54,746 nt of DNA from an uncultured Candidatus Peregrinibacteria bacterium (GTDB lineage: Bacteria > Patescibacteriota > Gracilibacteria > UBA1369). The translations under genes were made by a program, and so were the position numbers. The stretch spans positions 1 to 54,746 of the forward strand of contig CALMAI010000008.1 of NCBI GenBank assembly GCA_937858825.1. Reading direction: 5' to 3'. The notes beneath the pieces were generated by a model, which saw only the letters and a program-made list of their open reading frames with translations, had not been told where the DNA came from and did no database searches. This document shows positions 1 to 54,746 of this stretch, one piece after another. Every line of letters starts with the position of its first letter. The first letter of the stretch is position 1.

Positions 1-81
1 GAGGCTCCCTGCAAACACAAGCGCACACCCCGAAAAGCGGCGAAAAAGTGGAAGAAAAAAGTAGAAGAGGCTGGGACACAA

Positions 82-1950
82 ATGTTTGCAGGTAAAAAAC
101 CAGGAGGCTTTAAAATTCCGCTCCTCGGTTCTATTGGAAGCTTTCTGGGTATGCTCATAACAGGGAACGTGGAACAAAATCAGCCACAGGAATCGAGTGG
201 GCCATATGGTGGAGGCGGATACGTTCGCATGCTCCAAACACGTGAAGAGATCGCCAAGCAGATCGGAGAAAAAGCCGGACATGTACCATTTGACACTGTT
301 ATCCGCGTGATGGGGTCAGGAAAAAGCAAATCGCGGGCCCAGGAGCTAACCAATAACATAGCCCTGGCGCTCAACCTGTTCAAAGATCCACAAATGAACT
401 GGTTCCAGACCCGCCGGATCATTCCAATCGACAGCATCAATAACAAAATAACCAAATTTAATTTTAATCATCGGCTTCTCTATACAAAACTCTTTTTCTT
501 CGGGGAAAAGGTATCAGTTCTGGACGCGCAGGAACTGGCTTCAGTCTTCCATTTTCCATCCAGCCGATTCAACTACACCCCTATCATCAACTGGTTGAAG
601 TACAAGGTCTTACCAGCCCCTGTGGATGCTCCAATACTCAAAGATCCAAAAGAAGGGGTCGCACTAGGTTACAACGTTTTCCGCGGAGAAAAGAAACTGG
701 TTTCCATCCTTCGCAATGACCGGACCAGACACCAATACGTAATCGGAAAATCTGGTTCCGGTAAATCTGCCTTTCTCAGCTACATGGCAAGGCAGGATAT
801 GTGGAATGGAGACGGAGTCTGCGTGGTTGATCCCCATGGAGACCTTATTGAAGAACTCGTCCAGTTTGTCCCAAAAGAACGGGCAAAAGATGTAATTATT
901 TTCAATCCTGCAGATGTTGATCGCCCAATGGGACTCAACATTCTGGAAGCCTACACCCCGGAAGAGATGGATCTGGCATCCAGCCAGGCCACAGAAATTT
1001 TCATCAAAATCTTCGGTGACGAGATCTTTGGACCACGTATCCAGCATTACTTTAGAAATGGATGCCTCACACTTATGGAAGATCCAGACGAAGGCGCTAC
1101 GCTCATCGATGTGCCACGAATCTTCGTAGATGAAGAGTTTATGAAATACAAAGTCAGCAAAGTGAAAAATCCTGTAGTCCGATCCTTCTGGGAACACGAA
1201 TTTGCCCATACCGGAGAACGTGAACGACAGGAGATGATCCCATACTTCAGCTCGAAGTTTGGACCATTCATCACCAACTCAATCATGCGTAACACTATTG
1301 GGCAGACCAAATCGGCCTTCAACTTCCGAAAAGTCATGGATGAACAAAAGATTCTCCTCATTAACCTCTCAAAAGGTAAGATGGGGGATCTTAACACCCA
1401 GCTTCTTGGACTCGTTGTTGTTGCCCGTCTCCAGATGGCAGCTATGAGCCGTGTCGATATCCCGGAAAAAGAACGAAAAGATTTCTATCTCTATGTGGAT
1501 GAGTTCCAGAACTTTGCGACTGACAGTTTCGCATCAATTCTGTCCGAAGCCCGTAAATATCATCTGGCGCTTATCATGGCCCACCAATATATCAAACAGC
1601 TGGAGAAAAAACAGGATACCTCTATCCGTGATGCCGTCTTTGGTAACGTGGGAACACTCATGTCTTTTAAAGTTGGTGCCGATGACGCCGAGTATCTGGC
1701 AAAAGAGTACGCGCCGGTCCTTACCGAACAGGACGTTATTGGAATTACCAACTACAAAGCCTACATCAAACTGAACATTAACAACGCCACTTCCCGTCCA
1801 TTCTCGCTTGAAACCATATACGATATGAGCAAAGCCAATCCAAAGATTGGAGAGATTATTAAGCAGTACTCACGCATGAAGTACGGACGGAAAAAAGAGT
1901 TCGTAGACCAGGAAATTTCAGCCCGCATTGGTATTGACGTTAACGCATGA
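82..1950 (+). CDS. Type IV secretion-type ATPase (VirB4/TraG/HerA-like), probably 5'-truncated in this window
   Basis: Probable membrane-associated ATPase of a type IV secretion or DNA-uptake-like machine. Seen: Walker A GKSGSGKS at about residues 222-229, followed by VCVVDPHGD; Walker B YLYVDEFQNF at about 469-478; then the IMAHQYIKQL region typical of TraG/VirB4/HerA-type conjugation ATPases. A hydrophobic stretch lies near the N-terminus (about residues 10-30). Start 82 is the first ATG, but the same frame stays open to the left edge, so the true start probably lies outside the window. The stop TGA overlaps the next ATG (ATGA), so the gene is coupled to the LCP gene. Family assignment is good; the substrate (DNA, protein or pilus subunit) cannot be told from sequence. 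Confidence 0.85.
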   Translation: MFAGKKPGGFKIPLLGSIGSFLGMLITGNVEQNQPQESSGPYGGGGYVRMLQTREEIAKQIGEKAGHVPFDTVIRVMGSGKSKSRAQELTNNIALALNLFKDPQMNWFQTRRIIPIDSINNKITKFNFNHRLLYTKLFFFGEKVSVLDAQELASVFHFPSSRFNYTPIINWLKYKVLPAPVDAPILKDPKEGVALGYNVFRGEKKLVSILRNDRTRHQYVIGKSGSGKSAFLSYMARQDMWNGDGVCVVDPHGDLIEELVQFVPKERAKDVIIFNPADVDRPMGLNILEAYTPEEMDLASSQATEIFIKIFGDEIFGPRIQHYFRNGCLTLMEDPDEGATLIDVPRIFVDEEFMKYKVSKVKNPVVRSFWEHEFAHTGERERQEMIPYFSSKFGPFITNSIMRNTIGQTKSAFNFRKVMDEQKILLINLSKGKMGDLNTQLLGLVVVARLQMAAMSRVDIPEKERKDFYLYVDEFQNFATDSFASILSEARKYHLALIMAHQYIKQLEKKQDTSIRDAVFGNVGTLMSFKVGADDAEYLAKEYAPVLTEQDVIGITNYKAYIKLNINNATSRPFSLETIYDMSKANPKIGEIIKQYSRMKYGRKKEFVDQEISARIGIDVNA

Positions 1951-3119
1951 TTCAAAATAAAAACAGTAAACTCCAGACCTTTATCCTTATGTGCATCATC
2001 ACCGCACTGGGAATTTTTATGGTCACATTTGGATCCATTCTTAAAAGAGCACAGGCAGAAAACAGTGTTCATGATGGAAAGATCAGCGTTCTCATTGACG
2101 AAGTTGGAGAGCTCCGCCAGGAACTGGATGAAAAAGAAAAAACCATCAATCAAATGTATGAACACGTGTCAGTAACAAGCCAGGAACTTGGCAGAATCAA
2201 CCAAACAATCCAGAATTCAATTCAAAAAAGTTCAACAGAATGGGAAAACATAAAAGGAGATTTGAGCCAATCCAACGAGGAGTTAAACGAACTTCTAAAG
2301 CAGAAGGAGTCGATGATTAACGAACTTGCCTATAAAAATCAAAACCTTCAAAAAGAGATCAATCTTCCAAAGCTGGACCCAAACATCCTGAATGTACTGG
2401 TCATTGGACATAACGCCAAACTCACCGACACAATTCTCCTGGCCAGCATTAATCCCAAAACAGAAAAAATCTCATTCCTCAGCATCCCCCGGGATCTCTA
2501 CTACAAAGGTCGCAAAATCAACGAACTCTACAGCAAGTATGGAGTCACAGAACTGCAGCGGGCCGTTTCTGAAATCACAGGAGTCTATCCCGAAAAATAC
2601 GTAATCTTTAACTTCGATTCATTCGTGGATCTGGTAGATATTTTGGGCGGAGTCAGCATCGAAGTACAAAAAAAGCTGGTCGATAATGCTTATCCTGGAG
2701 CAGGAAACAGCTATACAACGGTTATCTTTGAGCCGGGAACGTACCAGATGGATGGAGAAACAGCTCTTAAATATGCCCGAAGTCGCAAATCAACTTCAGA
2801 TTTCGACCGGGCGGCACGCCAACAACAAGTCATTGAAGCAGTAAAAATAAAAGCCAAAAAACTGAACATTACCGCCAGGCTGGATCTCGCCACGAAAATA
2901 TATGCCAAAATCAAAGAAAATATCGAAACCAACATTAACCTCTTCGATGGACTTTCGTACATGCAACACTACCAAAACTACCAAGTCGGAAGCGCCAATG
3001 TCCTGAGCACGCAAAATTATCTCTATTCAAGCAAAAGCAACAGCGGGCAATATATACTCCTTCCACAAGGCGGAACCTACGCCAACATCAAAGCATTCGT
3101 AGCCGAAAATTTTAAATAA
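1947..3119 (+). CDS. LytR-CpsA-Psr (LCP) family protein with N-terminal coiled coil
   Basis: LCP enzymes transfer undecaprenyl-linked glycopolymers onto peptidoglycan or other envelope acceptors at the outer membrane face. Seen: one N-terminal membrane anchor (about residues 11-33), a long Glu/Gln-rich predicted coiled coil (about 45-140), then the LCP core with TDTILLASINP, FLSIPRDLYY (about 178-187), FNFDSFVDLVDILGGV and the conserved Arg/Asp cluster RSRKSTSDFDRAARQQQ near 278-294. The start codon overlaps the ATPase stop by 4 bases, so the two are probably co-transcribed and translationally coupled. The coiled coil between anchor and enzyme is longer than in typical LCP proteins and may act as a spacer through the wall or a docking arm. 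The acceptor polymer is unknown; the glycosyltransferases elsewhere in the window are plausible partners. Confidence 0.88.
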   Translation: MIQNKNSKLQTFILMCIITALGIFMVTFGSILKRAQAENSVHDGKISVLIDEVGELRQELDEKEKTINQMYEHVSVTSQELGRINQTIQNSIQKSSTEWENIKGDLSQSNEELNELLKQKESMINELAYKNQNLQKEINLPKLDPNILNVLVIGHNAKLTDTILLASINPKTEKISFLSIPRDLYYKGRKINELYSKYGVTELQRAVSEITGVYPEKYVIFNFDSFVDLVDILGGVSIEVQKKLVDNAYPGAGNSYTTVIFEPGTYQMDGETALKYARSRKSTSDFDRAARQQQVIEAVKIKAKKLNITARLDLATKIYAKIKENIETNINLFDGLSYMQHYQNYQVGSANVLSTQNYLYSSKSNSGQYILLPQGGTYANIKAFVAENFK

Positions 3120-3129
3120 AACGTGAGGT

Positions 3130-3681
3130 TTAATACCAGACACTCTTCCAGCCCAATTTATAGGCGATGATATTCGCGCACACCGGAATAAACAGTGAAA
3201 AGACAACAATGACCCCAATATGCTCAACAGAAGGGACATAGTACAAACTCCCCAAAGCAAGTGCTCCCAAAAAACTCATCTGATCAAAAGGGAAAAATGG
3301 CGCGCTGCTTTTTTTTCCAAGCCGTCTCTTAAAGAAGCTTTTCAAAAGATCCCCGAGCCCCTCCCCAAGTCCAAGCAGAAAGCCAAATCCCAAAATTCCA
3401 AAAGAGTCATAAGAAAACAAAAACCATCCTTGTGTATCGGGCACCCAGACATAGAGTGCCATTTGCAGACCGGCTATCAAAGCTCCGGCAACAGCACCGC
3501 CCAAAAGACCACGCCAGGTCTTGGTCTTTCCAAAAAGATCGTTCCCTCCAAGCTGTACGCCTCCATCAATTGGCTTCTTAAGAGCCTCAAACCAACCCAA
3601 CTGATTCAAAAGCACAGGCGCAGCATTCCCAATATAGGAAGGAAGGAAAAAGAACAAAGCCTGTCCAATTACAGAGAGCAT
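3130..3681 (-). CDS. CDP-archaeol synthase-like (CarS/DUF46) CTP-transferase
   Basis: Integral membrane protein resembling the CarS/DUF46 family, whose archaeal members make CDP-activated lipid from CTP and a phosphatidate-like ether lipid. Seen: LPSYIGNAAPVLL near residue 13, PIDGGVQLGGNDLFGKTKTW at about 37-56, then WRGLLGG and GLGEGLGDLLKSFFKRR near 110-125, the polar loops characteristic of the family, with several hydrophobic segments between. At 183 residues it has normal family length. It overlaps the upstream CDP-alcohol phosphatidyltransferase by 13 bases, so the pair could make and then use a CDP-activated lipid or alcohol. Whether the substrate is bacterial phosphatidate or something unusual cannot be inferred; the family occurs in some bacteria as well as archaea. 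Confidence 0.8.
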   Translation of the reverse strand: MLSVIGQALFFFLPSYIGNAAPVLLNQLGWFEALKKPIDGGVQLGGNDLFGKTKTWRGLLGGAVAGALIAGLQMALYVWVPDTQGWFLFSYDSFGILGFGFLLGLGEGLGDLLKSFFKRRLGKKSSAPFFPFDQMSFLGALALGSLYYVPSVEHIGVIVVFSLFIPVCANIIAYKLGWKSVWY

Positions 3682-4271
3682 CGAATGCGATTATAAAGAA
3701 AAAAGTTGGTGACAAGGAAGTAAACCGTGGTCACAACCAAAAATGGATCAAAGAAATTCTGCCCACTCGCAACCCAGATAAAAACAAAGAGATAAAAATA
3801 AAGTCGCATCTTCATAATAAAAAAGATATGCATCTTTTTCATACTCATATAAAGCAGAAAACCATGCATCAGAGTATAAGAAAAGATAAAAAGTGCCCCC
3901 CAGAAGGGACTAAAAACCTGATAGTACAAGAATGTAAAAAATATAACCACAAAGCTGGTGTAGTCCACAGTGTAATCCAGCATCCCTCCCCAAGCGCTCG
4001 ATTTTTTCAGCTTTCGGGCAACAACCCCATCCAGCATGTCCAGGAAAACATGAGTTAACAGGAAAATAAATGAAATCCAGGGATTAAATCCAAAAAAATA
4101 CACAAACGGCAACATCATTGCCAAACTCAGATAACTCAAAACATCCGGTGTCACGCCAATATCCACAAGAATCTGAGCTAACGGATCCATCAACTTTTCA
4201 CGAACAGCCCGTATTTTCAAATACATACGGTTTTCGTCTTCTCCAAACATGGGATTGCTACTTTGGTGCAT
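3669..4271 (-). CDS. CDP-alcohol phosphatidyltransferase family membrane enzyme
   Basis: Catalyses phosphodiester formation between a CDP-activated lipid or alcohol and a second alcohol, in the membrane (for example phosphatidylglycerophosphate or phosphatidylinositol-phosphate synthases). Seen: the family signature DGxxARx8GxxxDxxxD, here DGVVARKLKKSSAWGGMLD followed by YTVD, at about residues 82-105, plus roughly five hydrophobic segments; length 200 is typical. The chosen ATG lies only 10 bases after the 3' CCA of the tRNA-Met gene; internal Met codons at residues 8 and 16 are alternatives. It overlaps the CarS-like gene downstream, which implies a joint phospholipid head-group pathway. 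The specific alcohol is not identifiable. Confidence 0.85.
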   Translation of the reverse strand: MHQSSNPMFGEDENRMYLKIRAVREKLMDPLAQILVDIGVTPDVLSYLSLAMMLPFVYFFGFNPWISFIFLLTHVFLDMLDGVVARKLKKSSAWGGMLDYTVDYTSFVVIFFTFLYYQVFSPFWGALFIFSYTLMHGFLLYMSMKKMHIFFIMKMRLYFYLFVFIWVASGQNFFDPFLVVTTVYFLVTNFFLYNRIRCSL

Positions 4272-4281
4272 GTCCTTGAAT

Positions 4282-4358
4282 TGGTAGCAGGGGAGGGAAT
4301 CGAACCCACGACCTCGGGCTTATGAGTCCCGCGCTCTAACCAACTGAGCTACCCTGCC
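4282..4358 (-). tRNA. tRNA-Met (CAT anticodon), elongator type
   Basis: Cloverleaf read on the minus strand: acceptor GGCAGGG/CCCTGCT, D stem GCTC/GAGC, anticodon loop CTCATAA, T loop TTCGATT, discriminator A and an encoded CCA; 77 bases. G1 pairs with U72, so it lacks the initiator C1-A72 mismatch and is assigned as elongator Met. Ile-CAU (lysidine type) is a less likely alternative. Two oddities: A31 faces G39 at the base of the anticodon loop, and U50 faces U64 in the T stem. Confidence 0.93.
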
Positions 4359-4385
4359 ACGCGTGTAAAAGAAAAGGCTCAAATT

Positions 4386-4460
4386 TGGTTGCGGGGGGAG
4401 GATTCGAACCTCCGACCTCCGGGTTATGAGCCCGACGAGCTGCCTCTGCTCTACCCCGCG
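4386..4460 (-). tRNA. Initiator tRNA-fMet (CAT anticodon)
   Basis: Minus-strand cloverleaf of 75 bases with encoded CCA. It carries the bacterial initiator hallmarks: C1 opposite A72 (CGCGGGG/CCCCGCA), an A11-U24 pair in the D stem, and three consecutive G-C pairs flanking the CTCATAA anticodon loop. It sits between the FtsB-like gene and the elongator tRNA-Met, 27 bases from the latter, so the two Met tRNAs are probably processed from one transcript. Confidence 0.97.
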
Positions 4461-4499
4461 TCGTAAAATGGAGCCTGTATGACTTTACTGATTCGTTTG

Positions 4500-4904
4500 C
4501 TATCTGTCAAAGAAAAACTGTCCCCACTTTTCCACGTTACTCATCGATTCATAGCGTGTATCTTCCAGTTCGGCAATTCGTTGACCGTTTTCATCAACCT
4601 CAGAATCCAGTACCTCTTCTGGGATAATAATAACCTCCTCACCATAATTCACCAACCCCAGGTTCTGCTTCGCAATTTTTTCAATATAAGCCTCTGAATT
4701 ATAATACCCCAACTCTTCAGACTTATTACGAATCTCTTCTTCAATCCGTGAATTTTCAACTTCAAACTCACGAATAACCACATCCAGCTGATGACTCCGG
4801 TAGACCGAAGAGGTTAAGGTAAAGAGCAAATATGACACCAACAATAAAAGACCGATGATCACCAGTTTTGCCCCATGTGATGTTTGCGCAAACCGAAGAG
4901 CCAT
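4500..4904 (-). CDS. FtsB/DivIC-like septum formation initiator protein
   Basis: Small bitopic divisome protein; FtsB/DivIC bridges FtsL and FtsQ/DivIB during septum assembly. Seen: a short cytoplasmic N-terminus, one transmembrane helix (KLVIIGLLLLVSYLLFTLTS), a coiled coil of about 40 residues, then the family-type segment YIEKIAKQNLGLVNYGEEVI and an acidic tail. The ATG at 4904 is preferred to an upstream in-frame TTG at 4910. A TATATT -10-like box on this strand lies at 4927-4932. It heads a minus-strand run with the Met tRNAs and lipid genes and is divergent from murC, a common cell-wall/division association. FtsL-like would be the main alternative, but the LGLVNYGE pattern favours FtsB/DivIC. 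Confidence 0.8.
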   Translation of the reverse strand: MALRFAQTSHGAKLVIIGLLLLVSYLLFTLTSSVYRSHQLDVVIREFEVENSRIEEEIRNKSEELGYYNSEAYIEKIAKQNLGLVNYGEEVIIIPEEVLDSEVDENGQRIAELEDTRYESMSNVEKWGQFFFDR

Positions 4905-4966
4905 AAACAAGCGTTAAAGCTTCGTGAATATACTACAAAGCGACGATTGAAGCAACCAGCAAGCTC

Positions 4967-4975
4967 TGCTACACT
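4967..4975 (+). promoter_or_regulatory. Putative extended -10 of murC
   Basis: TGCTACACT fits an extended -10 (TGnTATAAT-like). The hexamer at 4970-4975 ends 6 bases before an in-frame TTG and 12 before the ATG of murC. No clear -35 was found by eye. Confidence 0.4.
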
Positions 4976-4987
4976 TCTATCTTGAAC

Positions 4988-6277
4988 ATGAAAGAAAATA
5001 TCCTCCAAACAGCCCAAAACATTCATTGCATCGGTATCAAAGGTACCGGGCTCAGTGCTTTGGCTGGAATTTTGCAGGCTCAAGGGAAAAATGTAACAGG
5101 ATCAGATGCGAGCGGGCCGGCCCACGATGCCAAAAATATTTCTCAGAATATAGATTTGGTCATCTACTCTGCCGCCGTTCCTCCAGAAAACATTGAAAGA
5201 AAAACCGCTCAGGCAGAGGGAATCCCGGAACTTTCCTATCCTGAAGCCTTAGGGATTTTGACTCAAAACTACAAAACCATCGCCATATGCGGAACACATG
5301 GCAAAACCACCACCACATCAATGGTTGCGACCATTCTGAAAGATGAAATCGATCCAACTATCCTTGTCGGAGCAAACATTTCTGTTTTGGATGGCCACAA
5401 TTTTCACCTTGGGAAAGGGGAGTATTTAATTATTGAAGCCTGCGAATACCAACGCCACTTCCTCCACTACTACCCCGATATTATCTGTGTGACCAATATA
5501 GAACTGGACCACGTTGACTATTTTGAAGATGAAAACGATTACAAGGACGCGTTCAGCAGTTTCTTTCTTCGCCTTTCTGAAAGTGGAACAATTATAGCCC
5601 CAAAAGATCATGAAAAGGTGATGAAGTTAATTGAAGAGGTGCAAAAAAAACGCCCAGATATTTCAGTAGTAAACTACAGCAAAGAGGATTCTGAATTTGC
5701 TCAAATAGAACCAGTTATTCCGGGCGAACACAACCGCTATAACGGCCTTGCCGCGCTTAGGACAGCCAAAACCGTCTCACCCATAAATGAGGAAGCCATC
5801 CAGAAAATTAATAGTTTTACTGGAGCCTCCCGCCGCTTCGAACAATTTATTTGCACAGATGGCCAAGTAATCATCGATGACTACGCCCACCATCCAACCG
5901 CAGTAAAGGCTACACTTAAAGCAGCAAGAGCAAAATTTGGACCGGATAAATCAATTCTCTGTGTTTTCCAACCCCACCAACATAGTAGAACAAGAAAATT
6001 ACTCAAAGGATTCCTTGGTTTTTTTAATGAAGCCAACGAAGTCATTATTCCCAATATCTATCAAACCCGCGACAGCCAGGAAGACATCCAGAGCATGAGC
6101 GCCGAATTTTTTGTGGAAGAACTTTCCAAACATCACCCAAATGTTCACTACGGACACGGTCTTGAAAAGACACTCTATGACATTCAAAACCGACAGAATG
6201 ACTTTGATATCATCATTTTTATGGGAGCAGGGGATATCATCACTATCTCAGATCAGCTTAAATCTTCTTCCAGATAG
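4988..6277 (+). CDS. murC: UDP-N-acetylmuramate--L-alanine ligase
   Basis: Cytoplasmic Mur ligase that adds L-Ala to UDP-MurNAc with ATP, the first peptide step of peptidoglycan synthesis. Seen: N-terminal Rossmann-like HCIGIKGTGLSALAGILQAQ, P-loop GTHGKTTTTSMVA near residues 102-114, central ligase region EACEYQRHFLHYYPD and TNIELDHVDYF, and C-terminal DDYAHHPTAVKATL and FQPHQHSRTRKLL, a MurC-type pattern. Length (429 residues from ATG) is slightly shorter than the usual 450-490. The ATG at 4988 is chosen over the TTG two codons upstream. Its 3' end overlaps convergent cysS by 20 bases. Mpl (murein peptide ligase) is a related alternative but less likely given ddl and LCP genes nearby. Confidence 0.93.
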   Translation: MKENILQTAQNIHCIGIKGTGLSALAGILQAQGKNVTGSDASGPAHDAKNISQNIDLVIYSAAVPPENIERKTAQAEGIPELSYPEALGILTQNYKTIAICGTHGKTTTTSMVATILKDEIDPTILVGANISVLDGHNFHLGKGEYLIIEACEYQRHFLHYYPDIICVTNIELDHVDYFEDENDYKDAFSSFFLRLSESGTIIAPKDHEKVMKLIEEVQKKRPDISVVNYSKEDSEFAQIEPVIPGEHNRYNGLAALRTAKTVSPINEEAIQKINSFTGASRRFEQFICTDGQVIIDDYAHHPTAVKATLKAARAKFGPDKSILCVFQPHQHSRTRKLLKGFLGFFNEANEVIIPNIYQTRDSQEDIQSMSAEFFVEELSKHHPNVHYGHGLEKTLYDIQNRQNDFDIIIFMGAGDIITISDQLKSSSR

Positions 6278-7634
6278 TCCCGGAAGCAGAATCTTCCAGC
6301 TGAATACCCTTTTCCAGTAATAGATCACGAATCTCATCCGCACGGACCCAGTTTTTCTCCTCCCGGGCCTTTTCCCGTTCCTCAATCAGAGCCTCAACCT
6401 CTTCATCAAGACTCACCTGTGTAGTGGGAACAAAAATTCCAAGCACCGAATCCAGACGCTCAACAAGTTTCAACGTCGCTGCCTTTCCAGCTTGAGACAA
6501 GCTTTTATCATCAATCATTCCATTGATCCATCGAATCAGATCAAAACAGGCCGCCAAAGCTACAGGAGTCTCAAAATCATCATCCATACCTTCCCGGAAC
6601 CGTTTTTTAATCTCTTTCAGCAAATCGTCCACTCCTTCTTTTCCGTCATCTTCATACCGCTCAAGCCGACGCATAAAATCATGAACCCGCATGAGCCCGT
6701 TCGCAGACGGCTCCAAAAGTTCATCAGAAAAATCGATAGGAGAGCGATAATGTGTCTGCAAAAACAAATATCGCACCACTTGGGGATCGAACTTCTTATA
6801 AATATCCCGCAGGGTAAAAAAGTTCCCAAGCGACTTCGACATTTTTTCATTATCAACACGAATAAACCCATTATGAAGCCAATATTTCACAAACCTTTTG
6901 CCACTATATGCTTCACTCTGCGCAATCTCACACTCATGATGCGGGAACATTAAATCCACTCCGCCTCCATGAATATCAAAATCGTCTCCCAAATGTTTTC
7001 GGCTCATAGCACTACACTCAATATGCCAGCCCGGACGCCCCTTTCCCCAGGGACTATCCCATTCCGGCTCACCTTCCTTCGCAAATTTCCACAAAACAAA
7101 ATCCTGATGATTCCTTTTTTCCGGATTCAGATCTTTTCGTACACCAGCACGCAACTCATCCAGTTTCTGCTTCGAAAGCTTCCCATAATCAGGGAAAGTG
7201 GTTACATCAAAGTAAACTCCATCAGAGATCTGGTACGTGTGACCATTTTCCTCAAGTCCCCGGATAAGTTCGATCATTTCTTCAATATGATCCGTGGCTT
7301 TGGTGTAAATATCACTCTTCATAATCCCAAGCATTCCATAATCCTCTTCGTAAGCAGGAATGATCTTTTCCGCCAAATCCTTCACAGAAATCTTCATCAT
7401 CTCTGCACGGACGATCATCTTGTCATCAACATCGGTATAGTTGGAAACAAAAGTCACCTGAAACCCTTTATAGATCAGATATCGACGAATCACATCAAAA
7501 GCAACGGCCGACCTTCCATGTCCCAAATGGCCATAGTCATAGACCGTCGGTCCACAAAGATACATCCCAACCTTGTTCTCATCACGGGGGTGAAAAACCT
7601 CCTTCTTTCCCGACAATGTATTGTAGAGCTTCAT
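6258..7634 (-). CDS. cysS: Cysteinyl-tRNA synthetase
   Basis: Class I aminoacyl-tRNA synthetase charging tRNA-Cys. Seen: MYLCGPTVYDYGHLGHGRS (HIGH-type motif with the first zinc-ligand Cys) at about residues 24-42, VSNYTDVDDKM, GWHIECSAM (zinc ligand), GGGVDLMFPHHECEIAQSEA, and EKMSKSLGNFF (KMSKS loop) around 265. Length 458 matches the family. The HIGH motif reads GHLGH, a conservative variant. The ATG overlaps the upstream YggT stop (7631-7634), indicating coupling, and the 3' end runs 20 bases into convergent murC. Confidence 0.97.
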   Translation of the reverse strand: MKLYNTLSGKKEVFHPRDENKVGMYLCGPTVYDYGHLGHGRSAVAFDVIRRYLIYKGFQVTFVSNYTDVDDKMIVRAEMMKISVKDLAEKIIPAYEEDYGMLGIMKSDIYTKATDHIEEMIELIRGLEENGHTYQISDGVYFDVTTFPDYGKLSKQKLDELRAGVRKDLNPEKRNHQDFVLWKFAKEGEPEWDSPWGKGRPGWHIECSAMSRKHLGDDFDIHGGGVDLMFPHHECEIAQSEAYSGKRFVKYWLHNGFIRVDNEKMSKSLGNFFTLRDIYKKFDPQVVRYLFLQTHYRSPIDFSDELLEPSANGLMRVHDFMRRLERYEDDGKEGVDDLLKEIKKRFREGMDDDFETPVALAACFDLIRWINGMIDDKSLSQAGKAATLKLVERLDSVLGIFVPTTQVSLDEEVEALIEEREKAREEKNWVRADEIRDLLLEKGIQLEDSASGTIWKKI

Positions 7635-7903
7635 AAGAACAGACCTTGCAGAATATTAACGAGCAGTCCTCTAAGCAAATCCAAACAAAAAAGAGCAACA
7701 ATCGGGGAAATATCAAACATTCCCAATCTTGGAATGACTCGTCGGAATGGACCTAAAATTGGCTCAGTCACGCTATGCAAAAAAGCTCGAATCTGGCCGC
7801 CTCCACCATTGGAAACCCATGACATTAAAATCCGCGCAATAATCGCAAAACTCAACAGATCAAAAAAAATCGAAACAAAGTTGATAAGAAAGACAGCAGC
7901 CAT
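7631..7903 (-). CDS. YggT-family small membrane protein
   Basis: About 90 residues with two hydrophobic segments (FLINFVSIFFDLLSFAIIAR and SPIVALFCLDLLRGLLVNIL) separated by the family-typical loop with SWVSN and VTEPILGPFRRVIPRLGMFD. YggT proteins are linked to membrane or division-site organisation and osmotic stress in other bacteria, but their biochemistry is unclear. ATG at 7903 is preferred to an in-frame GTG at 7909. It overlaps cysS by 4 bases and lies 63 bases downstream of the surface-protein stop on the same strand. Confidence 0.85.
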   Translation of the reverse strand: MAAVFLINFVSIFFDLLSFAIIARILMSWVSNGGGGQIRAFLHSVTEPILGPFRRVIPRLGMFDISPIVALFCLDLLRGLLVNILQGLFL

Positions 7904-7966
7904 AAACACAATAAAGACTAAGCCGCCAAATCATAACAAGGAAAAGCCAAAAAATCTAGCATCCCT

Positions 7967-10240
7967 CTATGATCGAACCTTCTTTTTCCGACGTGACAGT
8001 CGACCTGCAAAACCAGAGGCCGCTCCACTTCCAAGCAGAAGCCATAAAAGCTCCGGACCATTCTCAACCATCTCTGGTGGAATCTGATCCTGGGCCGCTC
8101 CCCGAAGAATCGGCTCTTCAACATTAGCACCAAGCTCCACATCAGGTCGCTCCGGCACTTCTGCTTCAACCTCAAGGGTGAAAGGAATGGCATTCACAAG
8201 TTCACTCTTATCAACACTCTCAAATCCATCATTATCAATAGCTGCTACAGAAAAGTAATACTCTTTTCCATTTTCCAGACCGGGAACATACCATGTTGTC
8301 GCGGCATCTTTCGTCTCAACAACATCAGACAAGTTTACTGGATCAGTTCCGTAATAGATCTTATAATGATCGATGGTTCCATCATCATTGGCGGCTTCCC
8401 AAATGAGCGTAACCCGCTTGTCTGAACCAAAGGCAATCACCCCAAAAACCTGAGAAGGAGCGTTTCCTTCAACAACAGGAGTCTCTTCGGGAGTTTCCTC
8501 CGGTGTTTCCACTGGAGTCTCTTCAGGTTGCTCTTCACCCTGTGAAACCTGCCCATTCCCATCAGCGGTAATAGTGATAAGAGCTTCATCTTTATAAGTC
8601 GCTTCATTTCCAAGCGCATCCACCAAAAGAACATCCAAAGGATACTCACCTGGATTTGCCGGCGCCTGAAGGGTTGCACTGTACATACCAGTCTGTTCAA
8701 GACTTGGTGCCAGATCAAAAATCTCTCCATTAAAGACCAATGCAGCTTCAGAAAGATCAGCTTCACTCAAAACACGAACGGTCATAATATCGCCAGTCTT
8801 AATTCCAGACATTGGCTGAATCGTTACTTCATCAACAGACGGAGGAGTTGTATCAATCTCCACTTCTACTGTCTCAGACGTTTGAAGAACAGTTCCCTGA
8901 GAATCAGAAGTGGTAACATAAATACTATGCGATCCATCGGTCAGCGGTGCTGTCTGATATGAATACGACCCATCCGATCCAATCTGTACAGAACCAATCT
9001 CCTGATCATTATCAAAGATTCGAACAGTAGTTCCAGATGGTGCACTACCACTCACTGTTTGTACGTTCTGGCTATAAGTTCCACTTACAGGTGTAATGAT
9101 TGATGGTTTCTGGCTTGTACCGGAACCAGAACCAGATCCGCTTCCAGACCCTGAACCAGCTCCAACAATAACAGCCGTTTCACCGGCAATGAGAGTATTA
9201 GATGTATCCCGTACCTCAATGGTATAGGTTCCACTTGTAGGAAATTTAAGACCCAGGCTAAACTCATGAGTCCCTAAATCTTCCGCCTTAAAGGTGTAGT
9301 CTTCCGGCAGAGTTGCATTTTCACTATTCGATCCACCCGCGGAAAAACGAACCGTTCCAGTATAGTTCTGCACGGTAATATCATTTTGATCCTGCGCTGT
9401 TACCCGAAAGTTTACATTTTGATTGGCCTGAATACTTGAAGGTAATCCAGAAATTTCAAAATGATGAAGTGATCCTGCAGATTGCGCATAAGCTTTTGGA
9501 ATTGCAAAGAAATCACCACCAGCATCAGCCAGGTAAGTATCACCACCCAGAAAAGCAACTTGGGCTCGTGAGTTCAAAACATCTCCCGTTGCAACATCAA
9601 TGGCAGAAAAAATCGAAACTCCCGGCTTCGATGAAGAAACCAGGAAGGATGCTGTACCGTTTTTATCAGTCATTCCATTACCAGATCGCGTAATCCGGTC
9701 ATCAGACCGACTCGAAATCAAATTCACCTGATGTCCCTGGACACCATTTCCATACTCATCTTTAAATGTTGCCCGAACAGAAATCTTATCATCCCCACTG
9801 GCACGGGCGATACCTGTTTGCGCCACGACCTCTGAATCTTGAAGAGAGAGAGAATCAGGATAAACAGTAAAGTAGCTCACGCTTCCTTGTTTCTCACCCG
9901 AAGCCGGATAAGCCATGACAGAATATTCCCCGCTCTTACGGGTATGGTAATCATAGAGACTCAAACGGGCATTCCCTTCCGCGTCAGACTTAACAGGAAT
10001 TTTTACAGAAGAACCGTCTGGCTTTCCAACAGCTACCGTTAAATCACTGTTTGCCGGAGCATAAGAGACCGACAAAAGTGCTTCGTAGCCTGCAATCGTA
10101 TCCATCCCATAAGCCTGAATGCTGGTCTTGTAAGAAGCAGCACGAACAATTGGCAGCAAAAACATTGTTGCCATGGCTGCAAGGACTACAAAGGCACCAG
10201 TAATCCGAAATGATGCAGATAATGTAGAAGATCGACTCAT
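7967..10240 (-). CDS. Large secreted surface protein with Ig-like and fibronectin III domains and a C-terminal anchor
   Basis: Predicted exported cell-surface protein of 757 residues. Seen: signal peptide-like N-terminus (basic start, hydrophobic 13-33); several beta-sandwich repeats, including a Big_1-like unit with KDEYGNGVQGHQVNL near residues 158-172 and an Ig-like unit with ITPVSGTYSQNVQTVSGSAP at about 380-400; a (GS)n linker at about 361-374; a Pro/Glu/Thr-rich hinge at about 567-590; a fibronectin III-like domain at about 592-690; and a C-terminal tail with NGPELLWLLL, a glycine/alanine hydrophobic stretch and a basic end (RRKKK). That tripartite end resembles a sortase/exosortase-type sorting signal, though no LPXTG was seen. 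The TATAAT at 10267-10272 is a likely promoter. Role (adhesin, S-layer-like or host contact) is inferred only from architecture. Confidence 0.82.
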   Translation of the reverse strand: MSRSSTLSASFRITGAFVVLAAMATMFLLPIVRAASYKTSIQAYGMDTIAGYEALLSVSYAPANSDLTVAVGKPDGSSVKIPVKSDAEGNARLSLYDYHTRKSGEYSVMAYPASGEKQGSVSYFTVYPDSLSLQDSEVVAQTGIARASGDDKISVRATFKDEYGNGVQGHQVNLISSRSDDRITRSGNGMTDKNGTASFLVSSSKPGVSIFSAIDVATGDVLNSRAQVAFLGGDTYLADAGGDFFAIPKAYAQSAGSLHHFEISGLPSSIQANQNVNFRVTAQDQNDITVQNYTGTVRFSAGGSNSENATLPEDYTFKAEDLGTHEFSLGLKFPTSGTYTIEVRDTSNTLIAGETAVIVGAGSGSGSGSGSGSGTSQKPSIITPVSGTYSQNVQTVSGSAPSGTTVRIFDNDQEIGSVQIGSDGSYSYQTAPLTDGSHSIYVTTSDSQGTVLQTSETVEVEIDTTPPSVDEVTIQPMSGIKTGDIMTVRVLSEADLSEAALVFNGEIFDLAPSLEQTGMYSATLQAPANPGEYPLDVLLVDALGNEATYKDEALITITADGNGQVSQGEEQPEETPVETPEETPEETPVVEGNAPSQVFGVIAFGSDKRVTLIWEAANDDGTIDHYKIYYGTDPVNLSDVVETKDAATTWYVPGLENGKEYYFSVAAIDNDGFESVDKSELVNAIPFTLEVEAEVPERPDVELGANVEEPILRGAAQDQIPPEMVENGPELLWLLLGSGAASGFAGRLSRRKKKVRS

Positions 10241-10266
10241 AGTTTTTGTTTTTGAATGATCTCATA

Positions 10267-10272
10267 ATTATA
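10267..10272 (-). promoter_or_regulatory. -10 box of the surface-protein gene
   Basis: A perfect TATAAT on the minus strand, 26 bases before the ATG at 10240. It lies in the divergent gap shared with ilvE. The -35 is not obvious. Confidence 0.5.
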
Positions 10273-10337
10273 CTGGAAAATCGCAAAACAGTAAAGACAT
10301 ACAAGCCAAAAAAGAGCTGAGCCGAACAAATCTTTGC

Positions 10338-10343
10338 TATACT
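10338..10343 (+). promoter_or_regulatory. -10 box of ilvE, near-leaderless
   Basis: TATACT within TTGCTATACTTC, ending 8 bases before the ATG at 10352. Transcription would begin one or two bases before the start codon, leaving no room for a ribosome-binding site. Confidence 0.5.
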
Positions 10344-10351
10344 TCACCGGT

Positions 10352-11254
10352 ATGGAAAAAGCAGCAAAAATTTGGATGGATGGAAAGCTTATCCCTTGGG
10401 ATAAAGCCAAAATTCACATTCTCACTCACACACTCCATTATGGAGGAGGAGCATTTGAAGGGATCCGTTTCTACAACACCTCAAATGGTCCTGCAATTTT
10501 CCGACTCAAAGAACATACCAACCGGCTGTTTTATTCAGCGAAAACGATTGGAATGAAGATACCATTCAGCAAAGCCCAGATTAATGAAGCCTGCAAAGAT
10601 ATCGTCTCAAAAAACAAATTAAAGGAAGGATACATTCGCCCCCTTGTCTATTACGGATATGGAAAAATGGGACTGGATCCAAGGCAATGCGTGGTTAATG
10701 TTTCAATCGCAGCATGGCCGTGGGGAGCATATCTTGGAGATAAACCCGTAACCACAAAAATCTCCAAATTCATGCGAATTCATCCTGCCTCCACTCACTC
10801 AGACGCAAAACTCTGCGGACACTACGTTAATTCTATTCTCGCCAGCCTCGATGTCCATAATCAGGGTTACGGGGAAGCAATCCTTCTTGATTACAAAGGG
10901 AACATTGCAGAAGGCCCTGGAGAAAACATATTTTTTGTAAAAGATGGAAAGCTGATCACGCCAAAGCTGGGATCCATCCTTGGTGGAATAACCCGGGACT
11001 CAATTATGCAAATAGCAAAGGATAACAATATCAAAGTTCAGGAAAAAACTGTAAAACCCAAAGAGCTCCTCGCCGCAGATGAAGCATTTTTCACCGGAAC
11101 CGCCGCAGAAGTATCACCAATTGCCAAAATCAACGATAAAAAAATTGGCAAAAAGCCAATTGGGCCAATCACAGAACTCCTAAAAACAACATTCCTCAAA
11201 GCTGTAAAAGGAGAAGAACCACGTTACAAAAAATGGCTCACCTTAGCCAAATAA
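10352..11254 (+). CDS. ilvE: Branched-chain amino acid aminotransferase
   Basis: PLP-dependent fold-type IV transaminase interconverting Val, Leu and Ile with their 2-oxo acids. Seen: IWMDGKLIPWDKAKIHILTH at the N-terminus, HYGGGAFEGIRFY, FRLKEHTNRLFYSAKTIGM, SDAKLCGHYVNS (the Lys is the expected PLP Schiff-base residue), GNIAEGPGENIFFV and FFTGTAAEVSPI, all class IV aminotransferase landmarks in order. 300 residues is normal. ATG at 10352 is chosen over an in-frame TTG at 10334 because the -10 box would otherwise lie inside the coding region. Convergent queA ends 3 bases away. No other branched-chain biosynthesis genes are in the window, so it may serve salvage or nitrogen transfer. D-amino acid transaminase is a more distant alternative. 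Confidence 0.92.
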   Translation: MEKAAKIWMDGKLIPWDKAKIHILTHTLHYGGGAFEGIRFYNTSNGPAIFRLKEHTNRLFYSAKTIGMKIPFSKAQINEACKDIVSKNKLKEGYIRPLVYYGYGKMGLDPRQCVVNVSIAAWPWGAYLGDKPVTTKISKFMRIHPASTHSDAKLCGHYVNSILASLDVHNQGYGEAILLDYKGNIAEGPGENIFFVKDGKLITPKLGSILGGITRDSIMQIAKDNNIKVQEKTVKPKELLAADEAFFTGTAAEVSPIAKINDKKIGKKPIGPITELLKTTFLKAVKGEEPRYKKWLTLAK

Positions 11255-11256
11255 GT

Positions 11257-12276
11257 CTATTCAATAAACATCGCATCCCCAAAGCTATAAAAGCGATAAT
11301 TTTCCTGAATAGCCTTTTCATAAGCTTTCAAAATAAAATCTTTTCCAGCAAAAGCAGAAACCAGCAGAAGCAGGGAGCTCTTTGGTAAATGAAAATTAGT
11401 GATAAGTCCATCAACACATTGCCACTCGTAGCCAGGATAAATGAAAATATTGGTCTCCCTCTCTCCAGCAAGAAAACCTTCTCCTTTATCAAAACTATCC
11501 TCCAGAACCCGCACACTCGTGGTTCCCACAGCAATAATACGCCGCCCTTCCTTTTTGGCAGTATTGAGCCTGGATGCTACATCTTCGCGCAAAATATAGC
11601 GTTCACTATGCATAAAATGCTCCTCAACCTTATCCGTCTTAATAGGCCGAAAAGTCCCAATTCCAACATCCAGCCGGACAAACTCCAGCTGAACACCTTT
11701 TTCTTCCAATTTCTGTAAAAGATTTTCCGTAAAATGAAGTCCTGCTGTTGGCGCAGCAACGCTTCCCTCATCTTCCGCATAAACCGTTTGATAATCGTCA
11801 AAATGAGCCCGAGAGTTCTTGATGTAAGGAGGAAGGGGAGTATGTCCAACCTCTTGAAGAACCTGATTCTGAATACTACCTCCATCGGAAAAGCGCACCA
11901 GTCGCTGACCATCTTCTTCAACCTTCACAATCTTCAACTCAAGATCTTTCCCAACCCGAACAGAAACACCTGGAACCAAAAGTTTTCCCGGACGAACAAG
12001 TGTAAGCCAATCTGTTTCATTCAAACGTTTGGTTAGAAAAATTTCCACCTCTCTCCCATTATGCTCAAGCAAAAGGCGGGCAGGTAAAACCTTCGAATTA
12101 TTAAAAACCAAAACATCGCCTTCTCGAAGCAGATCAACCAGCTCAAAAAAACGACAATTTTCAAGAGTTTCATCCTTTCGGCTTACAACCATCAATCGAC
12201 AGGCATCGCGGGGCGAAGCCGGTTCAATCGCAATTAAACTTTCCGGCAAAACATAATCAAAATCCTGAACATTCAT
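11257..12276 (-). CDS. queA: S-adenosylmethionine:tRNA ribosyltransferase-isomerase
   Basis: Converts preQ1 at tRNA position 34 to epoxyqueuosine using the ribosyl part of SAM. Seen: MNVQDFDYVLPESLIAIEPA, VFNNSKVLPARLL, SVAAPTAGLHFTENLL, VRLDVGIGTFRP, AVGTTSVRVLEDS and NFHLPKSSLLLLVSAFAGKD, an uninterrupted QueA profile; length 339 is normal. It begins 3 bases after the PP2C phosphatase stop, so it is probably the last gene of the MFS/HEAT-STAS-phosphatase operon. tgt and queG are not in this window. It is one of three wobble-base (position 34) modification genes here, with elp3 and the Trm9-like gene. Confidence 0.96.
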   Translation of the reverse strand: MNVQDFDYVLPESLIAIEPASPRDACRLMVVSRKDETLENCRFFELVDLLREGDVLVFNNSKVLPARLLLEHNGREVEIFLTKRLNETDWLTLVRPGKLLVPGVSVRVGKDLELKIVKVEEDGQRLVRFSDGGSIQNQVLQEVGHTPLPPYIKNSRAHFDDYQTVYAEDEGSVAAPTAGLHFTENLLQKLEEKGVQLEFVRLDVGIGTFRPIKTDKVEEHFMHSERYILREDVASRLNTAKKEGRRIIAVGTTSVRVLEDSFDKGEGFLAGERETNIFIYPGYEWQCVDGLITNFHLPKSSLLLLVSAFAGKDFILKAYEKAIQENYRFYSFGDAMFIE

Positions 12277-12279
12277 ACT

Positions 12280-13488
12280 CTACTCGCTTGTTTTAGTATC
12301 ATCTCCCTCCAGTTTTGCATCTTTGGCCAGCTCAGAATCAGATGCCCATAAAGTCGACTTGGTTTCAGGCTCATCGTCCTTACTTTTTCCGTTCACGCCA
12401 ACATACTGTACAGCAATAAGAGTAACATCGTCCTCCTGAATGTGATTCTCACTAAATCGGGAATAGTCCAAAGCCACGTGATGTACAATTCCAGCCGGAC
12501 CATACTGTGGCGCAAAACGCTCAATCGCCTCAATCAGTCTATCCAAAGTATACATTTCTCCAGCCATGTTCCGCCCTTCAGTCAAACCATCAGAATAAAG
12601 AATAATCACATCTCCCTCACTCAGGGGAACCTCTTTTTCTTTAATAAGCTGACTATTGTCAGGCACCATTCCAAGAGCAATCCCACCAGATTGAACAATT
12701 TCACACTTACTATTTGAAGCTCGATAAATAATCAGGTGCTCGTGCCCGGCTCCCACAAAAGTCATTTGTTGGGACATTCTATTCCAGCGAAGCATGAGAA
12801 GAGTCATAAACATGGTCGATTTGATCCGATTCTTCAGCTGCTTGTTTGTGTTAACCAAAACATCATAAGCATTGTCATAAACATCGACAAAAGTATGGAT
12901 CAAAGTATTAACCATCGTCATAACCAAAGCAGCTGGCACACCATGACCAGTCACATCTCCAACATAAATAAAAGTGTTGTCCCCTCGGGTAATAAAGTCA
13001 AAACTATCACCCCCCAGCTCCACAGCCGGACGAGTCTTGGCAACAATTTCCAGCCCGGTAACATCGGGACTTTCTGGCGGTAAAATATCACTCTGCAATT
13101 GGCTGGCAATCTCCAGCTCACTCAACATACGTTTCCCCTCACGAATATCCATCGACACTTTTTCAAAACTCTTTGTTACTTCATTAAAAAAGTGCGCAAC
13201 AACACCAATTTCATCCATTCTTTTTGTGTAAATCCGCTGATACTTTTTCCCGGTCAAAAGAGCTTTCATTTGAGTCAAAATAGTCTTTAACGGACGAACA
13301 ACGTCAAAATAAGAGACCAGAAGATAATAAAAAAGAAACAAAACCAGAACTCCGGCAAAAACTTCTAGAGGAACAGCTTGTTGTTGAGAAAAATAAAGTC
13401 CAAAAACAATACCTCCAGTCAACAACGCTAAAAGCGCAAAGTAATAAAAAATGCGACGGAGAATACTGCTTTTAGTTAAAAAATCCAT
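12280..13488 (-). CDS. Membrane-bound SpoIIE/RsbU-type PP2C serine phosphatase with HAMP
   Basis: Predicted phosphatase that dephosphorylates a STAS anti-sigma-antagonist in a partner-switching pathway. Seen: two N-terminal transmembrane helices (about 15-32 and 38-60) with almost no external loop, a HAMP-like linker (VRPLKTILTQ ... MDEIGVVAHFFNEVT), and a PP2C/SpoIIE domain with SELEIASQLQSDILPP, VELGGDSFDF, YVGDVTGHGVPAALVM, LYSDGLTEGRN and EDDVTLIAV, which supply the metal-binding Asp/Gly residues. An acidic Ser/Thr-rich tail follows. It is directly downstream of a STAS gene (8-base gap), its likely substrate. With hardly any external domain, the input may come from the membrane or from the co-encoded transporter-like protein. 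Confidence 0.93.
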   Translation of the reverse strand: MDFLTKSSILRRIFYYFALLALLTGGIVFGLYFSQQQAVPLEVFAGVLVLFLFYYLLVSYFDVVRPLKTILTQMKALLTGKKYQRIYTKRMDEIGVVAHFFNEVTKSFEKVSMDIREGKRMLSELEIASQLQSDILPPESPDVTGLEIVAKTRPAVELGGDSFDFITRGDNTFIYVGDVTGHGVPAALVMTMVNTLIHTFVDVYDNAYDVLVNTNKQLKNRIKSTMFMTLLMLRWNRMSQQMTFVGAGHEHLIIYRASNSKCEIVQSGGIALGMVPDNSQLIKEKEVPLSEGDVIILYSDGLTEGRNMAGEMYTLDRLIEAIERFAPQYGPAGIVHHVALDYSRFSENHIQEDDVTLIAVQYVGVNGKSKDDEPETKSTLWASDSELAKDAKLEGDDTKTSE

Positions 13489-13496
13489 AACATGCT

Positions 13497-13865
13497 TTAG
13501 ATATTTCTCTCAAAATCCTCCATTGTCGGATGATACTCAACAATCTTCAACATCCCAATCACCTCTAATACATCTTTCACATGATCAACCGCGTCAACAA
13601 TCACCAATTTCTTATCTTTCTTCACCAGACGTGTATGAATCATAAGCAGGAATCCAATACTCTCACTGTTGATAAACTCAAGATTCTGGAAATTAAAAAC
13701 CAGATACTGCTCTTCCTGAACAGATTCAGTAACCTCTTCAACCTGGTCCCGGATCTCTGTAAGCCCGGCCTTATCCAGACTCCCAATGAAGCTTATTAAT
13801 CGATACTCCTTCTTAAAACCTTTTGGCTTAATATCAATGGTAATTGATGATGTGTAGTCGTTCAT
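13497..13865 (-). CDS. STAS-domain anti-sigma factor antagonist (RsbV/SpoIIAA-like)
   Basis: 122 residues made almost entirely of one STAS domain. Seen: strand FRxxS-type start (KKEYRLISFIGSLDKAGLTE), YLVFNFQNLEFINSESIGFL at about 54-73, where a Ser replaces the kinase target position of SpoIIAA-like proteins, and KKLVIVDAVDHVKDVLEVIG. In partner switching such proteins are phosphorylated by an RsbW-type kinase and reactivated by a PP2C phosphatase. The phosphatase gene lies 8 bases downstream and the MFS/HEAT-like gene 9 bases upstream, supporting one operon. The matching kinase candidate is at 20101-20706. Confidence 0.9.
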   Translation of the reverse strand: MNDYTSSITIDIKPKGFKKEYRLISFIGSLDKAGLTEIRDQVEEVTESVQEEQYLVFNFQNLEFINSESIGFLLMIHTRLVKKDKKLVIVDAVDHVKDVLEVIGMLKIVEYHPTMEDFERNI

Positions 13866-13874
13866 AGCAAAAAA

Positions 13875-16022
13875 TTAAGAAACAGAAGGCAGTGCAGCAA
13901 GACGCTCTCTATAATATTCACTTTCATCTCCCTCCCGCTCTTCATGAAGGGCATAAATAATTTTATTTTTGAAGTGTGAAGGCATTTGTTCCATGAGCGC
14001 CAAACCTTTCTTGAAGATTACTTCATTTCCACTCAAAAGTAAATTCACCAAATCAACAAGTCTCCGTCTTTCGCCAGATTGAAAAAGCCCAAAATTCCCA
14101 ACTAATTGCTCAACTTCATTTGTTGAATGACGAAGAGATTCAAAAAACTGTAAAAATCTTTTAGAGGGAACATGCCCCACAAAATAAAGAAGCCCAAAAA
14201 GCGAATCTTCATCACTTTTTATTTCCCATTGCCGAAGCACAACATCCACTTCCTCCTTATGTAAATTTGATTTCCAAAGATCCACAGCAGCAACAGCCTG
14301 AAGGATCCATTCATCGGAAGAAAGATACGGCACAAGCGCATCGGGATCAAAGTATGAAAGGGTTGCAAGAGCTTCAGCCTTCACTGATGGCTCTAGTTCA
14401 GATCTTTTTAAAAAGTGAATCAAAGCCTTACGAAGCAGGAGGCGTATTCGCTTGCCTGACGCAGAACGATTGAGCATCCTTCCTAAATCCTTACAAGATA
14501 ATAGAACATCAGTATAAAGATCATCTCTCTCAGATCGAAGCATCCGGGCCAAGAAAACAGCAACTTTTTCACCACCCAAAGATCCAAAAGATCGGATAAT
14601 TTTTTCTTGAATAAGAAAACTTTCAGTCGTATAGAAAATCTTTAGAAGATGATCAAACGAATTTTTATGCCCACGTTGAGAAATAATTTCAATTGCGTGA
14701 TGTTGGGCGATTGGTACCCGGGAATAAAGATTTTGAATCGTCATATCTGTGTAATGCTTTTGAAGCTGAAAAGCAAAGACACCCATTCCCAAAGCCAGGG
14801 AAAGTAGGAAAAATGGAATAACAGCATGAAGATCTGCTTCCAGAAAGAAGTTCTCAATTCCTAGAATTAAGATGGTTCCCAATACAGCCGCAATCGGCAA
14901 AATAATACCTTCAAAAAACTCCCGTAGGGATCTCAAGGTCCCATAACGAAAAGCATAATAGGACGTTTCATAAGCATTGCGCTGAATAATAGTAGTCATC
15001 TCAAAATTATTCCGCGCCAAAACAGCAGTCAGATAGCCATACCCAAAAACCATTGCAAGCCCACTGAAGAAAATCATAACAACATGAAGCAAAAAACCAG
15101 CAAATGTACCCAAAGACCGCAAAAGTCGCGAAGAAACAAAGAGTTCAATAATCAAAGCTGACCCATGCAGGAATACATGCAAAATCCCCAAACTATGAGT
15201 CAATGAAGCCTCATGGTCAGATACAGAAGAAAGATGGACCGATTCATCAACAGCTTTGGTGTAAAGAAATTCAATAAACTGAGCAATAACACCATGAAAA
15301 ATCAAAACAGTCAGAAGAATTTGAAGAAACGGCACTCGTCGAATCTCCTCAATACTTTTGGAAATAGCATTCCAGCCAAGAGAAGGGGAGTGGGGTGCTG
15401 GGCTATTCTTCTCAAGCTCTTGCAAAAAAAATGGAAGTTTCGGCTTCAGTAAAAAAAGCAAAAGCAAAAAAGATCCAAGACAGCCAATCCAAACAAGAAT
15501 CAATGTTGATCCCAGGGACGAAAAAGCAGCAGAAGCCAAAAGTGAACCAGCCAAAATACCGCCAATCGTGTCTGCCGATTCAACCGTCGGAACTATCCGC
15601 TCGGCCTCCAATGGAGTAAAGAAATCCTCGGTATAGTTCGAAAGCATAATAGAAACTTGAGATAAAAAGATTCCATTAGCCAGCAAAGAAAAAACTGTAA
15701 AAACTAAGTCATGTTCGTAGTAGAAGAATGCAACAAAAAGCAAAACAACTGCAAAGCTTATGTTTAAAAGTAGAATGTGAACTCCCTTAAACCGGTTAAC
15801 AATAACTGAAAAGAAAAGCGTTCCGACAATCGTAAAAAAAGCTTGCACAAGGAGAATAACCGGCAGTTGATGAATCGAGAAACGCGTTACCGTTACCGCA
15901 ATAACAACAGTCCACCCTAAAACCTGGCCGAATTTAAGAAAAAAACGCAGCGCCCAGGCATAGAGCACACGTGGCAACTCTTCCCTCGATACTTTAACAA
16001 CAGACTGCACAAAATCACGCAT
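13875..16022 (-). CDS. MFS/nucleotide-translocase-like membrane protein fused to a HEAT-like domain
   Basis: 715 residues in two halves. The N-terminal ~430 residues contain about 10-12 hydrophobic helices arranged like an MFS or ATP/ADP-translocase (NTT/Tlc) fold, starting with LPRVLYAWALRFFLKFGQVL. The soluble C-terminal ~280 residues are helical and repeat-like (SRVPIAQHHAIEIISQRGHK, FGSLGGEKVAVFLARM, KAEALATLSYFDPDALVPYL), resembling HEAT-type scaffolds. It is the first gene of an operon with STAS and PP2C genes. Inference: it may sense or transport a metabolite and dock the signalling proteins. No NTT-specific substrate residues were verified by eye, so 'transporter' is tentative. The extended -10 at 16054-16062 supports the chosen start with a 31-base leader. 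Confidence 0.7.
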   Translation of the reverse strand: MRDFVQSVVKVSREELPRVLYAWALRFFLKFGQVLGWTVVIAVTVTRFSIHQLPVILLVQAFFTIVGTLFFSVIVNRFKGVHILLLNISFAVVLLFVAFFYYEHDLVFTVFSLLANGIFLSQVSIMLSNYTEDFFTPLEAERIVPTVESADTIGGILAGSLLASAAFSSLGSTLILVWIGCLGSFLLLLFLLKPKLPFFLQELEKNSPAPHSPSLGWNAISKSIEEIRRVPFLQILLTVLIFHGVIAQFIEFLYTKAVDESVHLSSVSDHEASLTHSLGILHVFLHGSALIIELFVSSRLLRSLGTFAGFLLHVVMIFFSGLAMVFGYGYLTAVLARNNFEMTTIIQRNAYETSYYAFRYGTLRSLREFFEGIILPIAAVLGTILILGIENFFLEADLHAVIPFFLLSLALGMGVFAFQLQKHYTDMTIQNLYSRVPIAQHHAIEIISQRGHKNSFDHLLKIFYTTESFLIQEKIIRSFGSLGGEKVAVFLARMLRSERDDLYTDVLLSCKDLGRMLNRSASGKRIRLLLRKALIHFLKRSELEPSVKAEALATLSYFDPDALVPYLSSDEWILQAVAAVDLWKSNLHKEEVDVVLRQWEIKSDEDSLFGLLYFVGHVPSKRFLQFFESLRHSTNEVEQLVGNFGLFQSGERRRLVDLVNLLLSGNEVIFKKGLALMEQMPSHFKNKIIYALHEEREGDESEYYRERLAALPSVS

Positions 16023-16053
16023 ATAAATACAATAAGCTCAAAACCATCATATG

Positions 16054-16062
16054 ATTATAGCA
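16054..16062 (-). promoter_or_regulatory. Extended -10 of the MFS/HEAT-STAS-phosphatase operon
   Basis: TGCTATAAT on the minus strand, a perfect extended -10, 31 bases before the ATG at 16022. It likely drives the four-gene unit down to queA. Confidence 0.55.
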
Positions 16063-16098
16063 CAAATTAGCGTATTGAGCAATGCGGCTCAGTAGAGT

Positions 16099-16848
16099 TT
16101 ACCACCATGAAAATCGTCCAACTTTCACGGTAAAACGATTGGCAAGAACAAAATCTCCAGTCCCACCCTCACCATCAGCATAAAGCGAAATTTCATAAAT
16201 TCCTACCTCTTTAAATGGTATCCGGAGAGAAAATTTATCTCCCTGCACAGAAAAGGTCTTCTGATGCAAAACCGTATCCACCTTTGGACGCTTCACCTGA
16301 CACAAAATAGTGCCGGCATCCGAAAAAGTTCGTCCCTTAAGCCTCAAGCCTTTTCGAATAGCAACTCTCTTTGGAATTTTTCCATCAAACACCAATGCCC
16401 GCTTGGCAAAATTCTGAGTAAAAAAATAAACACCACGTTCATTCTTTACCACACCAATGCCAACCACATTATAAACAGAGTTTAAAATATTGGCCCTATG
16501 CCCGGGACTATTCATGAGTCCATTCTCCGCAAACTGTGTCGGATTTTTATACCCTCCAACTTTGGCCAGATTTTCACCAGAAACAACATCCGACACCCGT
16601 GCTCCCTTCAAGCGATCAGACGGAGATTGTGCCTTCAGATTAACATGATCGAAATAGTCCTTTCTCGCCATATCTTCGCTGTGTCTCCTTGCCACTTTCC
16701 TCAAATTTTCCTGCATCCGAACAGGAGCTAACCCATGCCTTTTTCTATCCAGATTTAAAAGACGCAGCATCCGCCACTCCATAGTCTTGAGCGACCGTGG
16801 CCGAAAAACCATCAAAAATACATACTTCAAAAATTCACCCAATGTCAT
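16099..16848 (-). CDS. CAP/SCP-domain protein, probably surface-associated
   Basis: Cysteine-rich-secretory-protein/antigen 5/PR1 (CAP) superfamily. Seen: LLNLDRKRHGLAPVRMQENL, ARRHSEDMARKDYFDHVNLK (CAP signature with the active-site His), SPSDRLKGARVSDVVSGENL, ENGLMNSPGHRANILN and VGIGVVKNERGVYFFTQNF at about residues 25-170, followed by a beta-rich C-terminal domain of about 80 residues (KVDTVLHQKTFSVQGDKFSL ... GIYEISLYADG) that may bind ligand or partner. The N-terminus is weakly hydrophobic, so export is likely but not certain. ATG at 16848 is preferred over a TTG two codons upstream; an AAGGA lies 9 bases before it, one of few convincing Shine-Dalgarno sites here. The function of bacterial CAP proteins is poorly defined. 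Confidence 0.85.
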   Translation of the reverse strand: MTLGEFLKYVFLMVFRPRSLKTMEWRMLRLLNLDRKRHGLAPVRMQENLRKVARRHSEDMARKDYFDHVNLKAQSPSDRLKGARVSDVVSGENLAKVGGYKNPTQFAENGLMNSPGHRANILNSVYNVVGIGVVKNERGVYFFTQNFAKRALVFDGKIPKRVAIRKGLRLKGRTFSDAGTILCQVKRPKVDTVLHQKTFSVQGDKFSLRIPFKEVGIYEISLYADGEGGTGDFVLANRFTVKVGRFSWW

Positions 16849-16875
16849 GAGCAATAATCCTTAGAATTCTTATCT

Positions 16876-16881
16876 ATTATA
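16876..16881 (-). promoter_or_regulatory. -10 box of the CAP-domain gene
   Basis: TATAAT on the minus strand immediately after the ribB stop codon (16882-16884), 27 bases before the ATG at 16848. It suggests the CAP gene has its own promoter. Confidence 0.45.
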
Positions 16882-17526
16882 TCACGAAGCTGCTACAAAA
16901 CTTTGCACTTCCGCCGCGCACCGCACCCGGTAAGCAATAAGATCTTTGATAGTAATAAATTTAAGCCCATGAAACTTTGCATACTCAAAAAGATCGGGAA
17001 CCCGTGCCATCTCTCCATCATCCTTAATAATTTCACAAAGAACACCAACAGGAGGCAATCCAGCAAGCGTCACAAGATCAATAGTCGCCTCAGTATGCCC
17101 AGGCCGAATCAGCACCCCACCTTCACGCGCAATCAGTGGAAATATATGTCCGGGCCGGGAAAAATCTCCACTCACAGATTTTGAATCAGCCAGTGCCATC
17201 AAAGTCTTGGATCGATCCGACATAGAAATCCCCGTAGTTGTACCAGCTTTCAGATCAACCGAAACCGTAAAATTTGTCCGGATAGGATCTGTATTTTGCT
17301 CAACCATTGGAGGCAAATCCAGTCGTTGAGCAAAATCAACGGCAAGGGGAGCGCAGATAAGCCCGCGCCCATACCTTGCCATAAAGTTTACACAATCCGG
17401 TATGGCAAGAGAGGCTGCCATAACCAAATCACCTTCATTTTCACGATCTTCATCGTCGACAACCACGACCATTTTTCCAGACGCAATGTCCTTAATGGCA
17501 TCCTCAATCGAATCAAATTGCGACAT
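16882..17526 (-). CDS. ribB: 3,4-dihydroxy-2-butanone 4-phosphate synthase
   Basis: Makes DHBP and formate from ribulose 5-phosphate, the four-carbon unit of riboflavin. Seen: [18 protein letters not shown] (acidic metal/substrate loop), [74 protein letters not shown] and [12 protein letters not shown]. At 214 residues it is the stand-alone RibB type, not a RibBA fusion. The start [11 protein letters not shown] at 17526 is chosen because upstream in-frame sequence overlaps the tsf coding region; the gap to the tsf stop is then 7 bases. No other riboflavin gene is visible. Confidence 0.94.
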
Positions 17527-17533
17527 GAATTCA

Positions 17534-18121
17534 CTAAATAGAGTAGCGGCAGAATCCATCAACCTTGATGTTTTCACCAAGCTTATTGATCGCTTCACTC
17601 AGAAGCTGTTCAACTGACTTTTCTGAATCTTTCACATACGGCTGCTTCAGAAGAGCCGCCTCTTCACGGAATTTTTTCTCTTTCCCTTCAATGATTTTAT
17701 CAACCATATCTTCTTTTTTCCCTTCATTAAGAAGTTGAGCTCTCCAAATCTCACGCTCTTTTTCCACCAGATTTTCATCAACCTCATCCGGTGAAATAGT
17801 AAGAGGGTTCATAGCAGCAATATGCATAGCAATATCACGGGCCAAATCCTGGAATTGATCGTTCTTGGCAACAAAATCTGTTTCACAACCAAGTTTTACC
17901 AACACCCCAATTTTCCCATTTGAGTGAATATAGGAAGCAACGACACCTTCCCCTGTTGAACGCTCTCCACGTTCCGCAGCCTTTGCCTCACCCTTCTTCC
18001 GAAGAGTATCAAGAGCTGCACTATAATCTCCATTTGTTTCTGTAAGTGCTTTTTTGCAAGCCATCATAGATGCTCCGGTAGCTTCCCGAAGCTCCTTGAT
18101 CTGATCAAGTGTTACTGACAT
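17534..18121 (-). CDS. tsf: Translation elongation factor Ts
   Basis: Guanine nucleotide exchange factor for EF-Tu. Seen: [79 protein letters not shown] (the TDFVxxN motif contacting EF-Tu) and the C-terminal [20 protein letters not shown]. 195 residues indicates the short form of EF-Ts found in some lineages. The ATG at 18121 matches the conserved N-terminus; upstream in-frame codons are not conserved. It is separated from rpsB by a membrane-protein gene, unlike the usual rpsB-tsf adjacency. Confidence 0.97.
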
Positions 18122-18146
18122 TATGTGTTGAAAAGTTAAATAATAG

Positions 18147-18887
18147 TTATTGTTGCTGATCAGCACCGGAATCCTGGGCCGGAGGTTCCGATCCCTCTGG
18201 AGCCTGAGTTGGTGCTGCTTGTTCAGTTGGTGGTTGTGGTTGTTCTGTCTTTGGCTCCTCTTCCATCGGCATTTCTTCTGCTGATGGTGCCTCCTCTGGT
18301 TCTACTGTCTGAGATTCTTCAGCTCTCTTCTCATCATCAACCTTTTCCGTCATGACAGCAGTTCGTGTCACTTTCGTGAAGGCCTCCACTGGAAGCATCT
18401 TGGCGACATCCCCAAGTACAGGGATTTTCCACCAGTTCCCAATGAACGCCTGATACATTGAGAAAAGTCCAATTCCCATACACCCAAAATGAACAATAAT
18501 TCCAATGACCGGACCTATAAAAGGAACCAGGTAAATAAAAATGTTAAAGAAGAATATAATAAAAATAAGCAATCCCTGTCGTCCGTGAAGTTTAACAAAC
18601 TCACTATCCGGCTTCATAATAAGAGCGAGCAATGCCACCATCGGAATGTATGACACAAGCGCCCAAACTCTTTCTTCCGGCTTGGTAGCAGGTTGATCCG
18701 CAGCCTTTTTTAACATTTCGGGAGGTTCAACAGGTGCAGCGGGAGATGGTTCTGGAGCAGTTTCTGGTTGTACAGACGGCTCTGCAGGAGTTTCAGAATT
18801 CACTGTAGGAGCAGGTTGCTGCTGAGGTGTCACCTCTTCTGTATTCTGAGCAGCATTTTCGTTTTGAGGATCCTGTTGATCAACCAT
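18147..18887 (-). CDS. Tic20/DUF4870-like membrane protein with long low-complexity tails
   Basis: 246 residues: an N-terminal Pro/Glu/Gln/Ala-rich tail (about 1-65), a central membrane domain with about three helices (ERVWALVSYIPMVALLALIM, then KLHGRQGLLIFIIFFFNIF and VPFIGPVIGIIVHFGC) resembling Tic20/DUF4870 proteins (the KLHxRQG motif is typical), and an acidic C-terminal tail rich in Glu, Pro and Gln (about 185-246). It lies between rpsB and tsf on the same strand, 14 bases after rpsB and 25 before tsf, so it is probably in that operon. Function is unknown; Tic20-type proteins have been linked to protein translocation in plastids, but this is a distant comparison. Confidence 0.75.
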   Translation of the reverse strand: MVDQQDPQNENAAQNTEEVTPQQQPAPTVNSETPAEPSVQPETAPEPSPAAPVEPPEMLKKAADQPATKPEERVWALVSYIPMVALLALIMKPDSEFVKLHGRQGLLIFIIFFFNIFIYLVPFIGPVIGIIVHFGCMGIGLFSMYQAFIGNWWKIPVLGDVAKMLPVEAFTKVTRTAVMTEKVDDEKRAEESQTVEPEEAPSAEEMPMEEEPKTEQPQPPTEQAAPTQAPEGSEPPAQDSGADQQQ

Positions 18888-18901
18888 GGGAAAGTATTAA
18901 T

Positions 18902-19588
18902 TTATTTTGACTTTTTCCCCTTCAAGATAGCACCCTTAACCCCTTCAATCAAATAAGTAAGGGACTTAATGGCATCATCATTACCAGGGATAGGAAAATC
19001 AATCTCTTCCGGATTAGCATTCGTATCACAGATACCAACAATCGGAATCCCCAATTTTTTCGCTTCATGAACAGCATTCGAATCACGAACAACATCCGCT
19101 ACAAAAATCGCGTCAGGAAGTCTGTCCATCTCACGAACACCACCAAGAGCACTTTCCAGTTTTACAATTTCCTTGCGAAGCTTGGAAGCCTCTTTCTTTT
19201 TGTACTTTTCAAACTCTCCACTTTCTTCTTCCTCACGAAGTTTCTTAAAGTGTCGAATTCGCTGCTTCATGGTATCGAAGTTTGTAAGTAGCCCACCAAT
19301 CCACTTATTCACCACATATGGCATTGAAGTTTCCTTCGCAGCCGCCTTAATGAGGCCAAATGCTTGTGGCTTGGTGCAAACAAGAAGAACCGTTTTACCT
19401 TCTGCAGAAGCCCTCTGCAAAAACTCATGAGCTTTCTCCATGTACTCAAGAGACTTCTGAAGGTCAATAAAGTGGATGCCATTACGGCTTCCATAAATAA
19501 AAGGTCGCATCCGTGGATTCCACTTCTGCGTTTTGTGCCCAAAGTGCACTGCAGCATCGAGCATTGATTGGATCTCAGATTGAGCCAT
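18902..19588 (-). CDS. rpsB: 30S ribosomal protein S2
   Basis: Small-subunit ribosomal protein. Seen: MLDAAVHFGHKTQKWNPRMR, PFIYGSRNGIHFIDLQKS, VLLVCTKPQAFGLIKAAAKE, VNKWIGGLLTNFDTMKQRIR, LPDAIFVADVVRDSNAVHEA and GICDTNANPEEIDFPIPGND, all expected in S2; length 228. Leads an operon with the Tic20-like gene, tsf and probably ribB. The AAGGA sequence upstream lies only 3 bases from the ATG, closer than a normal Shine-Dalgarno. Confidence 0.97.
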   Translation of the reverse strand: MAQSEIQSMLDAAVHFGHKTQKWNPRMRPFIYGSRNGIHFIDLQKSLEYMEKAHEFLQRASAEGKTVLLVCTKPQAFGLIKAAAKETSMPYVVNKWIGGLLTNFDTMKQRIRHFKKLREEEESGEFEKYKKKEASKLRKEIVKLESALGGVREMDRLPDAIFVADVVRDSNAVHEAKKLGIPIVGICDTNANPEEIDFPIPGNDDAIKSLTYLIEGVKGAILKGKKSK

Positions 19589-19631
19589 ATATCCTTGGGG
19601 TTAACATCGATCTTCTTCATCTTGTGCTTGG

Positions 19632-19652
19632 CCCCTTCATAAATTTAAGGGG
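19632..19652 (-). promoter_or_regulatory. Hairpin in the rpsB leader
   Basis: Inverted repeat CCCCTT/AAGGGG with a 9-base loop, about 44 bases before the rpsB ATG on the transcript side. No U-tract follows, so it is not an obvious terminator. It could contribute to S2 autoregulation as in other rpsB leaders, but no match to a known leader family was established. Confidence 0.3.
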
Positions 19653-19735
19653 AGGAGGGCACAATCCAAAGATCAACTGAAATAAAACAGCCAAACTTTA
19701 ATACATCAAAACTATGAAATCAAGCCATTTTCGCC

Positions 19736-19741
19736 TATAAT
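19736..19741 (+). promoter_or_regulatory. -10 box of the chorismate mutase gene
   Basis: Perfect TATAAT, 24 bases before the ATG at 19766. An out-of-frame ATG at 19753 lies 11 bases downstream of the box and would precede the gene start on the transcript. Confidence 0.5.
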
Positions 19742-19765
19742 TAATACAAATAATGGATTTCAAAA

Positions 19766-20071
19766 ATGAAAAACGAACATTCAGAACTTTCCAAATTGCG
19801 GCAGGAAATAGATAAAATTGATGAAAAAATTATAGAGAACATTGCGAAACGCCGCCAGATAAGCGCAAAAATAGGAAAATACAAACAGCTCAACAAACTG
19901 CCGATAACTCAAAAAAAGCGTGAAAAAGAAGTCCTGAGACAAAGAATAAAAGAAGCAGAAAAGAAGAACATAAAAAAGAAACTCACAAAAAGGCTTTTTC
20001 AGTTAATTTTTCGCGATTCACGAAAACTACAAAAACATCCCTCAAGCTTTGACAAAAACCCGAAAAATTGA
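19766..20071 (+). CDS. Chorismate mutase, AroQ (type II) family
   Basis: Small all-helical enzyme converting chorismate to prephenate. Seen: LSKLRQEIDKIDEKIIENIA, KRRQISAKIGKYKQ and PITQKKREKEVLRQRIKEAE, matching the CM_2 pattern (LRxxIDxID, catalytic Arg and Lys positions, then the RE/QR segment). 101 residues is typical of a stand-alone domain. The C-terminal 35 residues are very Lys-rich. No other aromatic amino acid gene is in the window, so its substrate source is unclear. A non-catalytic helical protein is possible but the pattern is good. Confidence 0.82.
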   Translation: MKNEHSELSKLRQEIDKIDEKIIENIAKRRQISAKIGKYKQLNKLPITQKKREKEVLRQRIKEAEKKNIKKKLTKRLFQLIFRDSRKLQKHPSSFDKNPKN

Positions 20072-20100
20072 TAAAATAATAAGAAATTTTGTTTTACATC

Positions 20101-20706
20101 ATGGATCAAAATAATCCATCACCAGCTCAGCAGATGCCAATACAGCAACCAATGCAAGCTGCACCAACTCCTGTACCTCAACAGCAAACACAAGAGGTCA
20201 AGCCAATGGAGATCACCATTACCCTACCAACGAACGCATACTTCGTATCGGGAATCCGTGATTTTACACTGAATTTGATCCGCAACATGACCCAATTTTC
20301 CGAACAATGGGCATTTCGTTTCCAATCGGTAGTAGATGAACTCTGCAACAATGCCATTGAACACGGATCTGCCCCTGGTGACATGATTAAAATTACCTTT
20401 ATCAACAAACCAAACGAAAGTATTGAGATCCTGGTTCAAGACACCGGAAAAGGAGCCGTTCAGACCGACGCTGCCTCCCTCACACAAATTGTAAAAGAAC
20501 GAACAGACCCAAACTATGTTCATACTGGAATTCGTGGTCGCGGACTTTCAAAGATTGTGTCAGAGTGGACAGATGAATTGAGTTTCAGAGACATTGAAGG
20601 TGGGGGGATTGAGGCGCATGTTAAAAAGTATCTCCGTGACCCAAATTTGCCTCAACAATCTCAAAATCCACTTGAAAATCCAACACATCTCGTGCTTAAT
20701 AATTAA
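20101..20706 (+). CDS. RsbW/SpoIIAB-like histidine-kinase-fold anti-sigma serine kinase
   Basis: Predicted cytoplasmic GHKL ATPase that phosphorylates STAS proteins in partner switching. Seen: N-terminal Pro/Gln-rich extension of about 35 residues, then the ATPase with N box VVDELCNNAIEHGSAPGDMI (about 77-96), G1 box LVQDTGKGAV and G2 box GIRGRGLSKIVSEWTDEL. Length 201 includes the low-complexity head. ATG at 20101 is chosen over a TTG at 20089. A TAAAAT-like -10 lies about 20 bases upstream. The next gene, 22 bases on, is a STAS protein, its natural partner. No sigma factor gene is in the window, so the output could be a sigma factor elsewhere or another protein. Confidence 0.88.
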   Translation: MDQNNPSPAQQMPIQQPMQAAPTPVPQQQTQEVKPMEITITLPTNAYFVSGIRDFTLNLIRNMTQFSEQWAFRFQSVVDELCNNAIEHGSAPGDMIKITFINKPNESIEILVQDTGKGAVQTDAASLTQIVKERTDPNYVHTGIRGRGLSKIVSEWTDELSFRDIEGGGIEAHVKKYLRDPNLPQQSQNPLENPTHLVLNN

Positions 20707-20728
20707 AAATACATAACTCAACACCAAC

Positions 20729-21205
20729 ATGACTCAGGCAAACATCACGATTGAAGATATTCCAGTTTCTGCACCAGGTATTGTTGCAAAACTCGTGAAA
20801 TTCCAGGGACAACTCGATGAAAGTAATGTCGACGAAAAAGCAAAAATTATTTACGACCTTCTTGAACAAGTCCCGCAAAATCTTTATCTCCTCTTTGATT
20901 TCGAAGAACTTGAGTACATGAACAGTAAATCGATTGGATACCTGACAGATTGGTATGGAAAGGTAACCGAAGGAAATGGAAAAATCGCTATCGCGAAAAC
21001 ACGAAGCAATATTTTAGACATTTTACAGGTGGTTGGTCTGACTCAGCTCATTAACTGCTACGCAACATTGGATGAAGCAAAACTGGCTCTTTTCCAACAA
21101 CCAGCAGTAGAGGCAGAGGCTCCAACACAACCAGCCCCAGCGCCGGAAGCACCTGCACAACAGACTCCTCCAACTGAGGCCGAACCAGAGCAGCCAAGCA
21201 GCTAG
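20729..21205 (+). CDS. STAS-domain anti-sigma factor antagonist with Pro/Ala-rich tail
   Basis: 158 residues: STAS domain (about 1-115) with AKLVKFQGQLDESNVDE, YLLFDFEELEYMNSKSIGYL (Ser at the expected phosphorylation site), KIAIAKTRSNILDILQVVGL, then a 40-residue tail of Ala, Pro, Glu and Gln (EAPTQPAPAPEAPAQQTPP). Probably the direct substrate of the kinase encoded 22 bases upstream and possibly of the PP2C phosphatase at 12280-13488. The tail is similar in style to that of the kinase N-terminus and may mediate loose association. A PrsW-like protease gene follows after 14 bases. Confidence 0.9.
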   Translation: MTQANITIEDIPVSAPGIVAKLVKFQGQLDESNVDEKAKIIYDLLEQVPQNLYLLFDFEELEYMNSKSIGYLTDWYGKVTEGNGKIAIAKTRSNILDILQVVGLTQLINCYATLDEAKLALFQQPAVEAEAPTQPAPAPEAPAQQTPPTEAEPEQPSS

Positions 21206-21219
21206 CAACCAGCACAGCA

Positions 21220-22428
21220 ATGGATAACCAGCTTTTTCTCTACATCGTCTCGGGAGCATTGGCCCTTATCCCAGCGATCATCTGGCTGGGGTTCTTGCTC
21301 AACAAGTCTAAACGGACCGGAATCCAGATACTCATGTTCTTCTTGAGTATCTTTAGCGTTGTTCCTGTTTTTGCACTCCAATACTTTCTCAACCTTTTCC
21401 CTCAGTTTGATATTCTCGCCTTCCTCCAAAATCAGATCCATAATCAAAATGCCAACTACATCCTCCTCTTTATCTCCGTTGGAATTGTCGAAGAAATCGT
21501 AAAACAAATTATTTTAAGATTTGTTGATCGAAAATACCTTCTTATTCAGACGATCAATGACTCCATTCACTATAGTTTAATTTCAGCCCTGGGGTTCGCA
21601 TTTGCCGAAAACATTTTCTATATCTTTGCAATTTATAACCAACTTGGCTGGCAGCAGCTAATAATTCCATATCTTTTCCGATCAATCTTTACGACCGCAG
21701 CTCATCTTATATTTTCAGGATTCTTTGGCTATTTTTATGGATTGGCAAAATTCTCCATGAATATCACAGAACAATCACGTTGGGCCGGAAAAAAACACCG
21801 CTTTGCCAACTTCATTGGAACAGTTTTTAAAATGTCACGGCTGCAGGCCGTGAAAGAGCTTACTATTATTCGTGGGCTCATTGTTGCTATCGCCCTCCAT
21901 GCCGTCTTTAACTTTCTGCTTCAGCTCAACCAGATTATCCCGGTTGCGCTCTATATTGTTGCCGGATTTACGCTCCTCCTCCATCAACTCAAACAAAAAA
22001 CCGGAAAACTCATTCTCGTAACCGATCCAACAGAAAGCCGGTCATCAACCATGGCTCAAACAGATGAAGATGTAGTCATCGAGCTGGTAGGAATGTGGTT
22101 CAATGACAAACGATATGTGGACGTTATCCATATTTGCGAACGACTGGCAGAACGAGATCCTGACAACAAAGTGGTCCAACTTTTTAAAGCAAAAGCACTC
22201 GATAAAATGGACGAAAAGTCAGCATATGGAAAAATTTTGAAGAACATGTTCCCAAATAAAAATGATAAAAAAACACTGCAGGCCCTTGCCCAACAAAAAT
22301 TAGAACAACAAAAAAATGCGCCGCCAAAGCCCGTAGTACAAATTGAAACTCCGCAAATCCCTCAACCTCCACAAGCCTCCCAGAAACCATCTGAAGAAGA
22401 GGATGGCACCTTCCACCTGGACGTATAA
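21220..22428 (+). CDS. PrsW-family intramembrane metalloprotease with a soluble C-terminal domain
   Basis: PrsW (peptidase M82, CPBP-like) cleaves membrane anti-sigma factors in other bacteria. Seen: about eight hydrophobic segments and the three family motifs in order: GIVEEIVKQ (EExxK, about 87-95), FAFAENIFY (FxxxENxxY) and RSIFTTAAHLIFSGFFGYFY (RxxxTTxxH). After residue ~275 a soluble domain follows with TPR-like features (VVIELVGMWFNDKRYVDVIH, then ICERLAERDPDNKVVQLFKA) and a Pro/Gln-rich tail. It is the last gene of the kinase-STAS-PrsW unit, which strongly suggests an envelope-to-cytoplasm stress pathway. The target of proteolysis is not identifiable; no membrane anti-sigma factor is encoded next to it. 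Confidence 0.85.
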   Translation: MDNQLFLYIVSGALALIPAIIWLGFLLNKSKRTGIQILMFFLSIFSVVPVFALQYFLNLFPQFDILAFLQNQIHNQNANYILLFISVGIVEEIVKQIILRFVDRKYLLIQTINDSIHYSLISALGFAFAENIFYIFAIYNQLGWQQLIIPYLFRSIFTTAAHLIFSGFFGYFYGLAKFSMNITEQSRWAGKKHRFANFIGTVFKMSRLQAVKELTIIRGLIVAIALHAVFNFLLQLNQIIPVALYIVAGFTLLLHQLKQKTGKLILVTDPTESRSSTMAQTDEDVVIELVGMWFNDKRYVDVIHICERLAERDPDNKVVQLFKAKALDKMDEKSAYGKILKNMFPNKNDKKTLQALAQQKLEQQKNAPPKPVVQIETPQIPQPPQASQKPSEEEDGTFHLDV

Positions 22429-22469
22429 AGCAAACTTCCGGTATGATAGCTGAGTCTAATCATCCATAA

Positions 22470-23588
22470 ATGAGTTTGCAAAACCGAAAGATTGCGATTG
22501 TTTGCGACTGGCTTACGACCCAAGGTGGAGCCGAAAAAGTGATCCTTTCACTCCATCGGCTTTTTCCTGATGCTCCAATATTTACTTCAATCTACAATCC
22601 GGACAAAGTAAAAGGATTCGAAAACGCCACAATCTACACTTCAGGAATTCAGCACCTCCCTTTTGCCAAAAAAAAACATCAACTCTATTTACAATTGATG
22701 CCCCGCGCATTTGAGAAGTTTAACCTCAATGAATTCGACATTGTTATCTCCAGCTCACATTCATGCGCCAAAGGTGTCATTACAAAACCTCAGACACTTC
22801 ACGTAAGCTACTGCCATTCACCAATGCGGTACGCCTGGGAAAATAGCATCAACTATGTAAAACAATACAAAATCAACCCTCTTGTAAAAGCAGCAGCTCC
22901 GTGGCTTCTCCATAAAATTCGTTTATGGGACCGCTTAAGTGCCGATCGGGTAGATTACTTTATCGCTAATTCACACTACATTCAAAGACGTATTCACAAA
23001 TACTATCGCCGACCTTCAACAGTGATCCACCCATTCATCGACACAAAACAGTTTACTTCAGGAGGCCCGCGGGAAGATTTCTACCTTGCTGTCGGCCGGC
23101 TCACTCCATATAAAAAATTCGATCTCCTTGTAGAAACATTTAACCAAACGGGCTTGCCACTTAAGATTGTTGGTACAGGAATATCCGAAAACGATCTCCG
23201 GCAGCAAGCCAAATCCAACATTCAATTCTTGGGATTCGTTCCAGATGAAGAGCTTCAAAAACTCTATAGCACAGCCAAAGCTCTGGTCTTCCCCCAACTT
23301 GAAGATTTTGGAATTATCCCGTTGGAAGCCATGGCATCAGGATGTCCGGTTATTGCTTATGCTGATGGGGGAGCACTTGAGACAGTGATTGATGGAAAAA
23401 CCGGAGTCTATTTTCATGAGCAAACTCCGGAAGCACTTAAAAAAGCTATTAGAAAACGGGCAACCATTGATTTCGATCATCAAAAAATAGAGGACCATGC
23501 AAAAACATTTAGTGAAGAACAGTTTCAAAAAGAGATCACAAAGTTCATTGAGAAAAAATGGAAAGACTGGCAAAAACAGATGACCTAA
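22470..23588 (+). CDS. GT4-family glycosyltransferase (mannosyltransferase-like)
   Basis: GT-B fold retaining glycosyltransferase likely working on a surface glycan or lipid-linked sugar. Seen: N-terminal IAIVCDWLTTQGGAEKVILS, then SYCHSPMRYAWENSINYV, and C-terminal YLAVGRLTPYKKFDLLVETF, FLGFVPDEELQKLYSTAKAL, and EDFGIIPLEAMASGCPVIAY (E-x7-E nucleotide-sugar motif) near residues 275-294. 372 residues is normal. A TATGAT-like -10 lies about 22 bases upstream. It heads a plus-strand cluster with a Wzz-like protein and another GT4. Sugar and acceptor are unknown. Confidence 0.9.
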   Translation: MSLQNRKIAIVCDWLTTQGGAEKVILSLHRLFPDAPIFTSIYNPDKVKGFENATIYTSGIQHLPFAKKKHQLYLQLMPRAFEKFNLNEFDIVISSSHSCAKGVITKPQTLHVSYCHSPMRYAWENSINYVKQYKINPLVKAAAPWLLHKIRLWDRLSADRVDYFIANSHYIQRRIHKYYRRPSTVIHPFIDTKQFTSGGPREDFYLAVGRLTPYKKFDLLVETFNQTGLPLKIVGTGISENDLRQQAKSNIQFLGFVPDEELQKLYSTAKALVFPQLEDFGIIPLEAMASGCPVIAYADGGALETVIDGKTGVYFHEQTPEALKKAIRKRATIDFDHQKIEDHAKTFSEEQFQKEITKFIEKKWKDWQKQMT

Positions 23589-23619
23589 CCTACACTCATT
23601 TCACGAATTAAAAACTCCT

Positions 23620-24465
23620 ATGACTGTAATACAATCACACCTTAAACTCTACCAACGAAACTGGCTCTCAATACTGTTTGTAACTCTTGTTGTAACAGCA
23701 GCCTTTACGCAGGCGGTAGTTAGCAGAAGCACAGCTACACATGCCGGGACCATCTTCCTGAGCATTGGAACAAAAAACGCCACAGATAGTACAAGCTTCG
23801 ACGATTTTCAGGCAGCCGATCAATTCACAGAATCAGTTCAGGGATGGTTTAGAAATCCCGATTTTCTCACAAAAATTGCGGCAAATTTGGATCAAAACAA
23901 GGTAAGCATTTCTGCCCGAAAACAGGAAAAGCAAAATCTTGTCCTTACCTTTGTGGCAAAAGACGAACAGTCTGCTCAAAAAATAGGGGAAGAAACCATC
24001 GCAGCTTTGGATAAAGAGATTCAAAATTACAATGCTAACACAGGAAAATCCTTCACCATCGCACTTTCAAGCACCTACGTCGACACCATTCCCGACCGCA
24101 CAATGATTTTTATTTTAATGGGTCTAATATTGGGAATAGTAGCGGCAATAATCCTCACATATATCTACGAATTCCTTTTTGGATTTGTCAGCTTCCCAAA
24201 ACAGGTTGAACAGACCCTTCAAAAAGAGGCGACCACTAAACTTGTAGGTGAACTTCGGTACAAAAATCCTACAATCATCTATATCTCAACCAAACCGAAA
24301 AAAGCCGCTAAAAATACACTGGCTTTCCCGCTTGATACCCGGGAAATCCTCAAAGAGAAAAAAGAGGTCATCGTAATCGCCCGACTTGGAAAATCCAAAA
24401 TTCAGGATCTCAAAAACCTTAAGCCACTTTTGCCACCAGAATATGTACTCGTAACAGAATACTAA
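23620..24465 (+). CDS. Wzz/chain-length-determinant-like membrane protein
   Basis: 281 residues with two transmembrane helices (about 14-35 and 164-188) enclosing an external domain rich in Asp/Gln/Lys, the topology of polysaccharide co-polymerases (Wzz). The cytoplasmic C-terminus (about 190-281) contains IIYISTKPKKAAKNTLAFPL and KKEVIVIARLGKSKIQDLKN. No P-loop was found, so it is not a Wzc/BY-kinase. Lies 31 bases after a GT4 gene and ends right before the next GT4 start, so the three are likely one transcript shaping a surface polysaccharide. Sequence motifs of Wzz are weak, so the assignment is mainly by topology and context. Confidence 0.6.
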   Translation: MTVIQSHLKLYQRNWLSILFVTLVVTAAFTQAVVSRSTATHAGTIFLSIGTKNATDSTSFDDFQAADQFTESVQGWFRNPDFLTKIAANLDQNKVSISARKQEKQNLVLTFVAKDEQSAQKIGEETIAALDKEIQNYNANTGKSFTIALSSTYVDTIPDRTMIFILMGLILGIVAAIILTYIYEFLFGFVSFPKQVEQTLQKEATTKLVGELRYKNPTIIYISTKPKKAAKNTLAFPLDTREILKEKKEVIVIARLGKSKIQDLKNLKPLLPPEYVLVTEY

Positions 24466-25596
24466 ATGGTTATTGGCATTGATGTTCGTCCGCTTATTGG
24501 TAACAACATGAGCGGAGTTGAAATCTACACCAAGGAGCTGCTTTTGCAGCTTTTTCAGCTGTACCCTAAAACCACTTTCATCCTTTATTGCAATGCCGCA
24601 AAAAAGCAGAATCATCTCTATCAACTTTTCAATCAGCCTAATGTCAAAATTGTCCACACAAGACTTCCCAACAAACTCCTAAACCTTTCTTTATCCTGGT
24701 TTCAGTGGCCAAAAATCGACAAAACCATAAGAAAAAAAACAGGGCTTAAAGTAGACACCTTTTTCTGCCCGGATCTTCGCCTCACTCCACTCAGTAGAAA
24801 CTGCAAAAAAATCATGGTGGTTCACGATCTCTCCTACCACCACTTTCCACAGTACTTTTCACTCCGCACACGCCTCTGGTACAAACTCCTCAACCCCAAA
24901 AAGGAGTTACAAAAAAGTGACCATATTATTGTTGTTTCAAATTTCACAAAACAGGATCTCATCAAAACATATAGTCTTGATCCTCAAAAAATCACTACTA
25001 TATACGAAGGGATTAGTGATCAATTTGTCGTTAAAACAGAACAAAACATCACTTCAAAATACAATCTTCCACCCAAATATTTCCTCTTCCTCGCCACTAT
25101 TGAACCACGCAAAAATATTCAAAACCTCCTCAAAGCCTTTTCAATATTCACCCAAAAAGAGGATCATCATGACATAAAACTTGTCCTGGCCGGAAAAACA
25201 AATCCCAAAATTTTTGCAGCTGTTCCTCAAAGCCAAAAAAAGAACATTCAATTTATAGGTTTTGTTGATGAAATCGATAAACCAGCCCTTTACGCTAATG
25301 CACAGGCATTCATTTACCCATCACTCTTTGAAGGATTCGGACTGCCACTCCTGGAAGCCATGAAAACCAGAACTCCAACCATCACTTCAAATACAAGTTC
25401 AATGCCTGAGGTAGTAGGGGATGTCGCAATCCTAATCGACCCAAACAAGCCCGAAGAAATAGCTGAAGCCATGAGGCAAATCCTTCAACCTGCAGTCAAA
25501 AAAAATCTACAGGAAAAGATGGATCATCAAATCCAAAAGTTTTCATGGGAAAAGTGCGCCAAGCAAACAGCTAAGCTTCTTTCCCTTTCCGAGTAA
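24466..25596 (+). CDS. GT4-family glycosyltransferase
   Basis: Second GT-B glycosyltransferase of the cluster. Seen: MVIGIDVRPLIGNNMSGVEI at the N-terminus, KIMVVHDLSYHHFPQYFSLR, SDHIIVVSNFTKQDLIKTYS, YFLFLATIEPRKNIQNLLKA and SLFEGFGLPLLEAMKTRTPT (donor-binding E-x7-E) near residues 286-305. 376 residues is typical. The start follows the previous stop with no gap. Its 3' end overlaps the convergent AI-2E-family gene by 26 bases. Resembles mannosyl/rhamnosyl transferases of O-antigen-like clusters; exact sugar not predictable. Confidence 0.9.
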   Translation: MVIGIDVRPLIGNNMSGVEIYTKELLLQLFQLYPKTTFILYCNAAKKQNHLYQLFNQPNVKIVHTRLPNKLLNLSLSWFQWPKIDKTIRKKTGLKVDTFFCPDLRLTPLSRNCKKIMVVHDLSYHHFPQYFSLRTRLWYKLLNPKKELQKSDHIIVVSNFTKQDLIKTYSLDPQKITTIYEGISDQFVVKTEQNITSKYNLPPKYFLFLATIEPRKNIQNLLKAFSIFTQKEDHHDIKLVLAGKTNPKIFAAVPQSQKKNIQFIGFVDEIDKPALYANAQAFIYPSLFEGFGLPLLEAMKTRTPTITSNTSSMPEVVGDVAILIDPNKPEEIAEAMRQILQPAVKKNLQEKMDHQIQKFSWEKCAKQTAKLLSLSE

Positions 25597-26746
25597 AATC
25601 TTTCACAAAAATCGCAATAGTAGTTGCCACCGGAATAGCCAAGACCCATCCAAGCACAGGCAAAAATTGCCCTCCAACCATAAGCGCAAAAATAATTACA
25701 ATCGGATTAAGTCCAACAGCCCTATTCATTACATATGGAACAATAAGGTTGTTTTCAAATTGCTGGATGATCAGATAGTAAACACTCATCCAAAAAGCCA
25801 GTTCCGGAGACTGACTCGCGACAATTAAAACCGTTGGAACCCATGCAAAGAATCGACCAACAACCGGAATTGTCATACCAACACCAGAGATAAGCGCCAG
25901 GGTAAGCGCATAATTCACTCCCATTAACGCCAAACCAATATAACTTAAAATTGTCGCGATCACCGAAACCAGAAACTGTCCGCGCAACCATAAACCAACA
26001 TTATCTTTCACAGCAGCCATTCGCGTTGAAACATAAGATCCATATCGACTTGGGAAAATCGTAAGAAAAAAATCATCAATAAACCGCTCTTCCACCACCA
26101 TAAAGAAAGCCAAAATCAAAACAATAAGAGTATTGAAGAGTCCAATGGAGATCGACACAACCTGATCTGACAAAAAGCTGAAAACATTCTGAACCTGAAC
26201 TGCCGCCGATTGAATGTCAACAGCATCAACAAACTCACGCATATAAGGTTCAAGCTGCTTCCCAAAAGGAATACCTTCAAGATTCACATTATCGTTAATC
26301 ACAGCTCCATTAATATTCTGAGCGATGGCAACAACCTGATCCGCCACCAATCCCGCCACTTTTGAAACAAAAAGACCAACAAAAAAGAAAAGAACCAGAT
26401 AAACCAGGAGCATCCCTAAAAACCGGGGGATTTTATGAGCTTCCAGAAAATCAACCAAGGGATCCAGCGCCGCCGCAAAAAGAAAAGCAATAAAAAACAG
26501 GAGCAGAATTCCTCCAATATAATAAAGGAAGATGAAAAAGAGAATTGTCAGAGCCGCTACAGCTGTAGCCTTCGCAACACTTGACTGATTAAACTCTACC
26601 TCTATGGTCTGCTTTTTTTCCTGCTGATGCAAATGTGGAACCTCTGCTTTCAAAAATGAAATTGCCTTCTTTTTATTCAGCTTCTTCACGCGTTTCTGCA
26701 CATCCTCCCACCACATTCCAACCGCACTTTTTTTCTTTCGAGCCAT
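25571..26746 (-). CDS. AI-2E/PerM (UPF0118) family transporter
   Basis: 391-residue polytopic membrane protein. Seen: an N-terminal basic cytoplasmic region of about 65 residues (MARKKKSAVGMWWEDVQKRV ...), then paired helices (FFIFLYYIGGILLLFFIAFL-type), a large loop near 140-200, and the C-terminal conserved segment LMGVNYALTLALISGVGMTI, PVVGRFFAWVPTVLI and VPYVMNRAVGLNPIVIIFAL. This matches the UPF0118 family, which includes the E. coli TqsA/YdgG-type AI-2 exporter and Na+/H+ antiporter-like members; the substrate cannot be deduced. It ends inside the convergent GT4 gene and lies 4 bases downstream of the pilin-like gene on the same strand. Confidence 0.85.
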   Translation of the reverse strand: MARKKKSAVGMWWEDVQKRVKKLNKKKAISFLKAEVPHLHQQEKKQTIEVEFNQSSVAKATAVAALTILFFIFLYYIGGILLLFFIAFLFAAALDPLVDFLEAHKIPRFLGMLLVYLVLFFFVGLFVSKVAGLVADQVVAIAQNINGAVINDNVNLEGIPFGKQLEPYMREFVDAVDIQSAAVQVQNVFSFLSDQVVSISIGLFNTLIVLILAFFMVVEERFIDDFFLTIFPSRYGSYVSTRMAAVKDNVGLWLRGQFLVSVIATILSYIGLALMGVNYALTLALISGVGMTIPVVGRFFAWVPTVLIVASQSPELAFWMSVYYLIIQQFENNLIVPYVMNRAVGLNPIVIIFALMVGGQFLPVLGWVLAIPVATTIAIFVKDFTRKGKEA

Positions 26747-26750
26747 ACAT

Positions 26751-27377
26751 TTAGCTGGTTATAGCATTAATAATAAAGGTCACAAGCGACCACGAAACAA
26801 TCGCAAGTGAAAGACCCACCAACGCGTTCACAAGATATTTCTTTCCACGCTCTTTCTGATCCACCAATCCACCATAAATATAGAAATATCCGCCTATAAC
26901 AATAAACAAAACCGAAACAATCCCCGACATAGCCAAAAGAAAGTTTGCCAGGTAGGTAATGAAATAAGGGATCATTTGCAGAGAAATTCGCCCGGTCTTA
27001 ATCGCGCAACCAAGAAGAGCTGCCTGATCATCACCTTCGCCCGCTTTATCAATCTCACTCTGCGCCTCCGCCGCGTCCTGTTTTGCCTTCTCTTTTTCCG
27101 CGCAGGCATCGGGATTAACGGGATTATCCGAAATACAATCAGCAAAAAGTGCCGGATCCGCCTCCAGATCTTTATAACTATTAATTGTTCCCTGATTTTG
27201 TTGAGTCACAACATCTTTTCGACTTGGGATTTCTCCATCAACCTCATACTGATCAAGAAGTTGACGGCAATCCACACCTTCCGGCGCCCGTGGCAATAGC
27301 GTAAACTGCGCATGTGCAGGCGCTACACCAACAGTCAGCATCACCACCAACCCCACAACAAAAAACGATCGTTTCAT
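26751..27377 (-). CDS. VirB2/TrbC-like (type IV secretion pilin-type) membrane protein
   Basis: About 208 residues from the preferred start: signal peptide MKRSFFVVGLVVMLTVGVAP then AHAQF cleavage-like end, an acidic soluble region with paired Cys residues (CRQLL, DCISD, DACAE, LLGCAIK), and two C-terminal hydrophobic helices (YLANFLLAMSGIVSVLFIVI and ALVGLSLAIVSWSLVTFIIN) separated by GGYFYIYGGLVDQKERGKKY. That two-helix end is the pattern of TrbC/VirB2-like pilins common in Patescibacteria genomes. ATG at 27377 is chosen because a TATAAT sits 22 bases upstream and the upstream in-frame region would run into der. It may work with the secretion ATPase at the window's left end, but the two are not adjacent. 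Confidence 0.75.
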   Translation of the reverse strand: MKRSFFVVGLVVMLTVGVAPAHAQFTLLPRAPEGVDCRQLLDQYEVDGEIPSRKDVVTQQNQGTINSYKDLEADPALFADCISDNPVNPDACAEKEKAKQDAAEAQSEIDKAGEGDDQAALLGCAIKTGRISLQMIPYFITYLANFLLAMSGIVSVLFIVIGGYFYIYGGLVDQKERGKKYLVNALVGLSLAIVSWSLVTFIINAITS

Positions 27378-27399
27378 ATGCAATACAAATATTAACTGC

Positions 27400-27405
27400 A
27401 TTATA
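27400..27405 (-). promoter_or_regulatory. -10 box of the pilin-like gene
   Basis: Perfect TATAAT on the minus strand, 22 bases before the ATG at 27377. It lies in the gap divergent from der. Confidence 0.5.
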
Positions 27406-27444
27406 ACAGAATTGTGTTCTTCGCCATAGCAGAGTAGTATAGCC

Positions 27445-27480
27445 CCTGCTGTAAAGTTCAAACCTGTTCTAAAGTTCAAA
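27445..27480 (+). repeat. Tandem 18-base repeat abutting the der start
   Basis: Two adjacent 18-base copies (27445-27462 and 27463-27480) match at 16 of 18 positions; each ends in TAAAGTTCAAA. The second copy ends directly before the der ATG. A -10-like TATAGC at 27438-27443 lies just upstream, so both copies would be in the leader. Confidence 0.75.
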
Positions 27481-28872
27481 ATGAATGACAAAGCTCAAAA
27501 AAAAGATGGACTCCCGATAGTCGCGATAGTTGGACGGCCGAATGTTGGAAAGTCGAGCCTCTTTAATCGACTTATTCGCAAGCGATATGCCATCACATCG
27601 CCCGTAGCCGGGACAACACGTGACCGAATCTACTATCGTGCTGAATTAAACGATATTACCGTTGTTCTTGTTGACACCGGAGGTTTGGAATATGGGAAAA
27701 AACTCAACATTGAAGCCGATGTCCAAACCCAGGTAAACGTTGCCATTAAAGAAGCCGATCTCATTTTCTTTTTGGTCGATGTCAAAGACGGCCTCACTAT
27801 TGAAGATCAAAAAGCCGCGCAGATCTTACGAAAAGCCAAGAAAAAAATCATTTTTGTTGCCAATAAAATCGACCATAAAGAGTCAACTCACAATATCCCC
27901 GAGACCATGAAACTTGGATTTGGTGAACCAATCACCATGTCCGCCTACCATAATATTAATGTTGAAGAGCTTATAGACACAGCCGAAAAGATTCTAAAAG
28001 AGCAGGGATGGACCCCCATAAACAAAGCAGATCAGGAAAAACAACAGGACACTATTAACGTTTGCTTTCTTGGAAAACCAAATGTTGGAAAATCCTCATT
28101 GGTAAACGCTCTTCTTGGGAAAGAAAAAGTTATCGTCTCCGACATTCCCGGTACCACCCGCGATGCAATCGACACGGAAATCACCTGGAACGATCAAAAA
28201 TTCAACCTCATCGACACTGCTGGCCTTCGCCGACGCGGAAAAATCGAAAGAGGGATCGAAAAACTCAGCTCTTTCCGTTCACTCGACGCCATTGAACGAT
28301 CAGACATCGTTTGTCTCATTTTGGATTATGAAGAGGGGATCCGCAATCAGGATCAGCACATTTCATCATACGCGCAGGAAGCAGGGAAGGGGATCGTTTT
28401 GATTGTAAACAAAATCGATCTGATGGAAGAAAAAGAAGAGGACAAAGCTCGCACCATCATGACACTCCGCAAAAGATTTGGATTCCTTCCTTGGGCTCCG
28501 ATTATTTTCATTTCCGCACTTCACCGCAAAAACATTGAAAAAACATTAGAACTGGCCAAAGAGATTTATGAAGAACGATTCAAACGTGTCGACAGCCTGG
28601 AGCTCAACCTCTTCATGAAAAAAATCACGTATAAACACCTGCCACCAGCACATAGAAACAAACTTCCGGTCTTTTATTCCATGCAACAAGACGCCGTAAA
28701 CCCACCTTGTTTCGTCTACTATGTGAACGATCCATCCGTTATTCATTTTTCATATCGCCGCTACCTGGAAAACGAACTCCGCAAAGAGTATGGCTTTACC
28801 GGAACATCCATCCGGCTTTACTTCAAAGAAAAAGCCCGCAAAAAACGTCGAGTCAGGAAAAAAAGATCATAA
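27481..28872 (+). CDS. der: Ribosome-associated GTPase Der (EngA)
   Basis: Tandem GTPase needed for 50S subunit maturation. Seen: first G domain with VGRPNVGKSSLFNRL (about 17-31), VAGTTRDRIYY, LVDTGGLE and ANKIDHKE; second with LGKPNVGKSSLVNALLG (about 196-212), DIPGTTRDAIDTE, IDTAGLRRRGKI and VNKIDLME; and the C-terminal KH-like domain with KLPVFYSMQQDAVNPPCFVY and FTGTSIRLYFKEKARKKRR. 463 residues is normal. It is convergent with a nucleotidyltransferase-like gene, overlapping by 6 bases. Confidence 0.97.
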   Translation: MNDKAQKKDGLPIVAIVGRPNVGKSSLFNRLIRKRYAITSPVAGTTRDRIYYRAELNDITVVLVDTGGLEYGKKLNIEADVQTQVNVAIKEADLIFFLVDVKDGLTIEDQKAAQILRKAKKKIIFVANKIDHKESTHNIPETMKLGFGEPITMSAYHNINVEELIDTAEKILKEQGWTPINKADQEKQQDTINVCFLGKPNVGKSSLVNALLGKEKVIVSDIPGTTRDAIDTEITWNDQKFNLIDTAGLRRRGKIERGIEKLSSFRSLDAIERSDIVCLILDYEEGIRNQDQHISSYAQEAGKGIVLIVNKIDLMEEKEEDKARTIMTLRKRFGFLPWAPIIFISALHRKNIEKTLELAKEIYEERFKRVDSLELNLFMKKITYKHLPPAHRNKLPVFYSMQQDAVNPPCFVYYVNDPSVIHFSYRRYLENELRKEYGFTGTSIRLYFKEKARKKRRVRKKRS

Positions 28873-29790
28873 CACCCGACCATACCACTCAAAGAACGCC
28901 CGGTTAAAATCGTTCCGGCGATCAATATTATGAAATTTGAGCATTTTTTTAGTGACCACAACATTTGAACTTGGCCCAAGCTCTTTCTTCCGTCTATCAA
29001 ATCGTTTCAAATGCTTTTTCTCCAACAAAGATTCCCAAAAATCACCCAGTCGACCACCCAAAATAAACTCCCAAAAACCACAAACCATTCTTGAAAACCA
29101 TGAGCGTTCCGTAGCGTGCATTGCCCCCATTCCACCCGGAACCTCTTTTAAAAACCACGGATTTTTTTTATAAAATCGGCCAAAAATCTTATCATCCCTC
29201 CGATACACAAACTCCAAAGACCGCATCCAGTAATACAAATACACCTCATCTTCCTGCATCATGGAAGAAAGATCCATCCCATCTTCAGCCACATAAAAAC
29301 TCAGACAAAAACGCCCCGCCACCTTTTGTCCATATCTGCGAACCCCAAGAATATGGAGTAAAATCCCCGATAAAACCCGGGCAATAAAAATCCTATTCTT
29401 CTTGGTAATGATAAAAAGATCAATATCACTCTCGGAACTACAGTTTTCAAAAGCCAAAGAGTTACATACCGCAACAGCTTGAATAAAAGGAACCATGTGC
29501 AACTTGGGAATAAAACGAAAAACTTTCTTCCAATACAAGTCATTTATCGGCGCCCGGGACTCACAAACCGCCACAGTTTCTTCCCGCCTTGGTAAAAAAT
29601 AATACTCCCCACGCCGCCCCAATCGCTTTTCTTTCATCAAAAAATCATCCACTTCATCCTGAAACACTTCTGCCCCAAACATATACCGATAAAAATCCCT
29701 TCTATGAACCGGTTTATCAAAAACATCAAAAAAGCAGACGGTAGCATAGATTGATTCGCGCAAACGGGTTGGAGGGAACTTCATATTCAT
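28867..29790 (-). CDS. Nucleotidyltransferase-fold protein of unknown role
   Basis: 307 residues. Seen: NSLAFENCSSESDIDLFIIT near residues 108-127, a pattern like the GS...DxD signature of pol-beta-type nucleotidyltransferases (the usual GG/GS is AF-ENCSS, so the glycine is not evident), preceded by a winged-helix-like N-terminal region (SIYATVCFFDVFDKPVHRRD, LMKEKRLGRRGEYYFL). The C-terminal third is basic and aromatic. Similar proteins are common in Patescibacteria, with no defined substrate. A second Met at residue 3 (29784) is an alternative start. Divergent from uvrC with a 64-base gap; overlaps der by 6 bases. Confidence 0.7.
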   Translation of the reverse strand: MNMKFPPTRLRESIYATVCFFDVFDKPVHRRDFYRYMFGAEVFQDEVDDFLMKEKRLGRRGEYYFLPRREETVAVCESRAPINDLYWKKVFRFIPKLHMVPFIQAVAVCNSLAFENCSSESDIDLFIITKKNRIFIARVLSGILLHILGVRRYGQKVAGRFCLSFYVAEDGMDLSSMMQEDEVYLYYWMRSLEFVYRRDDKIFGRFYKKNPWFLKEVPGGMGAMHATERSWFSRMVCGFWEFILGGRLGDFWESLLEKKHLKRFDRRKKELGPSSNVVVTKKMLKFHNIDRRNDFNRAFFEWYGRVL

Positions 29791-29842
29791 GTTCGCATCA
29801 TAGCCCTTCCCTTCAGTTGAGAAAAACCATTTTCTTCAGTAC

Positions 29843-29848
29843 TATAAA
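29843..29848 (+). promoter_or_regulatory. -10 box giving a leaderless uvrC transcript
   Basis: TATAAA ends exactly 6 bases before the uvrC ATG, placing the expected transcription start on the A of ATG. There is no Shine-Dalgarno sequence. Confidence 0.5.
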
Positions 29849-29854
29849 CGCACC

Positions 29855-32134
29855 ATGAAAGAGTACAAACGTCAAAAATATATCCAGCACATCCTGTTAA
29901 ACCTTCCCAAGGAGCCAGGCGTCTACAAATTCAAAGATGATTCCAACAAAATCATCTACGTCGGCAAAGCAAAAAATCTAAAAAATCGAGTTTCCAGCTA
30001 TTTCCAATCTTCAAGAGATCAGACCTCCAAAACAAAAAAGATGGTGGAACAGATTGCCGATATTGAATACATCACTGTTGGATCCGATCTGGAAGCTATC
30101 ATGCTCGAAACCAACCTCATCAAAGAGCTTCACCCTAAATACAACGTCCTCATGAAGGACGACAAAAACTACGTCTACATTAAAATCACCGTGCAGGAAG
30201 ATTTTCCCCGAATCCTCATCACCCGCAAAGTCGAAAAAGACAAAGCACGCTACTTTGGACCAAAAACCGCCAAATACAAAGTCGAGCGAACCCTCAAAGT
30301 CCTCAAAAGAATTTTCCCATATCGCCACTGTAGCCTTGCCATCGATTATATCGCTCCACGCTCAGACAGCGCCGATCCAAAGCGACGCCACAAAGTGAAA
30401 GTCACTCATGCCAACATCAAATTCCCATGCATCGACTACCATATTAAAAGATGTATCGGCCCTTGTATTGGAACAGTCGACAAAGATGAGTACCGGGCCA
30501 TCATCGACCAGGTAATCCGATTCCTGGAAGGAAAACATGAAGATGTGATTGAAAAATTGAAAGCAGACATGGATCGTGCCGCGGCCGACCGCAAATTCGA
30601 ACTTGCCGCTGCTATTCGGGACAAACTTCAGGCTATTAAAGATATCATGGAAGATCAACGCATCTCCACGCCAGACCATAAAGATCTGGATGTTATCAAT
30701 TATGTCATCGCCGATGAAAAAATCTTCTACAACCTTTTTCAGATCCGCAGTGGAAAGCTCATTAACCAGGAAAACTTTGAGCTCAAAGCCCACGGTGACA
30801 ATCCTGACCAAAATCACGACCCAGAAGCCCTGAGCGACTTCCTTCAACAATACTACGAAAAAGCCACCGATCTTCCCCAGGAGGTTCTTATTCCCGAAGA
30901 GATTCAGGATCAATCAGAAATGGAATCCTGGCTGACAGAAATGCGCGGCCATAAAGTCAAAATCCTTGTACCGCAACGCGGACGCAAAAATAAACTCCTG
31001 GAACTGAGTCACAAAAACGCGCTCAGTTTTTCCAAACTCTCCAAAGTAAAATGGCAGGGACATCAAAAATCTGATCGTGAAAAAGCACTCCAAAAATTGG
31101 CAGAGATCCTCAAACTTGAATCTCCACCAAAACGCCTGGAATGCTTTGACGTATCACACTTTTCCGGAACCCAAACAGTTTCATCCATGGTCGTTTTCCA
31201 AAACGGATTCCCATTCAAACCCGACTATCGCAAATTCAAACTTCATCAGGAAACACCTGGAAAACCAGACGATTTCGCCTCAATGGAAGAAACCCTCTCC
31301 CGTAGACTTCGACACCTCAAACCATCCATCGAATCCAATCAAATCCGCCTATTAAAATCCACAAAAAAAGAGCTCAAAGATATCGAAATCCAGGACAACA
31401 TTCACTATTTCACAATTAAAAAAGAAAAAGAGCCAATTGGAGTAGTCCATATCCTCGAAACAGATAAGAAAAAATTCCTTATTCAAAAACTCGAACACAA
31501 AGAGACTTTGGATCTAAGACTCCTCTCAAAAAAAATAACCCAAAAGCTCAAAACCAAGCGGCTCTATATTGCATGCGCCTCAGATCAATTAAAACTTTTT
31601 GAAGAGGCAGGTTATATCGCCGTTCGCAAAGTACCTGACGACTTCCCTAAAACATCAAACCCCGTCCTCGTTTACGACGCGACAAAACACTTAATAGACA
31701 CTTCATTCAAAAAAAAGCCCGACCTCATTATCATCGATGGAGGAAAAGGACAGCTTGGAGCAGCCATGAAAGCCCTCAAAAAATACCAAATGGATTTACC
31801 AATTATCTCCATCGCCAAGAAAAACGAAGAGATTTATCTGCCTGGAAAATCCTTACCAATCATCATCCCAAAAGAGGACCCCACCCTCCGCATGATTCAA
31901 CACATTCGTGACGAATCACACCGTTTTGCCATCACATTCCACCAGGGTCTCCAGATGAAAGCCACCAAAAGCTCAATCCTTGATTCAGTCTATGGCATAG
32001 GAGAAGCGACAAAAATGAAGCTCCTTAAACACTTCGGCTCTCCAGAAAGCATCAAAAATGCCACCATGTACGAACTGGAACAGATCGTCGGCAAAAAAAA
32101 TGCCATTAAAATTAAAGAAGCACTGAATAAGTAA
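29855..32134 (+). CDS. uvrC: Excinuclease UvrC with an inserted GNAT-like domain
   Basis: Nucleotide excision repair nuclease making the 3' and 5' incisions. Seen: N-terminal GIY-YIG nuclease (PKEPGVYKF, IIYVGKAKNLKNRVSSYF), Cys-rich CIDYHIKRCIGPCIGTV, UVR motif KFELAAAIRDKLQAIKDI, then the RNase H-like nuclease beginning ECFDVSHFSGTQTVSSMVVF and ending in PDLIIIDGGKGQLGAAMKAL, RDESHRFAITFHQ, and C-terminal HhH motifs (SVYGIGEATKMKLLKHFGS). Length 759 exceeds the usual ~600. The excess is about 130 residues (about 490-620) between LSRRLRHLK and PDLIIIDGG, carrying EPIGVVHIL and LKLFEEAGYIAVRKVPDDFP, which resemble a GNAT acetyltransferase. The acetyl-CoA R/QxxGxG loop is not evident, so it may be structural. 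Confidence 0.96.
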   Translation: MKEYKRQKYIQHILLNLPKEPGVYKFKDDSNKIIYVGKAKNLKNRVSSYFQSSRDQTSKTKKMVEQIADIEYITVGSDLEAIMLETNLIKELHPKYNVLMKDDKNYVYIKITVQEDFPRILITRKVEKDKARYFGPKTAKYKVERTLKVLKRIFPYRHCSLAIDYIAPRSDSADPKRRHKVKVTHANIKFPCIDYHIKRCIGPCIGTVDKDEYRAIIDQVIRFLEGKHEDVIEKLKADMDRAAADRKFELAAAIRDKLQAIKDIMEDQRISTPDHKDLDVINYVIADEKIFYNLFQIRSGKLINQENFELKAHGDNPDQNHDPEALSDFLQQYYEKATDLPQEVLIPEEIQDQSEMESWLTEMRGHKVKILVPQRGRKNKLLELSHKNALSFSKLSKVKWQGHQKSDREKALQKLAEILKLESPPKRLECFDVSHFSGTQTVSSMVVFQNGFPFKPDYRKFKLHQETPGKPDDFASMEETLSRRLRHLKPSIESNQIRLLKSTKKELKDIEIQDNIHYFTIKKEKEPIGVVHILETDKKKFLIQKLEHKETLDLRLLSKKITQKLKTKRLYIACASDQLKLFEEAGYIAVRKVPDDFPKTSNPVLVYDATKHLIDTSFKKKPDLIIIDGGKGQLGAAMKALKKYQMDLPIISIAKKNEEIYLPGKSLPIIIPKEDPTLRMIQHIRDESHRFAITFHQGLQMKATKSSILDSVYGIGEATKMKLLKHFGSPESIKNATMYELEQIVGKKNAIKIKEALNK

Positions 32135-32142
32135 ACCTCACA

Positions 32143-32895
32143 CTATTCAGACTCCTCCACCTCTTTGCCATCTTTTCCATCAAACTTTGGAACAATCTTT
32201 TTCCGAAGCTCAAGTTCATCTTTATTGATTGGATGACATTCGCCTCCATCCCCACATTGCGCGTGAAAATGGTCAATCAGAGACAGAGCCTCATCATTAT
32301 TCCGAACAATATAAACATAATCAAAATCGCTCGAACTAATCAGCCCATCCTTTAAAGCATAATCAATAACCCAGTGGATAAGTTTTTCCCACATTTCGCC
32401 AACCAGAATAATCGGCTTATAACTCATCTTCTTTACCTGCAAAAGTTGCCATGTGAAAAAGAATTCCAGCATAGTCCCAACTCCGCCCGGAGTGATAACA
32501 AAAACGTTTGAAAGTTTCATAAAGGTATCAAGCCGTTCAGAAAAATTTTCAAAATCCTGTTCAAATTCAACATAAGGATTTGAAGTTTGCTCAAAGGGCA
32601 GCTCAATATTCAACCCAATTGATTCCGCGCGTCCAGCTGCATCACCAGCAGCATGCCCTTTATTCCCGGCCTCCATAAGACCAGGTCCACCTCCGGTAAC
32701 AACATCATATCCGCGGACACCAATAGCCCGGGCAAGATCAAAAATCTGTTCATAAACCTCATCCCCCGGCTTAATCCGTGCCGATCCAAAAATCGCTACA
32801 CGAAAATCACCAGTCTTTAGCTCTTTTTCAACGTCGAGCCTTTTTGCTTTATTTCCACTCCCATTTGATTGTGGAGGATTTTGATTCTCTGCCAT
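32143..32895 (-). CDS. LOG-family protein (TIGR00730-type phosphoribohydrolase-like)
   Basis: Rossmann-fold protein of the LOG family; characterised members release cytokinin bases from their 5'-monophosphates, while bacterial members may act on other nucleotides. Seen: FRVAIFGSARIKPGDEVYEQ, VVTGGGPGLMEAGNKGHAAG, and the signature PGGVGTMLEFFFTWQLLQVK near residues 138-157, then KPIILVGEMWEKLIHWV. An N-terminal polar extension of about 30 residues and an acidic C-terminus are present. 250 residues is normal with the tails. A minus-strand TATAAT at 32926-32931 lies 30 bases upstream. The substrate is not known. Confidence 0.88.
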   Translation of the reverse strand: MAENQNPPQSNGSGNKAKRLDVEKELKTGDFRVAIFGSARIKPGDEVYEQIFDLARAIGVRGYDVVTGGGPGLMEAGNKGHAAGDAAGRAESIGLNIELPFEQTSNPYVEFEQDFENFSERLDTFMKLSNVFVITPGGVGTMLEFFFTWQLLQVKKMSYKPIILVGEMWEKLIHWVIDYALKDGLISSSDFDYVYIVRNNDEALSLIDHFHAQCGDGGECHPINKDELELRKKIVPKFDGKDGKEVEESE

Positions 32896-32925
32896 ATCGC
32901 AAAATTAAATTCTAAACTTCTTTTC

Positions 32926-32931
32926 ATTATA
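32926..32931 (-). promoter_or_regulatory. -10 box of the LOG-family gene
   Basis: Perfect TATAAT on the minus strand, 30 bases before the ATG at 32895. It sits in the short gap after tRNA-Leu. Confidence 0.45.
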
Positions 32932-32989
32932 CATGAAAACAAGCCCAAAAACCAGCTCACACTTGATGCTGGCAAGGCTATTTGTTTTC

Positions 32990-33076
32990 TGGTGGGCGAG
33001 GAGGGAATCGAACCCTCACTCCATTGCTGGAATACGATTTTGAGTCGTACGCGTCTGCCAATTCCGCCACTCGCCC
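32990..33076 (-). tRNA. tRNA-Leu (CAA anticodon)
   Basis: Minus-strand cloverleaf of 87 bases with encoded CCA: acceptor GGGCGAG/CTCGCCC, anticodon stem TACGA/TCGTA around CTCAAAA (anticodon CAA, reading UUG), a long class II variable arm and T loop TTCGATT. The long variable arm and the CAA anticodon together identify Leu. Discriminator base A73 is present. Confidence 0.97.
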
Positions 33077-33203
33077 AAAAAACAGACAAGCACCATACTA
33101 AGAATCGCAGACATTAAAGTCAATCACTCAATTATAAAAAAGCCAAAATTTGTAGCATCTTTTAAAAGAAAGTGTATTATAACCAGGAATCTAATCAGAA
33201 CCG

Positions 33204-34553
33204 ATGTCAAATTTTTGCGATAAAACCAGTGTAACCTTTTCCGGCGGTAACGGCGGAGACGGTTCCGTAAGCTTCCGGCGGGAAAAACACGTTCCCCGCG
33301 GAGGACCCGATGGGGGAGATGGAGGAAGTGGCGGGGACATCGTTCTCATCGCCAACGACAACATTAACACGCTTTCGGCCTATAATACCCGTAAACATTT
33401 CCGGGCAGAAGACGGAGGAAACGGATCAAAACAACAAAAGACAGGGAGATCCGGCGAAACACTCCTTCTTGAAGTACCGGCCGGCACCATCATCTTCAAT
33501 GAAAAAGGAGAAAAACTTGCCGACCTGAACGAACATGGGCAAAAATACATCGTCGCAAAAGGCGGAAAAGGCGGTCTTGGAAACGTAAACTTCAAATCCA
33601 GTGTTCATCAGGCTCCAAAATTCGCAGAATCCGGAGAAGAAGGGGAGACCATCCTTGTGACTATGGAACTTCAGCTCGTGGCCGACATTGGAATTATTGG
33701 GTTCCCATCAGCCGGGAAATCCACCCTTATTTCCCGCATTTCCAACGCCAAACCAAAAATCGCCGACTATCCTTTCACTACGCTCATTCCAAACCTTGGC
33801 GTCGTGGATATGAGAACCTATGATCGCCAGCTCAACGACTCCTTTGTTGTAGCCGATATTCCAGGATTAATTGAAGGCGCACATAAAGGAAAAGGCCTTG
33901 GCCATGCTTTCCTCCGTCACGTTTCCCGAACAGAAATTCTTGTTCACCTCATTGACCCAACCCGCCAAAATCCATCCGACTACAAAATCATTAATAATGA
34001 GCTCAAAGCCCACGATCCACGATTGGCAAAAAAGGATCAGATCATCGTCATCAGCAAAGCAGACACGCTTCCTGAAGACGAGATCAAAGCCTTCCAGGAC
34101 GAACTCTGTAAAAAATATCCATCACTCAAAAAGAAACAAATTCATATTATCTCTTCAGCTACAGGAGAGGGGATAAAAGAGCTTGTTTTTGTCCTTTATA
34201 AAGCCGTACAGGAACTTCGCGCAAAGAAAGAAAAAGCCCGTAAAGAAACAAAAGTACAGGTTTCAGATCAGGAAAAAGTTTTCCGGCCTCATCTTAAAAA
34301 TAAAAAATTTGAAGTTCGCTTTGTACGAACCAAGGTTGAAGCAGAAACCCAGAAAACCCGTAAAATTTTCGATGTTACCGGCTTCCGCATTGAACAAGTT
34401 GTTAAAATGACGGACGAAACCAACGAAGAAGGTCTGGAACGCGTTTACCATTTCCTTCGTAAAATGGGAATTAAGAAGAATCTTCAAAAACTTGGAGCCC
34501 AACCCGGAGATCGCATTCGCATTGCCGGAAAAACCTTTATAATGAGGTCATAA
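33204..34553 (+). CDS. obg: GTPase Obg (CgtA)
   Basis: Conserved GTPase linking ribosome assembly with growth and stress. Seen: Gly-rich Obg fold (SGGNGGDGSVSFRREKHVPR, GGKGGLGNVNFKSSVHQAP), G domain with IGFPSAGKSTLISRI (about 163-177), FTTLIPNLGVVD, ADIPGLIEGAHKGKGLGHAF and VISKAD, and the C-terminal OCT domain KKFEVRFVRTKVEAETQKTR. 449 residues is typical. A TATTAT/TATAAC -10-like element lies about 24 bases upstream. It is followed closely by pth and then rplU; the common rplU-rpmA-obg order is rearranged. Confidence 0.97.
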   Translation: MSNFCDKTSVTFSGGNGGDGSVSFRREKHVPRGGPDGGDGGSGGDIVLIANDNINTLSAYNTRKHFRAEDGGNGSKQQKTGRSGETLLLEVPAGTIIFNEKGEKLADLNEHGQKYIVAKGGKGGLGNVNFKSSVHQAPKFAESGEEGETILVTMELQLVADIGIIGFPSAGKSTLISRISNAKPKIADYPFTTLIPNLGVVDMRTYDRQLNDSFVVADIPGLIEGAHKGKGLGHAFLRHVSRTEILVHLIDPTRQNPSDYKIINNELKAHDPRLAKKDQIIVISKADTLPEDEIKAFQDELCKKYPSLKKKQIHIISSATGEGIKELVFVLYKAVQELRAKKEKARKETKVQVSDQEKVFRPHLKNKKFEVRFVRTKVEAETQKTRKIFDVTGFRIEQVVKMTDETNEEGLERVYHFLRKMGIKKNLQKLGAQPGDRIRIAGKTFIMRS

Positions 34554-34562
34554 CAAAACTCT

Positions 34563-35141
34563 ATGCTTATTATCGTTGGACTCGGAAATCCCGGAGATCA
34601 GTACCAGAAAACCCGCCACAATGTGGGATTCATGGCCCTAGACATGTTGGCCCAAAAACTCAACGCAGACGATTTTAAGCCCGAAAAAAAATTCAACGCC
34701 GATATCTCATCAGCCGATTTTCATGGAAAAAAACTGATTCTGGTGAAGCCAACCACATTCATGAACCTTTCAGGTGAAGCCGTTCAGAGCATCAGCCAAT
34801 TTTATAAAGTTGAAGCAGAAGATATTGTTATCGTTTATGACGACCTCGATCTTCCTCTTGGACAAATCCGCATCCGAAAATCTGGCAGTTCCGGAACCCA
34901 CAACGGCATGAAGTCGATCGTCCAGTACATTGGATCAGATTTCCCCCGCATCCGCATAGGAATAGAAAGCAGGGGAGAAACAGCCCCAAAACAACAAGAA
35001 ACCAGCTCATTTGTCCTCTCGCCCTTTCTTCAGGAAGAAGAGGATTTACTCACTGACGCACTAGGAAAAACTGTGAAATCAATTGAATTGATTGTTGATG
35101 ATGGCATTGATTCAGCCATGAACAGTTATAATGCGAAATAA
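34563..35141 (+). CDS. pth: Peptidyl-tRNA hydrolase
   Basis: Recycles peptidyl-tRNA that drops off ribosomes. Seen: LIIVGLGNPGDQYQKTRHNV (with the catalytic His and the Asn of the Pth pattern), VKPTTFMNLSGEAVQ, YDDLDLPLGQIRIRKSGSSG and HNGMKSIVQYIGSDFPRIRI. 192 residues is normal. It starts 9 bases after obg, so the two are co-transcribed. Confidence 0.97.
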   Translation: MLIIVGLGNPGDQYQKTRHNVGFMALDMLAQKLNADDFKPEKKFNADISSADFHGKKLILVKPTTFMNLSGEAVQSISQFYKVEAEDIVIVYDDLDLPLGQIRIRKSGSSGTHNGMKSIVQYIGSDFPRIRIGIESRGETAPKQQETSSFVLSPFLQEEEDLLTDALGKTVKSIELIVDDGIDSAMNSYNAK

Positions 35142-35196
35142 GCTTGATTTTTTGCCAAAAAAACCATACATTACCTTGGCTTAATAACCCACAAAT

Positions 35197-35511
35197 ATGT
35201 TTGCAGTAGTAGATATCGACGGAAATCAGTACAAAGTTGCTCAAAATGAGCAGATAGCAGTGCATAAACTCGCTACAGAGCCAGGGGAAACAGTAAAATT
35301 TGACCATGTTGTACTTTTGGCCTCTTCAGACAAAGATGCCAAAATCGGACAACCCTTTGTAGAAGGGGCAAGCGTTGAGGCAAAAGTAGTAGAACATTTC
35401 AAGGGAGAAAAGATCCGGGTATTCAAATTCAAACCAAAAACCCGTTACCAAAAAGCCCAGGGACATCGACAAGAGTACACTCGACTCGAGATCACCAGCA
35501 TCAAAGGCTAG
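35197..35511 (+). CDS. rplU: 50S ribosomal protein L21
   Basis: Large-subunit ribosomal protein. Seen: MFAVVDIDGNQYKVAQNEQI, GETVKFDHVVLLASSD, GQPFVEGASVEAKVVEHFKG and FKFKPKTRYQKAQGHRQEYT, the diagnostic L21 C-terminus. Length 104 is normal. rpmA (L27), usually next to it, is not seen here. Its TAG stop shares the sequence CTAG with the stop of convergent rluD. Confidence 0.97.
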   Translation: MFAVVDIDGNQYKVAQNEQIAVHKLATEPGETVKFDHVVLLASSDKDAKIGQPFVEGASVEAKVVEHFKGEKIRVFKFKPKTRYQKAQGHRQEYTRLEITSIKG

Positions 35512-36455
35512 TCATTCTTAAGCCTTTCAAGAGCCAAAGATAAATCTGAAGGAAGTGGAGCCTCAAACTCCACTTTTTTTTGTGTCCGTGGATGGATAAA
35601 AGACAAATAACCCGCGTGAAGAAACTGTCGCTTCAAGCCAAATTCGGCAAACTTACGGTTTACTTTTGTTTTACCATAAAGCTCATCCCCACAAAGCGGA
35701 AATCCAATCGATGCAAAATGAACACGAATCTGATGCGTCCGCCCAGTTACCAACTGAACTTTGACGTAGGTAAAATCTCCAACATACTCCACAACCTGAT
35801 AATGCGTAAGCGCTGTCCGCCCCTGATGCTCATCCACTACAGCCATCCTCTTTCGATGACTCGGATCTCGCCCAATCGGCGCATCGATCGAACCCTCTTT
35901 TGGCTCCAATATACCGACCAATAAAGCAAAATACACTTTCTCCACTTTTTTATCATGAAATTGCTCTGCCAGACCCCGATGAGCAGCATCATTCTTCGCC
36001 ACCACCATAAGCCCGGAAGTGTTCTTATCCAGACGATGAACAATCCCTGGTCGCAAAACACCATTAATCCCGCTCAAGCTCCCTTTACAGTGATACAAAA
36101 GACCATTCACCAAACTGTCATTCTGGTGCGTTCCACCTTCCCCGGGATGCACCACCAATCCAGGCGGCTTGTTCACAACAATAATATCTTCATCCTCAAA
36201 AACAATATCCAAATTCATGTCAACAGGCTCAAGGTCCAGTTCCTTTACTTCCGGAAACCGAATCTGCACCACATCTCCAGCTTTAAGCTTCACACTGGCT
36301 TTCACAACATCATCATTCACTAAAACACAACCATCTTCAAAGAGTTTCTGAAAATACTGACGGCTCTTTTCTGGATAACGTTGGGTTAAAACTTTATCCA
36401 GTCGAAGAGAGAGGTCAGCTTCCTGAGCAATAAAAGATTCTATAGAAGGCTTCAT
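35508..36455 (-). CDS. RluD/RluA-family pseudouridine synthase
   Basis: Isomerises uridines in 23S rRNA or tRNA. Seen: N-terminal S4 domain (SLRLDKVLTQRYPEKSRQYF, CVLVNDDVVKASVKLKAGD), then the catalytic domain with VVNKPPGLVVHPGEGGTHQN, RPGIVHRLDKNTSGLMVVAK (HRLDxxTSG with catalytic Asp) and GRTHQIRVHFASIGFPLCGD. 315 residues with the S4 domain matches RluD, but RluC is also possible, so no gene symbol is given. Convergent with rplU, sharing CTAG for both stop codons. Confidence 0.95.
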   Translation of the reverse strand: MKPSIESFIAQEADLSLRLDKVLTQRYPEKSRQYFQKLFEDGCVLVNDDVVKASVKLKAGDVVQIRFPEVKELDLEPVDMNLDIVFEDEDIIVVNKPPGLVVHPGEGGTHQNDSLVNGLLYHCKGSLSGINGVLRPGIVHRLDKNTSGLMVVAKNDAAHRGLAEQFHDKKVEKVYFALLVGILEPKEGSIDAPIGRDPSHRKRMAVVDEHQGRTALTHYQVVEYVGDFTYVKVQLVTGRTHQIRVHFASIGFPLCGDELYGKTKVNRKFAEFGLKRQFLHAGYLSFIHPRTQKKVEFEAPLPSDLSLALERLKND

Positions 36456-36467
36456 AGCCAGACCATT

Positions 36468-36947
36468 CTACGTTGTTCTGTTACTATCCGCAAAATAATC
36501 TATCATTGTCTCTACTTCTGCGTATATCTGCTCTACATCAGATATGTCGATCTTTTTTACAAACTGAACAGTATATGCAGTTTCATCCACGCCCCAAGAT
36601 TTACGTTCATATCCAAGCCCAACAAGAGAGGGTGTTAAACCGAGGATAAAAGTTAATGATTCAATAACAGACTCCATTTCTGGACTATCAATAGAACCAA
36701 TAGCCATAGCATTGGAGTTGCCCAGATCAACATCACATCGGAGTTCTAAACCTCTCTTGTCAATATTCAGACATACTCCATCAATAATCGATATCCCTAT
36801 AAACCCCTCAGCCCCTTCAATACAGTCAACACGTGAACGTAGATCATCAAGCCCGGTGACGAGAGATTCAACCTCATCAGAGGCAAGATCAATGTTCAGC
36901 GAATCATGGCTTTCATTCAATAAATCTTCAGAATATTCAACTGACAT
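36468..36947 (-). CDS. Hypothetical acidic protein
   Basis: 159 residues from the preferred start MSVEYSEDL; no family recognised. Seen: acidic N-terminal half rich in Ser, Asp, Glu (DEVESLVTGLDDLRSRVDC), a GIE/GIS-type strand (GAEGFIGISIIDGVCLNIDK) and a C-terminal part with YTVQFVKKIDISDVEQIYAE. No signal peptide or membrane helix. The ATG at 36947 is preferred to the farther upstream in-frame start (37004) because an extended -10 (TGGTATAGC) lies about 27 bases upstream. Located 12 bases upstream of rluD (same strand). Function unknown. Confidence 0.55.
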   Translation of the reverse strand: MSVEYSEDLLNESHDSLNIDLASDEVESLVTGLDDLRSRVDCIEGAEGFIGISIIDGVCLNIDKRGLELRCDVDLGNSNAMAIGSIDSPEMESVIESLTFILGLTPSLVGLGYERKSWGVDETAYTVQFVKKIDISDVEQIYAEVETMIDYFADSNRTT

Positions 36948-37072
36948 AACTTTTAAATTAAGGATAGAAAATAAGCTATACCATATTTTTTTAAAAAGCA
37001 ACATTTAGGCTGAAAGGATGACAGAAAGCAACTTTCACGCTATGCTGACATGCGATACTAAATTTCAAAACA

Positions 37073-38275
37073 ATGGAAAAACCTGACCTGAATCAGATCA
37101 ACAATCTTCTCTCGCGTGGAACCGTCGAAGTTCTCGTAAAAAAAGATCTTGAAAAGAAACTCCTTTCCGGAAAAAAACTCAACATTAAGCTTGGAATTGA
37201 CCCTTCCGGAGCCGATCTCCACATCGGACACATGGTTGTTATACGAAAACTCCAGGAGTTCCAAAAACTTGGACACAATATCTATCTTCTTTTTGGAAAT
37301 TTCACCGGACAAATTGGCGACCCAACAGGAAAAAGCGAAACCCGAACGGTAAAAACCCAGGAAGAACTGGAAGCTAACGCCAAACACTACCTGGATCAGG
37401 TTAAAAAGGTACTCGACATCAACAATATAGAGGTTGTCTGGAATGCGGACTGGCTGGGAAAACTCACCTTCGCCGATGTCACAAAACTGGCAGCCCAGTT
37501 TACCGTTGCTCAAATGATGGAACGAGATATGTTCCAGGAGCGAGTAAAGAAAAACCAACCAATATCCGTTCACGAATTCATGTACCCACTCATGCAGGGA
37601 TACGATTCAGTGGCGTTGAAAGCCGATGTTGAGTTAGGAGGGACGGATCAGACCTTCAATCTTCTTGCCGGACGAACACTCCAAAAAGCGTACGGGCAGA
37701 CACCACAAGACATTGTCACCGTTCCAATTCTGGAAGGGACCGATGGAAACATTAAAATGGGAAAATCCACCAATAACTACATTGGAGTGAACGAAGAACC
37801 AAAAGAGATGTATGGGAAGATAATGTCCATTCCCGACAAGCTCATCACCCGCTACTTTGAACTGGCAACATCTGTTCCTGTAGATGAAATTAAAAAAATC
37901 AGCGACTCACTGGAAAAAGGTGAAAATCCGCGTGACGCAAAAATGCGACTTGCCCGTGAAATTGTCACTATTTATCACGACGAGAAAGACGCAAAATCTG
38001 CCGAACAGGAGTTTATTCAGGTCTTTAGCAAAAAAGAGCTCCCGACCGACATCGAGACAAAACGACTTGCCGAAGAAAGCTTAAACATTGTAGAATTACT
38101 TTCCCGAACAGGTTTAACGAGCTCCAAAAGTGAAGCCCGCAGACTTATAGACGGGGGAGGAGTGAGAGTCGACAACGAAAAAGTCGAATCACAAGATCTG
38201 ACTCTCTCACTCGAAAAAGAAAAACTCATACAAGTAGGTAAAAGAAAGTTTCTCAAAGTCGTTAAAGAAACCTAG
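37073..38275 (+). CDS. tyrS: Tyrosyl-tRNA synthetase
   Basis: Class I synthetase for tRNA-Tyr. Seen: KLGIDPSGADLHIGHMVVIR (HIGH at about 50-53), GNFTGQIGDPTGKSETR, MYPLMQGYDSVALKADVELG, GGTDQTFNLLAGRTLQ, GNIKMGKSTNNYIGV (KMSKS-type loop) and a C-terminal S4 RNA-binding domain (SKSEARRLIDGGGVRVDNEK). 400 residues. The HIGH/KMGKS combination and sequence style resemble the TyrRS-2 (TyrZ) class rather than the E. coli TyrS form. The next gene begins 1 base after its stop. Confidence 0.96.
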   Translation: MEKPDLNQINNLLSRGTVEVLVKKDLEKKLLSGKKLNIKLGIDPSGADLHIGHMVVIRKLQEFQKLGHNIYLLFGNFTGQIGDPTGKSETRTVKTQEELEANAKHYLDQVKKVLDINNIEVVWNADWLGKLTFADVTKLAAQFTVAQMMERDMFQERVKKNQPISVHEFMYPLMQGYDSVALKADVELGGTDQTFNLLAGRTLQKAYGQTPQDIVTVPILEGTDGNIKMGKSTNNYIGVNEEPKEMYGKIMSIPDKLITRYFELATSVPVDEIKKISDSLEKGENPRDAKMRLAREIVTIYHDEKDAKSAEQEFIQVFSKKELPTDIETKRLAEESLNIVELLSRTGLTSSKSEARRLIDGGGVRVDNEKVESQDLTLSLEKEKLIQVGKRKFLKVVKET

Positions 38276-38276
38276 C

Positions 38277-39290
38277 ATGGGCAGACAAAGAAACCTTACA
38301 GACCTTGTATCAGCTCGAACACTCGAAAAGATACAAGATAATTTCTCAGTTGCAACTGGGATGTCTTGCGTAATTTATAATGAAAAAGGCAACCAGGTCA
38401 CAAGAATAAGCAACCCCAGCAAACTCTGGCAAAAAGCCAGTACCCACAAAAACATTGCCCAAAATTATCGGGCCATTTGCCAAAAAGCCTTCGAAAAATG
38501 CGCAAAAACCGGACAGGTTCAAATTATAAACGCCTATCTGGACTGCTTCGCGTTCGTCGTCCCCATCTATTTTGAGGGGATGATTTCCGGATTTGCCGTT
38601 GGCGGATTAACCCGATATGGGAATCCAAGCAAAAACCTTTGTGTAGAAGAATCCCTTAAACTTAATATCGATATCGACACTTTCCTGGATATGTATTGGG
38701 CCCTCCCGATCGTTACCGAAGAAAAACTTGAAGCCTGCGCAAACCTCTTCAAGCACATCGCAACCACAATTTCACAAATCGCCAAAGAAGGATCCGAAGC
38801 AAAACAAAAAGTTCAGGATGTAACGGAAATAAATGAACTCCTTGAGCAGGAAATCCACCAAAGCGAAGAACGATACAAAAAACTTTTTGAAACTATCAAT
38901 GATGGCGTGTACTTTGCCAATCAGGAAGGGATCTGCACCGAAATCAACAAAGCAGGGGCAAATCTCCTCGGCTACGAACCAGAAGAGCTTATTGGATCAA
39001 ATCTCAAAAACATTTACGTTAATCCAGAAGACCGCCAGACCTTTATAAACCAGCTCCAGACATCTGGACACATAGAAAATTTTCACCCATTTATTCGCAC
39101 CAAAAACGGAGAAACCAAATATTTTGAGACAAATGCCGTCACCATTACTGACAAGAATGGTACTATCATCGGTGTACAGGGAATTTTCCGAAACATTGAC
39201 CATCGACTTCACAATATTCTGAAACATGACACTTCACAGACCTTTATCCCTCGAACTCAGAACAACCAAGTCACACCTCAAGAAACTTGA
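38277..39290 (+). CDS. PocR-PAS sensory protein without a visible output domain
   Basis: 337 residues. N-terminal PocR-type sensory domain (about 1-160: LEKIQDNFSVATGMSCVIYN, ICQKAFEKCAKTGQVQIINA, FVVPIYFEGMISGFAVGGLT), a short coiled coil (about 165-205), then one PAS domain (about 205-320: RYKKLFETINDGVYFANQEG, NLLGYEPEELIGSNLKNIYV, GTIIGVQGIFRNIDHR). Such modules bind small molecules (PocR: 1,2-propanediol or hydrocarbon derivatives in known cases) and usually precede a kinase, GGDEF or DNA-binding domain, none of which follows here. It starts 1 base after tyrS and runs 65 bases into recG. It may signal by dimerisation with a partner. Confidence 0.82.
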   Translation: MGRQRNLTDLVSARTLEKIQDNFSVATGMSCVIYNEKGNQVTRISNPSKLWQKASTHKNIAQNYRAICQKAFEKCAKTGQVQIINAYLDCFAFVVPIYFEGMISGFAVGGLTRYGNPSKNLCVEESLKLNIDIDTFLDMYWALPIVTEEKLEACANLFKHIATTISQIAKEGSEAKQKVQDVTEINELLEQEIHQSEERYKKLFETINDGVYFANQEGICTEINKAGANLLGYEPEELIGSNLKNIYVNPEDRQTFINQLQTSGHIENFHPFIRTKNGETKYFETNAVTITDKNGTIIGVQGIFRNIDHRLHNILKHDTSQTFIPRTQNNQVTPQET

Positions 39291-41265
39291 AGACCTGGGA
39301 ATAAAAACAGTTCAAGATTTCCTCCTTTTCTTCCCGCGAGCTTACGATGACAAAAGGCAATACACCCCCATTGCCGAAATCCGCACCGACGAAATCAATA
39401 ACGTGAAAGGCAAACTTTCCAAAGTCTTTCATCAACGAAGCCGTGCAGGAAAAGCCCTGACAAAAGCCACTATTACTGATGAAACTGGCAGCCTTGATGT
39501 CATCTGGTTTAGTCAGCCATATCTTCAACGGGTTCTTCACAATGGCATGAAAGTCATCCTTTCCGGGAAGGCCAAATACAGCTATGGCAAAACCACTCTT
39601 CAGAATCCAAGTTATGAAGAAATAAAAGAGGAACAGATGCATACCGGCCGAATAGTGCCCGTCTACCATCAAACCGAAGGCATTCATTCAAAATGGATTC
39701 GTGAGAAGCTAAAGCCGATTATTGAGGCATGGGCTTTTCAGTTAAAGGACTACATGCCGCAAAGCATCAAAGACGAATACAATCTCATATCCTATTCAAC
39801 CGCCGTGAAGGAGGCTCATTTCCCCAGTGACGAAGAAAAGCTGACTCGCGCCAAGTTCCGCCTTAGCTTTGATGAACTATTCCTCCTCCAACTCAAAGCT
39901 CTCCAAAAAAAATGGCTCTGGCAAAACGTAAAAGAGCATGAATCCAAACCAGTTCCAAAGCACAAAGATCTCGACCTCTTCATCGCCAATCTCCCCTTCG
40001 AGCTCACCAATGCTCAACAACGATGTCTTGAAGAAATCATAACAGACATGGAAAAACCATATCCAATGTCACGACTTCTTCAGGGAGATGTCGGATCCGG
40101 GAAAACCGTCGTCGCAGCAGCTGCAATCCTCAACACTTACAAAGTCGGCTACCAGACAGCCCTCATGGCCCCAACAGAAATATTGGCCAAGCAGCACTAC
40201 AACACACTCTTCAAACTGCTCCAGCCAATCGGCATGAATATCCAGTACATCTCCGGCAGTACCACAGACAAACAAAAGAAAGAGCTCATCAACCAACTCA
40301 AAACCGGCACTGTTGATTTGGTCGTTGGAACCCACGCTCTCATTCAGGAAGGAGTTGGATTCCATAACCTTGGCCTTGCTGTTATCGACGAACAACATCG
40401 ATTTGGGGTAAAACAAAGAAATATCCTCAAGCAAGCGAGCCATCCACACCTTTTAAGCCTCTCAGCCACGCCCATTCCACGCACCCTCGCCATGACCCTC
40501 TATGGCGACCAGGATCTCTCCATCATTGATGAAATGCCAAAAGGACGTCAGGAGATCATCACCAGAATTGTCCCGGAGAAAAAGAGGATCGATGCGTATA
40601 GATGGATCGAAAACCAGGTCATGAAAGGCCGCCAGGCATTTATCATCTGCCCTCTCATCGACGAATCAGACACCCTGGAAGTAAAATCCGCCATCCAGGA
40701 GTATCAAAACCTGAGTGAAAACATTTTCCCTCATCTCAAGGTGGGACTCCTTCATGGGAAAATGAAATCCGAAGAGAAAGAAACTATAATGAAAGCATTT
40801 AAAGCCAACGAAATTAACGTTCTTGTCTCCACTTCTGTTATTGAAGTCGGGATCGATGTGCCAAATGCTTCAATTATGATTATCGAAGGAGCAGACCGCT
40901 TTGGACTTTCACAACTTCATCAGTTCCGCGGCCGTGTTGGACGAGGGGAACACCAATCATACTGCTTTCTCTTTCCAAAAAACTACAGCCAGGACTCAAA
41001 AACCCGCCTTGGCGCCATGGTCAGCCATGCCAGCGGATTCAAACTTTCAGAAATAGATCTTCAGCTTCGTGGACCGGGAGAAATTTTTGGCGTAAAACAA
41101 AGCGGAATCCCTGATCTAAAAATGGCATCCCTCACCGATTCAAAAACCATCAGCCTTGCCAGGGAAGCGGCACAAAAAATTATCAATGAAGATCCTTTTC
41201 TTGAAAAACACCCCGAACTCGATGAAAAACTGTTCGAGCTCCAGGATGTTTTTGTAAAAGACTAA
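39226..41265 (+). CDS. recG: ATP-dependent DNA helicase RecG
   Basis: Branch-migrating helicase that regresses stalled forks and processes Holliday junctions. Seen: N-terminal wedge/OB region (PLSLELRTTKSHLKKLEDLG, LFFPRAYDDKR, VKGKLSKVF), helicase motifs LQGDVGSGKTVVAAAAI (Walker A, about 286), APTEILAKQHY, VGTHALIQEGV, VIDEQHRFGVKQRN (DEQH, about 387), SATPIPRTLAMTLYGD, TSVIEVGIDVPNASIMIIEG and QFRGRVGRGEHQSYC. 679 residues is typical. The start lies 65 bases inside the PocR-PAS gene; later Met codons would remove conserved residues. Confidence 0.97.
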   Translation: MTLHRPLSLELRTTKSHLKKLEDLGIKTVQDFLLFFPRAYDDKRQYTPIAEIRTDEINNVKGKLSKVFHQRSRAGKALTKATITDETGSLDVIWFSQPYLQRVLHNGMKVILSGKAKYSYGKTTLQNPSYEEIKEEQMHTGRIVPVYHQTEGIHSKWIREKLKPIIEAWAFQLKDYMPQSIKDEYNLISYSTAVKEAHFPSDEEKLTRAKFRLSFDELFLLQLKALQKKWLWQNVKEHESKPVPKHKDLDLFIANLPFELTNAQQRCLEEIITDMEKPYPMSRLLQGDVGSGKTVVAAAAILNTYKVGYQTALMAPTEILAKQHYNTLFKLLQPIGMNIQYISGSTTDKQKKELINQLKTGTVDLVVGTHALIQEGVGFHNLGLAVIDEQHRFGVKQRNILKQASHPHLLSLSATPIPRTLAMTLYGDQDLSIIDEMPKGRQEIITRIVPEKKRIDAYRWIENQVMKGRQAFIICPLIDESDTLEVKSAIQEYQNLSENIFPHLKVGLLHGKMKSEEKETIMKAFKANEINVLVSTSVIEVGIDVPNASIMIIEGADRFGLSQLHQFRGRVGRGEHQSYCFLFPKNYSQDSKTRLGAMVSHASGFKLSEIDLQLRGPGEIFGVKQSGIPDLKMASLTDSKTISLAREAAQKIINEDPFLEKHPELDEKLFELQDVFVKD

Positions 41266-41266
41266 T

Positions 41267-41746
41267 CTACTCGTCCTCTTTAACAAAAATCGGCTTCATT
41301 TCCATTGTCCTATTTACCTCTTCATCTGTTAAGGCGGCCAATTCCATCACGACTGTCGAATCAACAGCTTCAACACCAATCTCCTCATCCGTAATAGCCG
41401 GAATCCCCATGATTTCAGTTCCATTAACCGTTCGCGCAATCATTGACTTCAAAGTTTGGCCAAGATCCTCCTCTGCATATGAGCGACTATTTGCCAGAGC
41501 CAGAAACATCTGGACCATTTCACGATATCCAGGAAAAACTGTTTCGCAATCCTCTCCAGCCAACACAGCTTTTCCAAAAAGGCTTACTTTGTCTGCTCCA
41601 ATCCCATAATAATTAATTGTAGCCGCGATATATTGATTTTCCGCCTCAGTCAAAGATCCCAATTGCTTCTCAAAACCTGCAATAAGTTCAGCTTTCGCCA
41701 CTTCCATAGCAGAAAAAATTTGCCGCTCAAGTCTAGGAGTTTTCAT
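41267..41746 (-). CDS. Hypothetical small acidic protein
   Basis: 159 residues, no recognised family. Seen: helical N-terminal two-thirds (RQIFSAMEVAKAELIAGFEK, YREMVQMFLALANSRSYAEE) and an acidic C-terminus with VNRTMEMKPIFVKEDE. No signal peptide or membrane helix. Its stop is 1 base after the convergent recG stop. A TTATAC sequence lies just upstream of the ATG, possibly a short-spaced -10. No function can be proposed. Confidence 0.55.
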   Translation of the reverse strand: MKTPRLERQIFSAMEVAKAELIAGFEKQLGSLTEAENQYIAATINYYGIGADKVSLFGKAVLAGEDCETVFPGYREMVQMFLALANSRSYAEEDLGQTLKSMIARTVNGTEIMGIPAITDEEIGVEAVDSTVVMELAALTDEEVNRTMEMKPIFVKEDE

Positions 41747-41833
41747 GGTGTATAAGATAAAAATACGAGGACCAAACTATCATATTACTTAATTCTGTCA
41801 ACGCCGACTCAAAACCTCAAAATAAAAACACAT

Positions 41834-41839
41834 TATAAT
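41834..41839 (+). promoter_or_regulatory. -10 box giving a leaderless ddl transcript
   Basis: Perfect TATAAT ending exactly 6 bases before the ddl ATG, so the predicted transcription start coincides with the A of ATG. No Shine-Dalgarno is present. Confidence 0.55.
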
Positions 41840-41845
41840 AGACCC

Positions 41846-42949
41846 ATGGAAAAAAAACAGATTGCCATACTGTGCGGAGGACGCTCATCCGAACACGAAA
41901 TATCGCTTATTTCAGCGAAAAATATTGCCAACGCACTCGATTCTGAACAGTTTGAGGCGCACATTATAGGTATTAGTAGGGAAGGGAAGTGGTACTACTC
42001 TCAAGAACATGACTGGCTTCCCCTGGAAGCAACCGGCACCCCACCAAAAGTTGAAGAGCATGGCGAACCAATTGCCATTACACCTGGACCACAAGATCAA
42101 AAAATCGTGTTCCTTAATGATCTGAATAAAAAAATTGCTCTACATTCGATCTTCCCAATCCTTCATGGAACATATGGTGAAGACGGAACAATGCAGGGAC
42201 TTTTAGAACAGCTCCAGATCCCATATGTAGGTCCAGACACACTTTCCAGTGCGATCTGCTTCGACAAAGATATGACCAAACGACTACTCCAACATGCAGG
42301 CATTCCAGTTGCGAAACAAATTTTAGTTCAAAAAAATGATCCAGAACCAAGTGCCAACGACGTCTTTCAACAACTCGGAAATCCTGTATTTGTTAAGCCA
42401 GCCAACGCTGGATCATCTATTGGTGTCAGCAAAGTAACAAATGAAGAAGAGTTAAGAAAGGCGCTTCAGTTAGCTTTCCAGTTCGATAAAAAAATTCTTA
42501 TTGAGCAGGGGATAGAAGGCAGGGAAGTCGAATGCGCAGTTTTAGGGAACGCTCTTGCCGCGCCATCCGAAATAGGGGAGATTGTCACTCCTAACAATTT
42601 TTATTCATATCGAGCAAAATATTTAGACGAAAATGGATCTGAACTTCATGCTCCAGCAAAATTGACAAATGATGAAAAAGTGCAATTGCAAATGATGGCA
42701 CTTGAAGCCTACAAAGTTTTAGGCTGTGAAGGTTTGGCTCGGATTGACATGTTCTTGGCAAACGACGGAAAAATCTATGTAAACGAACCAAACACATTGC
42801 CAGGTTTTACCAAAATCAGCATGTATCCAAAGCTATGGCAAGAAACTGGTATTTCATATAAAGATCTCATCACAAGATTAATCATTTTAGCTGAAGAGCG
42901 ATTTGAGGCTAAAAAGGCTCTCAAAACCGACATGCCAGATGAGGTATAG
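41846..42949 (+). CDS. ddl: D-alanine--D-alanine ligase
   Basis: ATP-grasp enzyme making D-Ala-D-Ala for peptidoglycan. Seen: KQIAILCGGRSSEHEISLIS, FPILHGTYGEDGTMQGLLEQ, IPYVGPDTLSSAICFDKDMT, GNPVFVKPANAGSSIGVSKV, EQGIEGREVECAVLGN, ALGCEGLARIDMF-type segment and VNEPNTLPGFTKISMYPKLW. 367 residues, with the ATP-grasp motifs in order. The HGTYGEDG and SxEHEIS residues match Ddl/Van ligases; D-Ala-D-Lac specificity cannot be excluded by eye. It pairs functionally with murC at 4988-6277. Confidence 0.96.
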   Translation: MEKKQIAILCGGRSSEHEISLISAKNIANALDSEQFEAHIIGISREGKWYYSQEHDWLPLEATGTPPKVEEHGEPIAITPGPQDQKIVFLNDLNKKIALHSIFPILHGTYGEDGTMQGLLEQLQIPYVGPDTLSSAICFDKDMTKRLLQHAGIPVAKQILVQKNDPEPSANDVFQQLGNPVFVKPANAGSSIGVSKVTNEEELRKALQLAFQFDKKILIEQGIEGREVECAVLGNALAAPSEIGEIVTPNNFYSYRAKYLDENGSELHAPAKLTNDEKVQLQMMALEAYKVLGCEGLARIDMFLANDGKIYVNEPNTLPGFTKISMYPKLWQETGISYKDLITRLIILAEERFEAKKALKTDMPDEV

Positions 42950-43083
42950 ATCAACTTTTTCACTAAAACGTCTTAAATCGAAAGTTTTGAGTATTGCTTA
43001 GAGGGAAGGGCAAAACCAAGCCATAGACTATTTACCATAAACAAAACCAGCACAACCACACCAGTTGTCAACCATCTTTATTC

Positions 43084-43101
43084 GCACAAGATACATTGTG
43101 C
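43084..43101. other. Short perfect inverted repeat in the ddl-downstream gap
   Basis: GCACAA and TTGTGC arms around a 6-base centre, in the 208-base gap after ddl and before the 3' end of the 544-residue unknown gene. There is no T-tract for a canonical terminator on either strand. The rest of the gap (42950-43157) holds no gene or RNA that could be recognised. Confidence 0.35.
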
Positions 43102-43157
43102 AAAATAAAATATGTTCGAATAGAGATACATCTAACACATCCATCTTTACTTCCCTT

Positions 43158-44792
43158 CTAAGAATTTATCTCAATACCACCGCGCAGGATTTTCGCCTCC
43201 CCAATAACAGACTGCACATCCATAACCTCTGATCCGGGTCTACTAAAAATCTTCTTCAGATGTGGTGCCAATTGCGAGTCATTCAATGCAATCTTCATGT
43301 CCCTCACCCTCTCCTGAAAACTTCTTCCATCTGCCCTCGCCAAAACTTTCAAAAAGTTCTTACACTTCCGTAAATGTGGTGGCAATAATGGCTTATCTTT
43401 AAACTGAAAACCCAACAACTGCTCAGTCATCTTCTGTAAATCCGCATCAGTTAAAAGCGCATTTACGGACTCTTTTGTCAACCCGGCATCCCCAGACTCC
43501 TTAACAACATCGGTAAGCAACCTGTCAAGTTGAAGCCGGGCCAATACCGTTGAAACATCTTTCGCAGAATATTCATACGTTGGAATAGTTTTGTCTCCCT
43601 GCCGTCGCAACGGCTGTCCGACACCACCAGATCCAGGATCTTTATATCGATCTTCAATCACATAGGTTGCCTGACTCAAGTCTTTTGAACCTTCTGGAAA
43701 ACGAATCTCCATAAATGGCTCATAAATACCTTTAAAATGAGGAAAAGCAATCTTATAAACATAACGGCCAGGCTCATTCGGAATCGCAACACGTTCTAAA
43801 TGAACGCCACTCTTATTTTCAATATCTTTAACTGAATTCAAAGATATTTCCGGCGAAGCCAATATTGCCCCACTCGCTGCGTAATTGTACTGAGTCATAT
43901 CCTCCAAAGCTTCTTCCAATTCCCCCTCTGCATTTTCCTTCAATGACTTTTGTCGCCGCCGCTCCCACTCTTCCGGCGTCAAATTCATAAAACTCATATC
44001 CATCATCACTCCTGCAGTCGCATCCAACTCAGCCTCCATAATAGAAGCATACTCAACATCTCCAACAATCTCCCAAAAAAGCTGCTCAATCGGCAATTTT
44101 TCCTCTTCTGTATGACCATGATCATAAAAAATCTGCAAAAACTGATCGCGAAGTGCCATCACATCGGTCTTTCCACTTAAAATTTCCTCTTCATGCGCTT
44201 CAACAAAACCCATAACCTCTTCCGTCAACTCCTCTCTTCGCTTCTTCTCCTTTTCTTCATCCTCTTCCTTTTCTCCCAATTCCTCTAATCTATACTTTGT
44301 TCGTCCCTGAATAATCAAGTCACGGTTTTTCACAATAAACTCCTTTCCCTTTTCGACCACAAACTCCTCTTCACTTTTGTCAAATCCAGGAGTTTTCGAT
44401 TCCGCTTCATACTGTTTTTGCCATTCCTTATACTTCTGCTTAAAAAGCTCCGGGGTAAAAACACTCCCTAAAATCTGGACACGAATCCCCTTCAGTTTCT
44501 CATCATCACTCCCCTTCTCCAAAATTTCTGCAATTGCCTCATCAACAGTCGTTTCATATGTCCCTTTTTCCTCTTCATCAAGCGACTCCAAAGATTTTTC
44601 CAAATACTGATCAGCTTTCTGCTTCTCAGCACTTTCCTGTGCCGCCGTTTTTGCCAGACGCTGATTCAACTTCCTTCGCTGTTCTTTAAATTTTTCGCTT
44701 GGTTTAAACGATTCCAGATGGGCTGTAATCTTTTTCTTATCCAAACCAATCTCAATATCATTCCTTTTTTGAGGACCGCTCTGTGGAGGCAT
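43158..44792 (-). CDS. Hypothetical 544-residue charged protein
   Basis: No family recognised. Soluble, highly charged and mostly helical in the first half, with long Glu/Lys stretches and likely coiled coils (residues about 20-110 and 160-215, including EDEEKEKKRREELTEEV). The second half (about 300-544) looks globular, with YVYKIAFPHFKGIYEPFMEI, SYVIEDRYKDPGSGG-type turns and a C-terminal MDVQSVIGEAKILRGG. No signal peptide or membrane helix. It is divergent from the 2025-residue gene, with symmetrical promoters between them; the two may act together. Its extended -10 TGCTATAGT on this strand is at 44818-44826. Confidence 0.6.
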   Translation of the reverse strand: MPPQSGPQKRNDIEIGLDKKKITAHLESFKPSEKFKEQRRKLNQRLAKTAAQESAEKQKADQYLEKSLESLDEEEKGTYETTVDEAIAEILEKGSDDEKLKGIRVQILGSVFTPELFKQKYKEWQKQYEAESKTPGFDKSEEEFVVEKGKEFIVKNRDLIIQGRTKYRLEELGEKEEDEEKEKKRREELTEEVMGFVEAHEEEILSGKTDVMALRDQFLQIFYDHGHTEEEKLPIEQLFWEIVGDVEYASIMEAELDATAGVMMDMSFMNLTPEEWERRRQKSLKENAEGELEEALEDMTQYNYAASGAILASPEISLNSVKDIENKSGVHLERVAIPNEPGRYVYKIAFPHFKGIYEPFMEIRFPEGSKDLSQATYVIEDRYKDPGSGGVGQPLRRQGDKTIPTYEYSAKDVSTVLARLQLDRLLTDVVKESGDAGLTKESVNALLTDADLQKMTEQLLGFQFKDKPLLPPHLRKCKNFLKVLARADGRSFQERVRDMKIALNDSQLAPHLKKIFSRPGSEVMDVQSVIGEAKILRGGIEINS

Positions 44793-44816
44793 GTATAAAG
44801 TAATGATTTATCCCTC

Positions 44817-44851
44817 TACTATAGCATATTTTAGCCATTTATGGTATAGTA
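44817..44851. promoter_or_regulatory. Symmetrical divergent promoter region
   Basis: An 11-base inverted repeat (arms 44817-44827 and 44841-44851, one mismatch, 13-base spacer). Each arm contains an extended -10: TGCTATAGT on the minus strand (44818-44826) for the 544-residue gene and TGGTATAGT on the plus strand (44842-44850) for the 2025-residue gene. Each -35 would fall in the opposite promoter, so a regulator bound here would affect both. Confidence 0.5.
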
Positions 44852-44878
44852 ATATGATCCATAAGCATCATTTCCATC

Positions 44879-47800
44879 ATGAGCGACGGAAAAAACAAAG
44901 ATCAAAAAGAAAAACTAGAAGGCCAGACAACTTTTGAAGAAACTGCCAATAAAGAAATACGTGAAAAAGTAGTAGCACGAGAGAAAAAAGAGGAACAGGT
45001 TCAGCAGGAAAGCGTTCAAAAGCGTACCGGATCCAGACTGGAAATGATGGGGATGACACTCTACTCCCCTGACAAACAAACAGCTTCGGAGGTTGAAGCA
45101 ATTGACACCAACTCTGAAAGTGACGAGGAGATTCAATCCTCACTGGAACTTCTTGGAACCATTTCCATCAGCATTTTGGCAAAAATGTTTGAAGGCGGGA
45201 TCGACAAAAACTCCGTCGACTCTTTAGCCGAATTCAAGCAAGTCCTCAACAAAATCAACAAAGAGAGTAAATATAAGAAGCTACGTGAAAAAATCAGTAA
45301 CGTCAGCGAAAGATCAACATTTCGCAAACTTCAGGAAATCCTCAATAAGCCCAATTCCAAAATCTACAAAGAACTGGAAAAACATTGGAATGAATACATA
45401 AAGAAAAGTAAAAATGTTATTAATGATGCCAAAAAAGGTTCACTTGCAGACGTCTGGAAAAAAGTAAGGGACAATCCAGGGAAAGTTGTTTTTGCTGTAG
45501 CTGGTGCTTTTGCACTTCATGGGCTTTACAAAGCCTTTATGGATGAAGAAAAATCCAGCACATCAGGAGAAAAAGAGTGGCACAAAAAAATCTTCAATAA
45601 AAGCACCGGAATGGCGCTCGGACTTATGGCTTTGGGAGCAATTCTGGATTCCGATAAAATTATGGCTTTTGCCAAAGAGTATTTAACAGGCGACGCCAAA
45701 GAAAATGCAATTCGCGCTGCAGAAAACGCAAAACAAGCTGCTGTTGACGCCCTTAACAAGGATATAAATTTTGATGAAAAGAAAAATCATCTCGCCAAAC
45801 TTCTTGGAAAAGATTCAACCGTTCTTGAAGGAGTCAGCCTTGCAACAATTCTTGCCGACCTGGATATACAGCCTGAAAAAACCGCCCACACCGAACCTTT
45901 TAAAGGTGCCGGAGGCGCCGCCAAACTCATGAAAAAATGGCTCAAGAAAAAAGGAAAACTCAGTCCAACCATTGAAAAAATTTTAGATAAGTTTATTGGG
46001 GAGGATAAGGAACCTATTCCACCTTTCAGCGAATCAACCAAAAAAGAGTCTGAAAAAATATCTCCTTCAGAAGTTATCAAAGAAGAAGTAGCTGAAAAAC
46101 AACTCCGCTATGACATTATTTCAAAATCTCTCATTGGACTCTATTGCCTGCAAAGCAAAGAAATGAAAGAGCTGAAAGACGAGATTACAGCCGCTTTCGA
46201 ATTCCTTCATGATGTAAAAATAGGGACTGTTGTTAACGCCTACGAATCTGCAGCAAACAAAAAAACTGTTTCATTTGAATCACTTGGGATTGATGAAAAC
46301 CCAGATACAAATCCAGAAGCCCTTTACCATGCTTGCGCGATCATAACAAAAACATTTAATCAAGCTGAAGGACTTTTTAAAAGCAAGATAGGAAAAGAGC
46401 AATCCCTGGAGGAGCTTTTCAACACTATTGGGAATGACCCAGCTATTGAACTGGCTCATGGAGTACAAAATTCAATCGAAAACAGACTGAAAGCCCTTAA
46501 GATAACCTCATTTGCAGATCTTCAGGCCAGTGTCGAGAAAATCTTTGAAGATGACACCATCAATCAACTCTTTGAACAGAATAAGGAAAAATTTCTAGAA
46601 CACGTGTCAAACAAGTACAATTTAGAGATAAACGACCTCGACAAAAAAGAAAAAGCAGACTTTCTTTTTATTGTATGGAGTCTCTATGCCAATAGCTATT
46701 CGCTTGATCAATCTTCAGAAACAGTAGAAAAGATTGCATCCAACCGCTCAGCAAATGAAAAGGTTATCCAACTAACAAAAAAACTAACAGAAGCTATTAA
46801 AAATGATGTCCTCGGTTCAAATGGACTCTTGCAAAAATCCATTGATCGTTATGACATTAAGCGCCCAAATAATGAAAAATACGATCAAATTCTACAGAAA
46901 AATTTAAAACCCGATGTCCTCTATTTCAAAGATGGATTTCAAATGGCACTTCTGGCAGATGGAATCCAGTTCGACAAGCCAGCGGAGAAAGAGAGCATTG
47001 GCCAAGCAAAAGATGTAACGATGATCTATTTGATGCTTCGGATATTGAAGGATCGAAAACCAAAGGCCTACCCACTTTATGCCGCAAACATTGCGTACAT
47101 TGCCGGAAGCAAAGACTTGGATTTGAATATTAATCTTCAAGCAATCGCGCCATATTTTGAAAAACTCTTCGGCCAGGCTTTGAAAGCATCCCTGAGCCAC
47201 CTGGAAGATGCTGATAATTTTATGATGGGATTAGAAAATCTCAATTCTGATCCTGAAAAAATCAAAAAAATTGCTGAACGTGATATAGATGTATTCCTCC
47301 TTAATACGATTGAAACGGGCGTGGCAGGTGGATATGAAATACCTCGTGACCTGACCATGGTTCTTGCCGGTAAATTTCCAGAAGCATTTGACCAAGAAAC
47401 CGATGCAGAACAGATCATGCGCATGATCATAACTCTTGGCGGAAACATCACTTATCCGGCTGTATTGTCACAAGGTGCAGGACTCGTCTATCTCGGCGGG
47501 AAATACTTCTTTATTCGGCCAATTGGAGCAGGCTGGGACTCATTAAAAGCCTTAGCAACGGAAGGTCCGGGAACAGCAGCTAAAACATATGTTATTGGTA
47601 CAGCTCCCTTTGTAACTATTGGCGCCGTTGGTGGACTATTGAAATCTACAGCTCGCCACGGAAGGGTCCTGAGTATGGCTCTTGGCGGCCTTAAAGGACT
47701 TGGAGCACCTGTCACCTACCCTATGGCCGGAATTCGTCACATTGTTGGAGCTTCAGAAACTGCCAAAAATCTGAGTCGGGGAAGTAAATACGTTTGGAAT

Positions 47801-50800
47801 GTTGCAAAAGGCAGACAAGCTTCAAATCTTGATATGGCAACCGAGCTCTACCTACATTACAACAAACTCACTCCTGACTACAAAGCCGTAAATATTTTTG
47901 AAAAAGGAAAACAGCTTCTTAAAAGTCCTCTCCAGGAAACCAGGCGTCGACTCTATTTCGACATATACAACAAGGGACGGCTTCGATGGGGGGAACTCTT
48001 CATTAAAAACTACAATGAATTTTGGGGAATTGATCCATTAAATCCATCTAGTTCAAAGGGAGTAACGCTCAAACCACTGAGAAATATTGATTTGGATCTT
48101 GCTGGTCGCAATGAACTCCTGACAAAAGTCGAACGAATGCAGGAAGTTATAGAGAGGATGAAAAAAATTGAAAAGCTTGATTCAATGTCAGAAGCAAAAT
48201 TCTGGAAAGAGATGGAAACAATTTTAGAAGGTCCGGAACTGAGAGCTTTACAGGCCAAAGCAGGATCAAACTTTGAGAAATTTCAAAAATCACTCTCAGC
48301 AAGTCTACAAGAAAGCTCAAAGAACGCTTCTAAAGTTTCAAAACTAAGAGGTTACCTGGGTGACAAATGGAAACAAGCCAGTGTTACTGAACGTTTCAAG
48401 AAATGGAATGAAGGAAGAGAGACCTCTAAATCAACAGATCTTCCCGAAAAGAAAACCAACCTCGAAACGCCCGAAAAAGCTCCGACCAAAGCAGTCAGCG
48501 AAACCTCAGAAGTTTTACATGACGCAAAAAGGAATCTGGAGACAATCCGCAAAGAGATTCGTGCTGCCGAAAGTGAGATTAAAGCTCTTAACGATGCACG
48601 CAAATCCCCTCAATTCGAAGGATGGGATGAAGCATTTGAAAAACGTCTCACCAAAGCCCGCCAGATCATTGCCGACGGTCGGGCTGCAGAAGTGAAAATG
48701 CAGGAGAGCATCAAAGCTTTTGAAAATGTTCAGGAAATAGAAGGCAAATTGGCAAAAGCCATTACTCATGCCCCGGGGGAAGTGTCAGCTCTGAACAAAG
48801 AACTCAAAGCCGCAAAAACGTTAGCCGAAGAGTCCCTTCAGGAATCGGCAGAGCTGACCAAAAATATAGGAAAAGCCGGAAAACTCGGAAGAGCACTAAA
48901 GTATGGAGGTACTGCCCTTGGTGGATTTGGTGCCGTAATAAGTTTTTATCAGGCTGGATCAGCCGGATACGAAGCTCTCACCACCGATGTTGAAGGTCGC
49001 GGAACAGTAAAAGGAGTTGAAGCAGGATTATGGACTCTCAATGCCGCCGCCGATACCGCCGCCGTTGCCGTACTACTCGGCGCGGAAGGAGCTGCAGCAA
49101 CCGGGCTCTCTGCCATAGCATTACCACTCATTCCTATAACCTATGTAGGAACCAACGCCATTGAAGCAGCCTATGAAGAAACCGTCACCGACTATGAATG
49201 GGCACAAAAAAATCCTTTCGAAGCACTCCATCATTTTTACACATCACTCAACACTATTTCTGTTGGTGACGTGTATTTGGCTGCCGCCCGCCTGGATACA
49301 AAAGAGGGGCTCGACGAACACCACAACACCATGCACAAAATCTATCGTGGCCTGGTGGCAATGCAAAAAGATCCAAGTCTCCTCAACTATATTTTGAGTA
49401 CGCCCGCATCAGACACCAAAAACAAAGAGGTCGAACGCCGCATAGAGGAAAACTATTCCGTCTATCACGAAATGTATTTCCAGAGCCTCAATCCATACGG
49501 CATTCAAAGCTACCAATCAGCACAGAAAACCGTCCTGGACGCGCAAATCTTTGACCGCATCATGACAACCCGTGACAAAGCCAAAGAAGCCGGCCAACAA
49601 TTTATCCTTGGAAATGAAGAGAGCAGCTACCACCTTAACCTCTGCGATGAAGAGTTTGAAATGGTTGGAGGAATGATGGCTCCAGAATTCAAAGAGTCAA
49701 AATTCCGACCACAAACAATTGTCGACAAATACAAGGAGGATCTTACTCACCTTCTCAAGAAAGACGAAATCCTCTGGAATAATCTTGAACGAATGGACAC
49801 TGCTTATATCCTCCGTCTTTGCGCCCAAATGCAAATTGCCGTGAACGATGAAAACCTCAAAATGGAAGATGAGCTTAAATCCATTATGAGCATTCAGTTC
49901 ATGACCCTCAAAAACTATCTTGAGGCAGGACGGGGAGTAAATTTCGAGTTCGGAATCCGCAACTCATCACTGTTTGAACCCCGCATGTCCATCGACGAAA
50001 TCCTGGAAACCATAGAAGCACTGGGAAGCGGAACTATGGAGGCTTACCTCAACTTTGAAAAACAAAACTACAATCCAACTCCATCGACCCATGCCCTCTT
50101 CCGCCTTGCTGAATTTTTGGGATACACAGGCGAACCAACCGAAATTGGCCTAAAAGAGTTTTTCTCGGAAGGATCAGCCAGCTTCCGTGGCATTTATTGG
50201 GATGGAGAGAACTGGTACATACAAGAACGTGGTCACGAATTCGACGATAAAATCGGGCCGGAGCTCAACGAAGCAATGATCAAGAAAATCATTGAAACCA
50301 TGAGAGCAAACCCAGACGACATTTTGGAACATCGCAATGACGCGATCTTCCTGGATGCTCACGACTACACCAAAGAGGTGAATCGCATGGCGCAAATTTT
50401 AGAAGATGGATTAGCCGAAGGAAAACAGCGGGGCTATAAAGAAGCTCAAGAGAATGGGGTTTCAACACCTCCAACAGGCTTTAAAGAAAAATCGGTAAAC
50501 TACGAGAAAAAAGAAAAAGACCTCGCAACTGAATACAAAGAAGCAGTTGAACATGTAAAAGAGTCCTGCAACTGGAGCAGACTTAAATATAGAGTTCTGG
50601 ACGACAACACCATTGAACTCTCTCGTACCGACTCCAACACCCGCGTGAAACTCACCCGTTCCGGAAAAGAGTGGAATGTTGGTGGATTCAAAGGCGGACT
50701 GACACTCGCGCAAGCTGTTGTTCTTGGAAACCTGAAGAACAAGGTTGAAAAAATCATCGTTGAAAACAATCATTCAGGTGGATCAGACGCGCCATTTGAA

Positions 50801-50956
50801 AACGATGGCGGCAACGTGGACTTTGATCGCAACTGGAACCCAAACGACCTTCGAATTTTAGACAAAAGTACCGGATGGCTCGGCTTCTACGACGAAGTTG
50901 GGGTCAATGTTGATGACGTGGTAGAAACACTCAACAACTGGTACAAGAGCCGCTAA
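44879..50956 (+). CDS. Giant 2025-residue protein of unknown family
   Basis: No family recognised; no signal peptide. Seen: acidic, coiled-coil-rich N-terminus (about 1-190); two short hydrophobic stretches (KVVFAVAGAFALHGLYKAF near 202 and MALGLMALGAIL near 246); a long soluble helical middle; a Gly/Ala-rich hydrophobic region (about 850-960, ITYPAVLSQGAGLVYLGG and VIGTAPFVTIGAVGGLL); a coiled coil (about 1215-1335); a second Gly/Ala-rich region (about 1340-1425, GGTALGGFGAVISFYQAG, AVAVLLGAEGAAATGLSAIA); and a C-terminal globular part with WNVGGFKGGLTLAQAVVLGN. The hydrophobic patches suggest membrane association. Neighbours: the divergent 544-residue gene and convergent elp3 (4-base overlap). 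Not obviously a phage tape-measure or polymorphic toxin, though both can look similar; no catalytic motif was found. Confidence 0.75.
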   Translation: MSDGKNKDQKEKLEGQTTFEETANKEIREKVVAREKKEEQVQQESVQKRTGSRLEMMGMTLYSPDKQTASEVEAIDTNSESDEEIQSSLELLGTISISILAKMFEGGIDKNSVDSLAEFKQVLNKINKESKYKKLREKISNVSERSTFRKLQEILNKPNSKIYKELEKHWNEYIKKSKNVINDAKKGSLADVWKKVRDNPGKVVFAVAGAFALHGLYKAFMDEEKSSTSGEKEWHKKIFNKSTGMALGLMALGAILDSDKIMAFAKEYLTGDAKENAIRAAENAKQAAVDALNKDINFDEKKNHLAKLLGKDSTVLEGVSLATILADLDIQPEKTAHTEPFKGAGGAAKLMKKWLKKKGKLSPTIEKILDKFIGEDKEPIPPFSESTKKESEKISPSEVIKEEVAEKQLRYDIISKSLIGLYCLQSKEMKELKDEITAAFEFLHDVKIGTVVNAYESAANKKTVSFESLGIDENPDTNPEALYHACAIITKTFNQAEGLFKSKIGKEQSLEELFNTIGNDPAIELAHGVQNSIENRLKALKITSFADLQASVEKIFEDDTINQLFEQNKEKFLEHVSNKYNLEINDLDKKEKADFLFIVWSLYANSYSLDQSSETVEKIASNRSANEKVIQLTKKLTEAIKNDVLGSNGLLQKSIDRYDIKRPNNEKYDQILQKNLKPDVLYFKDGFQMALLADGIQFDKPAEKESIGQAKDVTMIYLMLRILKDRKPKAYPLYAANIAYIAGSKDLDLNINLQAIAPYFEKLFGQALKASLSHLEDADNFMMGLENLNSDPEKIKKIAERDIDVFLLNTIETGVAGGYEIPRDLTMVLAGKFPEAFDQETDAEQIMRMIITLGGNITYPAVLSQGAGLVYLGGKYFFIRPIGAGWDSLKALATEGPGTAAKTYVIGTAPFVTIGAVGGLLKSTARHGRVLSMALGGLKGLGAPVTYPMAGIRHIVGASETAKNLSRGSKYVWNVAKGRQASNLDMATELYLHYNKLTPDYKAVNIFEKGKQLLKSPLQETRRRLYFDIYNKGRLRWGELFIKNYNEFWGIDPLNPSSSKGVTLKPLRNIDLDLAGRNELLTKVERMQEVIERMKKIEKLDSMSEAKFWKEMETILEGPELRALQAKAGSNFEKFQKSLSASLQESSKNASKVSKLRGYLGDKWKQASVTERFKKWNEGRETSKSTDLPEKKTNLETPEKAPTKAVSETSEVLHDAKRNLETIRKEIRAAESEIKALNDARKSPQFEGWDEAFEKRLTKARQIIADGRAAEVKMQESIKAFENVQEIEGKLAKAITHAPGEVSALNKELKAAKTLAEESLQESAELTKNIGKAGKLGRALKYGGTALGGFGAVISFYQAGSAGYEALTTDVEGRGTVKGVEAGLWTLNAAADTAAVAVLLGAEGAAATGLSAIALPLIPITYVGTNAIEAAYEETVTDYEWAQKNPFEALHHFYTSLNTISVGDVYLAAARLDTKEGLDEHHNTMHKIYRGLVAMQKDPSLLNYILSTPASDTKNKEVERRIEENYSVYHEMYFQSLNPYGIQSYQSAQKTVLDAQIFDRIMTTRDKAKEAGQQFILGNEESSYHLNLCDEEFEMVGGMMAPEFKESKFRPQTIVDKYKEDLTHLLKKDEILWNNLERMDTAYILRLCAQMQIAVNDENLKMEDELKSIMSIQFMTLKNYLEAGRGVNFEFGIRNSSLFEPRMSIDEILETIEALGSGTMEAYLNFEKQNYNPTPSTHALFRLAEFLGYTGEPTEIGLKEFFSEGSASFRGIYWDGENWYIQERGHEFDDKIGPELNEAMIKKIIETMRANPDDILEHRNDAIFLDAHDYTKEVNRMAQILEDGLAEGKQRGYKEAQENGVSTPPTGFKEKSVNYEKKEKDLATEYKEAVEHVKESCNWSRLKYRVLDDNTIELSRTDSNTRVKLTRSGKEWNVGGFKGGLTLAQAVVLGNLKNKVEKIIVENNHSGGSDAPFENDGGNVDFDRNWNPNDLRILDKSTGWLGFYDEVGVNVDDVVETLNNWYKSR

Positions 50957-52614
50957 ATTTTTTTCACCATATAGGTTCCCTCAAGGTGATACCCCAACTT
51001 CCGGTAATATTCGCGAACGCCAATACCGCTAATGACGGCAATTTTCTTATACCCGTTCTTTCGACTGATCTCTTCTGCCTTTTGCATCATCTGCCTCCCC
51101 AAACCAATATGTTGTGACGCTCCATCCAATCCGCCATCAACCTTCACCTGCTCACCATAAGCATGAACTTCACGCACCAAAGCCGCCCCTTCTAATTCCG
51201 GAATAAAATGCTTCTTCCCCTGTAAACTATAAGAACTAAACCGCAGCCGCAAAAGCGAACACAGCTTATCCCGCTTCACATCATCAAAAGAGATAAAGAA
51301 CTCCTGCCCTTCAGAAGCCTCAAACTCCTTCACCCGCATCTCCACCTGATCCAAATACACCTTTTCCTCTTTCACCTGTCGACATCGAATACACCGGCAT
51401 TCAAGTCCCCTCTTTTCCATTTCTTGATGGATGATTTGTCGTAAATTTGAAACCGTCGAACCACCAACAATCGAAGGTGCCGGAATATCGCGAATTAAGC
51501 GCGTAATCCGACAATATTCAGGGATCAAAGGCTTCACCTTACACATCAACTCCACCAGTTCCTCATCGGTATACGTTCGATGTTCCCCCTTCTTATATAT
51601 ACGCTCCAGCTGTGACCACGGCACAACCATGCACGGGTAAATTTTAAGCCAGTCCGGCCTGTAAGCAGGATTTTCAAACAGTTCCACCATATCTTCATAG
51701 TCGATCTCCGGATTACTACCATAAAGATTTGGCATCATATGACAGTTGATCTTATAAGCCGCATCACGAATAAGCTGGATCGCCCGCTTTGTCTCAGCAA
51801 TCCCATGTCCACGGCGGTTCATTTTCAAAATTTCATCATTCAGACTCTGAACTCCAATCTCAATCTTTGTACAACCAAGACGCCGCAGTCGCCGCAGCTC
51901 ATCCTCGGTAATATGATCCGGGCGGGTCTCCATAGAAAGACCAATACAACGATTCCCGGCCGTCTCATTAATTTTCTGAGCTTCCTCCAGTGAACGTGCC
52001 TTCTCTGCCGGAGCATTCAGCGCATTAAAAATTCCCCGCACAAAATCGGTTTGGTATCTCTTAGGATAAAACGACCAGGTTCCACCAGAAATGATCACAT
52101 CAATTTTATCCGTGAAGTGTCCTGTTTTTTGTAGACTCTGAACCCGATTTAAAGTTTGTTTATAAGCATCAAAGTCGTTCAGAATAGCCCGCATAATTGC
52201 CGGTTCATTCGAAAGATAACTCTTTGGCATTTTCGGTTCAGTCGGACAAAAAATACACTTCCCCGGACACGGAAATCCTTTGGTAATAACAGTGATATTG
52301 GCAATTCCTGAATGAGAGCGCACTCCTCTTTTCCTCAAAATTTTCCAAAAATCCCGATCCTCCTGCATCTCTCCCTTTGCAATCAAAGCCCGATATGCCG
52401 AAATTAATTCAATATTCGCAAAAGGACTCCGCCCATGCTCTGCAGCAAAACGTTTTTTCATCTTCTGGAGCTTTTTGGGAGTATCAACACCATGCTGGTA
52501 CGCCTGCACCACAAACTCCTCCGCTTGAGTCCTATCTTTGATTATTATTGATTTCACGCTACTCTTGTAAATATACTTATTATGAATGTTGCTAGCAAAA
52601 CTCTGCAAAAACAT
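50953..52614 (-). CDS. elp3: Elp3-family radical SAM/GNAT tRNA U34 carboxymethyl-modification enzyme
   Basis: Elp3 makes 5-carboxymethyl-type groups on wobble uridine using SAM and acetyl-CoA. Seen: N-terminal segment VQAYQHGVDTPKKLQKMKKR, radical SAM domain with TKGFPCPGKCIFCPTEP (Cys spacing CX3CX2C), SYLSNEPAIMRAILNDFDAY, KIDVIISGGTWSFYPKRYQ, EIGVQSLNDEILKMNRRGHG and HMMPNLYGSNPEIDY; Cys-rich ECRCIRCRQVKEEKVYLDQV; C-terminal GNAT with QHIGLGRQMMQKAEEISRKN, and AVISGIGVREYYRKLGYHLE then GTYMVKKI. 553 residues matches Elp3. Start at ATG 52614 follows the longest frame; a GTG at 52557 preceded by TATATT (52570-52575) is an alternative. Convergent with the giant gene; divergent from the Trm9-like gene. 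Confidence 0.93.
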   Translation of the reverse strand: MFLQSFASNIHNKYIYKSSVKSIIIKDRTQAEEFVVQAYQHGVDTPKKLQKMKKRFAAEHGRSPFANIELISAYRALIAKGEMQEDRDFWKILRKRGVRSHSGIANITVITKGFPCPGKCIFCPTEPKMPKSYLSNEPAIMRAILNDFDAYKQTLNRVQSLQKTGHFTDKIDVIISGGTWSFYPKRYQTDFVRGIFNALNAPAEKARSLEEAQKINETAGNRCIGLSMETRPDHITEDELRRLRRLGCTKIEIGVQSLNDEILKMNRRGHGIAETKRAIQLIRDAAYKINCHMMPNLYGSNPEIDYEDMVELFENPAYRPDWLKIYPCMVVPWSQLERIYKKGEHRTYTDEELVELMCKVKPLIPEYCRITRLIRDIPAPSIVGGSTVSNLRQIIHQEMEKRGLECRCIRCRQVKEEKVYLDQVEMRVKEFEASEGQEFFISFDDVKRDKLCSLLRLRFSSYSLQGKKHFIPELEGAALVREVHAYGEQVKVDGGLDGASQHIGLGRQMMQKAEEISRKNGYKKIAVISGIGVREYYRKLGYHLEGTYMVKKI

Positions 52615-52687
52615 TCTGCAGCTCCCTAAGGAGCGAAGCCGTTTTTAAGGAGTTTTATTGGCAACAACAGCAACATTATAGGCACCC

Positions 52688-53365
52688 ATGAGAGAAAAGA
52701 AAGCCAAAAAAGTATTAGAACACGTAAAAGCCACTTATGGCAATATTGCCGAGTCGTTTTCTTCGACCCGTCACTATATTGGTCGTGAATTTACAACGTT
52801 TCTTCCCTACCTTCAAAAAGCTAAAAACATACTCGACCTGGGCTGCGGCAATGGCCGATTTGTGCGGTTTTTGGAACAAGAAAAACTCAAAGCCCATTAT
52901 ATTGGCATGGACAACGCCAAAGAGTTTATAGAGATCTGCCAAAAAGAGTTCCCTCGTCATACATTTAAAGAAGGAGATCAACTCAACATTCCGCTATCTG
53001 ACGAAACACAGGATCTCATCCTCAACATTCGCGCATTTCATCACCTTCCATCAAAAAAACACCGGATCAATGCGTTAAAAGAGATGCATCGAGTCCTCAA
53101 CAACAAAGGAATTCTCATTATCAGTGTCTGGAATCTCTGGCAGTTGAAATATTGGAAACAGCTTGTTACAGCCATCATACGAAGTATTATTTCCTTCGGT
53201 TCCTATGCATATAATGATACATTTATACCCTGGCAAAAGCACCACAAACGCTACTATCATGCCTTTACCCAAAAAGAACTAAAAAAGATCCTCGAACAAG
53301 GAGATTTCAACATTCTCCAACAGTACAAAGTAGGCAAAGATTTCATTATTATTGCACAAAAATGA
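52688..53365 (+). CDS. Trm9/ALKBH8-like SAM-dependent tRNA methyltransferase
   Basis: Class I methyltransferase most like the Trm9/ALKBH8 family, which methylates 5-carboxymethyl-U34 to mcm5U. Seen: YGNIAESFSSTR at 17-28 (matching the Trm9-type YxxIAxxFSxTR), ILDLGCGNGRFVRFLEQE (SAM motif I, about 48-65), FHHLPSKKHRINALKEMHRV, LIISVWNLWQLKYWKQ and C-terminal RYYHAFTQKELKKILEQGDF at 188-207. All are in Trm9-like order. 225 residues is normal for the catalytic domain. The elp3 gene is divergent, with a 73-base gap. Its ATGA overlap with the following glycosyltransferase suggests co-transcription. A generic methyltransferase 11-type is the fallback. Confidence 0.82.
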   Translation: MREKKAKKVLEHVKATYGNIAESFSSTRHYIGREFTTFLPYLQKAKNILDLGCGNGRFVRFLEQEKLKAHYIGMDNAKEFIEICQKEFPRHTFKEGDQLNIPLSDETQDLILNIRAFHHLPSKKHRINALKEMHRVLNNKGILIISVWNLWQLKYWKQLVTAIIRSIISFGSYAYNDTFIPWQKHHKRYYHAFTQKELKKILEQGDFNILQQYKVGKDFIIIAQK

Positions 53366-54180
53366 GCATCAATATTCTAGGCATACCGTTTAGTTCAACC
53401 GACGAAGAATCATTGATTATAGAGGTTAATGAAACACTAAAAAGCACGGACAAAAAGCTTTTTATCGCCACTCCAAACCCAGAAATGGTTCTGGAGTCAG
53501 AAAAAAATGAAGAACTCCATAAAGTTTTAAATCAGACAGACATCAATATTCCTGATGGGACAGGGATTCTTTGGGCCGCGGACCGGCTAACCAAAGCAAA
53601 ACAGTTCAAATCCAAAACAGCCAAAATTGCAAACTGTCTTTTCACCCTCCCTCTCACAATCTTCAATGCCCGAAAGTCAAAGTACACAAAACTTCAGCGC
53701 ATCACTGGCACAGATTTCATGCAAAAAATCTGCAAGGATGCCATTCCATCTGCGCGTATCTTCTTACTTGGAGCAGCCCCGGGTATCGCGCAAAAAACCA
53801 AGAATAAACTCCAAAAAAAGTACAATTGTACCATTGTCGGAACGGATGCAGGATCAGCCCATCCCGACGAATACAATCGCATTCGCGAACTCATCAACCT
53901 CTTTAATCCAGACATTCTTTTTGTCGCGTTCGGAGCCCCAAAACAGGAAATATGGCTGGCGCGCAACCTTGAACACCTCCCAAGTGTAAAAGTTGCAATC
54001 GGTGTGGGCGGCGCCTTTGACTACATCTCCGGGCACGTCCCCCGCGCACCAGAATTCATGCGTAAAGCCGGGCTGGAGTGGCTCTACCGCCTTTTTCGAC
54101 AACCTTCACGCATTAAAAGAATCTACAACGCGTTCGTCAAATTCCCAATTCGCGTTATAAAAGAGATCACGCGGCAATAA
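53362..54180 (+). CDS. WecG/TagA/CpsF family glycosyltransferase
   Basis: GT26 family enzyme adding N-acetylmannosaminuronic acid or N-acetylmannosamine to a lipid-linked sugar in ECA, teichoic acid or other surface polymers. Seen: ILGIPFSSTDEESLI, FIATPNPEMVLESEKNEELH, INIPDGTGILWAADRLTK, RITGTDFMQKIC, FLLGAAPGIAQKTKNKLQKK, DILFVAFGAPKQEIWLARNL and GVGGAFDYISGHVPRAPEFM, RKAGLEWLYRLFRQPSRIKR, which are strong family signatures. 272 residues is normal. The start overlaps the methyltransferase stop. It fits with the LCP and GT4 genes elsewhere as part of surface glycopolymer synthesis. Confidence 0.93.
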   Translation: MSINILGIPFSSTDEESLIIEVNETLKSTDKKLFIATPNPEMVLESEKNEELHKVLNQTDINIPDGTGILWAADRLTKAKQFKSKTAKIANCLFTLPLTIFNARKSKYTKLQRITGTDFMQKICKDAIPSARIFLLGAAPGIAQKTKNKLQKKYNCTIVGTDAGSAHPDEYNRIRELINLFNPDILFVAFGAPKQEIWLARNLEHLPSVKVAIGVGGAFDYISGHVPRAPEFMRKAGLEWLYRLFRQPSRIKRIYNAFVKFPIRVIKEITRQ

Positions 54181-54181
54181 A

Positions 54182-54550
54182 CTATTTTTTCCGTCGCCGA
54201 TTTGTTCGACGCTTCTTCTTTGGTTCATCATCCTCTTCAAAATCTTCATCATCCTCTCCCTGCATATTAGGGATCATATCCATGAAAGGTTTAATTTTGT
54301 CCGCAAAAAACTGAAAAATCGCAAAGGGCTTCACAAAGTAGGTCAAAATTTGGTCAGCTGTTGATGTTACTTTTCCCGCAAGTTCCTGAACGTTTTCATT
54401 CACTGTTTCAGCCGTATCACGAACGCTGGCAGTGGCATCGGAAATATCTCTCAAAATTCGAATCACATAAAAAAGTGCCACACAGAAAAAGAGCACCAAA
54501 AGAATCACTCCTCCACCAATAGCCCAGTACATAAAAGATTGTGCGTCCAT
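54182..54550 (-). CDS. Small single-pass membrane protein of unknown function
   Basis: 122 residues: one N-terminal transmembrane helix (GGGVILLVLFFCVALFYVIR, about 12-31), a helical segment with SDATASVRDTAETVNENVQE like those of DUF948-type proteins, then an acidic (GEDDEDFEEDDE) and finally basic (KKKRRTNRRRKK) tail. No catalytic motif. Stops 1 base after the convergent WecG/TagA gene. Similar small proteins with DUF948-like heptads occur in Gram-positives, but the match is weak. Confidence 0.6.
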   Translation of the reverse strand: MDAQSFMYWAIGGGVILLVLFFCVALFYVIRILRDISDATASVRDTAETVNENVQELAGKVTSTADQILTYFVKPFAIFQFFADKIKPFMDMIPNMQGEDDEDFEEDDEPKKKRRTNRRRKK

Positions 54551-54618
54551 AAAAATTTCTTTTAAATTGCAATTGAGATCAACTCATATTCTACCGTAAT
54601 CCTCATCAAAAAGCCACC

Positions 54619-54746
54619 TTATCCCACTAGTTTCTTCAAAATATCTGTAGCAACCTTGGCATCAGCCTGCCCTTTCGTCTTTTTCATAACCTGACCAACC
54701 AGGAAGAAGAAGGCGGCCTCCTTACCACTCTTGTAATCCTCAATCG
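54619..54746 (-). CDS. gatB: 3' end of aspartyl/glutamyl-tRNA amidotransferase subunit B (partial)
   Basis: Partial: the last 41 residues lie in the window and the gene runs off the right edge. Seen on the minus strand: IEDYKSGKEAAFFFLVGQVM followed by KKTKGQADAKVATDILKKLV, the characteristic GatB C-terminal (YqeY-like tail) pattern DYKxGKxxAxxFLVGQVMKxTxGxAxP. GatCAB corrects mischarged Gln/Asn tRNAs. Only this tail can be judged, so YqeY-type stand-alone proteins are an alternative. Confidence 0.85.
   Translation of the reverse strand, partial: IEDYKSGKEAAFFFLVGQVMKKTKGQADAKVATDILKKLVG

Follow-up and report, generated by a model that had tools for sequence, protein, structure and literature searches.

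A divergent Elp3 and Trm9-like gene pair in Patescibacteria as a candidate bacterial route to mcm5U34

Gene organization of the locus

The window, a stretch of 54,746 nucleotides, corresponds to contig C8 of a genome of 1.3 Mb and 96% completeness. It contains a gene for an Elp3 protein of 553 aa (50953..52614, reverse strand), recognized by TIGR01211, by Pfam and by its match to MinElp3, and a gene for a class I methyltransferase of 225 aa (52688..53365, forward strand; pI 9.7, net charge +15), which profile and tree analyses characterize as Trm9-like. The two genes are divergent and separated by an intergenic gap of 73 bases (52615..52687). The original prediction had described a complete Elp3 divergent from a methyltransferase at just this spacing, and both points are confirmed, the radical SAM, Radical_SAM_C and GNAT domains all being present in the 553 residues of Elp3. 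The motifs ascribed to the methyltransferase are also found: YGNIAESFSSTR occupies exactly the stated residues, 17-28, LDLGCGNGR spans 49-57, and RYYHAF spans 188-193. A further gene, for a TagA/WecG/CpsF-family glycosyltransferase (53362..54180, forward strand), follows on the 3' side of the methyltransferase gene, overlapping its stop by 4 bases; it is an addition to what had been observed before.

Elp3

In a family-model search, the Elp3 scores 548.7 bits against TIGR01211 (cut-off 350), and a Pfam search assigns the domains PF04055, PF16199 and PF00583. Among proteins of solved structure, those closest to it are archaeal MinElp3 (structures 6ia8/6iaz, E about 1e-123), DmcElp3 and eukaryotic Elp3. 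Alignment with MinElp3 places the [4Fe-4S] motif at residues 116-123 (CPGKCIFC; 52246..52269, reverse strand). The CX3CX2C spacing of this motif is one residue less than the CX4CX2C of archaeal MinElp3 and is constant in all of the relatives' Elp3 sequences examined. By alignment, E229 (51928..51930, reverse strand) is equivalent to MinElp3 E207, a residue of the tunnel and active site (PMC13315578). K324-I-Y326 (51637..51645, reverse strand) provides the equivalents of K302 and Y304 by both alignment and spacing; E229 and K324 are 95 residues apart, a distance identical in MinElp3 and in agreement with the alignment. E207, K302 and Y304 are needed for MinElp3 activity (PMC13315578). With the [4Fe-4S] cysteines and the equivalents of these three residues all present, the Elp3 of the window looks active. 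Since MinElp3 makes cm5U in vitro free of any partner (PMC13315578), a stand-alone bacterial Elp3 could likewise make cm5U.

A Trm9-like methyltransferase

Family databases give the methyltransferase only generic or sub-threshold names. A profile built from 28 relatives and searched against all PDB sequences has Yarrowia Trm9 (5cm2_Z) as its best match (E 1.7e-24, 89.8 bits; the next match scores 69.2), and the match covers nearly all of the domain, up to and including the VPW...RYYH region near the C-terminus. Reciprocally, a search of 99 related genomes with Yarrowia Trm9 gives a match in 85. The best match is the same gene in 83 of these, and the two exceptions are genomes that have no gene for this methyltransferase. 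Within its own genome, the window methyltransferase is the sole match of Yarrowia Trm9, but as a single sequence it matches weakly (E 2.4e-6). Among 72,556 plasmid records, the one match of Yarrowia Trm9 is the haloarchaeal gene WP_006068033, which is also the top-ranked plasmid match of the window methyltransferase. Identity to the Yarrowia and haloarchaeal Trm9 proteins is ~22-27%.

A maximum-likelihood tree separates the methyltransferase family, together with haloarchaeal and Yarrowia Trm9, from 19 other sequences with a support of 98/86. The other side of this split holds E. coli UbiE, UbiG, BioC, CmoA and CmoM together with paralogs from the same genomes. The kinship with Trm9 that had been proposed is thereby upheld against each of these groups. 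The two Trm9 proteins, one eukaryotic and one archaeal, which make up the Trm9 sampling of the tree, are sister to the bacterial family (72/91), and the bacterial family is not nested within Trm9. The final tree leaves out two very long paralog branches that fell inside a clade.

Other identities were considered and rejected. As UbiE/MenG, the protein reaches at most 53.1 bits where the cut-offs are 158 or more, and the tree also speaks against this identity. A match to the Pfam family Ubie_methyltran (33 bits) exceeds the permissive threshold of 20.1, but E. coli UbiE lies outside the group in the tree. The BioC model TIGR02072 gives 59.7 bits (cut-off 184.95), and all other NCBIfam assignments are far under their cut-offs. 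A tblastn search of the own genome gave no match for CmoA, CmoB or CmoM. The AlphaFold2 (AF2) model is of high confidence (pLDDT 95.8); Foldseek ranks 5cm2_Z first, by a narrow margin and with class I methyltransferases scoring alike, and VIA-align gives Trm9 a Z of 20.2, among many class I methyltransferases at 20-23. As class I methyltransferases all score alike, the fold was left out of the placement.

On profile and tree, the METHYLTRANSFERASE of the window is Trm9-like, and it appears to represent a sister lineage of Trm9 that lacks Trm112. The name "Trm9-like" is used instead of Trm9 because the Trm112 partner, a feature of the studied eukaryotic Trm9, was tested for and is absent.

In yeast Trm9, the mutations R29A, H115A, R241A, Y243A and N271A impair tRNA affinity and turnover (PMC5372719). 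Conservation at the corresponding positions was counted in 109 distinct relatives, and R29 and H115 were mapped via the Yarrowia chain, in which a distance of 86 residues likewise separates the TR arginine from the first His of HH. R28 (52769..52771, forward strand, as for all residues of this protein) corresponds to yeast R29 and is arginine in 109/109. H118 of the pair H118-H119 (53039..53044) corresponds to H115 (His in 103/109). The RYYHAF motif at 188-193 (53249..53266) supplies R188, the equivalent of R241 (107/109), and Y190, that of Y243 (91/109); in the 18 relatives that differ at the latter position, the residue is mostly V, I or L. The position of N271 is occupied by D218 (53339..53341), the state found in the family of the window genome, while 100 of the 109 relatives have N there. 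Of the five active-site residues of yeast Trm9 that have been tested by mutation, the window protein thus retains four, the fifth being changed from N to D. It also contains SAM motif I (ILDLGCGNGR, residues 48-57; 52829..52858) and two tryptophans in motifs common to Trm9, W148 of the VW motif (53129..53131; 109/109) and W182 of the IPW/VPW motif (53231..53233; 103/109). The relatives are strongly basic, with a median pI of 9.6 and a net charge of +14, compared with 8.4 and +2 for paralogous methyltransferases of the same genomes (p 5e-7), as would be expected of an RNA-binding enzyme.

Conservation of the divergent pair

Among 118 genomes, the own genome and 117 relatives, the methyltransferase was found in 104 and Elp3 in 108; both are present in 102 after the removal of weak partial matches. 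In 77 of these 102 the genes lie within 3 kb of each other, always divergent, and in 70 of the 77 within about 410 bp. The survey of the phylum covered 380 Patescibacteria genomes, with a threshold of E<=1e-25 for the methyltransferase. The methyltransferase occurs in 106 of them and Elp3 in 139; the two genes are found together in 103 genomes, only the methyltransferase in 3 and only Elp3 in 36, and the remaining 238 lack both. Here too the pair is always divergent where it lies within 3 kb (89/103), and adjacent pairs span 44 families, of which 36 belong to other classes than that of the window. As the layout recurs in this form among both the relatives and the phylum at large, it is not due to chance, and the adjacency seen in the window is conserved. 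Co-occurrence is strong by Fisher test (3e-57), a value that ignores relatedness and beside which the family counts stand. Joint presence and absence also holds where the genes are on different contigs. In one family (f19), a single genome (G362) has both genes, adjacent to each other, and the other 14 genomes have neither.

By name, the records with the methyltransferase include Peregrinibacteria, Peribacteria and Gracilibacteria as well as the Parcubacteria lineages Nealson-, Portnoy-, Komeili-, Kuenen-, Kerfeld- and Berkelbacteria. The named records most closely related to the window are metagenome assemblies of Patescibacteria/Peregrinibacteria, which makes a Peregrinibacteria-like host probable.

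Other U34 enzymes and tRNAs

MnmG gave no match in the own genome and is absent from 118/118 relatives and from 374/380 genomes of the phylum. None of the 118 genomes has an MnmE above the cut-off. The MnmE matches that do occur in every genome are generic: they are read as other GTPases and, among the matches listed, fall on the GTPase part of the model (about 165-410 of 446). None of the six MnmG-bearing genomes of the phylum has the pair, a result with a chance expectation of ~6% (241/380 genomes are without Elp3), so that a mutual exclusion of MnmG and the pair is suggestive only. MnmA, in contrast to MnmE, is above the cut-off in 110/118 genomes, including the own genome, where it is encoded away from the pair.

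The original prediction had seen no Trm112-like protein, and this holds genome-wide: in the own genome, Trm112 (PF03966) matches nothing at E<=0.01, and it exceeds the cut-off in 1/118 genomes. As a control, the same search detects Trm112 in archaea and E. coli. In the genome, 37 tRNA genes were found, and for Lys, Glu, Gln, Arg(AGR) and Leu(UUR) they include both U34 and C34 tRNAs. Such a set would suit a U34 largely devoted to codons ending in A, as is eukaryotic mcm5s2U.

Proposed pathway and alternatives

The pair probably encodes a route to mcm5U34 in which Elp3 acts before the Trm9-like enzyme, MnmA adds the 2-thio group, and the whole operates without Elongator or Trm112 in the place of MnmE and MnmG; on the comparative evidence, we hold this reading with good though not full confidence. 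Elp3 would use SAM radical chemistry and acetyl-CoA to convert U34 to cm5U34, presumably in the tRNAs for split-box codons that end in a purine. The Trm9-like enzyme may grip the tRNA via its basic surface and, with SAM, would turn the carboxylate of cm5U34 into the methyl ester, mcm5U34, a step that it is predicted to perform without Trm112. MnmA would then add the 2-thio group to give mcm5s2U34 on tRNA-Lys, -Glu and -Gln. The Elp3/Trm9-like unit would in this way take the place of the absent MnmE/MnmG. The original proposal that the pair could carry out both steps towards mcm5U34 is thus supported on comparative grounds, by the tree, the adjacency, the conserved residues, the absence of MnmE/MnmG and the presence of MnmA. 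Counted against the pathway were the absence of Trm112, the low identity to Trm9, the change of N271 to D, the link to TagA/WecG and the undiscriminating fold.

The link to TagA/WecG suggests another role for the methyltransferase, in which it would methylate a carboxyl (or another) group of an envelope glycan together with the TagA/WecG N-acetylmannosaminyltransferase, the adjacency of Elp3 being inherited gene order. Besides overlapping the methyltransferase stop in the window, the TagA/WecG gene lies directly downstream in 59 of the 101 distinct loci whose sequence extends far enough, forms a fusion with the methyltransferase gene in three loci (L106, L107 and L120) and stays by the methyltransferase where Elp3 lies elsewhere. 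The protein matches canonical TagA over its full length, C-terminal appendage included, and most genomes of the class have no other TagA. However, this link is confined to the class of the window, where TagA/WecG is nearly always the gene directly downstream, and is seen in none of the Parcubacteria-type loci, which keep the divergent Elp3. The presence of the methyltransferase tracks that of Elp3 in 103 of 106 genomes; R28, H118, W148 and R188 are retained in loci without an adjacent Elp3; and the proteins are basic and group with Trm9. A role in tRNA modification is therefore preferred, because the link to Elp3 is the broader one and copies linked to TagA still have the Trm9 residues, and we regard the glycan role as unlikely. 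It is more improbable still that all three proteins form one pathway, in which, within this class, U34 would be made into a derivative of cm5U that bears a sugar or is of some other, unknown kind, and TagA would act on a second substrate as well as on its lipid-linked sugar acceptor; we give this idea very little weight.

Elp3 and the methyltransferase might also share a tRNA without making mcm5U, the product being, for instance, an ester or amide of another kind or a U34 with additional modification. The 36 genomes of the phylum with Elp3 alone imply that the end product varies, the N271 position is D here and the Y243 position is replaced in 18 relatives, and yeast makes both ncm5U and mcm5U (PMC3110198). 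Against a different product, the equivalents of the substrate-binding residues R29, H115 and R241 are near-invariant. Methylation of the cm5U carboxylate is, moreover, the only reaction of the Trm9 family of which we know, and a different product has, in our estimate, a small chance of being correct. Finally, the pair could be a stable chromosomal segment with no functional coupling, given that GatB and other genes recur near it in some loci. Yet in 80 loci Elp3 is a neighbour in 66 and TagA in 38, while any other gene reaches at most 24, and the joint presence or absence of the two genes extends to those on different contigs. Mere segment stability hence seems highly implausible, and the route from Elp3 to mcm5U34 through the Trm9-like enzyme is the reading retained below.

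Relation to known systems

With the eukaryotic pathway, consisting of Elongator (Elp1-6) and Trm9-Trm112/ALKBH8-TRMT112, the system has in common a two-domain Elp3, its key residues and a Trm9-family methyltransferase with a conserved active site. However, it is bacterial, has no Trm112, has a stand-alone Elp3, would rely on MnmA for thiolation, and has its genes paired divergently. Yeast Trm9 and human ABH8 need Trm112. To our knowledge of the general literature, the other Elongator subunits are absent from prokaryotes.

In some archaea, mcm5(s2)U34 is suspected. The archaeal Elp3 and Trm9 (Haloferax, Sulfolobus) share with the present pair the two-gene logic and the clustering, and the sister group of the bacterial family includes the haloarchaeal Trm9 homologue. 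In Sulfolobus solfataricus the Elp3 and Trm9 genes are clustered (PMC2584109). Trm112 is widespread in archaea and sometimes fused to Trm9-type domains (PMC5372719), and archaeal thiolation is performed by NcsA/Tuc1, not by MnmA (PMC2584109, PMC10067955). Unlike the archaeal pair, the pair described here belongs to a bacterial lineage, includes a separate branch of the Trm9 family and recurs across families of a phylum (44, as counted above).

The bacterial MnmE-MnmG system (plus MnmC or MnmL/MnmM), which leads to (c)mnm5(s2)U34, would share with the proposed route the base, the niche and the use of MnmA for s2, but both of its components are absent here, and the chemistry and the enzymes differ. 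Among bacterial Elp3 proteins, that of Dehalococcoides mccartyi (5l7j) is a homologue of the window Elp3 (about 1e-109). The known work on it concerns Elp3 alone, and no report of a Trm9-type partner gene was found in the literature searched. The nucleoside mcm5U has been described as typical of Eukarya (PMC2584109), the bacterial (c)mnm5s2U has been contrasted with the eukaryotic mcm5s2U (PMC5400242), and a 2017 review describes the Trm112-dependent methyltransferases as without detectable bacterial homologues (PMC5372719). In the part of the literature that was searched, no report of an Elp3/Trm9-like pair in bacteria was found. A bacterial Elp3/Trm9-like unit without Trm112 would accordingly be new, as a variation on the known mcm5U pathway.

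Many CPR bacteria with tiny genomes are without the usual bacterial machinery for modifying the wobble base of tRNA and have in its stead a gene pair resembling that of archaea and eukaryotes, so that they probably produce a modification which bacteria are thought not to have. If this is true, an archaeal/eukaryotic wobble pathway has replaced the bacterial one in a large phylum, which would then offer a natural Trm9-type enzyme independent of Trm112, within a two-gene system that could be rebuilt in E. coli. The pair would also bear on the evolution of the Elongator pathway.

Elp3 and its gene neighbourhood

The Fe-S cluster motif of Elp3 (residues 116-123, positions 52246-52269) has the spacing CX3CX2C, which is also found in the Elp3 proteins of the relatives examined, whereas the archaeal MinElp3 has CX4CX2C, longer by one residue. 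Convergent with Elp3, and overlapping it by 4 bases, is a gene for a 2025-aa protein (44879-50956, + strand). In one relative (G111), Elp3 directly adjoins a gene for the 2-thiolation enzyme MnmA/TrmU, convergent with it across a gap of ~25 bases (contig C106, 939-3716), and the methyltransferase gene is located elsewhere. On the other side of the pair, the genome's sole TagA/WecG glycosyltransferase gene (53362-54180, + strand) overlaps the methyltransferase stop codon with its start, and in three loci from relatives a Trm9-like domain is fused to TagA/WecG (L106:3980-5524, L107:4001-5497, and L120:1937-3394).

Distribution of the pair and wobble-uridine decoding

The pair also occurs on a contig filed under Ignavibacteriales (L138); its sequence groups with those of Patescibacteria, and it is probably either misbinned or the product of transfer. 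Six relatives of the same class (G117, G097, G099, G101, G108, and G110) retain both genes, with numerous in-frame TGA codons in them, and TGA is probably a sense codon in these genomes.

The 37 tRNA genes of the window's own genome include a U34 and a C34 tRNA for each of the purine-ending split boxes of Lys, Glu, Gln, Arg, and Leu. Arg CGN codons are served by anticodons GCG and UCG, with no ACG anticodon among the 37. Across the phylum, 238 of the 380 Patescibacteria genomes searched lack both Elp3 and the Trm9-like gene, and MnmG was found in only six. Many Patescibacteria therefore appear to live without any known C5 wobble-uridine pathway.
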